From the NCBI GenBank assembly GCA_003415625.1, contig PYIU01000007.1, positions 2,046,001-2,110,000 of the forward strand: DNA of 64,000 nucleotides. The letters are read 5' to 3'. A program made the translations under genes and the position numbers. This stretch comes from Aquanectria penicillioides (Eukaryota > Ascomycota > Sordariomycetes > Hypocreales > Nectriaceae). Positions 1 to 64,000 of the stretch are shown here, in pieces. The notes under the pieces were generated by a model. That model had not been told where the DNA came from, made no database searches, and worked only from the letters and a program-made list of their open reading frames with translations. Each line of letters begins with the position of its first letter. Positions within the stretch are counted from its first letter, which is position 1.

Positions 1-556
1 TTCGTCGAGGAGGGTCACAACATTGCCCTCTGCCAGTCCTTCGCCAAGAACATGGTAAATTGTACTATCTTCTGAACATCAAGTGCGGAACTAATGTCAA
101 TCTTAGGGTCTCTATGGTGAGCGTATCGGTGCCTTCTCCATTGTCTGTGCCGACGCTGCGGAGAAGAAGCGTGTTGACTCTCAGGTCAAGATCCTCATCC
201 GCCCCCTGTACTCTAACCCTCCCATTCACGGTGCCCGCATCGCCTCCGAGATCTTGAACAACCCCACCCTCCACAAGCAGTGGCTCGGTGAGGTAAAGGA
301 AATGGCCGACCGCATCATCACCATGCGTGCCCTCCTCAAGGAGAACCTTGAGAAGCTCGGCTCCAAGCAGGACTGGTCTCACATTACCAGCCAGATCGGC
401 ATGTTCGCCTACACTGGCCTGAGCCCTGAGGAGATGGATCGCCTTGCCAAGGAGTTCTCCGTCTACGCCACCAAGGACGGTCGTATCTCTGTTGCTGGAA
501 TTACCTCTGACAACGTCGGCCGCCTGGCCGAGGCCATCTATGCTATCCGCGGTTAA
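1..556 (+). CDS. Aspartate aminotransferase, mitochondrial type (3' part)
   Basis: This is the C-terminal part of a PLP-dependent class I aminotransferase that interconverts aspartate/2-oxoglutarate and oxaloacetate/glutamate, feeding the malate-aspartate shuttle. The gene enters from the left edge in frame 1. An intron at 55-106 (GTAAAT...TTAG) joins an exon ending SFAKNM to one starting [10 protein letters not shown]. The Lys of SFAKN is the expected PLP-binding lysine, in the arrangement typical of mitochondrial AAT. Downstream, the [10 protein letters not shown] segment and the C-terminal ISVAGI stretch with the substrate-binding region are intact, and the TAA stop is at 554-556. The start, transit peptide and N-terminal half lie outside the window. 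The family call is secure. The mitochondrial rather than cytosolic assignment rests on sequence resemblance only. Confidence 0.95.
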
Positions 557-998
557 GAGACAGAGGTATGGATTGGCAGGCGCATGGGGAGGTTTGGTCT
601 GGGCAGGTCACATGAGATCATGTCCAGAGTCCCTAGGAGAAGGTCGGCTGGAACTGTTCCACGGTAATCCGTATTGAAACGGGAGTGTCAAAGCTGGGAT
701 GAACAGCAAATACCCCCCAAAGTCTCTTATCTGGAGTCGGAATAAACTCTGGGCTTAGAAATGACGGATGGAGACACAAAAGAAAATAAATGTACGAGTA
801 TCTGGATAATAGACGCGTACTTTCTATGAATAAGTCCTGACGTAAAAAAAAATGATAGCAAGGGGTATTCTGTAAGTCGTGAACATTAGGTCATTTTAAA
901 AGCGAGAGCAGAAGCAACAAGCAAGGAAAAGAGACGACTGCATATCGTTTCTTGAATACCTCTCACGGAAGCATTGCTGCTTGCTTTCGTGGTATTAC
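557..998. other. Convergent 3' intergenic region
   Basis: This stretch lies between two genes that point at each other. It should hold both 3' UTRs. A-rich stretches (for example 778-790 and 844-855) could act in 3'-end formation, but no defined signal can be assigned. No gene seen. Confidence 0.5.
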
Positions 999-1910
999 TC
1001 AGCTCAAGTTCAACCGTTCAAGGTCTCCCCTGACATCTTCTATTTGTCGGCCCATCTCACGATACACTCGGGATATTTCCTTCATCATTTTGTTCTTGTC
1101 CTCGCAGCCGTCAATCCCAACACCATATTCGCCCAATTCGGCCCTCAGCCCACGTATTCGCTCCTCGCCCCGTGCCTTGGCATCCCGAAGGTGGGCGGCA
1201 TAGTTCTTAAGTGCGACAATAGCTTCGGGGGAGTAAACGTCCCGACGGACCGCGGCAACTGCAAATGCGGCGTCGACCTCGTGATGTCGGGCCTGCAGGC
1301 TAACTTCTTCGGCGCGGAGCTCGAGGCTGCGGGCAATGATGCCATGCTTAGACTCCAAGGTGCGGACGAGGTGGGCGAGGACCTGAGTAGAGGCGTGGAC
1401 GAGTGTGTTGAGGGCGGTGAGGGTACGAAGACGATCAGCAAAGAGAGCGGATTGTGCGGCAGCCAGGTCAGAGCGCAACGTGAAGAGAGTCTGCGGGAGG
1501 GCAGCGATGTGTCGGTGAAGGTAGGATGGATTCGTCGCTGGGTGGGCGATTCGTGCTAGGCTGAGAGCGGATGAACGCAGTGTGGACGCGAGGAGGGGCG
1601 CAAGAGCTGGGAGGAGAGTCTCGATGTTGGAGAGAGGCGGGTGGGCAAAGAGCAACTCAAGTGAGTCTTGAGGGAGCAGAGGAGAGTCCTGGTCGAGGAG
1701 GGGCGGAAGTATTAGAAGGAGATCTATCAGCGGCTCGGGGAGGCTGGGTTGTCGTTGTTGGTGTTGAGATGGTTGTGATGTCTGCTGTTGATGTTGAGGA
1801 CGGAGTCGGGTTGTCCTTGAGGCGGGACTTGGATCTGTAGGGGTGGCGTTTGCTATCGTACGAATAAGAATATGGTGCTTTGCGGCTGTTATTCGCCGGC
1901 GATCGAGTTC
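999..1910 (-). CDS. Unknown helical protein, 5' end unresolved
   Basis: A long open frame on the minus strand runs from a stop codon at 1913-1911 to a TGA at 1001-999, about 303 codons. I do not recognise a family. The C-terminal 220 residues are Ala/Leu/Arg-rich and strongly helical, with probable coiled-coil stretches and no membrane segment. The N-terminal 80 residues are rich in Gln, Pro and Ser. No ATG occurs in this frame until close to the C-terminus, so translation cannot begin inside it. Either a short upstream exon is spliced on (CACTAG at 1920-1911 is a usable acceptor) or the frame starts at an ATG at 1919-1917, which is followed two codons later by an in-frame TAG. The opposite strand is also open over part of this stretch, but with unlikely composition. 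Coding status likely; gene model incomplete. Confidence 0.55.
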   Translation of the reverse strand, partial: ELDRRRITAAKHHILIRTIANATPTDPSPASRTTRLRPQHQQQTSQPSQHQQRQPSLPEPLIDLLLILPPLLDQDSPLLPQDSLELLFAHPPLSNIETLLPALAPLLASTLRSSALSLARIAHPATNPSYLHRHIAALPQTLFTLRSDLAAAQSALFADRLRTLTALNTLVHASTQVLAHLVRTLESKHGIIARSLELRAEEVSLQARHHEVDAAFAVAAVRRDVYSPEAIVALKNYAAHLRDAKARGEERIRGLRAELGEYGVGIDGCEDKNKMMKEISRVYREMGRQIEDVRGDLERLNLS

Positions 1911-1946
1911 CTAGTGCATTGAGGAGGTTTCTCAGTTTAGGAACTC
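1905..1946. repeat. 9-bp perfect inverted repeat
   Basis: GAGTTCCTA at 1905-1913 is the exact reverse complement of TAGGAACTC at 1938-1946, with a 24-nt spacer. It lies just upstream of, and includes, the TAG that closes the open frame of the preceding gene. In RNA from either strand it could form a hairpin. Function unknown. Confidence 0.6.
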
Positions 1947-1955
1947 TTGGTGGTA

Positions 1956-2501
1956 CTAGTTGTTCACAAGACCAACCTCCCGGACAGCAGCTCGCTCCTT
2001 GGCGGCGGGGTCATCCTTGGTAGAGCCATCGGGGTTGAGGACGACGTGGGTAAGTTTGTTGTAGAGATTTGCAAAATCGGGATTGTCTTTGAGGATAGAT
2101 TTGTCCACGGGTGGGAAAACTGACATGACTGGCTGCATGCCAATGGTGCTAGCAAGTTGTCCAATATCAAGGTCAGTGTCGTTCATGCAACGATAGGTCA
2201 AGGTTTAGGACCCTTGGCTGGTCGGGTTTTGACGGTTGTTTCCTGGAGGGCTCTGAGAGTGCTCGCCAATCAATCACCTTGGGAGTTGGGCTTTACCTTT
2301 ACCGTAGGTACGGTACGTATTGTAAGCGTGGACACCAGCAGACATGGGCCAATTCGGGGCCGGAACATCACCAGATTCCGAGCCAGTTCCCTTTCCAAAA
2401 TTCTCCAAAGCCTCCTTCAACAGACAAAGCCAGTCGTTGGGTCGATCAGCGCATTGTCGACGGGAGCCCGACCAAGCTTGATACTCCCTCCCACCGCACA
2501 T
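1956..2501 (-). CDS. Possible small two-exon gene of unknown function
   Basis: Two minus-strand open segments look like exons of one small gene. The first starts at ATG 2501-2499 and contains an Asn/Gly/Pro-rich stretch ending around HAYNTYRTYG near 2290. The second ends at the stop 1958-1956 and is charged and soluble (for example PPVDKSILKDNPDFANLYNKL). The first segment ends in several GT donors (GTACCG, GTAAAG). A CTGAC branch site near 2175 followed by TTGCTAG near 2150 is a reasonable acceptor. Only the GTACCG donor keeps the reading frame with that acceptor, so the junction is tentative. Product would be about 120 residues. No known domain recognised. It lies head-to-head with the bL28m gene about 120 bp away, so the two may share a promoter. 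Confidence 0.4.
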
Positions 2502-2624
2502 TTCCTGGAGTTTAATTGAGGCCAATGCCTCGACTCTAACCCGATCAAATCGTATCTACCAGCTCAAACTTGCTCGGTGCAGCCAGAGAAGCTCCAAAGG
2601 CCTCACACAAAACCGCCCGTCGCC

Positions 2625-3433
2625 ATGGCGTCCTTCGCATCCAGCCGACGGCCATTCGCCGCGGTCTCGATCTTCTCCTCTATAATTCCCCAGCCCGCCG
2701 CTGCTGCTCGCGCCTTTAGCACAACTCTCCCTCAGCAGACCAAGACCATCAAGGCCCATCGCCTGCCGAACCGCCTGATCCCGCCGTATCCTTACGGCGA
2801 GCGCCGCATCTACAAGCAGTCGAATCGCGGCCTCTACGGCGCCGCGCGCATCCGTTTCGGGAACCGTGTTGCTGAGAAGTGGGGGAACAAGTGCCGCCGC
2901 TTCTGGCGCCCCAATGTTCACGTCAAGAGCTTTTACATGCCAGCCCTTGACGCCAACATCAAGACCCGGCTGACCCTCCGTGTCCTAAAAACGATCCGCC
3001 GTGAGGGGGTCTCCAGGAGTACCTGCTGAAGAGCAAGCCCGCCCGGCTAAAGGAACTCGGCCCTGGCGGTTGGAACATGCGCTGGCTCCTCATGCAAACC
3101 CGCGCCATCCAGGAACGCTTTAACGAGGAGCGTGTCGCCCTTGGGATGCCGCCTAAGCCGATCGAGAACCGCGACGACGTGATTCAGTACGCTCTCGATT
3201 TCGCCACTCCTGGACCCCTAAGCATGCGGAGTCGCAGCACACTCGAAGAGCTCAAGGCTGCGTCAGCCGCCGAGATGGACGCATTCGTGCTGGGCGACGC
3301 GGACCTCGCCGACCTCGAAGGAATCGAAGAATTGTCAGATGAGGAGGAGGCCCAACTATTACGGGAATTAGATTTGGCGGATGCGGTTCAGGACAAGCGG
3401 GCTAGCAAGCCCAACGACGCTATTAGGGCGTAA
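2625..3433 (+). CDS. Mitochondrial ribosomal protein bL28m, with one-base frameshift
   Basis: This encodes the mitochondrial large-subunit protein of the L28 family (yeast MRPL24 type). The ATG at 2625 opens an Ala/Ser/Arg-rich presequence, then the L28 core (PNRLIPPYPYGERRIYKQSNRG, RIRFGNRVAEKWGNKCRRFWRPN) and the TLRVLKTIRREG segment. At 3004-3008 the frame breaks: five Gs are present where six would give the expected RREGGLQEYLL, and reading as written stops at 3027-3029. With one base added, the frame continues through KSKPARLKELG to an acidic C-terminus and the TAA at 3431-3433, giving a 269-residue protein, normal for fungi. No intron with GT...AG ends explains the shift. Because the protein should be needed for mitochondrial translation, an assembly error is far likelier than a null gene. 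Confidence 0.88.
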
Positions 3434-3618
3434 TATCTCTGTGTATTATGTGTACCAAAAGCTCCCTTTTTGTCTCTTATAAACGCCAAACAGCCTTTGT
3501 ATCATCACCAAGAAAATACACTCAAACCCCTTCATGACCATACTAACTGTTGTATCCCACTCTACGTCGTGCATGGATATCGTCCGACCTATATCATGAT
3601 GACTGCCTTCCTAACTAT

Positions 3619-6097
3619 TTAAAATCGAAGATCCCACCCAATTTGGGGGCCCAGCTTGGGAAGCTCCTCAGCCACGCTCTGCACATCCTTGTCTCCTCGG
3701 CCGCTCAGGCAGATGACTAGATCTTCTCCCTTCTTCATTGTCTTGGCCAACTCGATGGCACCATAGATGCCGTGAGCCGACTCCAGAGCAGGGATGATGC
3801 CTTCCATCTGAGTCATCAGCTTGAAGCCTTGGAAGGCCTGTGCATCAGTGGCAGCAATGAATTTAGCACGCTCGTTGTCCTTCCATGAGCTCAGTTCAGG
3901 ACCAACGCCGGGGTAGTCAAGACCTGCCGAGACTGAGTGAGTCTCGGCGATCTGGCCGTGTCGGTCTTGCAGGACATAGGTTCTCACGCCATGCAGGACA
4001 CCCTTGGAACCGCCGGTCAGAGTAGCGCTGTGTCGGTCTGTGTCGACACCATCGCCGCCAGCTTCGACACCCAGGAGCTTGACTGAAGGTTCATTGGAGA
4101 AGGGGTAGAACATGCCTACCGCGTTGCTGCCTCCACCCACACAGGCAACGACGGCATCGGGCAACTTGCCTCGCTTCTGCAGCATCTGCTCCTTGGTTTC
4201 ATCGCCGATAACGGACTGAAATGTTCGGACAATAGTAGGGAATGGGTGAGGGCCGATGGCGGAACCAATAATATAATGAGTAGTCTCGAGGTCGACGACC
4301 CAGGCGCGCATGGCTTCGTTCACTGCGTCTCGCAGGGTCTTGCTGCCAGCCTCGACGGCGACGACCTTGGCACCGAGCAATCGCATGCGGAAGACGTTGA
4401 GGCTTTGTCGTCGAACATCCTCCTATTACTCTTGTTAGCAGCCAGTCTGGTATTCGAAAAACAAGCCAGGAGACCAGAAACTTACAGCACCCATATACAC
4501 GGTGCACTCCATGCCAAACTTGGCACAAACGGTGGCGGTAGCGACACCATGCTGCCCGGCACCTGTCTCGGCAATAATGCGAGTCTTCCCGAGACGACGG
4601 GCAAGGAGTAGCTGGCCAAGTGCATTGTTGATCTTATGGCTGCCGGTGTGATTGAGATCCTCACGTTTCAGCCAGATATTGGCACCACCAGCGTGCTCAG
4701 TCAGTCGCTCAGCCAAGTGCAGGTGACCTGGCCGACCCATGTAATCGTAGTAGGACCTATACTCCTCCCAGAATGAAGGGTCGTCCTTGATCTTGTTGAA
4801 ACCCTCCTCCAGCTCTGACAGACAGTCCATCAAGCTCTCGGGAACATACTGACCGCCGAATTCGCCAAATCGCTCGGGAATCTTGCCGTGCAGCGCAGCC
4901 AACTGAGCCACCAGAGCAACATCCTCCTCAGCAGTGATCATGTCGGCAGGCTGAGCGTTCTGGCCCCCAGAGATCTCGACGTCAGCAATCGAGTCGACAT
5001 CCTTAGCAACATCCTCTGCACCACGTCCAGAAAGATAAGAGCAGTATTTTTCAATTTCGTTGCAGGCCTCTCCGGGAACAGAGTTCTTAAGCGTAGTGAT
5101 GATCTGACTGCCGACAACGACACCATCAGCCAAGCTACCGACACTCAGAAAATGCTCGCGAGTGCTGACGCCAAAGCCAACGGCAGCTGGCTTATTTCCA
5201 CTATACTTCTTGACTCGCTCGAGAAGGTTGGGGAGGTTGGCATTGAGGGTACCAGTGGCGCCAGTGACCCCCATCCTAGAGACGACATAGATGAATGAAT
5301 CGGCAAGTTGGCAAAGAATCTTCATTCGGGTATCTGAGGTTGCGGGAGCAATGAGGGGAACGTAGGAAAGACCGCCCTTCGAGCAAAGACCTCGGAAGGA
5401 AATGGCTTCCTCGGGAGGCAAGTCAACAACGATGAATCCATTGACGCCTGCCTCCTTGCAATCGTTAAGCAGACGTTCTTCGCCGTAGCTCAGAAGAGGG
5501 TTATAGTAGCCCATGAGCAGGACGGGGGCCTTGAGGCCTCGAGATCGGGCCTCTTTGACCATACCTAGGGTCGACTCGATGGTGACTCCATTTTCAAGTG
5601 CAATCTATGACGCAAAATTAATTCCCTCCTCGATGCTGACGAATTTATGAGGTCGTTACGCACAGTGTTGGCGGTCTGAATGGTCGGGCCATCGGCAATC
5701 GGGTCGGTGAAGGGAGCACCCAGCTCAAGAACGTCTGTTCGAGACGTCAGTGCTGGTTGTCCGTTGATGAGGACCAAAACGCGAGGACAAGCTCACCAGC
5801 GCCACCCTTTTCTAGGGCAAGAAGAATATCGGGCGTGTCCTGTGCACGGGGATAGCCGGCAGTGACATATGCAACTAGTGCGGACTGTGTAGAATTGAGA
5901 TCATGGTCAGTTGTTCATTGTTGAACTTGCAAAATCTACTCCAACTCAGTTTCACCACTTGCCCCGCGGTTCGTACGAGGGGCAGGGCAGGCAGTGTCTG
6001 AACGTGGATGGCGGGGGGTGGCGGGGGGGTGGCGGGGGAGACAAACTCGCTTCTGCGCCTTGCAGCGCTGGAAAGTGTACTTGATGGCCTCGGCCAT
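3619..6097 (-). CDS. TRP5: Bifunctional tryptophan synthase (alpha-beta fusion)
   Basis: This enzyme makes tryptophan from indole-3-glycerol phosphate and serine. The fungal form carries the TrpA domain first and the TrpB domain second. Five exons fit: 6097-6047, 5884-5797, 5734-5664, 5604-4486 and 4422-3619, with introns of 162, 62, 59 and 63 nt, giving 710 residues, the usual length. The alpha domain shows the catalytic Glu in [11 protein letters not shown] and the following Asp. The beta domain shows the PLP lysine in HTGSHKINN and the glycine-rich phosphate loop GGGSNAVG. Intron 1 has a non-consensus GTTTGT donor and a C-rich body (G-rich on the plus strand, 6010-6040). Upstream of the ATG are TGACTC-like words near 6206-6211 and 6379-6385 that resemble weak Gcn4/CPC1 sites (inference). 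All domains are intact. Confidence 0.97.
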
Positions 6098-6966
6098 TGT
6101 ATCGTCGTCTTCTTTCTAAGGGGTCGGTAAGAGGAAGGGGGAGTCGTTGAAGTCGATGGGGGGAACGGTAGTAGAGGGGCGAGAGAAGGAGAGTTTTTAA
6201 CCATGCGAGTCACCTCGACTTTGACAACCGTCACTCGTCTGGCCAGTTTTTGTGAATGCGCCACCGATTCCGGAAGAATGCTCTCCGCCACATCTGTCCC
6301 TGCTCCGCTCCTGCATGCTCTCCCGCCTTGCAGCATGCAACCCCACCTCCGCACCCGGACTTGCCCAAAGCAGTAACTTAGTCACTCGTTCTGTGTGACA
6401 TCTAGGATGAGACAAGTCCCTAGCTCTATGCATCATCAACACGTTAGCACCTTTATACCATCCTCGTCCTGCTCATTGATACCTTCTACTAACATACCCA
6501 AGCACATCCTCAAATGGAAGTTTTCGCTGACACCCGACGTCGTCATCGTCCCACACGCGTCTTTAGGCTCCAGTCAACGACAACCTCAGATTGCCAATTG
6601 TCAGTCTCAAAAGATGATGGAGAAATCAGAAAGGGCTCGGCCACAGTTCAGACTTAGCTGTGTTTATTCAGCCATGTTATCGTATCAGCACTCCCTTTGG
6701 TTAGATAACCCAAATATTTAATCCAACCTATTACAAAAGGAAACTTCAATCCTGTCACCTGTCTGAGTTACCTCCATTTCCAAAAATAGAAAAATAAAAA
6801 TAGTCTCAAACTCCAGTCAATGCGAATCAAGTCGTAACATCGCTTCAAGCAGTCTCCAAGGAGGGAATGTCTCGCCACGGTCCAGCCAGGTCAGAGTATG
6901 ACTACAGAAAATCATCCCCCTTTGCTTATGCCGGCCTGTCCAGGTTCACTTCCTCCTGATGCAGGC
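6098..6966. other. Intergenic: TRP5 promoter and PRM1 3' side
   Basis: The left part is the upstream region of tryptophan synthase, with two near-matches to the TGACTCA amino-acid control element. The right part is the 3' flank of PRM1. Short open frames here have no recognisable content. No further gene seen. Confidence 0.5.
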
Positions 6967-9165
6967 TTAATACTTCACATCCTTGACATCTGATTCAAAG
7001 TGCCCATATGAGCTACTTCTCTGGCGTCCATCTACCTGCATTGCTCGACTGGCTTGCGCTCCAGACATCACCTTCTCTTCCCCCCCACTTGGTGCTCTGC
7101 TATAATGGTCCTCCTCACCAGAGGATGACCCAAAACGAGGAAAGGTTGTTCCATGCTCGCCATGTTGATCATGACCAACTCGAGGGCTTGTTGAAGGTTG
7201 ATCTTCTCCGGTGTAACGCATACCGCCCTCTGCACGGCCTTTATCCGGAGTTGCCATCCCTGCAAGAGTTCGGGCTACCCCAAAGAGGACGACGATGAAG
7301 TAGAGGAGAAGCAAACCAGTGGAAATGAGCGCGTCCTGGATCAGGTTATTGTGGAGCCAGGTTACCACGGATTTTACCGCCCCAGAGACTTCATCTGTAG
7401 TGACTGATGATGGGGACGACAAAAACGTGCTCAGATCGGAATCTCCACTAATAGATTTGTTGGCTCCGGAGCTAAACGTGTCGTTCTCGAAGAGTGGGAA
7501 GTCGACCTTAGCATGATCATGCACCCACGTCAAACCCTTCTGCAAACTCTCAACCTTGATTCCAACGGTACAATACAACACCGTCTTGATAGGGTCCAAG
7601 AGGATAGTGCCATTGAAGGCTTCATTCAGCCCTTGGTTCATGTAGTCAAGGAAAGTGGTCAGAGTGCCATTCACGGCATCTGTAGCGTTGGTGACATACC
7701 CGAGAACATCGTTGTTGATCTCGTTGTTCAGTCCCTTGATCACAGAGTTGGCGTCTGTGGCCCACTCCGTTGATACATTGCCCAAAGTATTGACGACATC
7801 ATCAGCAAAAGCACCAACCTGCTTTGTCAATGTTGGAACCTCGTCCTTGATGGATTTGATCAAGAGCCACTGGCAGAAGCATGAGAAGAAGCCTGCGATA
7901 GCAAGAGACAGGACGAAAATGGCGACAGGAGATGTGGCGTAGGCAATACACCACCGCACCAGGATCTGACGCTTTCCCTTGAAGCGCGAGGCGATTCTGA
8001 TACCAATAGAAGCCGTTGTCGGGCGGGATGCAATGTAAACAACATCCATAGGATCGTACGCATTCTTAGAAGCGAGTTTCGAATGATGGCGTTCGCGTTT
8101 CCAGCGTGCAATCTCGAAAAAGGCCATCGGAATGATGGCCAGCACGGCTAGAACGATAAGGACTGCCAGGAAAATGGTCTTGGCCTTTTGAATCAACTCA
8201 AACAGGTGAGTGAAGAAATTATTGAGTGTGTCATTATCAGAGCAGAACGAGAGTGATTGTTTCTTGGCTAGTGGAAACACGTCGCGATCAAATTTGTAAT
8301 TGCCATAGCTGTCGTTTAGGAGCTTTTGAACCAAGTTGAAGGGGATGGAGATGGCCTCCTCTGTCATGTTCTGGACTTCTTTGAACGTGGGAAGATCCTT
8401 GTTGAGTTGTTGAACATCTTTGACAAAGTCATCCGAGCTGAGGTTGAAAGCTTTGAGATTATTTATCGGCTCCGTAAAGTTGACAGTGGGGATATCTGGA
8501 AGAAGGTCTCCAAAAACTGAGTCTTCAATGCTCTTGGTGATCTTATTGATGCCAGTCTCCAAATTTCCGGCGATATCCTGAATCTCTTTGACGACTTTGT
8601 CAACCACGTCATTGAAGGCCTTCGTTGCATCTTTCGTTACATCCTCGACGACGTCAAGACTACCATGAACCATGGCTGTGATAAGGCAGGTGTATGTGGC
8701 CGTGAGGAAGCTGATGTACCAGACGATCATGGCTTCGACACCTTCGAGGACCAGCCCCAGCATGTATACCATTGCTTGAACAGACTTCTCGATTCCAGAA
8801 GCAGCCATCTCGTTGACACCCACAGACAGGTAATGGGGCATGGAAGCCATGGCACTTCCAATGTCTTCAACTTTGGTGCAGGCCGAGAGAGCTTTGGTCT
8901 TCGCGTCGCCGACATTGTCATTGAGACTGGCGATCAATATTAGGACCCGGACGAGAACGAGAAGTAACAGAATGGTCCAGCGGTTCAGCCATATCTGTGA
9001 TAACCTTGACCTAAGGCTAAGGTATGGTGTGTAAGTCGGTGCAGTGTCGGCTCGTGCCTCTTGCGCTTTTCGCATGTCTTTCATTTCGAAGGAGTCTGAG
9101 CGGAGGGAATCGGGGACGGCCGGGTAGGCCGCCTGATTGTTATTTTTCCGTGAGGAGAATAACAT
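6967..9165 (-). CDS. PRM1: Plasma membrane fusion protein PRM1
   Basis: A single exon encodes a 732-residue multipass membrane protein of the PRM1 family, which promotes plasma-membrane merger during mating and, in filamentous fungi, hyphal (CAT) fusion. After a short cytosolic N-terminus, a first membrane segment occurs at about residues 62-82. A second hydrophobic region at 130-165 is followed by a long extracellular loop rich in helices and N-glycosylation sequons. Further membrane segments lie near 330-350, 405-430 and 615-640. The C-terminal tail is polar, Ser/Gly/His-rich and cytosolic. Topology and length match PRM1. The ATG at 9165-9163 is the first Met and precedes a polar tail typical of the family. 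No intron is needed. Confidence 0.93.
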   Translation of the reverse strand: MLFSSRKNNNQAAYPAVPDSLRSDSFEMKDMRKAQEARADTAPTYTPYLSLRSRLSQIWLNRWTILLLLVLVRVLILIASLNDNVGDAKTKALSACTKVEDIGSAMASMPHYLSVGVNEMAASGIEKSVQAMVYMLGLVLEGVEAMIVWYISFLTATYTCLITAMVHGSLDVVEDVTKDATKAFNDVVDKVVKEIQDIAGNLETGINKITKSIEDSVFGDLLPDIPTVNFTEPINNLKAFNLSSDDFVKDVQQLNKDLPTFKEVQNMTEEAISIPFNLVQKLLNDSYGNYKFDRDVFPLAKKQSLSFCSDNDTLNNFFTHLFELIQKAKTIFLAVLIVLAVLAIIPMAFFEIARWKRERHHSKLASKNAYDPMDVVYIASRPTTASIGIRIASRFKGKRQILVRWCIAYATSPVAIFVLSLAIAGFFSCFCQWLLIKSIKDEVPTLTKQVGAFADDVVNTLGNVSTEWATDANSVIKGLNNEINNDVLGYVTNATDAVNGTLTTFLDYMNQGLNEAFNGTILLDPIKTVLYCTVGIKVESLQKGLTWVHDHAKVDFPLFENDTFSSGANKSISGDSDLSTFLSSPSSVTTDEVSGAVKSVVTWLHNNLIQDALISTGLLLLYFIVVLFGVARTLAGMATPDKGRAEGGMRYTGEDQPSTSPRVGHDQHGEHGTTFPRFGSSSGEEDHYSRAPSGGEEKVMSGAQASRAMQVDGRQRSSSYGHFESDVKDVKY

Positions 9166-12100
9166 CTTCGATCTCGTGATATTGGTAAACTGCTTCTAGA
9201 AATCCCCCAGAGAAGTAGAGAAGATCGGGAATGAGGTGAGAATGAAGTCGGCAAGATGTAGTTAAATTGATGCGAAGTGGATAAATTAGATGAAGGGGCA
9301 AGAGCACGACGAAGGTAAAAGAAGAAGTAGGGAGACAAAAGAAACAAAGCGAGGGGTAGGACAAGATACCAGATCTGGCCTTCTATGATTCCATAATGAC
9401 TGGGTGGTTTGCACGAGCGTGTATGCAGTGTAAGTGTAGATGAATGGATTGATTGCGGACAGTCAATGAGAATAAAAGGTGGGAGGGGAACGAAGACAAT
9501 AAGAGAGGCTTGGTGATTGTAGGCATAAAAGCGAATAAATCTCACCTGGGTCACCCCACAGTCAGAGTGTCCAATAAAGAATTCTCCCAAGTCAGAATCA
9601 CTTCAGAATAGAAACACTATCCAAAGTCCTTTGTTCGTAGTTGGCGGCAGCGCTTAGCCCAGGTCCCGTTCTCTAAGCGCCCACCAAAAACAGACAGCCA
9701 CTCACGGCGCTGGTCAAGTCTCAGACATAGACGATCCAAAACCGGCCAAGGAAAATCGGGTCGCTTTTTTGGCTCTGCTCGCAAGGGCTGAGAAGTCCGA
9801 AATGACCTAGCAAGGGATTGCCGGTGGCCTCACGGTGAGCTGAGGTTGAAAGCAATCGAGGCCAAGGGAAGGGATGCTTGGGGCCAGCCACAAGCATGGG
9901 TGTGTTGTCACTCCGTTGAAGCTTGGGCTGTATGCGAGCACAACGGAGGGCCACAATATCAACAATACCATGCGCCCAGTGAATTGAGTGCAGGTAGGCA
10001 TAGATATATAGTGACTCACGCAAAGTGCAAGGGGAACGCCGCAGAGCGACAGGCTAGTGATGCCCGACCCTCCAAGTCTCGCCATCAGTTCCGCAGCGTA
10101 GAGGGCCAGGATTTATTTGATAGGAAAGCAAGCCATTTCCGGCCGGCTGAGAAGACGCAGGCTGACGCCATTGCAAGCCCACCAAGCAGGTTGGTAGCCT
10201 CATGGCCAACTCCAAGGAAACAAGAACGCCGAAGCCGGGAGGTCAACCTTCAGGATGGTGACTGGGGCCAAACCTTGACTGGCGACAGCAGGGTCGATTG
10301 AGAAACACGAGGAAACAAACGCGCATGATCCTCAGTTAACGGTGCTGTGCGGTGGCCGAAGTGCCCATAGTGACTAGGATACTGCGGTCGACAACAAGGC
10401 ATGAGAACCAATCAAGCTCCAAAGGAGGCCGTTGATGGACCAAACAACCTGGTCATAATGGTTCAAAAACGGTACCACAAAAGAAGAATCTTAACTAGAC
10501 TGGGCCGATGGGGTTAGCCAGGATTCACTTGCAGACTCTAGCCACAGCTCATAGCCGCCGATCTCGTCCAAAAAAGCCCAGACAGATACATAGTAGATTG
10601 CCACCACACAAGGGAACAAGCAAGCTTTCAGCCGTTGCCGCAGGGTTTGCACTGAAACTTGGAGAGACGTTCATCACATCACGATGCCATGTGCCTCCCT
10701 GTGAATTCATTCTTGATGGTGGTGTTCTGTGCCCCATCACTGACGTCACTCTCGCGTCTATCGGTCAGGAGGTAATCCGGGCAGCGGATACGGAAATTAA
10801 ATCGTGAATGAATGAATGAATGAATGAATGAATGTGCGCGTGCGTGTGTATATGTGGGTAGGTATGCATGCCAGTGCGAGTGAGCACCTAGGTAGGTACA
10901 GCAGATGCGCCGTCCCTGTATCTGCTGGCAACAAGACTCCGCTGTTGGACTGAAAAAAATTTTGTGTACCCTGTTTCAGGGTTGGGATGATTGGCTAAGC
11001 GCCATTCATTCTCAGCAACGGGCGCATGTAGAAACCTAGAAGGGACAATCTCCACCAACCAACCGGATGGAGCCAACCCGAAAAGAAAAAGTGGCGAGCA
11101 CACCAATTTCGTACTTCGCAACACGCTTGGCAGGTACGTACATAGGCAGGAATGAAAACATGGGCTGCTGGTCATCTATCCTCATCCCTTGATTTTTAGT
11201 CGTGTCCTCCCTGGCTGTGTGTGGCATGGAGTAAAGAGAAAAGCAAGGATGTAACATGATAGTTTGAAAACCACCTTGCTATTGTTTTCTATAATTATGT
11301 TTTCATGGACCCAGTTTCATCGATTCGCAACGTTGCAATTCCCCAAGAAAACGCCGCCGCTGCCGTTAGTTTTTGTCACATTGACACTTCAATTGTCGGA
11401 GATGAATCACGGGATATACCCATACAGACCCCTCATAGTAGCAGTCGAAACCGGGGCATCAATCTACTCTATAGGCTTATCAGGGACTAACTCTCTCAGA
11501 GATATCTCACACCAGGTCAATCGAGTTACATCGTGACCATACACATACCCCTAAGTGGCTGCACCTGTAGCTACTAGCTTATCAAGGACCCCAAACAGAA
11601 TAATAACACGTAATTCATGCTTTATCGTCAATAATAACTACCGTCTACTTAATAAGCAGCACAGTGTAGCGAATTCCCTGGTTCCTAGTCCAACACCCCA
11701 ACATTAAACTGAAGTAAACAGAGAATACGTCAAACTCGTCCGTTTACCTAGTTCAACCAAGCCAGTTCTCCATAAGAAAATATGACTTCACCACAATCTT
11801 ATGAATAAGAGTTGTGTTTTAATTATCGTTGTGCAATAAACATTAGATTTAGCTCCACTTCGCCTCTTTTAGACACACGTCACGAGCACTTCGTCAATAG
11901 TCAATCAGCTAATCAGTGAAATATCCTGTCCTTGTATTTCAAAGCAGTCACGTCGTCCCGGGCTTTAGAATATCCTCCAAGTGGGCAAACGGTGCCAATC
12001 GTCTCGAAAATTTTGTTATGTGGAGTGGGAGATTATCGGAGCTCCCTGTCTCCAATATTTCAGCCAAGAGTTAAGATACGGTTGAAACCAAACACTGGGA

Positions 12101-13561
12101 AAGTGGCCAGCTTCTTCGGCACGCAGGAGAGTATATTACGCAATTTGTGAGGCTCTAGGTCTTCTTCCTGATCAATCCCTTTGTCTTGAGAAAGGAATAC
12201 GAGCTAAGGATAGAGCATAGCGGAAATTTGGTGTTCTCTGACAGCTTACTCATGACCCTATCAAAGCCCCAAGCGGTGATTTACTCTCCTCGTGATGACA
12301 ATACGGCATTTCCCACGTAAATGCATGGTTCTGCCGACTTCGTTCCTGCTCAGCTAGGCTAAGTTGATCTACCCAACAGATTAGGCCAGTTGTGAGAACG
12401 AACATCAGCCCTGAGATGAAGAACACATGCTGATACTAGGCTCTCCTCTCTGGCCACAAAATATTCTCACGTATTCTAGGTAAAGTTGATGATACATGGT
12501 TGAGAACCCTGCGCTGTACGCATCTGTCCACCTTACAACTACGAGATTGAAACATCTATTTCCATAAGGTTCAATAACTAAACAATACAAGAGCATAGGT
12601 ACTCCACATCGATGCAATTCCCCACGTTCCTAATAACTGCTTAGACGCAATTCGGATTTTGGCAAGGATGGACTCCTGATTTCATAGCGCATCTTCCGAT
12701 TAGATGACAAGGCAAATAGGTCGTCGCAGTTATACTCAAGGCCTGACTAACCAAGACAGAGATTGTCTTGTCAGATATCGGGAAATAGAATATGCAACGT
12801 GTGGTTCTAAACATGCAAACCCTTTTATCTCATCAATTGTTAAGCCTGATAGAGAAGACGCATGACAGCATGCGATTTGACCTCGATACCCATATATTAC
12901 AGAGATATCTTGATCATTTACCACGAAGTTTAACATGGTTCTTTTGACTAAGGGCAAAAGAGCAACTCCCATACAGCAAACAATCATCACAGGGGCAAAA
13001 TCGACCGTGTAGGGGCATATACAGGTTCAAAGGAGGTGTCGTGGGGAGGGCAGAACGGTGCTATATCAGAGCAGGCAAACAAGGTGCGGCAGTATGGCAC
13101 AAGCATATCACCCTATAACAACAATTGACGATACAACGTCGAAGTGACCTCTCAAAGAATGACAAGACCCCTCTCAAGTTTAGTGCCGAAGAAATCAGAG
13201 GCTCGAAGTAATTGCAATTCTAGTAAATCTTCACTAAAAATCACCAGAACCAAGACTTTCTCATGCGATGAAGCCCAACAGTGCTTGTCCAGCCAGTAAC
13301 GTACTTTCCGGCGAGTACACAGGTACATCCAGATCCAGCCCAACCTCTTAGGATTCTGTTCTCATCCTAGTTAAGCCAAGGATGGGACTTGTCCATCGCG
13401 TAGAGAGCAAGATTCTATTCCGTTCGTCAACCTCGTGGTTCAACATAACCATAACATCAATTGTGCCAGTGCCTTCCAACAAATAGATTCACCGTAGTAC
13501 GACCGTAACGCCTGCATCATTCGCGCCATGGAATAGATGACTGATGAAACATACACCCAAC
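9166..13561. other. Gene-free stretch of 4.4 kb
   Basis: Beyond the 5' flank of PRM1 (to about 9.6 kb) no coding frame with protein-like composition is seen on either strand. Open frames at 9.8-10.8 kb are short and of random composition. From about 11.25 kb to 13.5 kb the DNA is more AT-rich and full of stops in all frames. No transposase, reverse transcriptase, long terminal repeat or tRNA was recognised. It may hold the long PRM1 promoter, non-coding RNA or a decayed insertion; nothing in the sequence decides this. Confidence 0.5.
10805..10834 (+). repeat. Tetranucleotide microsatellite (TGAA)n
   Basis: Seven and a half perfect copies of TGAA, followed directly by a short GT/GC alternating stretch to about 10851. 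A single ACCTAGGTAGGTAC element follows at 10885-10899. Confidence 0.95.
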
Positions 13562-14153
<592 letters not shown>

Positions 14154-15765
14154 GGTGGTAGTGATTTGAGCGTTTGCTGATAAGAACGAAAGGCGGTTAA
14201 TATCCAGAGTCTCGAGGTCGAGGGCTGGGATGCTGGCAGCTTTTGTTCTGGGGAAGATGCAAGAAAAGAGTGTTTGCGGAGATGATGGAAGGATGAGAAA
14301 CAGAATTTAGGTTGCGATCGGTTTGCGTCAGGGAGTAGAAGAAGACGGAACAGTCAGAAGGTGGCACCGTCGGCACAGATGAGCGGTCGGCGAGTGAGGC
14401 ACCTGCCTGCTACAAGTGGCGGAGGCAACGGAGGTACCTGCCTACCTTTGGATCAAGGCCGCTGGCGGGCGAGGCACCACGCTGGGAACAGGCAGACGAG
14501 GCAGTGACAGGGAAACACAAGCGCGGGGCTGTGATACTAGTCCCATATTGTGCTAGCGCTTCCAACTACGGTGAATCACAAGAGGGCTTTGGGCAGCAGG
14601 TGGACGCCAGCCAGGTGATTATGGCGGGGAAAGTCGAGGGTCAGGCGTCGCACTGTACTGTCACAGGGACAGACTATGGCCGTGAACAGACTGCTGGGCC
14701 TAGCCAAAACGTGCGAATCTACTCACCTTGCTTGCCATCAGCGACAGCATTGCGGCTTGGGTTGATTGCACAGTTACGCATCCATCTTGACGAGGTTCAT
14801 TTGAATCGCATTGCAGATTTGCGAGGTGAGTCAGGTTGTCAGTCAGCAGGGCTGACCGGATGGCTATCTACCCAGGTAGGTCGCATTGTAATACCCTGGA
14901 ATTGGTACTTACTGTGTTGCAGGGACCTGAGTGACGCGAGGTACCCAGCTCGAAGCTCTGGAAGGTTTCAACTCACCATCCCGCCCCCTTCCTCTTAGGC
15001 TGGACTCCTTCAAAGTTGCCATGTGCACACAAGACTACACGGATATGCCATAAGTAGACAGATAGACGAGCACCTACATGGCTACAGGGTTCGTAGGCCC
15101 AAATATTCAACGTTTGGGTAAAAGGCCGAGTTCAGATAATACGCACGTAAGTACACGGAGTGGGCAGGTACATGCCGACTCCCCGTTCCGGTCCTCCCAA
15201 ATCCTAGGTACCTACCTAATCCAAGCACGTCACCGAGGGGCGGTCCGCTTACAGTCGTGTCTGAGAAAATGCACACTGTAGTCGCAATATCCTTTTTCCT
15301 AGATTCCTGCCCACATAGCAGGTCACGGGATAAGTCACATGGAGATGAGGCTAATCGCCTTCGGCCTGAGGACCAAAGAAAAGATACAAAGTACCTGTAA
15401 ACCCGTTCACCATCCGCACGGCCACTCGCGACGTGCCGAAAATAAAAGTGGCGTGCCTTGTCCAACGAGTACGTACCAGCCGACGTCAGCCGATTTGTCC
15501 AAGCAGGCCAGGTCTAAACCATCAGAGGACAGGGCCCATATCCCAGGTTCCCAGGCCCCGAGTTCCACGCCCTAATAAGAAAAGCCAATTGCTGAACATT
15601 CGATTCCGACTATCACCCGAGTCAATTCGGCCTTGACCGCTCCCCAACTGCTCGCCCGAGTGGCCTCATACGTCCTGCAGAGCTCCCCAATAGCACCACC
15701 TTGCTCTGACCTTGTCTAACCGCGCCTCTTTTCTCCGCGGTGCCGGCTGGCCATATTTAGCTCCC
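14154..15765. other. Intergenic between divergent ATG8 and HEM13
   Basis: This is the shared upstream region of two genes that point apart. A plus-strand open frame of 164 codons at 14504-14998 has low-complexity, protein-unlike composition and no recognised domain, so it is not called. GGTACC/CCTACC words occur around 14430-14450, and a CCTAGGTACCTACC cluster at 15203-15216. Confidence 0.5.
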
Positions 15766-17065
15766 ATGGCTGCCAGACGGCATGCCCAGCGCTTTGTTGC
15801 GCATCTTGGGTCAACACGGCTTTCCCAGGTCCAATTGAGGTCTCACAGACGCTGGTTGTCCAATTCAACCAGCTTCCACTCATACAAGGGTGGTTCATCT
15901 TCCAATTCCCTCCCATTGTGGCTTGCAGCTGCAGCTGTCAGCTTCGCAGCCCATCTGGCCTACAAGATGGTATGACGGTTTGCTTTACGCTTCACACTTC
16001 ACCTTTTATGCACTTGGCTAATTGCTGACCAAACCTCTTGTACAGGCTGAAGTCGACCCTGTTACGCTCGATCCTGCCTCTCTAGCCGACCGTGATGCCC
16101 AGAAGAAACGCGAGACTGGCGTCGACAACAATTCCCCCATGCGCCTCCGCATGGAAAAGTTCATCAAGGAACAACAGCAATTGATCGTCGAAGGCCTTGA
16201 GAAAGTTGATGGCAAGAAGTTTCGCAAGGATGAATGGGAACGCCCTAACGGCGGTGGCGGCATCACATGCGTGCTTCAAGAGGGCAATGTATTCGAAAAG
16301 GCTGGTGTCGGTGTCAGCGTCGTCTACGGTTCTCTTCCCAAGCCTGCCATTGAAAAGATGCGCGCCAACCACAAGAACCTCGATCCCAATGTTGAGTCTC
16401 TCGAATTCTTCGCTGCAGGCCTGAGCATGGTTCTCCATCCCTACAACCCCATGGCTCCCACCGTCCACCTGAATTACCGATACTTCGAGACTGCCAACCC
16501 CGACGGCACATCTCAGGCTTGGTGGTTTGGCGGTGGCAGCGATCTGACTCCCTCTTACCTCTTCGATGAGGACGCTATCCACTTCCACAAGACCCTGAAG
16601 GACGCCTGTGACGCCCATGACAAGGACTACTATCCCCGGTTCAAGAAGTGGTGTGACGAGTACTTCTATAACAAGCACCGAGGCGAGGGCCGTGGTATTG
16701 GCGGTATCTTCTTTGACGATCTTGACGAGGCTGAGCGTGACCAAGAAAACACATTTGCCTTCATTCAAGACTGTCTCAAGTCCTTCCTACCCTCATACGT
16801 CCCCATCATCGAGAAGCGTAAGGGCATGCCGTACTCGCAAGAGGAGAAGGACTGGCAGCAGATCCGCCGCGGAAAGTACGTCGAGTTCAACTTGGTCCAC
16901 GACCGCGGTACTGCTTTCGGTCTTAACACTCCTGGATCCCGTGTTGAGAGTATTCTCATGAGTCTACCCCTGACGGCTGGTTGGAAGTACATGCATGAGC
17001 CAGAGCCCAAGAGTCGTGAGCAGCGACTTGTAGATGTTCTGAGGGATCCAAAGGAGTGGGTTTAG
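15766..17065 (+). CDS. HEM13: Coproporphyrinogen III oxidase (oxygen-dependent)
   Basis: This enzyme performs the oxygen-dependent oxidative decarboxylation of coproporphyrinogen III to protoporphyrinogen IX in heme synthesis. Two exons (15766-15969 and 16046-17065) with a 76-nt intron give 407 residues. The first exon encodes an Arg/Ser-rich, acidic-poor N-terminus with a short hydrophobic stretch ([18 protein letters not shown]), fitting mitochondrial targeting with a membrane anchor. The catalytic body begins in exon 2. Family signatures are plain: [41 protein letters not shown] and [18 protein letters not shown]. The ATG at 15766 was chosen because it is the first Met in frame with the presequence. 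The product is complete to the TAG at 17063-17065. Confidence 0.97.
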
Positions 17066-17486
17066 GTTTATAGTGTCTTCCGATGGTACCTCTAAACCAA
17101 ACCCGGAAGGTTACTATTTGTGAGGAAAGTGTAAAATATACTGTGACAAAATAGAGAGATGCCGCTTGCTGTGCACGAAAAAAAAGAAAAAAAAAATGAA
17201 AAGCCGAAGACACAGACTAGGATGGGGGAAAAAATATCATGGTGAAATGATCAAGGTATGACATTGTGCCATTCGTAATGCCGTTCGTTCTGGTTTCTCT
17301 ATTTTTTCCTATTTCTAGTTGGCTACTAGCTCGATAAATATAGTCATCCAACGTAGCGCGCGTCGACAAGTCGGAGTGGGACATGAAGTCATCAACGCCC
17401 AACGTATTTTCCACTCGCGTACCGGCTAGGCAACCACCCCTTCCACCTCCCCATCAGCAATTCGCCACAATGACAATCTATCAGCA
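17066..17486. other. Short intergenic region
   Basis: 3' flank of HEM13 and 5' flank of the SWIM-domain gene. It contains an A-rich tract at 17179-17197. No gene seen. Confidence 0.5.
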
Positions 17487-18200
17487 ATGGAGAGCCTTCC
17501 CTCTCACAGTCACCTCTTAACTACGTTGATAAATTCCATTTCCGACGTTATTTCGTCAACCGAAGAGGTCCACGCTTCATCGCCATCACATCAAGAACAG
17601 TCAGCTGGGTCTCCCTTCCAAGGCATCCCACAATCCCAACGTCCTCAACTCCTCACCCTCCATGTTATCTTTCCAGATCTCCTCCTCCCAGCCCTTGACC
17701 TCCTTGATCGCGGGCTCGTCACAAGGTTGCACTGCAACGATTTGGATGTAGTGATTGAACATGGAAGCAGGAAGGTAGATCAGTCATCCGACAACGACAT
17801 CGTCTTCCGAAGGGGGGGGCATGGCACCTTTCTCGTCCGTTCCATCGGCACTACTATGGCTCGCCGAGGGCGCGATCCTGGACTCTCGTCAAGGCGCTGC
17901 ATCGTTCACCTAGCCGCTTGGAACTGCTCTTGCGCCAGCTTCACTTTGGATGTATTCTCAAGCCAAAGGGTTTCTGCGCAGCAGCAAGAGTCTACACCAG
18001 ACACCCGGGGCCGGGAAATGAAAAGGTCATTTGTTGGAATGAATCTAGTCATCCCGAGCATTTATGTTGGCCAAATTCCCTGCTGCAAACACCTCCTCGC
18101 ATGTTTGCTAATTGAGAAGTGCCCACAAACGCTCACACAATGTATGGAGGACAGATATGTGACAAGGGACGAAATGGTAGGCATCATGGCAGAAATATAA
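17487..18200 (+). CDS. SWIM zinc-finger protein, Sws1/Shu-complex-like
   Basis: A single exon of 237 codons. The N-terminal third has a hydrophobic helix (LLTLHVIFPDLLLPALDLLD). The C-terminal half holds a SWIM-type zinc-binding motif CxC...CxH: C147 and C149 in AAWNCSC, and C200 and H202 in CCKHLLACLLIE. This layout matches fungal Sws1, partner of Rad51 paralogues in the Shu complex that promotes homologous recombination and error-free tolerance of replication damage. That role is inferred from the motif and overall layout. An 8-base G run at 17812-17819 sits in the middle; since one-base errors occur in such runs elsewhere in this window it deserves care, but both motif halves are in one frame as written. 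The start at 17487 is the first ATG in frame. Confidence 0.75.
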   Translation: MESLPSHSHLLTTLINSISDVISSTEEVHASSPSHQEQSAGSPFQGIPQSQRPQLLTLHVIFPDLLLPALDLLDRGLVTRLHCNDLDVVIEHGSRKVDQSSDNDIVFRRGGHGTFLVRSIGTTMARRGRDPGLSSRRCIVHLAAWNCSCASFTLDVFSSQRVSAQQQESTPDTRGREMKRSFVGMNLVIPSIYVGQIPCCKHLLACLLIEKCPQTLTQCMEDRYVTRDEMVGIMAEI

Positions 18201-18418
18201 CAAAATTAGGCACAAGTCATCTTGTGAGATGGGTGGTAAGGCATTGGCCGGCATGTATTATCCCCGCAACCTCATCTAGTAATCCGATATGAAATGCTCA
18301 ATGTACAAAGGCTTTTGCCATCCCCCGGCAAAGTTGCCGCCATAATTGCATCTTTCCATACGCCGAGACTCTCCACGATTGTGTCTGCCCCTCTTCGTTT
18401 CAGTGCCATCCATTGAGA

Positions 18419-19571
18419 TTATTTCTTGCTTTCCTTAGCATCCTTGTCCTTGTCACCATCCTTAGTCTCTCCATTGGTACTGTTGACGCCCTCCTTCTTC
18501 TCATCTTTGCCATTAGCTTCATCTTTTTTAGCATCCTTTTCCTCTTGTTGTTGTCGATTTTGGATCTTGTTCTCGATCAAGTCATGGAAGGCTGTGATGG
18601 CGCGAATCAAACTGCTAAGGTAAATAGCCATGAGCTGGTCGTTGGTCTTAATGCTCATAGCATAAGACAGCTCGCTAGCACCAGACTTGCCATCACCCTC
18701 AGGTGTGGATAGATTAGGAAGCAGATTAAAAACGTCTTGGAGGTTTCCGAGGATGGCATGGTTAATCGGCAGTTGGCCATCGAGGACTTTCTGGAGGTAG
18801 GCGCCAATGTCTCGCAAGCGCAGGTGTAGGCCCTGGAGGGACTGGAGCTGATTGGTAATTCGGGTGGACAGGGTTCCGGCGGCCACATCTCGGATATCTC
18901 TTAGTAGATGCTCAACCCCAATTTCCTCTGCTTCCTCGGCCTCGATGATCGAGGGTGTGTGCACGAACGTTCGCGAAGTAGTTGTGCCATCCTATTCGCC
19001 AAGATGAGTATTCGTGAGGTTTCAAGAGTTAATGGGGTGTTGCTTACATCCTTAATTTCTTCGACAGCAAAGTAGGCATCGGTTGGAACACCAGACTCCT
19101 TTGGCTGCACATCGATGATGACAAGTAGTGGATTCGGGGTGTATCGCTTGAAGAGCTCGTTGATTTCCAAGTCAGAAGCGCGGAGCTTAGGCCCAGTGTG
19201 GTACCATCCTATCAACTTCTCTCGGGCGTTGACCTTCTTGAACATATCGTTCATAGATTCGACGTAGTTATGATCGAGAAACCAGACCGACGGGTCTTTG
19301 TCATCTTCCTCGAAAGGAACTAAGGTTTGTTTGTAAGCGCCTTGATCAAGGGGCGAGTTCTATCGACTGTAGTGGGAAACACACCGGCAAAGCTGTTAGA
19401 CACTCTCACGCTTTTTCCATCATTCTGACCGAGGAGAACGCCGACTACTCGTCGCTTTGCCTTTGAGGAAACGGTACGATTATAATGATCGACGGCAGAG
19501 AGAAGGACGAGGGGCGCGACGGTGACGTTTCGGGTGACGAGGGAGAGGGTTTCTGCGGTGGTGGTAGGCAT
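18419..19571 (-). CDS. RPN8: 26S proteasome regulatory subunit RPN8
   Basis: RPN8 is a lid subunit of the 19S regulatory particle and pairs with the deubiquitinase RPN11. Exons 19571-19385, 19319-19048 and 18991-18419 (introns of 65 and 56 nt) give 343 residues. The MPN domain covers about residues 10-150 ([45 protein letters not shown]). The segment [12 protein letters not shown] lacks the second metal-binding His of an active JAMM site, as expected for RPN8. A helical region follows ([32 protein letters not shown]), and the tail after residue 300 is Lys/Glu/Asp-rich. The ATG at 19571 matches the family N-terminus; an in-frame upstream extension begins with no family similarity. Confidence 0.97.
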
Positions 19572-21860
19572 GGTAGATTCGTGGAGAAAGGTCACAACTT
19601 CGTCAGTTCTGGTGCAGGGTGTGAGATCGCTTTCATGCGGGGACGACGAGGAACAGGACAGAAGGGATGGTCGAGATTGCGATAGTCGATGGATGTGGTG
19701 ACCGCACGTACGTATACTGGAGGCTGCCTTCGTCGTAGAGAGCTTCGTTCCCGATTGGGTCATGGCCAGGCTGGTGGACTCAGAAGGTCGAGCCTTGAGA
19801 ATGCTCAGTCACGTGTCAGGCGCCACACCAGCCACGTCCCTCATCTGCTGTGCCATGTGTACGCCACAGGGCCAGATTACTTGGTCCAACGAGTCTGCAC
19901 TGAAGACACATCCGTCGTTCCTACAAGCTACATGGCCTCGCGAGGGTGGCTGGATGGTTCGCAGTTGTTTTTGGTTCGATAAGTACCAGAATATGTTGCG
20001 GTTTGGTCCTTCCCACGCCCTCTCCCCCCAGGCTTGATCGACATGACCATGTATTTCAGTGTGAGGCAGCATCATGCCAAGGCAGAACTGGTCGGAATTC
20101 CCAGTGAGGAAATAATTACGACCAGCCACGCGAGCATGTCCTGTTTGTGGTCGGGCCAGTGAGTGGTAAGCTTCCCGACGAGTCGTAGGTCCGAGCCCAA
20201 AGAAGGAAGGCAAGCTAAATCATGTTGCTTTCCTGTTCGTTCGTCTAGGTATACGACGCTCCATGCAAATGGGCGGATAGCCTGGTTCCGGCTGTCTCCA
20301 CCACACCTTGGACCTCGGCGTCGGGCGCCAGGGGGGATACAATCCCATGGCTGGCCCTGGCTGGATGCAAGACTATGGAAGGCGAGCACTTTGGAAGCGG
20401 AGAGATGGAGGCTAGAGTGTCGGGTTAGATGTTCAGCCGGCTACGACCACACCTCACTACTGATATGTATGGACACCCCTTCGAGTATGGCCAAACCAAT
20501 TTGGATGAGCACAACGGGCCGGCGTTTTGCAGCATTGCGACATTCGGATCAAGGGACCTCGATACTAAATACTCTTCTGAAGACGAGCCTCGGCCCTGCT
20601 GACCGAAAGCTATTGAGGACTACGATTGAGGATCTGGATGATTGATTACGGTAAGCCTTTTTATTGGCTCTACACAGAGTCATTATTGGACCTGGACGTT
20701 GCACGATCCGATTGATTGATGTGTTTGGCCGTGCTACCGAGCTGGTATCTGCCCGAGTGGTTCCAAGCTACCCTAGAACGCGACATCAAGACCAGGAAAC
20801 TCAGGGCTGAAATGCAGTAGCCAGCGGCTCTCGGTATCGCATTTAAGACATATTCGTGTTCATCTTTTCTTAGTCATATTGATAGATGGTGTCGAAGAGT
20901 TCTACATCTGTTGCAATGATACATCTCTGGCATATATGTAGCTGATCTACATGTGAATTTTTGTACATGTATTTAATATATAAGTTATTACACTATATTT
21001 ATATTTATGTGAAATATAAAGCTTCGTATCTTATATATTTAATTAGATCACGTAAATATACCAACACAGTTGTATAAAATTTTCAACATTATACATTTAG
21101 GTAATACTATCAATTAATATTTATTCTTTCAATTTTAATACCATTTCTTGGCCAATTCACCCACTGAAGCAAAAACATACTGGCCTAGTCACTGTGCTGA
21201 ACAAACTGTCTTGACTGACTTATGATTGGTAGCATGTCAATACAAATGTGTCTACTTAGCAGAGTGCGCGGAGAAGAGGAAGTGGCCACAATATTGGAGA
21301 ACACATTTGTCCCATGAATAGAGATAGGGGAATGGGTTGATCGAAGGAATTACTGACCGGAGTACTAAACCTAAGCAAGACCAACCCCTCATCAATTTAT
21401 CAACGGCTACGGGGTTTCAACAAGATGACGCCTGGAATGGCACACAGACCACCAAGAGCCGGAGAAAAAGCCGCGGCCTATCCCCTACGCCGCCATCGCA
21501 AACACTGCACGGCGCTGTAAGGGCGCCTAACCAAGGACAGACGGCGTGTCCATAGCGTGTACAGTGCCGTGTGTCTATCTCGATCAATGAAAACGTGTGC
21601 AGTTGACCAATTACAGCCCGCCAAAGCTCCCTCCAAAAACCTCCCATCCTCCGGCTACGCAGCCAAGATTTCCTTGTCTTGCCCATCTCGACTTTGTGCT
21701 CGCTTTTCTCTCCTCCGCCTTCTTCCTTTCTTAGTCCTCTCCCTCATCACCACTCGCGCTGCCGCGTTGCATCTTCCCGCCCTCATCCCTTACCACCTCC
21801 CTTTCAATTGCCGCCATTCCAATCCCTCAATTCCCTCTTCTGCCTTCGGCTGCCGCAACA
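19572..21860. other. Intergenic of 2.3 kb with AT-rich core
   Basis: Upstream region of both RPN8 (minus) and adenylate kinase (plus). Short overlapping frames on both strands near 19.7-20.6 kb lack protein-like composition. The stretch near 20.95-21.16 kb is strongly AT-rich. CT-rich pyrimidine tracts at about 21700-21850 are typical of a fungal core promoter just before the adenylate kinase start. No tRNA recognised. Confidence 0.5.
20950..21160. other. AT-rich block
   Basis: About 210 bases of markedly AT-rich DNA with runs such as TATTTAATATATAAG, in sharp contrast with the GC-richer flanks. It could be a decayed insertion, a scaffold attachment or replication-origin-like element, or simply relaxed intergenic DNA. 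The sequence does not decide. Confidence 0.6.
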
Positions 21861-22849
<989 letters not shown>

Positions 22850-23813
22850 AACAGTAGTTGAGAGTTGTGAAGGTCTACGGGACCAGCTGGCCGACAAGAC
22901 CTGAATGCGTCTTGGACATGAATGGTGTATGACTGGCCTGAAGGAGAGACCTCTTGGCCTTGTGGCGTTATGGTAGAGGGTTTCCATGTGGCTTAGACTC
23001 CCTTGTGTACGAACAAAAAATCTACCAAGAATGTCGCTTGTATGTATCACTATTCTACTACCACCTTAGGTTAAAAGTGGCCATTCGAAGCGCCAAGCTT
23101 TTCGTGTTGCACATCTTGCCATCTCGGAGCGCTCTGAGAATATAGCACAACTGTAGTCAATGCTGAACGAGGATCATGGCAGCCGTGGTCACGTTTCCAC
23201 TTGGCGTAGGCGGAGGAGGGGTGCCGGTGATGGGGGGAAGAACTGACCATGGTGACTCTGGCCTTCACATGCAAATTTGGTGTCACGTTGGCAGCCCCTC
23301 ATATTCGTCATAATTTTGTGGCAGCAAACATCTGCATCCCATCGTTTAAGATTCCTCATGAAAAGTAAGCAGTCAAATGCATAGTGTCAGTATTGATAAG
23401 ATATATTGATGCCCCGAATATTCCATCTGACCTCTAGGAATGCAGGTATCCTTCCTCCCAAACGGCGACGTCCTCGTCGTCCATTCATTCCAGTGATGCC
23501 CATGAAATCAACACCCCAAGCTCCCTCGCAATGCGTACAAGAAACGGTTAAAGAAACAAAAAGGGAAACGTTGCTGATCAACGGCTGAAAATAAATAAAA
23601 TAATTATGAAAAGAGGTTCTTCTCTACGGAAGAGTGGCAAGTGGACGGGTAGGTGGGTTTATAGTGGGATCGTTGACAATTCGAGACGGTAGCTTCGAGC
23701 TTGCAGTCCCTCGTGGCGGTCTGGTGCTCGTTGGTCGAAGAATAAAGGTTGAATTTAACTGACATCGACGGAAGGGTCATCTTCGTCGATGGCGGGTCTT
23801 ACCCAACGAGTTA
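22850..23813. other. Convergent 3' intergenic region
   Basis: Between the ends of adenylate kinase and HOOK, which point at each other. It should hold both 3' UTRs. The small open frames have no recognised content. No gene seen. Confidence 0.5.
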
Positions 23814-26800
23814 CTATCGCCGAGGAGTGGCTGACGAGGGAGGTCAGTAGAGGTAGAGCGAGTCGCGGTGGCGCAACTGACCATTTACCATCTGCCTCTG
23901 CTTGTTGAGCCAACTCCGTGGAGCGTCTTGTCGTCGTTGAACGACGACATGGTTACTCTGGAGTCGGCTCGTAAGATCATACCAAGCCGTTGCAATGAGA
24001 GCGTTCTCTCTTTCAAGGTTTCGGATAATTTGATCGCTCGCAGCCTTGTGATGATGGTTAGTTAGTCTTGTCATGCGATCACCACGACGGAATTGGACAT
24101 CTGAGGGCCAGGTGATTAATCCATCACCCGGGCATGGTAGCTTCAACACGCATGCACGAGATCTTGAAACGTACCTTTTGTGCAGCAGCTGCTTCTCCAT
24201 CATTTGCGGCCTTCAGCTTCCGCTGTAAATCTATCTTGTCTTGTTCTGAGTTTTCAAGTTGCTGGAGGTCAAGTGTCAGCAACAACGCGCATTTGTAACG
24301 AGATGAATTGGGAACTGGACTGCCCACTTGGGCCCGAATCCATCTGCGACTTGCGACTTCTTTCATGGCCCCAATTTTGCTTTTGAGAATAGTCGCGACA
24401 TGGTCCAGCTGCTGATACGTCGAGGAGACAAGGCATATCGTGGCTTTTGAGAGCATTTTGTCGGCTGCGCCAAGATGAGCGATACGCCATCCTTTTCAAT
24501 CTCGCTGTTTTGGGTTGGACTTGGTTTCGATTGAACCGTGGACATGTGAACACAGTCCCTCTTGCCATTCTTGACCATGGTGTTAGATGAATCATCGACC
24601 ACTTGGTCGAAGTCATCCCCTTTCTCTAGTGTATTGAAGAAATAACCCAGTCCCTCACTCTCAGTCGCACTCAGACTCTCGCTCCTGTTCGCACTCACCT
24701 GACGAAGCTCGATGAGACGAGCACGGAGTTTCTCGATCTTCTCACTATTCTTCTTGCCGGCCTCGGAAGTATCGGCCTCGGTGGGAGTGGCATCTTGCAT
24801 GTCCTTGCCTTCTTCGACCATTTTTCTGAATTTCTCTTTGGCTAAGAGAGCCTCAACGAGCTGTGTTTTCTGGGCATCTCGCTCGGCGGTGGTGTAGCTG
24901 TGATCCTCGCGGCAGCGGTCAAGTTCGGCTTTGAGGGACTCTCGTATCAACCTATCAGTGTTTTTCATGTCATTCATGGCTTCGATGCTGTCTTTGTTGG
25001 CTGCTGAAAGCTGCGACCTAACATCAAGAAGCTCGCGCCCCTGATCAGCTACCTGTGCGGTGATGTCTTTCTCACGCTTCATTGCCTGTTCGAGCTCAAA
25101 GCTCGCCTGCATCAACTGGGTCCTAAGATTGATGAAAGCTTGAGTTCTGTAGAAGTTGCCAGTAAGCACATGGGTTCCCTGAGCCTCGTCCAACGCTTTC
25201 ACTAACCCTTCATTGGTCATGTTCTTAATCAGGGCCTCAATCTGGTCCTGGGCGACGGCATGCTTTTCGAATATATCGTTAAAGTTCTGTTGGAGATGCG
25301 CTCGTTGACGTCTTTCCTCATCGAGTTCACGCCGAAGCTGTAGAGAATCTCCTGTAGAACCTACAGTGCTTCGTAGGAGGTCGTTCTCCGCCTTCAGACG
25401 TGATAATTCTAATGGGATGTTAACTGAGCCATCGTCGTTGGACGCGATGTTCAGCTCATCCTCGAGGTTAAAGGTGCCTACGTCACTAGTGACGCCGGCC
25501 TGGGACCCAGTACTGGTTTGCAGCTGCTCCTGGAGATCTTTGATGAAATGTTCGTCATGGTTCTGTCGAGCTCTCAGGCGAACGACCTCCTCCTCTAGAG
25601 TCGCCATGTCCTTCATCAACTGCGTCTTTTGATTACGTTCGTCCCATAGATGTTGCTCCGACTGGGTAATCATCTTGGTTAGTTCATCTTCTGCCTTCCT
25701 GGTGCGGGCATTTCGGTCTTGGTCATTGGCGAGCGACCTAAGCTGTTCCTGTAGTTCGGCCTTCTCATACTGAAGGTTTTGGACTTCCTTCACGAGGTGT
25801 TGCTGCGACTCAAGCTTTTGCTTGTATCTCTCAGCGGTGTTGGCTTTTTTTTCCAACTCTTCAGCCTTGTGTTTCCATTCCATGACTTGATCTCGCAGCT
25901 CGTCAGCCTCAACACTCCTCTGTGTCAGACGCTGAACCTCGCTTTCAAGATGGGCTTGGCTTCTCTCGTATTTGCGGATTGCTTCTTCGTTTCTGGCGAT
26001 GATCTCCATCTGCTCATGGACTTGAGCCTCGAGGACCTTGATCGACTCGGCACTGTTGGCGCCGTCCTGGGTTGCCTTTCGTAGAACTTCTAGCTCGCGG
26101 TCATTCTTTTCCTTTTCGTACTTGAGCTCTTCATGGCTCTGCTGTAGGTATTCGAGTCTGGTAATGTAGTCCGACAGATTCTTTTTGGTCATGTCCAATT
26201 GCTGTCTTAGAGCTGCATTTTGCTCCTCGACAAGCAGATCTATATCTCGGGCCTCCATAACGGCATCAATGGCCTCATCAAGGTCATCGTCACCCTTCGA
26301 GTTGTTGATATCCTGTTGCATCGTCCGGATAATCTGCATAATCTCTGCTTGGGTCTGCTTATCGAGGCCGGTTTGAATTCGAGGAACAAATCTCTGATTT
26401 TCAGGGCCCATAGCTGCAGCTGAAAGCATGACAGCGAGTAACTGACAAGAAGACGTGGTTAGTAAGGGAGTTGTAATAAATTCGAAGAGAATCGAAATAC
26501 CTGGCTGATGCCCTGAGGCTCTGGGTTTTCGGCAATAGCATGATAATCAAACTTCTTTGCTTGGCAGCCGAGCTCAGGAACCTGCCGACGAATAAACCTA
26601 AAGAGACCTTTGTAGATTGTTTGTATATTTCTCTTATTCGTCAAGTATCGAGATGTACCAGGGCTTGTGTCGAGCTCAGAGGGGTTGAACTCCGGATCTA
26701 GCTCTTGGAGAATTTGTGCGAGGATGACGCCGTCGGCAAGATCATCGAGGGATTCGGCAGAGCTCTTGGGCTCAAAAACTCGGTTGGACTGTAGAGAGAC

Positions 26801-26932
26801 AGGTATAAGTAAGGTATCCATAGATTGAAATCGACAGGGAGTTAGCAAGATACGTACAGCCTTGAGTAGCGCGGCTTGCGCGCGAGGGCTGTAGGTTGGC
26901 ATTGTTCGTGACGATGACGATGTCGGCACCAT
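23814..26932 (-). CDS. HOOK family dynein adaptor (HookA-like)
   Basis: Hook proteins link early endosomes to dynein and kinesin-3 for movement along hyphal microtubules. Exon 1 (26932-26858) and exon 2 (26788-26501) encode the Hook N-terminal calponin-like domain (SAESLDDLADGVILAQIL, ELGCQAKKFDYHAIAENPEP). Exon 3, from 26441, encodes over 550 residues of coiled coil. The C-terminal cargo region ends in NALIATAWYDLTSRLQSNHV and DAPRSWLNKQRQMVN, and a 51-nt intron at 23881-23831 then gives the family end ATPRR with the stop TAG at 23816-23814. Another intron fits 24174-24045. Between about 24650 and 24250 the model is unclear: the frame must change near 24463. Either an extra intron lies there or one C is missing from the coding strand. 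Alternative starts are ATG 26932 and ATG 26902. Confidence 0.88.
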
Positions 26933-28554
26933 ATCGAATTACCATAAAATGTTAATTCGTTCTGTCGTTGTCGTTGTCGCCGTGCTGTCGTCTTCGAGAG
27001 AGGGAGGCGGTGATGTAGGGAATCGCGTCGCGTGTCTGAGTACAAGCACAGGGGTTGGAGCAAATGATGGCGACGGCATATCGGAGGGGAGGAATTTGGT
27101 TGCACGCGATTTATAGGGAGGGTCAGGGAGATGTGGATAGTAGCTCCTTGTGTTCCATGCTGCGCCGAGTTGGATGTTCTTGTGTCCAAGCCCGAAATCA
27201 CGGGTTGAAAGCGACAGAGGGCATTGTTCTGCACTTTAGAACGTTGTCCTTTGAGGGGGAAGGAGCTTGGTGCTAATCGATTCCAGTCCACCTGGCGCGG
27301 GCCACAGGTCACTTCCGCCGCCACACAGGGGTCACATTCAGGGATCCAGGGGTCTTGAGTCTGCTAGTGGCATTGACCGAACAGCCACAACGAAAGCTCA
27401 TACATAAAGCGCCCAAGGACATTCAAATGTCAACCCCACTACTCCCTGTCATTATCTCAACTCCGGGCGTGAGAGTGACTTGACTCCAGTCCTGTGCATG
27501 ACAGGAGCTAGCGCACTCTTACAATTTTTGGTTTTGAACATGTTTCGACTTCGCAGTACGTGCATATACCACACGGCCATTGGCCCATTCCCAGTACGAC
27601 ATGTTCTCTTGTAATTCATCGGACTTCGTCAGCTTTCAGCGGTCCACCACACTGTATTCAATTAGGTACATGGAAATTGTTGGTTGATTCTCCGAAGCTG
27701 GGTAAAGGCAACCGTATGCGTTATAGCTGAAATTTGAGGGTGCGAAGTCCTCTGTCAGAATCCAAGCTAGACACCGCTATGGCTGAGATGTTCCAACTTG
27801 GCCATCCACATTTCCGAGTAGATCATGCTAGGGTACCGAATAGACACCGTCCGGATTGGGGAAAGAGGTAGTATACATATATATCAAGATGAAGATGAAG
27901 ATCCTACCTTGCTTAGAATAGTAAGGTACCCTAATGTGTCTAACATGTTAGCTGGATCGCCAATTTTGCGGACAGACCTACCTAATACTCATAAAGGCGT
28001 ACCAACATGCAAGCCTGAATCACCTCTCATAATATATTTATGACAACATGTTGCTACTTGGATTGAGCTTCTGGAGAGAGAGGAATGTTTTGGTGCAACT
28101 AACTGCTAGGAGAGTGACGGGGAATGCGAAAACGAAACCCGTAAGCTCCCATTCAATAAATCTAACAGCTTCATGATTTAGCTGTGTTCTTCTGTTTCTG
28201 GGTCCGAAGGTTGATGGTTGGTACAAAAAAACTTGAGGCAAGTCACTGATTAGAACGTCGACCATGACAACATGCTCCTAGAATGCTGGTAGAAACAATG
28301 GCGTTTCTTCTGACAGTTGCAAATATAACGAAACCACTTTCAAATTAGCTCACAAGGCACCGTTCGCGTAGAAGTCCATCAAAACTCGAATATATCAACG
28401 AAAGTATCGTTTCTTCGCCACCAAAGACCTTTCTCTAAACGCCAGACTCCCAATCAATGCCAAGTTGTCAAGTCAATCTTATCAAAGCTCAGCTCTGCGC
28501 CCAATCCAATTTGATGTATTGCCCCCTCTCTTCCTCACCATCCGCCCCAAGAAC
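26933..28554. other. Intergenic of 1.6 kb
   Basis: 5' flank of HOOK and 3' flank of the inhibitor gene. No frame with protein-like composition was found on either strand. No repeat or RNA gene recognised. Confidence 0.5.
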
Positions 28555-28920
28555 CTATGCCACTGAGACCATCTGATCCTCCTCGACTCGGATGCTGTAA
28601 GTGGAGCCATAGGTTTGAACTTGCTCGAGTGCCTTTTCGGTAGCGATGGCAGAGAAGCCACTGTAGACCGGTTAGTGATGAAGGAAGAAGCAACTCATAA
28701 TGGACGTAATGTCCACTCGAATACGGTATCCATACTTGATCAATTTGTAAACGTGAGTAATTTGACCGTTGGCATCGGTAATAGTTTTCTTGGCCTGATC
28801 AATAATATCGGAGGGAACAAACTCTTGATCGAACCAAATGATGACTGATTTTTTGACATCGAGACCGAGAGTTCCAGGAAGGACCGCAAGCGCCGCGGTA
28901 AGATATGTGGAAGGTTTCAT
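28555..28920 (-). CDS. Small secreted I9-type proteinase inhibitor domain protein
   Basis: Two exons (28920-28736 and 28660-28555, 75-nt intron) encode 96 residues. The first 19-20 residues (MKPSTYLTAALAVLPGTLG) look like a secretion signal. The remainder matches the inhibitor I9 / subtilisin-propeptide fold: a first strand KKSVIIWFDQ, a helix VPSDIIDQAKKTITDANG, the turn with strand THVYKLINGFSAIAT, a helix EKALEQVQTYG and a last strand IRVEEDQMVS. Stand-alone proteins of this kind inhibit or chaperone subtilisin-like proteases (yeast Pbi2 is the known relative but lacks the signal). Here the signal points to an extracellular or vacuolar protease partner (inference). The fold assignment rests on pattern and length. 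Confidence 0.75.
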
Positions 28921-30070
28921 GGTGATGAGGGGGAGGGACTGGCTATCTTCGCGTTGGCGTTGTAACGAACGCTGGCTTTCGATGCAAGACAGAGAGGGAG
29001 ATACTTTGGGCTAGAAATTTCTCGATGAGGGACGTATAATTGCGTGGTAATGATGATGGAGGTAAGACTTATGAGGTGAGTTTATGAGCGGACAATCTGG
29101 GTGGGAGGCGGGAGGTGGCGCAGAAGGAAGGTGAATGCAGTCCGCAGACTAAACGAAGTGTCACGCGGAATTGTTACACCCGAGGAATAGCCGCAACATT
29201 GATAGCGAATCTTCTTGCCTGGCTCAGGGTCTGGAAAGAGCGCGCGCCACGTGCCGTGATGGGGGCAAGGTGTGACACTACCATGCAAGTGTAACGATAT
29301 TTCGTCGGTGCAGTACTTCGAGGTGTTTCCGTTCTAGGATGGCATGTCATCACACTTGTTGAATTCGGGGTGTGGGTTCAAAGTTCTGTCTGGTCATTTT
29401 GGTGGACCTTTTTAAGCCCACCTGCATGATCACCTACTATTCTTGATTCATCCGAATTGCTTTAGGAAGCTAGGGGCCGCCGAAGACATGACGCCGCCAA
29501 TGTCACCCCCCATTCTCCGATTTCTCAGGCTACTGGTATCTGATCGTCAAAAGACTAAGGGTCTTGTGGCTCCACACTAACAGAACTCCACCTTCAACAT
29601 GGGAGTGGGGAATTTAAAGAGCTTGAATACTATAAAGCCGGGAGGTAGACACCGTAAACTGACTGTTTGTTAGGCATGTTAGAAAATAGACAGATAGGCA
29701 GGGGATATTGGCTATTTTGGATATAGCGATTACGCAAGGCTATCAAGGCCTATCCTTCATACATTTATTTGTATGCGTAAGCTGTTCAAAATTTCGCCGT
29801 CTGAGGAATTTGCCGATTTTGGTTGGCGTATAAACACCGTTGTCCTCTTAAAATAGCCTAAAACTTGTACCACAGGGATGAGACAATGAAGCTAGTTAAC
29901 ATCGGCAAATTACCTCGGACTATCTGCACAAAATAGAATTGCATATATCACACTTGGCTTGGTACCACAATAACAAAGCTAGGTATTTATGCATTGTTGG
30001 CGAATCAATGCGTGAACGCTCATGTGAACACCAAAACAAAAAGCCAAGATCCTTCAGACCAAATGCACTC
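28921..30070. other. Intergenic of 1.15 kb
   Basis: 5' flank of the inhibitor gene, then the 3' flank of the next minus-strand gene. No supported gene, repeat or RNA was recognised. Confidence 0.5.
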
Positions 30071-30892
30071 TTATACTCTGATAGCCCCTGCAACGCTATC
30101 CTGCTCGCTCCATATATCTTTGCTCTCCTGCTCCACGGCACGCATAGCGACGGCTACATCTTCAAGCCTGGTAACGACATCAATAACTCCCTGGTTAACT
30201 CTCTGGAAGTAGCGATCGTTGGCCTCTCGTCGTTTCCTCGCTAGCAGAATATCAACTTCGGTCTCCTCCTCTAGTTTAGCCCCCAGCCCTTCAACCCCAG
30301 TCCCACTGCTCTCAGGACGAGGCATGCTGCTAGTGCCAGCGGTGCTCTTTCCGGCCTCAGTCCCATCTGCAGCTCCAGATTTTGATGCGTCTCCCAACGC
30401 ACCCTTCAAGTTCCGTACTTCATCAGCTGCTGCCGAAGTGCCGAGTTCTCGATGACCAGTCTCAATAGCATCATCAGCTTCGCTCCTAGCCCAGGCCTGG
30501 GCTAACGCAATTTGAGCGGCCCTTAATTCAGCGAGTTTGCGATCATGTTCCATGCCAAACACGTGTGTTCCTCCAGATGCGGACAGCTCTACCTCTTCCA
30601 GTGTTGCTTGCATTTCGGCCCACAAGGCATCAGTTCTGTCAGCACTTCTCGTGCTTTCAGCTGCGAGAAGCCCACGCCCCGGGCGCTGCAAATTTGGTGA
30701 AACGACAGTGCCAGATCGATTTGAGGGAGTGCGCTCAAGATTGGTGCGGTTCAGGCTTGCTTGGCCTGGGACCATTACCCCTGACATTTGAACGCCGGGA
30801 AGTGAGATGTGCGACACATTGGGAGATGGATGAAGAAAAAGGGTAGGAGGCGGATCCCGCTGCCTGCTGTGAGGCCGAGGTGAATGAGACAT
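30071..30892 (-). CDS. Conserved-looking fungal protein of unknown function
   Basis: A single exon of 273 codons from ATG 30892-30890. I do not recognise the family. The first 75 residues are Ser/Pro/Arg-rich and probably disordered. Residues about 80-150 form a helical, Ala/Glu/Arg-rich segment (LWAEMQATLEEVELS, KLAELRAAQIALAQAWARSEAD). A Gly/Ser/Ala-rich linker follows. The last 60 residues are again helical and charged (DILLARKRREANDRYFQRV, VVTRLEDVAVAMRAVEQESK). The two amphipathic helices suggest a coiled-coil subunit of some complex, with no signal peptide or membrane segment. The composition and codon pattern look like real coding sequence. Its upstream region is shared with RPS23. Confidence 0.7.
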   Translation of the reverse strand: MSHSPRPHSRQRDPPPTLFLHPSPNVSHISLPGVQMSGVMVPGQASLNRTNLERTPSNRSGTVVSPNLQRPGRGLLAAESTRSADRTDALWAEMQATLEEVELSASGGTHVFGMEHDRKLAELRAAQIALAQAWARSEADDAIETGHRELGTSAAADEVRNLKGALGDASKSGAADGTEAGKSTAGTSSMPRPESSGTGVEGLGAKLEEETEVDILLARKRREANDRYFQRVNQGVIDVVTRLEDVAVAMRAVEQESKDIWSEQDSVAGAIRV

Positions 30893-31331
30893 AGTTGCCG
30901 TAGCGGGTTTCGGTTTTCAACAATACAGGTGGGATGGGATTCTTGTATACGTAGTGAGCTCTAAGGCAAGGGGGCACAACCGCAAATGTGCTGGAAGGCA
31001 TGAGGGGCTCGATGCTACCTGCTTAACCTAAGGCAGACAATATCAAGCCACAAGTGGAGCACCTAGTTGTGGTACAGTCTCACACGTGACACATCAGGTG
31101 AGTCCCTTCCACAATTTCGCTCTTGGGCCCCTCTAGGGTCTTCAAACCCTACCTCCAGTTTTCGTTGGTCAAATCTCCAACTTTTCGTCCACTCCGCCAT
31201 ACCACATCACCAACCGTCGTCGCGATACACAGATAAGTCGGTAGGTGTTTCTGCAATTCAACCCACCCGCCTCACTCATTGCGAGCGATTGTTGGCGCCG
31301 CACGACATTAAACTGACAACTCCTAGCAAAA
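30893..31331. promoter_or_regulatory. Divergent promoter region; 5'-leader intron of RPS23
   Basis: This short region separates the unknown minus-strand gene from RPS23. A likely intron in the RPS23 leader runs from GTAGGT at 31241 to TCCTAG at 31326, with a CTGAC-type branch site about 15 nt before its end, just five bases before the ATG. Leader introns are common in fungal ribosomal protein genes. The call rests on splice-site sequence only. Confidence 0.55.
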
Positions 31332-31831
31332 ATGGCTGGAGGCAAACCCCGTGGTCTTAACGCCGCCCGAAAGCTGCGAACGAACCGAAAGGACCAGAAA
31401 TGGGCCGATCTTGCCTACAAGAAGCGTGCCCTGGGCACTGCTTTTAAGTCTTCTCCCTTCGGTGGCTCTTCCCATGCCAAGGGAATTGTCCTCGAGAAGG
31501 TCGGTGTCGAGGCCAAGCAGCCTAACTCTGCCATTCGAAAGTGTGTCCGTGTCCAGTTGATCAAGAACGGCAAGAAGGTCACCGCCTTCGGTACGAAGAT
31601 TCCTCGCATTATCCCGACTTGCACGAATGTATTGCTAACGAGACCCCGCCAGTTCCCAATGACGGTTGCCTGAACTTCGTGGATGAGAACGACGAGGTCC
31701 TCCTGGCTGGTTTCGGTCGTAAGGGCAAGGCCAAGGGTGATATTCCCGGTGTTCGATTCAAGGTCGTCAAGGTCTCTGGTGTCGGTCTGCTTGCGCTGTG
31801 GAAGGAGAAGAAGGAGAAGCCCCGATCTTAA
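31332..31831 (+). CDS. RPS23: 40S ribosomal protein S23 (uS12)
   Basis: uS12 lies at the decoding centre of the small subunit. Two exons (31332-31590 and 31653-31831) with a 62-nt intron give 145 residues, the standard eukaryotic length. Signatures include the start [13 protein letters not shown], the decoding loop [20 protein letters not shown] containing the proline that is hydroxylated in other eukaryotes, and the end [11 protein letters not shown]. The intron falls after KKVTAF, and the junction codon reads Val, leading into [16 protein letters not shown]. The product is complete and typical of highly expressed genes in its C-ending codons. Confidence 0.98.
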
Positions 31832-32063
31832 ACACGACGCTGGGGAAAGAAACAAGGTCATATTTCGGCACGAGGAGTCAAATCGGCTTGCTTGCATCGG
31901 CATTACAGGTTAGGGTTCTGACCATGGGAGACGAGGTCTGAAAAGGAAAATAGATCAAAAGTCTTCAGGATTGCAAATCTTGGTGTGCACATCGTGTGAT
32001 TGCAGGCTCAGGAACATATCCCTTGGCAGAAGGTAAAATGGACGGCTTATTGCACAGTATGAT

Positions 32064-33287
32064 TTATACACGACCATTGTCCTTTGACTTGACGATGTCC
32101 TTTTGATCGTCAACATATTGTAGGCCATAGTCAACGGCTAATCCGAGGCTGATAACACCGCCAGTGATCCAGCAACCATTGACGAACCACCACCAACAAT
32201 CCTCGACGCTCTTGAGATTTACCCGCTTGATCATGTACCCAAGGGTCAACAGTGCCCCCCCACAGCTTCCAATAAAGAACACAGGACCGGCGCCGGCTGC
32301 CGCTCCAGCTGTCGCCAAAAGGCCTACTTGGGTGATGGCCAACCCTGTCAGGACATGTTTTGTTTCTGCATCATGTTTAAGTGCAATGCTCTTTATGCCG
32401 GCCTTGACATCGTCTTTGATATCCATATGTGCGTAAATCATATCATAGAGCACAGTCCAAGCGACATTAGAGGCGTAGAGGCAAGCGGAAGCCACCAGAG
32501 CTGAAGAATGTGATAGGAGATCGATTCCAAGGGCAGGAAATCCCATGATTGCACCCCAGGAAAAGGTTAAGCCGAGAACAAACTGAGGGTAGTATGTGAC
32601 CCTCTTCGCAAGAGGGTAGCTAGCGACGAATAGTAAACTGGGAACCCCATAAAAGAGACAAGGGAGGGGGAACTGGAGGAGAATTCCCAGTCCAGTAAGA
32701 AGTTGAAACCCCGTGTAAACAAGGCCTTTAAATGGTGTGATAGCACCTCGAGCAATTGGTCGTAAGCGAGTCCGAGTGACATGAGGATCTAGGTTTCGAT
32801 CCCAAAGATCGTTGATTGAGCATCCGGCGCCACGCATAATCAAAGCCCCCGAAAAAAACAAGAGTGAAGTGCCAATGACGCTTCCAGGTGTGGCCATGGG
32901 GATTGCAATTGGGGCGGCCATAAGGGTTGAAAAAAGGCATGGGAAGAAAAGATAGTAGGTCCCCGTCGGCTTATCGATGCGTATCAACTCAGCGTATGGA
33001 ACCCATGAGGCAGGGATGATTGAAAAAATGCCAGACTTAGGTTGCGCATAGGGTGTTGAAATACCGATTTGTGCCGTGGACCCCTCGTCCACAAGTGGCA
33101 ATGACTTCTTGCTCGCTTCGTGAAACCTAAGCACTCGCTGAAAGTTCGGCCATGGCTGGATGAGACCCTTGGACAGATAACCAGAAGGTCGTTGAAGAGA
33201 AGGCCGCTCCAGAAGCCGAGAGGTTTGGCCAAATAGAGCTCGGCCGTGAGACCAGGCCGAAGCCTTAGCAAGAGCAGTGAGCCTCAT
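32064..33287 (-). CDS. COQ2: 4-hydroxybenzoate polyprenyltransferase COQ2
   Basis: COQ2 attaches the polyprenyl tail to 4-hydroxybenzoate in ubiquinone synthesis, in the inner mitochondrial membrane. One exon gives 407 residues. The first 60-90 residues are Arg/Ser-rich and lack acidic residues, as in a mitochondrial presequence. Eight or nine membrane segments follow. Both Asp-rich prenyl-diphosphate motifs are present: CSINDLWDRNLDPHVTRT (NDxxDxxxD, about residue 160) and YAHMDIKDDVKAGIKS (about residue 285). The substrate-binding RxRPIARG is intact. The ATG at 33287 gives the presequence and is preceded by a divergent promoter shared with the JmjC gene. No anomalies. Confidence 0.96.
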   Translation of the reverse strand: MRLTALAKASAWSHGRALFGQTSRLLERPSLQRPSGYLSKGLIQPWPNFQRVLRFHEASKKSLPLVDEGSTAQIGISTPYAQPKSGIFSIIPASWVPYAELIRIDKPTGTYYLFFPCLFSTLMAAPIAIPMATPGSVIGTSLLFFSGALIMRGAGCSINDLWDRNLDPHVTRTRLRPIARGAITPFKGLVYTGFQLLTGLGILLQFPLPCLFYGVPSLLFVASYPLAKRVTYYPQFVLGLTFSWGAIMGFPALGIDLLSHSSALVASACLYASNVAWTVLYDMIYAHMDIKDDVKAGIKSIALKHDAETKHVLTGLAITQVGLLATAGAAAGAGPVFFIGSCGGALLTLGYMIKRVNLKSVEDCWWWFVNGCWITGGVISLGLAVDYGLQYVDDQKDIVKSKDNGRV

Positions 33288-33909
33288 TGATGAACCAAAA
33301 CTTTGCAGCAGTTAGCATGACTCTGCCCTTGGATCGAGAATCTGGGTAAGGAGACCTACAATGGGATAGCCTGAGGGCAATGACGGCCGAACAAAGTCCC
33401 CAGCACTCAGACAACCTATCATCAAAGGCTACGTCGCACTCAAAATCTTTCAAGTTCCCGGCATTCTGATTCACAGAGGCTAGGATCCCTTCTTCAGACG
33501 GTTTTGTTGCATCACGTGACCGATGTGCTTCGATATGGGGACTGGTGGCAGATGTGATTGGCTGCACATTCGAAGTAGGTTGGTTCGTTCATAGGAAGCC
33601 GCTAGCGCAATTTGGAGAGGCAGCTCTGGGGCTTACCTGCGTCCTTGCCAAGGTTGCTGCCACCCAAAGTTTGGAAGCTCAAGGCTGCCTCGTTTCCTTA
33701 TCGCAGATGGTCAGTTTTCAACCTGACAGGAGATACTAGACTTCGATTACCGAGCCTGAGCGCCTCTTTCATGGTTGCCCTCCTGTAGATGACCGCTACC
33801 ATATATCAATCACCAACCAATCCATCCGCTTCCGACTTCACATCATCCCATCCTCCATCATTGAGCCGCAACGAATCGCGTCGTGCGCGATGCATCCAGA
33901 GCCAGCGAA
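33288..33909. other. Divergent promoter region COQ2 / JmjC gene
   Basis: About 620 bp between two genes that point apart. No gene, obvious TATA or conserved element was recognised. The pyrimidine-rich stretch at about 33820-33870 precedes the JmjC start. Confidence 0.5.
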
Positions 33910-36900
33910 ATGCCAACATCACTCCACCCACAAGCCAAGTTCGATCCAATATCTCCTGACCTTGATTTCTATGGCTTAGTTGATCGAACTCCCAACTTCA
34001 AGTGGGTACAGCGAGTATCAAGAGGACAGATTCGCAATCTCGGGCAACAAGAATTTGAGAAGCTGGTGCTGATCCATGTTATTGCCGGAGGGAAGCCTTT
34101 GGTTATTGAGGGCTGGAATGACGTCCTTCCAAAATGGCTCTTCAACGCACAATGGCTGGAAAAGGCCTATGATAAGAAACGTGAGTGCCTCCATCAAAGA
34201 ACATATCCATGAAGCTGACGTTCACCATTCTCAGAGGAAAGCGTGCGAGATATCACGGCTGCGAATGATATTCCTATGACAACTGGCCACTACTTGCGGT
34301 CAATGAGGCAACTTACTAATCAGTGGACACCCAACAACTTTCGCGATGAACGTCGTCAAAGACTCTACCTCAAAGATATCGACTGTCCGATTGAATGGCG
34401 GAACGCACTACAAGAGGTCATCCATCCAAACCTCTTCTACCTTAATCAAAATGCCAGTGAACCCGGAGGCACGAAAGCCCAGGGCACTGTTTTTCGCGAA
34501 GAAGCTGCAGCTGCTCCCGCGGGGGATTTAATGTCCAGTTTACCAGAAGATATGCGAGCCGAGAATCTTATGTGTTATATCGGCCATGAAGGAACCTACA
34601 CTCCCGCCCATCGCGAAATGTGTGCCTCAATAGGGCAGAACATTATGGTAGAATCTTCCAAGAACGAAAACGGAGAGAAAGAAGGTAGCTCAATTTGGTT
34701 CATGACCGAGTCCAAGGACCGTGAAGTCGTGCGTGAATATTTTATGTCTATGCTCGGACATGATATCGAGATCGAAAAGCACTTTGCTCAAATCAATGCT
34801 TGGAAAAAGGCCCCATTCGATGTCTATGTCGTTGAACAAAAGGCCGGTGACTTCATACTAATTCCGCCCTTGGCTGCCCACCAAGTCTGGAATCGTGGAA
34901 CAAGAACAATGAAGGTAGCCTGGAATCGCACAACTGCTGAGACCCTCGAGCTCGGACTGCATGAGGCACTGCCCAAAGCACGACTCGTTTGTCGTGACGA
35001 ACAATACAAGAACAAAGCGATAATTTACTACACACTCAAGAAATACTACCACCAGTTACTCGAAATGGAAGAAAACGCAGAAGTTGCCCAGATAAGCTTC
35101 CTTGGACTGGGACAAGAGATAATGCGGAACTCGCCTCGAACAAAACAATTAGCAGGTGATTTCAAGAAACTTTTCGGCCTTTTTACTGAAGTCCTTTTGG
35201 ACGAAATGTTTGGAATTGAAGAAAAAGATGTGGAATTCATTCCATTCGACTCTTGCATTACATGCTCCTATTGCCGCTCAAACATCTTTAATCGGTTCTT
35301 GACGTGCAAGCACTGCACTCGCACCCTGGTTGATGGAGAAGAGGACGCATACGACGTCTGCATGGAATGCTATGCAATGGGCCGGTCATGTGCATGTATG
35401 TCTAATCTCCAATGGTGCGAGCAATGGTCCTGGTTCGAGTTGATAAACAACTACGATGCCTGGCGATTGATGGTGATAAAGAACGATGGCTTTGTGGACT
35501 TTGGTTTATCACCCCAGCCTCTCGAGGTGGCAAGAATCAGCGTGAGAAAAAAGTCAGTTGCTCAAATCTGCCAAGAGGCATTGCGCCGTCGACCATGGAA
35601 AGACATTACCAGACAAGAACGGGAAAATACACCAAGCCAATCGGAATTAGAGGGTGAAGACAGGCCTAAAAAACGAAAGCGCAAGAAGAAGAGAGGCGAG
35701 GTACGACGATGCCACGTATGCGCCCATAAGGATTATAGCTACCGGGTGCACTCATGCACTAATCCTGGCTGTACTGAATCCTATTGCTATGGGGTTCTCT
35801 ACAGAGCATTTGATATGATGCCGCAAAAAGTGCTTGAAGATGAGCAATGGCAATGTCCGAAGTGCTTAGGAATTTGCAACTGTGGATACTGTCGGCGTGT
35901 AGGCAACACAGATCCCTACACCCCAAAGAATACCCTTCTCGGGCATGATACACGACCCATCGCCGATGATCGAAGCGTGGAAGCTCTTGTTGATTTCCGG
36001 GTTCATAATCTTTCCTGGCTCAAGGCTGCTGGAGAGGAAAGCAGAAGCAAAGATAGCAAACGGATGAGGAAACTCCAAGAACAAGCCGATACTGCCAAAG
36101 CCCTGGATATGACTGAGCAGGTTGAGGTAGAACGGGTCATACAAAATGAATCCCAAGCCCTTCTTACTCCTCGAGCTGATGGGTATGGTGATCAGAGTCA
36201 TGTCCTTCTGAATCAACCTCTAACGCCAATTGACGTCGAGGGCCCTTTTCAACCAATTCTTGAAGGCGATGCCAGTTCCAGTAACATTATGGAATCCAAT
36301 ATAGAAACATCACGGATGGAGATGCTCGATGTTTCTCCCTATCCTGACCCATCGCCATTAATTACTCGCCAACGCATTGGTATGGGTTACTATGAGCAAG
36401 ACGATACCCCCGATAAGATTTTGTTCGACCCATTCCAAGCCCCTTCTGAAGAAGCTATGCGATTGCCTGAACCGAGTGTACCAGAATCTGTGAAGAAGCT
36501 GATCCGAGCAGCAAAAAGGAAGGCGAAACGAGAAAATGAGGACCCGGATTTTATTGTAGGGAGAAGTCATCACAAGAAGCCTCGCCTTGTGGCTGGGCCA
36601 GACTTTCTGGATAGTATGGATCCTGCCCTGTTTGGAACCTTGCCGGCCCTCCCTACAGAAACTACAGAAGAATCTACACAAAACGATAATGGTCAGTCAA
36701 TAAAGGGCGAGATAAGTTGTGCAAAGGCCACGAGAGAAATCACAGACAAGCCCCCGGAGAAGAGAATATCAATGCCTCGGTTTGACGCAAATGAGCCAGC
36801 TTTGAGACATGCCAAGCCTCGAGCATCATATGTAGAATTGGAGGATGTTGATTCTGATGGGCTTGAGGACATTGCAGAACGTCCAGGGTATCTGTCACCA

Positions 36901-38076
36901 CTGCAAGCCACAGAAAATGTTAAATCCGCAGTCGATCTGGCTGCTGACGCTGTTCGCTCATTACTCGGAGGACCTCCTGCGGATGGGACTGGACAATCAT
37001 CCGAAGAGATTGAGTCATCAGGGGAACTCGAAATTTCTAGGAAACGCGGGCGCCCTGTCAAACCAAAATCCACCCAAGAGGTTGCGAAGTCTGAGGGGTC
37101 AGCAAAGCGCCCAAGAGGCCGGCCGGGAAGGTCTGCAATTTCTCAAGTCCGCGTTGCAAATGGTGTTATTCAAAAAGATCAACAGATTGGTCGAGAGCTT
37201 AGGAATGTTGAAAAATCGGAAGAAGACTACAACAGCGATCTTCAACATAACAAATTAGTTGAAGAACTGGAAGCTCAACTTTCCAAAGACATCGAGGATG
37301 ATGTTCAGCTAAACAGTGCACGATCTCAACAACTACGGCGAGGGAGACCTCGAAAACCCAGGATCGCTTCAGTTCTTGCAGTTGCGAGACCATTAGAAGG
37401 CTATGGCAAGAAACCCGCGGAAGTGGCAATTGCTTCGAAGAGTCCGGTCCTTAGAAACGTTCAGGGATCTCAGAATTTAGAGGATGCAACACTGAAATCA
37501 ACCGCCACCAGGAAATCCGACCCTGAAGGTAGTGCCCAGTTGTTATCCATGGCCGAGCGTATGGCTCTTCAAGGGAAGGTATTCAAAATTGGGAAACGAA
37601 AACCTCAACGCATCTCGGAACGCATAACGGTAGTGCTTTCTCCTTCTCCTACAGCAATGATAAAGCGAACCTCCACTGAGGGCAGAGGAGGCAAGATGAG
37701 CAGTCCAAGACATGAACGATGCCTTCCCAGGTCCATTGATAGTCTTGAAGATCAAAGCCAGCAGGAACTGTCTTCGTCATCAGGCTTGTCAATCCAAGAA
37801 GCCGCTTCACAGACCACAGCCTCTCCCCAACTGAGGAGGCATACTGGGCAACCAACAGTTGTCAGGCTTATTGGGTCAGACTCTGAAATAGAGAGTTCTA
37901 AGAGTAGTTCGGAATCGGAGTCGGATAGCAGCAGTAATGGAGATATTCCAGCAAGAGGTCGGGCTGTCGACAAAGCAAAACTTACAAGGGCACACGGACG
38001 CGGACGGGGAAGGGGTCGCGGACGCGGACGTGGACGAGGTCGTGGCCGTGGCCGTGGACGCGGTCGTGGGTTATGA
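33910..38076 (+). CDS. JmjC domain protein with Cys-rich zinc finger, AT-hooks and RG tail
   Basis: Two exons (33910-34180 and 34235-38076, 54-nt intron) encode 1370 residues. A JmjC-like region spans about 130-330 (YIGHEGTYTPAHREMC near 204, with His and Glu as candidate Fe ligands; GDFILIPPLAAHQVWN near 296 with the distal His). A Cys/His cluster at 345-395 (CITCSYCRSN, CKHCTR, CMECYAMGRSCAC) and a zf-4CxxC_R1-like domain at about 583-650 (RCHVCAHKD, CPKCLGICNCGYCRR) follow. The C-terminal half is probably disordered, with three AT-hook cores: RKRGRPVKP near 1028, RPRGRPGRS near 1050 and RRGRPRKPR near 1126. It ends in a Gly-Arg repeat. It is probably a nuclear, AT-DNA-binding histone demethylase or demethylase-like regulator. 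Catalytic activity is uncertain, as the HxE triad needs checking. The start is the first ATG in frame with the conserved region. Confidence 0.9.
37993..38073 (+). repeat. Coding minisatellite for C-terminal Gly-Arg tail
   Basis: The last 27 or so codons before the stop of the JmjC gene alternate Arg and Gly, encoded by imperfect six-base units of the type CGTGGA/CGCGGA. RG tails bind RNA or G-rich nucleic acid and are methylated by PRMT1 in known proteins (family knowledge). The tract length is likely to vary between strains (inference). Confidence 0.85.
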
Positions 38077-38696
38077 AGGCTTTGTTTGTAGCAAGATATC
38101 TGCAACTCAACATGCAAGCCGTTAGTCCCAACTGCAGAACAGGTGCGCGATCATGTGCCCCAGTCAACCGACTCTGGGGCATTAACAATTTAATTCAGAT
38201 GATGTTAATACCACGATTATTTACCTTGGAGGGCAATAAAAAGAATGAGCAGGGGTGAAGCCTGGTGGGCTCAATTGACTTTTGTGCTACTGGGTTGATT
38301 CCACTCCCGCAGGGCTTTTGGATGATATGTGAAAGGTCCTGCTCTCCAATCCCTTGGAGGTCATCACTCATACACTCACAAACAGCTATCTTTATTGTGT
38401 ACATGCACTTTGAGACTCCAGCATGGATATCAACAGCAAAGTGATCACGATGAGAAGTACAAAACCCCACTCCACACTCGGCGAGAGGCGCTAGGTTAAC
38501 ATAATAATGCCAGAATTCTGAGCCTTAGGTGGCTCGCCTTGATACCATTAGACGCTCCTGCGTGCGAACTATCAGGAAATATTCGTCTCTATCCCTTGGT
38601 CTCTGGTGGACGGCAGGCCAGCATTGGCATTCTCGTCTGTTTCCTTCTGCATATGGCTGGCAGTGTTAACCAGCTTGACGAGGATTTGGGAACGTT
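38077..38696. other. Convergent 3' intergenic region
   Basis: Between the stop codons of the JmjC gene and BET4, which point at each other. No supported gene. Confidence 0.5.
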
Positions 38697-40075
38697 TCAG
38701 TTCACGAAATTAGTTACTGCAAGATCAAGTCGCGCTTCCAAATCAGACCACCGCCCACTGCGCATAGGATCCAGCTGTTTGAGCCTCTTGAGCCAAATCG
38801 CAACATCACGTTCTTCCTCCTCCTTCCGCGCCTGGGTCGACAGTTGCCAGAAGGCAATTGTGTACTCGACCAGTGCTTCGAAAATCCATTTTATATCGTC
38901 ATAATCTTCTAAAAGATCTTTAATATCGACGATTTCTCTCAGAATATAATGCTTGCGCTCGTCCTTAGTCAAGTTTGGTGCGATCGGTGAACTGTTCTTA
39001 GCCTCAACGAGAGTTAAAATCAGGAACTGGTGGTAGAACCAAAGTGACTGATCCTCAGGGCCCACGTTCAGTGCATTTCGAATAAGATCAAGCTCTACTT
39101 CCAGATCAGTGACCAGGATATAGTTAGGATAGCAGTAGTGGTGACCTTGATCAAGAAACTCCTTTCGGACATCGTCATTCGCCTCGCGTTCGTTCAGAAG
39201 CCGGGGAATTAGTTGGCTACGGTTATGCCACGCTGAGAAATTAGAAAGATCCATATGAATCATCCTAGTTGTATATGCAAATTCCTGCTCGGCCAGGCTC
39301 CGACCATTCAGCCCTGGGCTTTCTAGCTGCGCCACAACGTGTCGCCGGTAGCCCCATGCATGGAAGTTTCGTCTGTCTTTCGTCAGCATCTTGCTAACAA
39401 GGCTAAGCTCCTCCTCCCATATACACCTGGCGGCAGATGTATTGAGCCGTTGATTGGCCTGTCGCAAAATCCAGAGTCGATAGTGCCATATCCAGTAGCA
39501 TTTTGGAAACTCCATAAGAAGAGGTATGGTGAAGCCAAGTTCGCTACGGATGATGTCTGCATCCTGTTCCATATTTGGTGTAACATTTGTAGCAATCGCT
39601 GGGTCGGTGTCAAGTATTGTACCATTCTTCCCAATTGTCTGGGGGTCTGGGACTCGCAGGGTCTCGATCGAGGATAAGGGTAATGAAACGGCGGAAGAGG
39701 TTGTGGGAGTGTCGGTCACTGAAGTATTCGGCAACGCCCTCGAGTGCGACGACCCAACCAATGGTCTGAATAATAAGCCAGAGATTAGACAACGCCTGCG
39801 GGCGTTCCATATTGTGTAGTATTCTGGGTTGAGGCGAAGGAGCTTGGACGTGAGCTGGAATGTCACTTGGTCGTACTGTTTCTCTGCAATCTGCAAGCAC
39901 TTCAGTCAGGGGGAAGAGTCTATCTTTGGAATTTCGCGTTAGAGGTATTATGAATGGCTTACCAGGGTGTGAACTTGGTCTTCCAAGGATCGATATTTCT
40001 GTATCTTGTCGACGTCTTGCTGGCGCTGCTCATCAGTTCGGAACCGCGCAGTGCGAGCTACGCCATGCTAGCCAT
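38697..40075 (-). CDS. BET4: Rab geranylgeranyltransferase alpha subunit, with one-base frameshift
   Basis: This is the alpha subunit of type II protein prenyltransferase, which adds geranylgeranyl groups to Rab GTPases. Exon 1 is 40075-39963 and exon 2 is 39890-38697, with a 72-nt intron. The protein shows five PFTA-type helical repeats: PEYYTIWNARR, KCYWIWHYRLW, NFHAWGYRRHV, NFSAWHNRSQL and QSLWFYHQFL. The N-terminus needs one extra base: the sequence encodes MAS and then loses frame at 40067 (one G on the plus strand where GG is needed). With it restored, exon 1 reads HGVARTARFRTDEQRQQ and is exactly 38 codons, in phase with exon 2. Without it no in-frame ATG precedes the conserved region. 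A sequence error is the simplest reading. Confidence 0.92.
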
Positions 40076-41825
40076 CTTGTATCAGTCAATAATGCTCCCA
40101 TTCGAAAAAGAAAGTAGAAGAATTCCAGGGTAACAAACGCTAGTCATTCTGCAGATGTATTGGAAGCTTGAGAATGTTGAGTACACGGCGTGACTCGCTC
40201 AGCTTGCCGCTGCGTGTAATTTGGGCACCGGTAACAGAGCACGATGATGCTGAGCGCATCGTCATCATTCCCTTGTGGGGCATGCCAAGGCTGGTGGTGT
40301 AGGGTAAGCACATAGCGTCAAAAGCCACTCGTCAGTCTTCCCTTTTGCTTAGGACGGGTAGCGAGTGAAAAACACTAGCCAGAGAAATCGGCGTGATTGG
40401 GCTATTCAACCTATATTGTGTCTGTTGTCTATTTTAGATATATTCCAATTAGCGATTGAGTCTGAATGGATACTTTTGTGTGTGAGAATATGGATATGCA
40501 CATCGTCTTTCTGCGCCGAATCTACAAACACCCATCCATCCACATTTGGCCAGTAGTCAACAAGGATTAGCACCGGAGCCACATTAGTTCCTTATAGAAT
40601 AAGACGGTACAACTGGGATGTGTTCTATAAGACTACCATTCACCAAGGGTACGAACTCCAGGCTAATTGACTGGGTTTCAGAGTTCCAGTCCATTCTCCA
40701 GTCTCGTTTCAAGACTCCCTGTTCCTCCTGGCTGTGGTCTGAGCATCATCCGCTCCTTTGCCCTCATCATATGTCGGCGCTCTGTTGGAGTGACCATTGA
40801 CAAGCCTACAAGAGCCACAAGTGTCAACTAAACAGCCTACTGTTTCGCTTTGCCTCAAAAATGAAGGTTCTGTTCTGTTATCAGATTTTCCTAACATGTC
40901 AAAACGAGGGTATCGGACGATCCCAACCAAGCCAGCCCATACTTTGATTTCAGCTTGAAACGACAATCATCCTTTCCTAGGACTTGACATTTTCACTCCT
41001 CACGCGATCTAACTCGCATCAGCTTGCTATTTATGTCATTTTTGAGCAAATATTTATCGACAGCATCTTTAATTTGCTCGATATTGTACAAAATCATGCC
41101 GTAGATGTCTCCGTGCGCGGGTCTGCCCCTTGACTGAAGCTATTTCGTCTTGCTAGTAACCAACCTAGTCTTCTCCCGTGTCTAGCTTGAGGCGAAAGAT
41201 GTGCAGAGGTTTCCGAAAAGGAGTATTTGGTTCAGAATACTGCGCTTTGGCCAAAAGTCTCTTGCCATGGCCATGCTCTCGCATGACCCCTGGCTTGGTG
41301 TAAACCTTTAAGCGAAAGCCCTCGCATCGACGAGACCTGGGACAACACTCTGCTCTTTCCCAAGAGAATTAGCCTACATTACATTACAATGCTTACCCGG
41401 ATTCTAAAAGGACGATTCTGAAAGGATCAAGGGTCAAAGAAATCGGCTTGCATAGTGGATATATTTTGACAAGTACGAGTATCAAGTTAGAAATATGCCC
41501 ATACTACTCGTTCCACATGAAAGGGGCTCGAGATATGGGAACCTGGCACCTTTACTGTTAGAAAACAAGATAATTTAAGCCGATTTCCCGAATGCTATAT
41601 ACAATTCTGACTCCTTTGTCAAGGGTTTGCACACAGAACAGGCTCTAAATATTGTAACCTCCAGTACATTTCGAGCTATAACTGCGTTCGACCCACGATG
41701 TATGAGATTAACCGACCATCCACCTCTTTTGTACTTTGATAACTGCTTTCATTTGATACAGCCTGGAACTACTTCATTTCTTATACAAAAAATACACTAA
41801 GCACCCATTTTTTTATCCAATCACT
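40076..41825. other. Intergenic of 1.75 kb
   Basis: Divergent upstream regions of BET4 and the chitinase gene. Short frames only, none with recognisable content. A pyrimidine/AT-rich leader precedes the chitinase ATG. No repeats or RNA genes recognised. Confidence 0.5.
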
Positions 41826-43259
<1,434 letters not shown>

Positions 43260-43869
43260 GGCGAGTTTCTGACCGGGGGCATGGTGTAGCAGATGATCTA
43301 CAATGGTAGAGTCGTCAAAACATCTGCAGCTATTCAGAAGAAGTCATAGAATATGGAAGGCTTTGCCCTATTGAGGGGGGACGCGACCGGCAGTTTTCCC
43401 ACACGTTTCTCATTTTCATCTACGGCAAGTTGGGGGTGGTTTAGGGGATGTCGCACTTTCCGCAGGATGACAGACCCTTTGAGAGTCAAATCGTTAGAGT
43501 GTCTCCAAACATGCCCCTTCGTGCCTAGGCAAAGAGTGGTTCGACGTTATTCCTTCCTCTCAACATCTCTTCACCTAACATTGATTTCTCGTACGAATCC
43601 TTCAACAAACACGTATGCTGTCAATCATCCACGAGTATAGCTCCAATTTCCCAATCGCTATTCTCAGCATCAATCATTCATCGAAAATCCGCATCAGTCC
43701 CGTTCAACACACCTCACTTGGTATTCCAATTATCTGTTCATAATATTCTGCAGACTGAATAGTACCGATGTTGGGCGACTTGATCTCCTCTCTGTCCCTC
43801 AACCCCTTCTCTACGAATTGATTACTTACATCCCACATCGCTTCAATCCCACCAATACACTCTCTCGCG
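43260..43869. other. Intergenic region before AMA1
   Basis: 3' flank of the chitinase and 5' flank of the AMA1 homologue. No supported gene or repeat. Confidence 0.5.
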
Positions 43870-46335
43870 ATGCAAACCCAATCTTGTTCCCCGAAGACTC
43901 CTTGGAACGCCATCGACATGAATACTGAAACTAGCAACACCCCTGATTCTGGGTACGGCTCAGCTGAAGGCACTCCTGAGATTCCACGAGCCTCAAAACA
44001 AACAAAAATATCTCAAGTAAATGGGCCCGATTACATTGATGATACGGACCATTCAAATGGGATGCCAAAACCAGAATCGCCATGTCCTAAATCACAAATG
44101 TCCCCGGGAACAGCATCCATGGCGAGCCAGACTATGGTTACCTGGGAAATGAATGCACCGCTCCGTTCCCTTTGCGGTCCATGGTCGATCCCTATCTCTC
44201 TTAAAAAGAAACATTTCAACAGAAATAGACGGCCAATTGACCGATACGTTCCAAGCAGAGTTTCACTATCACCGTATTCGGAAAGATATCAAACTACGAA
44301 AAAGCTACAACACCTTTCGTCACAAGAGAAGCTTTTGAGGAATAACTTGGCGTCCCTGGATCCATTTTACTCACAACATCCTGCGGTCCTAGAGCAGCAT
44401 TCAACTCAACTTGATGGTCGGTCTCTCGATAGCAGCGTGCGTCTTGATTTTTGCCTAGACTCTTGGCTAACATTTCACATTGGCAAGTTCAGTCCATATT
44501 CCACCGCTGCAGAATCATGTAACCTTGCGACAAGCGAGCCAAGGGGCAGTTTGGTCTGTTGGTGGTTTGCCTTCAGGCGCAATTCGCATTGACCATGGAC
44601 GAGCCCGTTTAGTGCGGCGGAGCCCAAACATTCGAGTTTTCTCTTCTTCGTTCCACGCCACTGACTCAATGGCGCAAGATGAGACAGACAAGCATGAGAG
44701 TCGCCTTGCTATCGCGTTAGACATCGACAGAGTCCGCCGAATTTTTGACTTTGACCAAAGAGTACCATTTCCGCGAAACCCCTTGGCCAGGGGCAACATC
44801 CAACTCGAAAATCAGTGTCAAACAGTTTGGAATGGGTGTCGATGGGAAAATGAAGAGAGAGACTTGGGTACGAATGGTGAAGTATATATAATATTATATT
44901 GCTAACCGCAAACAACTTAGCTGCTCCAAGTCCTTTGATAAAGCGCAACATTCCCACTGCGCCATTCAGGTAAAGCCGGCATCATATCAGAAACAAGGAG
45001 TAAGCCTTTCTTACATATCTCAGGGTTCTTGATGCACCAAACTTGAAGGATGACTTTTACTGTTCTCCTCTAGCTTATTCACCAACATCCAATACTTTGG
45101 CTGTTTGTCTCGGACCTGTTGTGTACGCCTGGGCAGAGGATACTGGTGTGCATATGATGCATGGGGCTCACTCAGAAGCGTCTCTGACTTCCGTTGCCTT
45201 CTCATCGGCACAAGGTGCAAAGGCCATCCTTGGCATTGGTCAATCAGACGGTTCTATTATTCTCAGGTCAGTATACGACGCATTGCCTCGCTTTGAAGTG
45301 CAGCAGCCACTCCCAATTGCATGCATGAGCTAGCGTCCTGTATGTATTGTGCGTCCATCCAAGAACCCGCTTAACCCCGGCGTTCTTGTGCAAAACGAGG
45401 ACCTACTCGTGGGTGATGAGGTAGGGACTATGTATTATTACCTGGTAGAGTGGCCAATGGGTTGGGAAGTCTCAAGGGATACTTGGCCTGGGGTGGTATC
45501 ACTTGTGGCCAAAATATCTATCCATCATCAGCAAATATGTGGCCTTGCTTGGGCACCTGATGGGAAGCTCTTTGCGTCTGGAGGCAATGACAACCTTTGC
45601 TGCCTCTTCGAGGTCGACCGCGTTCTTGGGCAAGGTCAAAACCACCATCTCAACATAAATGTGGAAGTGGAAGAAGCTGAGACCTCTATCCATAACCCAA
45701 CGGTACCAGCGTCTAATCCAAAGGTTATGTCGAGTGTTGCAGAAGCCGAGCCCTTTCCAGCCTTGGCTAAAAGTCTCCGTCGTCTTGGGACTGGAACGGA
45801 ACGGCATCGCTGGATTCATAGTGCTGCAGTAAAAGCGATAGCTTTCTGTCCATGGCGACGCGGTTTGGTCGCAACCGGAGGCGGCTCTAACGATAAGTGC
45901 ATCCATTTCTTCCACACTTCCACCGGCGCAACCCTGGCTACCATATCTGTCTCAGCCCAGGTAACCTCGCTGATCTGGTCCACAAATCGGCGGGAAATCG
46001 CTGCCACATTCGGGTATGCTCAACCAGAACATCCATACCGAATTGCTATCTTCAGTTGGCCCGGTTGCAAGCAAGTAGCAGCCATTCCCTAGGAAAGGGA
46101 GCTGCGAGCACTTTATGCCATCCCATATCCGAGAGGTCCTAGGGGCAACAAAACTCATAAGGGTCGGACTATCCAAGAGGGTTGTCTTGTCGTTGCATCT
46201 AGCGATAAAAGCGTGAAGTTTCACGAAATATGGTCGCATGAGAAGCGGGGAACTGCAGGAAGCACAGTTGCTTTGAGTGGGACCCGTACTTCTGACACTC
46301 TAGAAGGGGTCAATCAAGAATATGTCATTCGTTGA
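43870..46335 (+). CDS. AMA1: Meiotic APC/C activator AMA1-like, with two in-frame TAG codons
   Basis: AMA1 is a Cdc20/Cdh1-type WD40 activator that directs the anaphase-promoting complex in meiosis and sporulation. Exons 43870-44436, 44513-44867, 44921-44969 and 45024-46335 (introns of 76, 53 and 54 nt) give 761 codons. The C-box DRYVPSR lies at residues 124-130. WD40 repeats start near residue 320 (DDFYCSPLAYSPTSNTLAV, QICGLAWAPDGKLFASGG, AVKAIAFCPWRRGL, CLVVASSDKSVKFHE). The C-terminus ends VIR, the APC-binding IR tail. Codons 427 (45331-45333) and 680 (46090-46092) are TAG where I expect Trp in relatives (CMS-W-RPVC and AIP-W-E). The frame is otherwise unbroken and well conserved on both sides, which argues against a decayed pseudogene and fits UAG-to-UGG RNA editing. 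Unedited mRNA would give a 426-residue fragment lacking most of the propeller. Confidence 0.92.
45321..45347 (+). promoter_or_regulatory. Predicted RNA hairpin around first TAG of AMA1
   Basis: ATGCAT at 45321-45326 can pair with ATGTAT at 45342-45347: six pairs, one of them G-U. The TAG at 45331-45333 falls in the 15-nt loop. The base before the A is U, the preferred neighbour for fungal A-to-I editing. The stem is short, so alone it is modest evidence. Confidence 0.45.
46078..46105 (+). promoter_or_regulatory. Predicted RNA hairpin around second TAG of AMA1
   Basis: GCAGC at 46078-46082 pairs with GCTGC at 46101-46105. TCCC at 46086-46089 pairs with GGGA at 46097-46100. Only a 3-nt bulge (46083-46085) separates the stems on one side. 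The apical loop of seven bases (46090-46096) begins with the TAG. This is a compact nine-pair hairpin presenting UAG in its loop. Confidence 0.6.
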
Positions 46336-46659
46336 TGATCGAGAGGGTTCCAAAGGGCAACGCATGGGGATGATGAGGTGAGAGTACAAACTGCTAAATA
46401 GAGCAGCCAATGCTGGGGAGTTGTTTGAAGGCGAGAATTCAGCCAGCAAACCTGCTAAGAACCTGCGATGACCTTTCTCCATTCTGGTATGTACAAGGAA
46501 GAAAACACATGAGTTCCCCTCAATTAGATTGACGACATGGATGGTCTGACTCAATCATTGCCGCCTCCCCTAAATGTGTGTAGATACAAGTGAAAAACAC
46601 CACTCCAATACGCCAGCCAATTGCACTTGCGCCCGCTATCCCTAAATGAAAACGCGCAT
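46336..46659. other. Convergent 3' intergenic region
   Basis: Between the ends of AMA1 and the Syn8-like gene. No gene seen. Confidence 0.5.
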
Positions 46660-47516
46660 CTACTTCAAGATAGCAATGAGTAGCACCAAAATGATGATCA
46701 ACACTACAATAGTAGTCATCTGCTTGTTCTCGCTAGCACCGCGAGCGACTTTACCCAGTGTTCGGCTAGCCCTGTCAAGACGGCTCTGATGACGATCAGT
46801 CACACCTTCGACCTCATCTAACATGGCAACATGGCTATCCAGTTCATCGCCAATCTGCATGCTCAACTCTCTTTGGCGACTGATAGACTCGCCTAGGCGG
46901 TCAAGCTGTTCGTCTTGTTGCTCTAGAATATGCGAGTGGTACTCGTGGATTTGTTGATTCGACATGGCCTCGGCCCCATCCCGGTAGCCAGCCGAGTCAA
47001 TAGGATCATCGCGGTAGGGGCCAAAAAGCACCTCTGACGGAGAGGCAGGCGTATCGCTAAAGCGTACGGTCTTCGATTTACGGCCGGAGGGTGAGGTCGA
47101 GATAGCATGGGCAAAGTCTTCCGAAAGAGCATCCGAGTTGGGTTGGGTGAGAGTAGCTGTGGCTGAGGGATTGGCAAGGCCATGGAACTGGGCCGTCAAA
47201 TTATCGAACTGCTTATGGAGCGCTTCCAGGGACTCGGTGAGGGCTGAGGCGGCGCTTCTGGTAGATTAGCTTGTGAAAAACTGAAAGAGCCAGTATGTGC
47301 CTCGGGGATGGAAACGCCGTACGTTACGTCCCCATCATTATTCAAGCGGGATTGCTCTTCGAGACTGGCGAGCCCGTCACGAAATTGATCAAGAGATCTA
47401 GAGATGTGGCCATCCTGAGTATCATCTTCAAGGTTTAGTGTCTGCGCACGTTTCCGCTCGAGAAGAGACAGTTTAATATGGTCGGAGAGCAAGAGCAACT
47501 GGCTGGAGGTCGACAT
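46660..47516 (-). CDS. Endosomal Qc-SNARE, Syn8-like
   Basis: This is a tail-anchored SNARE that drives fusion at endosomes. Exons 47516-47323 and 47257-46660 (65-nt intron, donor GTACGG) give 263 residues. The N-terminus SQLLLLSDHIKLSLLERKRA is typical of fungal Syn8/syntaxin-8. The middle is Ser/Pro-rich. The SNARE motif covers about 180-240 (HILEQQDEQLDRLGESISRQ, HVAMLDEVEGVTDRHQSRLD) with the central Gln of a Q-SNARE. The last 20 residues form a single hydrophobic anchor (TTIVVLIIILVLLIAIL) with almost no lumenal tail. A competing donor, GTAACG, lies seven bases upstream, but only GTACGG keeps frame. Confidence 0.88.
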
Positions 47517-48710
47517 GGTAGATGATTAATGTTATGGCGATCAAATCAGCGGATGGAAATTGATACAAGCCACCGACACCGCCACGAAGGACGAGCCGCT
47601 GGATGAAGAGATAGGGACCAAGGGTGCTAGAAGGTGGGCGTAGTTGATAAGAGTGTCGGGCTACAGGTGTGACAGCTGGCTTGACCTGAAGGAAGTGATG
47701 CTAATGCGAGGTGGATGTTCGTTGATGGTTACCTACCTTATGGCAACACGAGTCAGCCAGTGCAATCCAAGGGGGATGCGACGCGCTCAGTGGCCCTAGC
47801 CCCGGCTGATAGGGACTCAGGTACATGGGACATTGTGCAACGTATTCCGTCCCCAATCAGCCGATTGGAAGGATGTTCTCAGGTACCTCGTACAACAGTG
47901 CGAATATGACTTTGGCCCAATATTACTCTGGCAGACGATATTGACCCGTGACACTGTATAAGTAGGTACATGTGATTCCGATGCATCACCCGCCTAGGTA
48001 CCTACTCAGCCGAGAGCCAATACCTTCGTTCTTACCAAGTCACTCAACTGCTGACCTCAATAACCTCCACGATCTGGCTAATCGCACCTTCTGTGCCAGT
48101 CCACTGCCAGCCCGTGCAAAGATTCGGTCTAGAGTGGTCTACCTTTTACTCGGGGACAGCGAGCGGCACCTGCTTTTCATTATGCGTTTCCCAGCCCCGA
48201 GATAAGCATCACGACCGAATTGCCCAATGACCCCCTCTTGGCTTCCCTTCCGTTTTAGTGGCAGTGTTGGGGGATTCAGAGAGGCATCTCATCAGATCAG
48301 GGGCTGGTGTAGATGGTCCCGTGAGACCCATAAGCATATGCCTCAGGACCAGTGGGATATGGAACGGGTTGAAACCAACCATTAGTCAACTAGTGATTCG
48401 CTTCTCAGTTGGAGCGTGTTTTGTTTTTACAACATGGAATTGCATTGCGAAGCATTAAGTGCATGATTTTCAAGGTCTTTCAAGACCGGATACCGACGAG
48501 GAACCCAAAGATATGTAGATGATACATGGTCATGACGAAGACTCCATGTTCAAGACGTTTTGCCTGTTGTTAAATTCCCAACCCCATGATACCGAAATCC
48601 TTACAATCCACCTTCCCCAACCAGTCCTCCTAAGCATGGCAAGCTCACAAAACTCCAGTAACAACCAATAGCAAATAATTTTGTTCGAAATCGGTTCATT
48701 CGAGGAATAT
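47517..48710. other. Intergenic of 1.2 kb
   Basis: 5' flank of Syn8 and 3' flank of the next minus-strand gene. A CCTAGGTACCTAC element sits at 47993-48005. No supported gene. Confidence 0.5.
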
Positions 48711-49583
48711 TCAGTCCATATTCATCTCAGTATCAGCAACAGTTGCACTAGAGCGGTTTTCAGTGGTCTTGGGTGACTCGGCAGCCGTAAGAGTGTGTGT
48801 GCCATCAAATTTGGGAGGTGAGCTTCGGAGGTTGCTAAGGGTGCCAGCAACAGTTCGGCATACAAGCTGACCCTGGCGAAGATTTTCAGCAAAAAGGAAA
48901 AACCCTTCTGAGGTTTCTACCAGGTAGGATTGAAGGCCCTTGCTTTCGAGCACCACGCGCGCGTTGGAAACAGGGAAATGGTTCTCAATGAAACGAGCCC
49001 ACCCGCGAGCAGCCGCCTGAATATGTTCATCATCGCTGATTCTCCGCCAGCCGATACCGAGGTGCAGAGTGAAGTCATCGACGACAGGGGTTTGGGAGTT
49101 CTCCGGCGATGTGCACTTGACGTTAAGGATTGGTGTGGCGTTTGCCCCGAGTGCAGGAGGCATTGTAAATGAATGTTGCTCGGTGCGCTGGGACTTGTGA
49201 TTGCGTTGGATATCTCGCAACTCTTGTCGTGTTGACTCCTCGACGGCTTTCTTCTCTTCGAGCCAAGTTCCAGATTGGCTACTGGCATCGGCAACATAAT
49301 GTTTCTTCGACTTGATGAGAGTCATGCCAGGTCCATATACCCATTCCTCTTCAGGCTCTTCAATTGGGCACGTGAAAGCGTCAGGTTCAAGGTTGATCGA
49401 TGCCTCATCACGAGATCGTTTTCTTCCAGCGGCGGCAGGTCGTAGTAGCTGGCCAAAAGAACGCGGGTGTGTGTGTTGGTGGTTTGCAAAGCTTGCCATG
49501 TCCAGAGGTGTCTGGTGGGGAGGTTGCGGGGACATAATGAGGACGGGTGATGAGGACGAGAATTGAGGGCTAAAGTAGGCCAT
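48711..49583 (-). CDS. Fungal protein of unknown function
   Basis: A single exon of 290 codons from ATG 49583-49581. I do not recognise the family. Residues 1-75 are Ser/Pro/His-rich with a basic patch GRKRSRDE that could be a nuclear localisation signal. A conserved-looking block follows (EEEWVYGPGMTLIKSK), then charged helices and a Ser/Thr-rich linker. A folded-looking region at about 160-240 contains GIGWRRIS, ARGWARFIENHFPV and SYLVETSEGFFLFAENL, which alternates strands and helices. No membrane segment or catalytic motif is visible. The upstream in-frame codons (to 49607) have no ATG. Nuclear location is a guess from the basic patch. Confidence 0.72.
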   Translation of the reverse strand: MAYFSPQFSSSSPVLIMSPQPPHQTPLDMASFANHQHTHPRSFGQLLRPAAAGRKRSRDEASINLEPDAFTCPIEEPEEEWVYGPGMTLIKSKKHYVADASSQSGTWLEEKKAVEESTRQELRDIQRNHKSQRTEQHSFTMPPALGANATPILNVKCTSPENSQTPVVDDFTLHLGIGWRRISDDEHIQAAARGWARFIENHFPVSNARVVLESKGLQSYLVETSEGFFLFAENLRQGQLVCRTVAGTLSNLRSSPPKFDGTHTLTAAESPKTTENRSSATVADTEMNMD

Positions 49584-49958
49584 CTTGAGGAGTGCTGTCA
49601 AGTGCAAATAGACTGTGGTGTGAGAGGTTAGTAGTTAGCGTTATCACAAACCATCAAAAAAAATGTCTGAAGGTGTATTGGTGTCGAATTGTGGATTCCA
49701 AGAAAATTATATTTGTAGAAAATGAATTATCAAGAAGGGCGGTAGGCGTCCAATGGATAGAGGGATGGTTGCACGGTTGGCTAGCACGGGTAGAGACGAG
49801 TTGAAGGCTCCAGTCAAGATGATGATGGGTAGGTGAGCTTGATGGCCGAGGTGGTGATGTGGATAGTGAGTTGCGAATGACCAGTAATGAGGTTGGGAAA
49901 CGGTGAAGAGTAACAGATGTGTAGTGGGCACCCAAGACTATATGATGGAGGAGAATGA

Positions 49959-49982
49959 TGTGTGTGTGTGTGTGTGCGTGTG
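49959..49982 (+). repeat. Dinucleotide microsatellite (TG)n
   Basis: Twelve TG units with one interruption (TGTGCGTG) in the upstream region of the unknown minus-strand gene. Confidence 0.95.
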
Positions 49983-50350
49983 TAGAGGAAGGAAAAGGAA
50001 TACTTAGGGGAGGAAGGAAGAAAAGAAGAAGAGGCCGAGTGGAAGGGGCGCGTGTGGCTCTTGGCTCTAGCTGCAGGAGATCGGGGTGAGGCTGCATAGG
50101 CAACCTGGGGTAAAAAAGACTTTGGCACTGTGCGTTGGTCTTGCAGACGACGAAAGCCGTGTCTCTGTACCTTCAAGAGATAGCCTGGCCATTATTGCTT
50201 CTGCTTTCCACTAGGATGGTTGACGGGCCGGGCCAAAAAGTGCCCAGCTGACTAGGTGCGAATAATATACACACTGTATGCACGGCATCAGCTTATCGGC
50301 CGCTTGTTCCAAACCTTTCGGCTCTAAAAGCGTACTAGCGTCAAACTGCC

Positions 50351-50420
50351 TACCTAGGTACCTACCTAGGTAGGTACCCAGATACGTGTCTAAGTACCTA
50401 GGTACCTAGGTCCCTACCTA
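50351..50420. repeat. ACCTAGGT/GGTACC palindromic cluster 1
   Basis: About 70 bases built almost entirely of overlapping words ACCTAGGT, GGTACCT and CCTACCTA, which read nearly the same on both strands. It is the longest such cluster in the window and is purely intergenic. Confidence 0.9.
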
Positions 50421-50621
50421 CGCGGGCGGGTCACTGTGTGAGCAGACAAAATAATTCAGGAAGCCCTTTAGCACCACGCATATAGTTTTGCAAGGTCCAG
50501 AATGGTTCTGGACCTATTATTTTGTCCCAACACCCTGTCCGTCTGCCCGTCACCCGCGTAAGTGCCTACCTCTCAGTGCGTACTACACTTGTCCCCATTT
50601 TCATTGCGTGCCTACTAACAG

Positions 50622-50659
50622 CACCTAGCTAGGTACCTACCTAGGTAGGTAGGTACCTC
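50622..50659. repeat. ACCTAGGT/GGTACC palindromic cluster 2
   Basis: A second cluster of the same words (CACCTAGCTAGGTACC followed by TACCTAGGTAGGTAGG), 200 bp from the first. A unique segment lies between them. Confidence 0.9.
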
Positions 50660-53597
50660 TGTTGGGAGGAAATTCTCAAGGGTCCAGACCTACTAGGCCC
50701 TTATTAGGTATAGTCTTGGCAGAGCGGTCCCTGGTTGGATGGTCAACACCAGTTGGACAGACTCAGTTGCCCGTGCCAGGCCAACGCGAGTCCCCATCTT
50801 AAGTCAGACACGGCTCGACTGGACTGATTCCATTGCAAAAAGGCTTACCCGAACAAGGATTCGCCATTTCGCCATGCCGAGATATGCGTCAGTCTCCTAC
50901 ATACCGGTAGTTGGGGTTTTGGCCTGGAATGAGGCGTCTGAGCAAGAATTACTTGTAGTGACCTGTGAATGAGTGGATTTAAGAATAACCGTGCCAACAT
51001 GCGGCACTTCTGCCACCTAACCGGTTTCCCACTCTACATGAGTATTTTAATCAGCAGCTTCCGATACCAAGTGCATCGCTTGTCCATGGCGCATCTCACA
51101 TGTTCAAGATGATGTCCTTTGCTCGTCACATGATCGCCGAGCCCTAAGTATCTCCGCTCCAGAACTTTCTCCCATGCACCAGCTGGAGGAGTAGGCTCAA
51201 GGAGACCTTGGAGTTCAGCCGGACCATCATGTCACCCTCCAAATCGCGATGGATGCTAGCTAGGACATCCGCTCTAGTGAAGGTCTTCCGAGTTACACGG
51301 GCATCTACAGGGTTATAATCTCAACAGACGCGTCCTGGCATACGAGAAGCACCTGCAATTTTGTGGCCGTAGTACCTTTTCTGACTCTGTTGCAAAACTC
51401 TCCGTTATTAACGACGCTATTGTGTGTAACATGCAAGCTACCAAGTATGTGTAGCTAAACGTGAATTGATGTTGTGTTGCTAGCTACTACTGAATTCATC
51501 TTCGGACAGCTCACGCTCTCGAGTGGAAACGAGACTATTCATCATCGTGCCTCCTCTCGCTATTGTGTGGCAAAAAAATATTGCTTATCAGAAGAAAGGG
51601 TGAGTTTTTCGGTCCTAAATGAGGCAGCGAATTAGGTGGTCCAGGTTGGTCGACAGGCTGGCGTTGTCGCAGATTGAACTCAAGCGTTGATATGCCCATA
51701 CACTCCTCACCCGCAAATGGCAGCAGCGCAAATGTTCCGGGAAAGGCAAAATTGGCCTTTTTGGCGATAGCTTGAATACAGGCGTTCCGTTTAAGCGATT
51801 GTATGAATCATCCCATGGTATTTATGTACCGAATACTACTCCCGCCGCTATGTCGTATGTCAAAGAATGCGTGCATAGGTGGTTTGGGCGTTGAGAAGAG
51901 GGCAGTCCCCTCTGCCTAAGTGTCTTTGTTACAATGCCCGTATCACGAGAAAACAACTTACTCTTACTCGCCCCGCGTAGCCTTTCCGTGTACTAGAATG
52001 TATCCAATACAAGACTTCCCTATCCAGGAAAACTTTGGTCGTGGAGGTATTGGGGCACCAAGTGAATTGATTGGCAGCATGTCTCGCGGCCGGCTACATT
52101 GAGAGAACCCTAAACGCAAATCATCCACCCACAAGAAATTAAGTTGTATTCTTGCACAGAAGCATAATCATATAACTTAAGGACTGAGCTAATTGCAAAT
52201 CAAACCAGATTTCCGTGGGTGTGAGGTAGCGACACCTGCTGGCACTCGAGACAGTATAGGGTAGGTGTATGCATCAAGTGGTGCAATACGAATTGGGTGG
52301 TAATATTCGAGAGAGACTGACATAGCTGGTTCGTCAAGGCGGTGATTATTTTGGCCTTGGTGGGCTTGCAAAAAACACAGGCAGGCTATCTATTAGGAAT
52401 GTTATGTTGCTGACTCAATAAGGCTGGAAATTGTTCCAACTTCAAAAAGTGGCTCCCCATCCTACTCAGGTGGCATGATTTTGTCTGGCTTTAGACTGGG
52501 ATTCAGGGGGACCCATCAGCTCATCTCGCCACGAGAAACGGTCTGATAGGATATCTACAATACAAAGTCTCATGCTACAAAATTTGAATTGCCTTGCAGA
52601 CGCAATAAACGGTATTCAGATAGGGACCACCTTTCTACACCACTGGAGTTCTTGGATGGATGTGGTCGGGTGGTGGGGATAAGCAGGCAGCCAGTGCGAT
52701 GGGCTCCGTAGGAGGATATAACCTTGGTGAGTCTGGGATCGATGATAGAACTGACGGATTGGTGAAGGAACATGTGCCATCCGCTTTCTGACTAACTGGC
52801 TGACTGCTTCTTTGCAGCTGACGTCTGGCTCGGTTAGCATGAGAAGCTTGATGACAGGCAGCCGATTGCCAGCTAAGCGGTCGCCCAGCCGCGCCACCAG
52901 TGCCACGGAGAACCAAAAGTCTCCCAAACGAGGCGTTAGGGGCGGGTGTGTGGCCCGCCGGCGTCGTTGTATGTTGGTGACAGTCGGGTTGATATCCATT
53001 ACTCCAACACGAGGTAGGCATTATTGCCCACGACCCCTTGTCCTTCTACTCCGTATGCGACAAGACCAAACTTGGTGTAATTAAGTCCCGTCAAGACGGG
53101 ATCCGTACGAAGTACCAGCTTTGCACACCACCCTCCTGTTGGGACCACGCTGTGGATTTGACTGGCTTCAGTCCATGGGCCTTTGCCCTTGGGTCGTCAA
53201 GGTCCAGCGCAGAGCACTCATCCAATTGAACGTGTCTGCACTGTTGCAGTAAGAAAGAGGCGGAATGGTAAGGTTGCGAGTGTTCTCGTCTTCACCAAAG
53301 CACTACCAACGATCATCTGCACGAAAGCAAACAAGAATCATTGGCACACCAACAATAGCGTTGCAGGTATTGCTCATGCCTAGTATTAGTTAGGAATATC
53401 ATTTACATATGTATATATGCAACCCCCCCTTTCTTTAGTATTCCCTGGCAAAAGTGCGGCGCGCGTTAGCCCGTAGATTGGCCGCACCTATTCGGTTGGA
53501 CAATTTGGGCACTTTTCAAGGTACGAAGCTACTAGAATACGTACGTCAAGTGTCAAGTGTGTGGTAGGGTCAAGGTTGTAGGTACCTCGGTGACCAA

Positions 53598-53620
53598 CCA
53601 GCCAGCCAGCCAGCCAGCCA
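53598..53620 (+). repeat. Tetranucleotide microsatellite (CCAG)n
   Basis: CCA followed by five GCCA units, about 460 bp upstream of the PKH start, probably in its promoter or leader. Confidence 0.95.
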
Positions 53621-54083
53621 ACCTGCCAACCCATCCCGTTAGCCTAACCCACCCAATGCGAGCAGTACCCATCGACATCTTTGTCCCTCTCCTCCAGCAT
53701 TTATCCCAGCTGGAGATTCGGCAGCCTGAGGCGTCCTTCAAACCGTCCTGCGCAAGGTAGTGTTCCTGGACTCGGGCTCAGGGATAGACAGAGAGGTAAG
53801 GCCCCCGTCACTCCCAAGTCCAAACTACGCGGCCGATATTCCTTTCCTACTGTCCCACTTCTAACCAATTTCCGACAGCACGCCAACACCGTTGGTGATG
53901 CCCCATGGTCTACGTTTACGTTGACAGCGGTCGAACGTCTCTCGTTTACGATCCACGCCCCTCCCTTCAAGCGCCTACGTACGAAGCCTCCCTTTCTCCT
54001 CTCGCGTTTCTTCCACTTGCCACCTGCCGCCTGCCGCCTGCTGCTTGCCCCTGACCCGACCCCCTGGGTCTCCCATTGCCATC

Positions 54084-56490
54084 ATGAACGGGGACCTGAG
54101 CCTTTCTCAGGCCCTAGGTGGGCTTCGCATTGCCAACCCTGACGATGCTGCGGAGACCTCTGCACTCGCACCTGCATCTACCACAGTTACCGAACCCCCC
54201 TCTGGCCCCCAGGGCGCAATGGAGTCTTTCGCCAGCACTATTCAACTCGAGCCCATCGATGCCGGCGTCGAACCCACACTTACCGATCCCCGACTCGCCC
54301 CGCCTACCTGGCGATCCGATGTGACTCCAGAACCGACCGTCACCGAGACCTTCCAGCAATCTTCTCACACCGACATGTCGAGATTGTCCATATACGGCCT
54401 GCCAAATATTCCCGAGCCCGGATTATCCTATTCACCCCAAGACCCGATCCAGAGAGACCCCCAGCCAATCTACAACCCGAATCGTCAAGCACCCCTCCCC
54501 CCCGAAGGAGTTCCAGAGGCATGGGAGGTGGCTACGTTCCCAACGCGGGAGCAACCCAATCTAGTTCTCCATATGCTGGCGACGCGCCAATGCCATCCAG
54601 TAGCGAGGACTGGAAGGACCGCGGTGCTGCTGTCGGCGTTCGTCGCGAGGTTGACGCATCTGGCCGCACGGTTGTCCGGCAAGTCAAAAAGGGTGTTCGC
54701 GACTTTAATTTCGGACGTGTACTCGGTGAGGGCTCTTATAGTAGCGTATACCTCGCTACTGATCGCCAAACCCTCAAAGAATATGCCATCAAGGTACTTG
54801 AAAAGAGACACATCATCAAAGAGAAGAAGATAAAATACGTCAACATCGAGAAGAACACACTCAATCGCCTCACAGAACACCCTGGCATTGTCCGGCTCTA
54901 CTACACATTTCAGGATGAGACGTCGCTCTATTATGTGCTTGACCTTTGCAACGGCGGTGAACTGTTAGGAGTGCTAAAGAAAACAGGCACATTTGACATC
55001 GAATGCACGAGATTCTATGGGGCCCAGATTCTCGACGCCATTGACTACATGCACTCGCGGGGTGTGATTCATCGCGATCTGAAACCAGAAAATGTGCTCC
55101 TTGATGACCAGATGCATATTAAGATAACGGACTTCGGAACCGCCAAGTTACTCAAAGATCCTCGGGAGGCCAGGAGCCAAGATCCAACAGACCGAGGGGC
55201 ACCTGATCCAGGCCGACAAGACGGCGAAGAGGATGATCGGGCAGCTTCCTTTGTAGGAACAGCAGAGTACGTGAGCCCTGAGCTCCTCACACACAAAAAT
55301 GCCTGCAAGGCTAGTGATTTGTGGGCGTTTGGGTGCATAATTTATCAGTTGCTTGCTGGACGGCCCCCATTCAAGGGAGGCAGCGAATACTTGACGTTTC
55401 AGAAGATCGTCAATCTAGAGTATGAGTTTCCCCAAGGTTTCCCTCCCGCGGCGCGAGATCTAGTGGAACGGTGCCTTGTTCTTGATCCAACCCGGCGCCT
55501 TACTATTGAGCACATAAAGAACCACGAATTCTTCGATGGCCAAGCATTCGGTAAAGGACTGTGGAGGGCAAAGGCACCGAGACTACGCCCATACATCCCA
55601 CCGCAACAGGAGCCTACTGTTATTCAGCTGAATGGCTTCTCTACCACGTCCAAACCCATCTCGAACTCAAGAGCTCCCCCACCGCAAAACAACCCTTCCA
55701 ACGGAAGCAGTCGACCGGCGCGGATTATCACTGAGTTACCTCCTCCTACACAATTGGATATTGCATGGTCGCCTGTTCTCACAAGAACGAACGAGCGCAT
55801 CCTTAAACTAGGGGATCTTATGGTCGTCTCAACCCCATTGCCGTCAAGCCCGCATGGCAAAGGCTCAGACGAAGGGCACAAGAAACTGTCACGATTCTTT
55901 GGTGGCAGTACAACAAAAAAGCGCCAGCGGCTAGTGATGATCACCTCGAGTGGTCGTATCGTACTAGCTCCAGCAGGCGGGGAAGAAAAGCGAGCAAAGC
56001 AAGAAATATCACTCATGGCACAGGATTGCTCGTGGAGAACACAAAAAGACGCCAAAGGTCAAATTGTGTGGTGTGTGGATACAGTTAGTCTCAATTATTC
56101 TCCTCTTTTGTCTGCTAAATTCCCTAACATCACTGTCAATAGGGCGGACATCACTACACTTTTGAAGAAACAAAGTCCTCACCACCTCTCCCCGAAGGGG
56201 GATCATCTGCAGCAGCTGAATGGGTTGAGTGTTTAGAACGCGCTAGAGACCTTGCCATGTCCCAAAGCATCCCTGCTGGCGATAATGGGTTTGCGGATAT
56301 GTCATCTACGGTGTCAAGCCCAGCGAGTACACTTGGAGGCCCGGGGAACTTCTCTGATGGGTTCGGCGGAGGTGATCGACAGGCCCGCAATCATCTAAGC
56401 AAAATTCAAGGGGGTGTTGAAGATCCGGCGCCTAAGCGAAATCGCTTCAGCAAGAGACAGTCAAGAAGTGGACTGGGGTCCGCATTTTGA
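54084..56490 (+). CDS. PDK1-like kinase PKH, with one-base frameshift
   Basis: A master AGC-kinase activator of the PDK1/Pkh family, linking sphingolipid signals to Ypk/Sch9 kinases. Exons 54084-56083 and 56143-56490 (59-nt intron). A disordered N-terminus of about 200 residues precedes the kinase domain: GEGSYSSV loop, YAIKVLEK lysine, IHRDLKPENVLL, DFGTAKLL and the activation loop SFVGTAEYVSPELL. A PH-like C-terminal domain runs to the end GLGSAF. At 54497-54503 the C run has seven bases; eight are needed to pass from the N-terminal frame (NPNRQAPLPP) into RRSSRGMGGGY and the kinase. With that base, exon 1 is exactly 667 codons and the protein 782 residues. Ignoring the intron would end at 56236 with an unrelated tail; spliced, the PH-like region continues. 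Confidence 0.93.
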
Positions 56491-57344
56491 AGAAGTTGGT
56501 GTCTGTTCAAACACAAATAGAATTAGCGGATACGCGGCCTCTAAAGCCGCAAGACTGATATCCTTGAACATTTTGATTGTTGCCATCACATTCAGTTCGG
56601 TCAAGGGCATTGGCAGCGAGGCGCACTACTCTGGAGTTTTATTTCTTGCGGGGGTTGACGGAAGCATTGTATTAGTGCATTTTTAAGCATCAGAGACGGT
56701 GGCATGAAGAAGGTTGCAGAGAATGGATGTCATTCAGCAAACTATAACTTGAGGCGTGAACTTGTTTCCATCTCAAAGCTCGTAAATGGGCCCTTGTTGC
56801 AATACTGGTGGACCGACACAAAATATTGAATACAATACTGGCCATGTGCTATCTCATGAGTCTCAAGGGAAAAATATGTGCTGATTCGAACTTGTTAAGA
56901 GTTGGTGACGAAAACGGGATTCATGTCGTAGATGACGGAAGCGGAAAGTTGTAATTGGATCGATTTTGGGCTTAAACGATGTACCATATTTCTTAGAAGA
57001 CACGTGTTGCTGTAATGGAGTATTTCGTACTCGTGAATTAATCCATGTTGTCAAATACGGCGTTGCGACAGTTTTGGGACTGGAAACTACGACATCATCG
57101 CAATTCTGCCAAACTTGCTGTGGGTTGGCCTTATCTTATCGAGGAGACAAAATGAACAGATTGGGTATACATGTGGTGACCGTGAAACATACACGTGACT
57201 TTCAAGAGCGGACTAGCGTATTCCCCTTCATCCACTCCTGTGCGATGCGACGCGACACGCCCATCACTCATCTTTTCTGTCTTGAGTGAATCTCAACAAC
57301 GACGTTAATTAATCCTAGTCCAGCACCTGAAGCAATACAGGAAG
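56491..57344. other. Intergenic of 0.85 kb
   Basis: 3' flank of PKH and promoter of the Swp73 homologue. No supported gene. Confidence 0.5.
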
Positions 57345-59009
57345 ATGCAGGCACAATACCGTTCATATGCGCAGCAAGTTCCGCAACGGTCACCTGCCAA
57401 CCAGCGCAGGGGCGGAATTGGTACGCAATCAATTCAGTTCCTCGTCCTCAGATCCGTTTCCTAATACAATGTTCAGGCCCCATGATGTCTTCAGGGCCAC
57501 ATCCCTCAGTTCCTCTTACCCAGGCTCAGATTGCCCAACAACAACAGGCACAGGCTCACGCTAGTGAGCTTGCAAAGAGACGTAGCCGCAAGCCTACCGA
57601 CAAGAACATGCCTGACGGCGTCGAAGACAACATTGTTGATCCTGAGGGCGTTCGACGTTATAAGGATTTGAGGAATGTTGAGCGTCGGCTTGATGCTACC
57701 ATGACACGTAAGCGCCTCGACGTTGTGGATGGCGCAAACCGCAGCTCTAAAGTAGGTTGCCTGTCCATCACCCAAGATGCAACACCAACTAACTAATGGC
57801 ACCTTGATTAGAGACATAAGACTCTTCGGATCTGGATTAGCAACACCGTTGAGGATCAGATTTGGCAAAGTAACGGACTCAATGTTGACGCCTTCGACTT
57901 CACCCCTAGCATGGAAGCATCATTTCGCGTAAAAATCGAAGGCCGTTTACTTAACGACGACGATGCAAAAACCTCAGCACACTCCAAGAACGATACCCGA
58001 GACAAGATGGAACATGATGAAATAAGCCCTTCATCCCACAAGGCCAAGGGCCAGTTCCACAAGTATCGATTCTCACATTTCTTCAAGTCCCTGACTGTTG
58101 ATTTTGATCAATCGCGATTCCGAAATGGAGCCGAGCAGACCGTGGAATGGAAAAAACCTGATGCCGCGTCCAGAAATCAAACCAATGCAAACTTGCCCGC
58201 TGCGGCCGATTTCGATGAGCTTACATTCAAACGGAACGGGGACGAAAATATGAATATAACTATCAATCTTTTCCGTCAGGAGTCGCCTGAGACCTATCAA
58301 CTGAGCCCCGAGCTTGCAGAGGTGGTCGACATGTCCGAAGCCACGCAACAGGAAGCTGTGATGGGGCTGTGGGAGTACATTAAACTGATGGGGTTGCAAG
58401 AAGACGAGGAGAAACGCAACTTCCGATGCGACGAGCTCTTGAAGAAGGTTGGCATTATACGTCTGTGGCTAGAAGGCCTTGCTGACCCCAAATTAGGTTG
58501 TAAAACGCGGTGACGTGGGATACATTCCCATGCTTAATGAATACGTCACACAACACCTCCGTCCTCTCCCCCCTATTGGCCTTCCTTATACCATTCGAGT
58601 CGATGAAGACTTCCATAAAGATCCTCAACCTACTATTTACGACATCCAGGTCCCGGTTGAAGACTCCTTCCGAGATTCCTTATTGCCACTCATCAACAAC
58701 CCACAGTATGCAGCGATGCTGAAAGATGTGACAGCTCTCGATGAACAGCTAGCTAGGGTTGTCCAAGCGATCGCTATTTCCAAGGCCAAACACTCTTTCT
58801 TTATTTCACTGAGCGAAGATCCCGCCAACTTCGTCAAGAGTTGGCTGAGCTCCCAGAAGAGGGATCTTGAAGTAATTATGGGGGAAGCGTCAAGAGGAGG
58901 CGGTGAACATGCCTCTGGAGATGAGTGGCGTCGAGGCGGCAAAGATAGTGTGTGGACTACCCAAAACGCTCGAGAGAGCGTCAATGTCTTGCTTTCTAAG
59001 CAACGTTGA
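57345..59009 (+). CDS. SNF12: SWI/SNF subunit Swp73/SNF12 (BAF60-like, SWIB domain)
   Basis: A subunit of the SWI/SNF and/or RSC chromatin remodelers. Exons 57345-57420, 57477-57751, 57812-58447 and 58497-59009 (introns of 56, 60 and 49 nt) give 499 residues. The N-terminus is Gln-rich (QAQIAQQQQAQAHA), then SELAKRRSRKPTDKNMPDG, characteristic of the family. The core KTLRIWISNTVEDQIWQ and the SWIB/MDM2-like domain (SPELAEVVDMSEATQQEAVM, GLWEYIKLMGLQEDEEKR, FRCDELLKKVVKRGDVGYIP) follow. The intron inside the SWIB domain is needed to reach GDVGYIPMLNEYV; reading through it ends in a stop after 12 codons. The C-terminal half is helical (AKHSFFISLSEDPANFVKSW) and complete. Confidence 0.95.
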
Positions 59010-59428
59010 TGTATTGGCGAGATTTTGGCAATGGTATGCAGGAGTTAGGATCACAAGTCAAGTTTGACTCGAGTGTGTAGGTCTTGATTGGCGTTGGCTG
59101 GAGGTCCGTCTGTACAATAATACCAAGGCCCGTAGCAATGGCACGATTGACATCTTTTTGGTATGTTGCAAACATTTCACTGGCACCTACAGGATGGTGC
59201 ATTTCCAATAAAAAAAGAAAAAAAGAAAAGAAAGCAACTTAAAAAAAAATAGAGGTCATATCTCCATAACTTGATTTAGTTTGATGCTTTCATGGACCTG
59301 AGCTGACTCTGAATGGTGAAAAAAGAAACACATGTTCAGGTGCACTATCGTGAAGAGTGATGACCAGACAGATACGATAAAGCGATGAAATGATCCAAAA
59401 AGTCCTCGACCTGGTTCATTCCAAGCTA
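59010..59428. other. Convergent 3' intergenic region
   Basis: Between SNF12 and HYM1, whose ends face each other. It contains an A-rich tract at 59210-59250. No gene seen. Confidence 0.5.
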
Positions 59429-60737
59429 TCACCGTTGAGGAGGCACTGGAACTGCGGGCATGGTACGGATCTGCTTGATGAGAAACTCCCTTTCATCGAT
59501 GAATTGCTCATCATCAGTTCGATCCTCCAGAAAGTGGGACAAAAATGTGAGGAGCTTCTCGCGGTTCATGAGGAGAATTTTCTGGACGGCAATCGACTTG
59601 TGAGGATTGGCCACAAAGACCTTGAAAACATGAAACCCTTCGTATTGGACCATTTTCCTGTCATCGCGAAGGAGATTCATGCAAATTTTTAAATGTTCAC
59701 CACGATCAACGTAGGCAGTCATGACACTGTAGTTGGATCGGTCCAAGAGAATTTCCCCGAGAAGTTTAATGGATTGACGCTTGGTGACGTAGCTGTTGGA
59801 TTGCACCAAGATGTTGTTGTATTTGTCGAAGAAGAGGTCGAAATTAGCAGATAGGTACCGAGGCACCAGCTCTTTATGCCGAGTTAAGAGTTCCTATTAC
59901 TCCCGGGTTAGAATCATGATTGAGAGGAGGGGTAGTTCGCCTATTTTGGCCGGCTAGGCCTGCTTACCCTGAACGTGGTGAAGGCATCAGCGGCCACTTC
60001 AAATGAACTTTTGTCGACCCAATCGAAGAACCTCCAAAAGACGCCCCTTCCGCTTTGAGGACGGTCACGATCGATTGCATTGAGACCCTTGGAACTTGAC
60101 CCTGGTTCGTCGCCATCGTCATAGAGAATGATAGCAGCCGCAGCCTCGTTTTTGAGGAGTTCACGGAGGACAGACCCTGCTGGAGTAGCACTTTCTTTGT
60201 GATCATATCCCCGACATAGCTCCACTAGTACTTGTGGTCGGTTGCAAACCACATATGATAGGGCAATAGGGTCGCTTTTTGGAGCAGCGGTGGCGGGGCG
60301 GAAACGGAAGACGTAGGAAAAGATGACCTGGGTGTCTTTGCGGGACTCGAACGGCAGGCGATAGAGATTGATTGCGAGGAGGTGGAGGAGGTCTTCGTCA
60401 ATTAGACCAGTGACGAGTTGGTATATTTGCTCGGGGGAACTGTCAGCTTCTAGGAACTGTGTGAGTAATTGTGTTGACTTATTTGTGTCTCGTAGCTGCA
60501 TGGGTGTGCGAAGAACGTACCGTGAGTTCCCTGGAGAATGACCTTCATCTGACCCAGGACACGGGCTAGTTCTTCTGCCTAAAGAGGCTTGTCAGCCTTT
60601 GATTTCGAGATATAGAACTGGGGATGGGTAACCTTGGAGGGGCCGTTGGGGCCTTCTAGCTTGGAGATATGTTCGCGGGCCTGCTTGGGCAAGTCGGTGA
60701 CGGCCCTTGTCCGGGCCCTTCCGAATAAGAATGACAT
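59429..60737 (-). CDS. HYM1: MO25-like scaffold HYM1
   Basis: An armadillo-like scaffold that activates GCK/STE20 kinases; in fungi it belongs to the MOR/RAM polarity network upstream of COT1/Cbk1. Exons 60737-60633, 60578-60521, 60449-59968 and 59893-59429 (introns of 54, 71 and 74 nt) give 369 residues. Signatures: start MSFLFGRARTRAVTDLPKQ, LARVLGQMKVILQGT, ESRKDTQVIFSYVFRFRP, SSFEVAADAFTTFRELLTRH and YVTKRQSIKLLGEILLDRSNY. The third exon border was set at TTCCTAG at 60450-60456, because it restores the GT-E-x-(D)SSPEQIYQL pattern of the family; the ATG at 60501 inside the intron is a false start. Donor GTTACC of intron 1 is unusual. The product is complete. Confidence 0.95.
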
Positions 60738-62054
60738 GATTTGAAGGTTCGTAGAGTCTGGTGGAGGAGCCTATCGCGAGGTAAAGCCAGGGGATGCCCG
60801 AGCAAATGAAATATTTGTCGGCCTGGTGATGCACGAGGACGGTATCCAGATGAGACGATTAGAGTTGGATGAGCTTGTTCAGCATGGAGCCGAGATGGAA
60901 GAGCTGTAGGCGGTCCAGCCCTCCGACCTGTACTCAAACAGGTTCGTGTTGGTAGGCTCGAAGACGAGAGGACTGCCAAGCGAAAGGCGCAGCTGAGTTA
61001 GGTGAAATTAAGAAAAATATTGGGCTGTGAACAAGGGAAATACATCCCGCCAGCTGGGTGGGTTGTTGTTCTGCTACGTGACCGGCAGGGACGAGGGGAT
61101 GAAGGACGGAGTGACGAGTGCACGCACGCACATACCATTGAAACGACTCCGCTAGCTCCAGACTTTTTGGCGCTTTCGGCAGCAACGTTGACAGGGCAAG
61201 GGAACAACCAGACGAGGTTCAAAGCCAACCCACTCGTTCGAAGGCTAGCATCATGGTTGTTGTCTAGGTAGTTGCACATCACTTACGGAGCTATCATTCA
61301 TCTATGCAAGTAACTGGTATGCTATGGCGTTTGGGATGTGTTAAGTTGGTCCCAGTGGCTCTCAATTCCGGTTGTATCGCAATTTGCTTGGGCGATGATG
61401 TTGTTGTTTCCATCTACGTCGCACCCAGTCCAAAGGCTATTGGTGTTAAGCAGTACCTATCCCGTGGCGACTAGCTAGGTAGGTACCTCAGATAAGCTTC
61501 TCGGCGTCCTCCCCACTGCACTGGCGAGCGGCTATTGGTCAAGGAGGAGAGGCTGACATACCCAGGTACCTAGGTGGCAGGTACCAGCGAGGAGGCACTG
61601 GGCAAGACCAGCTTGGGAAAGAACTAAGTATCGAATACCTATCATTAAACTCAAGTTCTGTGATCTCCACCACTTATGAAGCTCTTTGGGGATGTCACTT
61701 AAACATGGCTCGGCTTCATCAGTGCATAATGGCGGGGCACGCTTTCCCCCACCTCCCTCCTTGCGACTGACTCACCCACATCCCACCATCGTGAGGTGCC
61801 ATTTTCTTGAAAACTGCCCCTCCATCAAATTCTCGAAGCTAGGGGAATCGGTTGATCGGGTTCCACGCGCTTACTAGCCATTCTCAGGAAGAGATACTAC
61901 ATGTGAGTCATGGCCATCCCCTTTTATGGCTCTGTTTCTTCATCACAAACATACTCGTCGTCCATCCCTATTGTCGCAGCCCATCTTTTGCGTCCAGCGC
62001 ACGATTCTTGCTAATTTCTCACTAACTCCGAATGATATTGCAGCAACTATCATC
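60738..62054. other. Divergent intergenic region HYM1 / IleRS
   Basis: Upstream regions of two genes that point apart. ACCTAGGT-type elements occur at 61472-61488 and 61563-61584. A likely leader intron of the IleRS gene runs from GTGAGT at 61903 to TTGCAG at 62043, eleven bases before the ATG. Open frames at 60.8-61.3 kb have no recognisable content. Confidence 0.5.
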
Positions 62055-64000
62055 ATGTCCATTGACTTCCCCAAAGAAGAAGAGGCTACCATCCAGCGAT
62101 GGCGTGAGATCAACGCCTTTCACCGTCAGGTTTGTCCCTTCTCACCGATCCTCACCGGCCTCATAGCCCCTCCCATTTCCCCTATGGCCATCGTTGATCA
62201 TCTTCTAACCATAATGACCAAATAGGTTGAGTTATCTGAGGGGCGACCTCGGTACACCTTCTACGATGGCCCCCCATTCGCAACCGGACTCCCTCACTAT
62301 GGACATCTCCTGGCTTCTACTATTAAAGATGTCATTCCTAGATATTGGTCTATGAAAGGTTATCATGTGGAGCGTCGTTTTGGCTGGGATACACATGGAT
62401 TGCCGATCGAGCACGAGATTGACAAGAAGCTGGGAATATCTGGAAAGGCTGCCGTTATGGAACTCGGCATTGCTAAGTACAACGAAGAATGCCGGTCTAT
62501 TGTCATGCGTTACGCTGCGGAATGGCGGCACACTATTGAGCGTCTTGGACGCTGGATTGACTTTGACAATGATTACAAGGTAACACGAACCACCTTTGTT
62601 CTATTCGAACCACCAAGAACTCTGCTAATACTTGTCCTCAAAGACCATGGACCCCAAATTTATGGAGTCAGAGTGGTGGGTCTTCAAGCAGCTTTTCGAC
62701 AAGGGCCAAGTCTACCAGGGTCACCGCGTAATGCCGTACTCGACCGTTCTCACGACTGCACTAAGCAACTTCGAAGCCAATCAAAACTACCAAGATGTCA
62801 CTGATCCCGCCGTTGTCGTCTCATTCCCTCTTGTGGATGACCCTGAAACCAATTTGCTAGCCTGGACTACCACGCCATGGACTTTGCCTTCGCATCTTGG
62901 CCTTGCTGCCCACCCCGATTTTGAATACGTCAAGATCTTGGACGAGAAGTCTGGAAAGAAATATATTCTACTTGAGAAGCTTCTTGGGACTGTCTATAAG
63001 GACCCAAAGAAGGCCAAGTTCACTGTTGTTAGCAAGCTCAAAGGCAAGGACATGGTTGGCTGGAAGTACTTGCCTCCTTTCGACTACTTCTACGAGGACT
63101 TCAAAGACATTGCGTTTAGGGTACTCAACGCAGAATATGTGACGGCAGACAGTGGTGTTGGAATTGTCCATCAGGCTCCTGCCTTTGGCGAAGATGATTA
63201 CAATGTCGCTTTGGCCGCGGGCATCATCACAGAAAAGCGCCCACCCCCAGACCCAGTCAATGATACCGGCCATTTTACGTCACGCATTCGTGATTTTGAG
63301 GGTATGCACGTCAAGGAAGCTGATAAACATATCATCAAGTATCTAAAGGGCACTGGTCGCATTGTTTCCGAGTCTCAGCTTAGACACTCGTACCCCATGT
63401 GCCCTCGGTCTGACACCCCTCTCATCTACAGAGCAGTTCCATCGTGGTTTGTGCGCATCCCAGAAATTATTCCCGATATGCTCAAGAATATCGAAGGTTC
63501 CCACTGGGTTCCCAGCTTTGTCAAGGAGCGCCGATTTGCTAGTTGGATTGCCAATGCCAGAGACTGGAACGTCAGCCGTAACCGGTACTGGGGAACACCG
63601 ATCCCATTGTGGGTCAGTGAGGACCTCGAGGAAAGAGTGTGCATTGGCAGCGTTACTGAGTTGCGCGAGCTGAGTGGGTACGAGGGTGATCTTTCAGACC
63701 TTCACCGTGATAAGATTGACCACATTACGATCCCTAGTAAGATGGGCAAAGGCAAACTGAAACGTATCGATGAAGTGTTTGACTGTTGGTTTGAGTCTGG
63801 AAGTATGCCTTACGCAAGTCAACACTATCCCTTCGAAAACGTCGATAAGTTTAAGGACTCCTTCCCAGGAGACTTCATTGCCGAGGGACTGGATCAGACT
63901 CGTGGTTGGTTCTACACCCTTCTTGTGTTGGGTACCCATCTTTTTGGCTGCTCTCCATTCCAGAACTGTGTCGTCAACGGCATTGTTCTCGCTGAAGATG
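62055..64000 (+). CDS. ILS1: Isoleucyl-tRNA synthetase, cytosolic (5' part)
   Basis: This class I synthetase charges tRNA-Ile. Exons 62055-62129, 62226-62579 and 62644 onward (introns of 96 and 64 nt), running off the right edge. The short polar start [19 protein letters not shown] has no mitochondrial presequence, matching the cytosolic eukaryotic enzyme. The HIGH-type signature is [10 protein letters not shown] in [14 protein letters not shown]. The editing (CP1) domain follows ([38 protein letters not shown]), then [17 protein letters not shown] and the catalytic-domain segments [14 protein letters not shown] and [15 protein letters not shown]. The KMSKS loop and the anticodon-binding part lie beyond the window. 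All sequence seen is intact. Confidence 0.97.

Follow-up and report, generated by a model that had tools for sequence, protein, structure and literature searches.

Two in-frame TAG codons at conserved tryptophan positions of an AMA1 orthologue in Aquanectria penicillioides, candidates for A-to-I RNA editing

We analysed a window of 64,000 nucleotides from the Aquanectria penicillioides genome (contig PYIU01000007.1, positions 2,046,001 to 2,110,000). Coordinates below are those of the window unless a contig is named. An orthologue of AMA1 lies on the plus strand at 43870..46335, recognised by its homologues, its single copy and a spliced open frame that contains two TAG codons. Upstream of it on the same strand is an open stretch of a GH18 gene (42171..43259), and two open stretches of a gene encoding a SNARE domain lie downstream on the minus strand (46660..47525). 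The GH18 neighbour is 59% identical over 311 positions to its counterpart in F. langsethiae, for which one public gene model joins GH18 and AMA1. The joined model is probably a false fusion that reveals a conserved gene order. Elsewhere on the plus strand (54143-56236), an open stretch of 697 codons belongs to a protein kinase gene that ranks with the strongest kinase matches genome-wide.

Splicing three short introns out of 43870-46335 produces a frame that ends in Ile-Arg and a stop codon and is interrupted internally only twice, each time by TAG. The exons are 43870-44440 (or -44436), 44493 (or 44513)-44867, 44921-44969 and 45024-46335. Intron 2 occupies 44868..44920, for which 44877-44920 is likewise frame-preserving, and intron 3 occupies 44970..45023. 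For intron 1, 44441..44492 is favoured because the segment it retains aligns with relatives. It gives 769 codons, with TAG 1 at codon 435 and TAG 2 at codon 688, and these numbers are used throughout. The alternative intron 1, 44437-44512, gives 761 codons with the TAGs at 427 and 680, and reproduces the frame described in a first-pass annotation of this DNA. That annotation had reported no other stop or lesion, in agreement with the spliced frame. The DNA positions of TAG 1 (45331..45333) and TAG 2 (46090..46092) are identical under either choice.

The predicted protein contains a CDC20/Fizzy-type WD40 propeller, the motif DRYVPSR (44239..44259; family consensus DRxVPxR), which we take to be the C-box, and a C-terminal IR tail (46327..46332; the translation ends ...VIR). 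The 252-residue piece between the two stops matches PF24807 with an E value of 1.6e-41 and 143 bits, against a whole-protein cut-off of 200. This family profile also matches the Slp1, Cdc20 and Cdh1 chains. The window gene has a single match location in the genome of 53.8 Mb. The Neonectria AMA1 protein is 75% identical to this gene versus 37-44% at weaker matches elsewhere, which look like CDC20/CDH1 paralogues. Among the matches listed, the nearest proteins are from Neonectria, Ilyonectria, Dactylonectria and Mariannaea, and some listed relatives are annotated as meiosis-specific APC/C activators. These comparisons, and the GH18 neighbour shared with F. langsethiae, identify the window gene as an orthologue of AMA1, rather than a CDC20/CDH1 paralogue. 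The motifs, the WD40 match and the Neonectria identity also bear out the earlier description of an AMA1 homologue running from C-box to IR tail.

Both stops are located at Trp columns, as the first-pass annotation had proposed for the family. We compared 161 relatives from two protein searches, comprising 120 listed of 358 matches and 41 more from 120 listed of 243. The TAG 1 column is Trp in all 156 relatives that cover it and the TAG 2 column in all 129. Trp is the majority residue in 13 of the 376 core columns of the alignment. The residues flanking both stops had also been described as conserved, and this was confirmed in the 120 listed relatives (of 358 matches). For invariant columns covered by at least 90 of these, the window protein keeps 21/21 before TAG 1, 61/61 between the stops and 12/13 after TAG 2. 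For 95%-conserved columns, it keeps 55/57, 91/94 and 24/30, respectively. The last value is below those of 16 of the 17 compared relatives covering the stretch (Mariannaea 25/30; Thelonectria has 21/30). In a rapidly built tree of 54 rows, the window gene has a terminal branch of 0.25 versus a median of 0.031; isolated rows with similar branches are Thelonectria (0.22), Stachybotrys (0.22) and Tolypocladium (0.28). Retention of 61/61 and 12/13 invariant residues past the stops is not what neutral decay would lead one to expect, and the gene is therefore no old pseudogene. Together with a branch length near those of isolated rows, the retained residues indicate that the stretches after the stops were selected until recently, or still are.

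Two explanations would make the stops recent or artificial. The first, the main rival to editing, is a loss of function in a lineage or isolate whose sexual cycle is no longer completed, with recent nonsense mutations in AMA1, a recent frameshift in the editing factor gene AME1 (see below), and AMA1 left unrestored. The weaker conservation after TAG 2 is in its favor. However, both stops are TGG to TAG changes at invariant Trp codons, and no other lesion is found. Such changes make up 12.6% of the one-step nonsense opportunities in AMA1 when transitions are weighted 4x, and 20.8% when only transitions are counted, which puts the chance that a random pair of stops is entirely of this type at about 2-4%. 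The second explanation is an assembly or sequencing error at both TAG sites. The case is known here from the assembled sequence alone, and the frameshift in AME1 could be an error as well, but two substitutions both yielding TAG at invariant Trp codons would be needed, and we regard this explanation as highly improbable.

TGG to TAG is a RIP-type change. RIP was considered as the origin of the stops and rejected, because the gene is single-copy and its indices are similar to those of the window (TpA/ApT 0.64 versus 0.68; (CpA+TpG)/(ApC+GpT) 1.39 versus 1.28). An ancient RIP event is a possible source.

Stops that are edited leave traces in gene models. Models of CHE1 are truncated at the stop, begin downstream of it or bridge it with a false intron (PMC11169179). 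For AMA1, such traces were read from the database protein models of the 161 relatives rather than from their DNA. Seven models stop short of query residue 760, and 152 have IR at their C-terminus. Six of the seven end exactly before a Trp column. Those of F. heterosporum, F. acuminatum, F. austroafricanum, Fusarium sp. DS 682 and Cosmosporella sp. end directly before column 688, the position of TAG 2, which argues against the loss-of-function explanation. The Fusarium nematophilum model ends exactly before Trp column 609, a candidate for a further stop site. The seventh, from Ilyonectria robusta, has an unrelated end. Column 688 is absent in 32 relatives and the adjoining columns in 25 and 24. 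On the 54-row tree, direct stops account for 5 changes, or 10 with gaps counted as stops; these counts are soft, as 21 of the 51 inner branches are weak.

A second region of interest is located near column 385. This column is absent in 26 of the 161 relatives, 21 of them named Fusarium, within a broad plateau of missing columns (about 366-385 over all relatives). The F. graminearum models retain Trp 368 and lack 380-407 or more. This suggests that the known stop in F. graminearum AMA1 (FgAMA1) is near column 385, a position read from the skipped gene models only. At the TAG 1 column, no direct stop is found among the 161 relatives; five lack the column, within broad gaps, and the gaps around columns 461-479 do not centre on any Trp. 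The candidate stop columns are thus 435 and 688 in A. penicillioides, with 688 shared by at least five more species, 609 in F. nematophilum and about 385 in many Fusarium. Judged by these models, AMA1 seems to have acquired stops at its Trp codons repeatedly. In addition, the models of Hypoxylon, Daldinia and their kin skip the stretch around column 688, suggesting either a stop or a real intron in Hypoxylaceae.

The sequence context of the two stops was compared with the bases preferred at six positions flanking an edited A (PMC9600606). Both candidate adenosines (45332 and 46091) are preceded by U, consistent with the earlier point that U is favoured there. TAG 1 has four of the six preferred bases and TAG 2 has all six. 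A 6/6 context is also found at 2 of the 16 TGG codons in AMA1. The residue following the TAG 2 Trp is Glu in 90 relatives, which places G-A-purine at +2 to +4, so the context is favourable by way of the encoded residues.

A preference for hairpin loops had also been put forward, and it holds for short flanks but mostly fails for flanks of 60 nt or more. When 15-40 nt per side are folded, both adenosines are in the loops of weak predicted local hairpins (45314..45349 for TAG 1 and 46075..46105 for TAG 2, plus strand). With flanks of 60, 100 and 150 nt, the sampled loop probabilities are 0.80, 0.16 and 0.47 for TAG 1 and 0.13, 0.10 and 0.06 for TAG 2. Compared to shuffled sequences, the hairpins are not clearly more stable (z of 0.26 and -1.29, respectively). 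Among the 88 UA sites of the AMA1 coding sequence, 13 reach a loop probability of 0.95 at 30 nt flanks and 34 are in hairpin loops in the minimum free energy fold. The predicted loops are weak support for editing.

In F. graminearum, mRNA editing requires Tad2-Tad3 and Ame1, and a Met-Val at Ame1 positions 500-501 is described as a key change in Sordariomycetes (PMC11087585). The Tad2-Tad3-Ame1 complex is said to edit mRNA in yeasts (PMC11087585). DUF726, the domain of Ame1, matches at three places in the A. penicillioides genome. One of them, on the minus strand of contig C9 at about 2140844-2142928, is assigned as the AME1 orthologue by its DUF726 match, its 71% identity to a Neonectria protein over the whole query and its Met-Val, which in the alignment corresponds to position 500 in the protein from F. 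culmorum. Met-Val is found in 98 of the 113 homologues covering the column (116 aligned; one of 117 listed was left out). Eight matches to the deaminase family are present, among which Tad2 and Tad3 are not distinguishable.

In this assembly, the AME1 orthologue is shifted out of frame by one base within a short homopolymer. It keeps 74/74 conserved columns before the frameshift and 30/31 after it. As controls, 21 hand-picked neighbouring kinase matches are all at least 45 nt apart, as expected of introns. The closest neighbouring HSP70 and chaperonin matches are 20-38 nt apart with profile overlap, still compatible with introns. In none of the three control families do neighbouring matches share DNA positions in the way seen for the AME1 pair, so the frameshift is not typical of the assembly, a point in favor of the loss of function described above. 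The frameshift may be a single assembly error, or the isolate may be unable to edit. If it is real, the isolate may not edit, and AMA1 would stay off. On the other side, the mating-type locus (contig C8, 2229600-2239500) belongs to the MAT1-1 type, and the frames of MAT1-1-1 and MAT1-1-2 are open. An HMG-box fragment beside these two genes scores just under the cut-off. Weighing these points, we consider loss of function in a non-editing isolate unlikely.

Other genes were examined for similar stops. SPO22 and the rid orthologue (PMC4817773), and also PAL1, are reported as edited in F. graminearum. Within the main domain matches of these three genes in our genome, no stop is found, and a second edited gene was not found among them. 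SPO22 has a second match, 41 positions long, whose three stops are consistent with an intron. In a kinase survey for PUK1, 141 matches were obtained by scoring 123 of 264 candidates; many contain stops, at least partly from introns read through, and PUK1 was not distinguishable among the scored matches. Within the window, same-frame open stretches split by one stop number 17, of which two are the AMA1 TAGs and 15 are other cases.

Full-length protein could also be made by splicing or by readthrough. Stage-specific splicing that removes stops is reported for FgBUD14, alongside editing (PMC11156358). In AMA1, frame-keeping GT-AG spans of 45-160 nt that would excise TAG 1 (9 spans) or TAG 2 (18 spans) are present. 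However, the stretches they would excise are conserved, and both sites are Trp rather than linker, so we give splicing very little weight. Ordinary translational readthrough of both UAG codons would likewise result in some full-length protein. It leaves the Trp at both stop columns unexplained, and two events per message would presumably yield little product. We consider it scarcely credible.

A-to-I editing of both UAG codons is probably the explanation of the AMA1 stops, and the most likely one. It is favored because of the Trp columns, the residues kept beyond the stops, the relatives whose models end at column 688, the UA context, the weak local hairpin loops, the presence of AME1 and the precedent of FgAMA1. 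Evidence against it includes the AME1 frameshift, the loss of the hairpins in wider folds, the lower conservation after TAG 2 and the lack of a direct stop at TAG 1 in relatives. The first-pass annotation had proposed the stops as candidates for sexual-stage editing; the F. graminearum precedent and the five relatives ending at the same Trp strengthen this reading, whereas the frameshift in the assembled AME1 weakens it. In the proposed mechanism, the genomic AMA1 would be an off allele, whose two UAGs cut translation short within the WD40 propeller. As fruiting bodies develop, Ame1 would redirect the Tad2-Tad3 adenosine deaminase to mRNA. At both sites UAG would be converted to UIG and read as UGG, encoding Trp, and the edited message would produce full-length Ama1 for ascospore formation. 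We infer, rather than observe, that editing takes place, at which stage it does so and that it serves as a stage lock.

Comparison with known systems indicates that the first-pass annotation overstated the novelty of the case, since editing of the AMA1 stop is already published in F. graminearum. FGRRES_10728, the AMA1 orthologue, is one of 69 additional genes in which UAG is edited to UGG (PMC4817773). FgAMA1 has been individually characterised, and its editing is important for ascospores (PMC11156358, PMC9600606); it is also treated in PMC12582100, PMC9499528 and PMC11050156. The window gene is orthologous to one in which an in-frame UAG is predicted or shown to be edited to UGG (PMC4817773, PMC11156358, PMC9600606). 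Unlike FgAMA1, with its stop inferred near column 385, it has two, at columns 435 and 688. Two stops in a single gene are also known from PUK1 of F. graminearum; in the N. crassa and F. verticillioides orthologues, one or other of these stops is retained (PMC4817773). The PUK1 stops are tandem codons in a kinase, whereas those of the window AMA1 are 253 codons apart in a WD40 protein. CHE1 is similar in having a conserved UAG at a Trp and distorted gene models there, but it is a zinc-finger gene and is edited in hyphae (PMC11169179). The mechanism, the gene and the paired stops are therefore not new in kind. What seems new is the species, the two stop positions and the pattern of stops at several AMA1 Trp codons. 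Among the papers listed in our literature searches on AMA1 stops, fungal stop editing and its machinery, none was recognised as describing this multi-Trp pattern, which may nevertheless be published.

If editing is confirmed, AMA1 stop editing would also be known from a lineage separate from Fusarium, where it would act on two sites of the gene together. More tentatively, and with slightly less than even chances in our view, AMA1 may be a repeated target for editable stops, acquired at different conserved Trp codons in separate Sordariomycete lineages. The models shortened or falsely spliced at AMA1 in many genomes are a warning about automated annotation. Mapping which Trp is a stop in each species would distinguish a selected stage lock from a neutral pile-up after editing arose. 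If the repeated-target reading is true, a meiosis gene locked by stops and unlocked by editing would be a convergently selected switch, not a drifted dependence.
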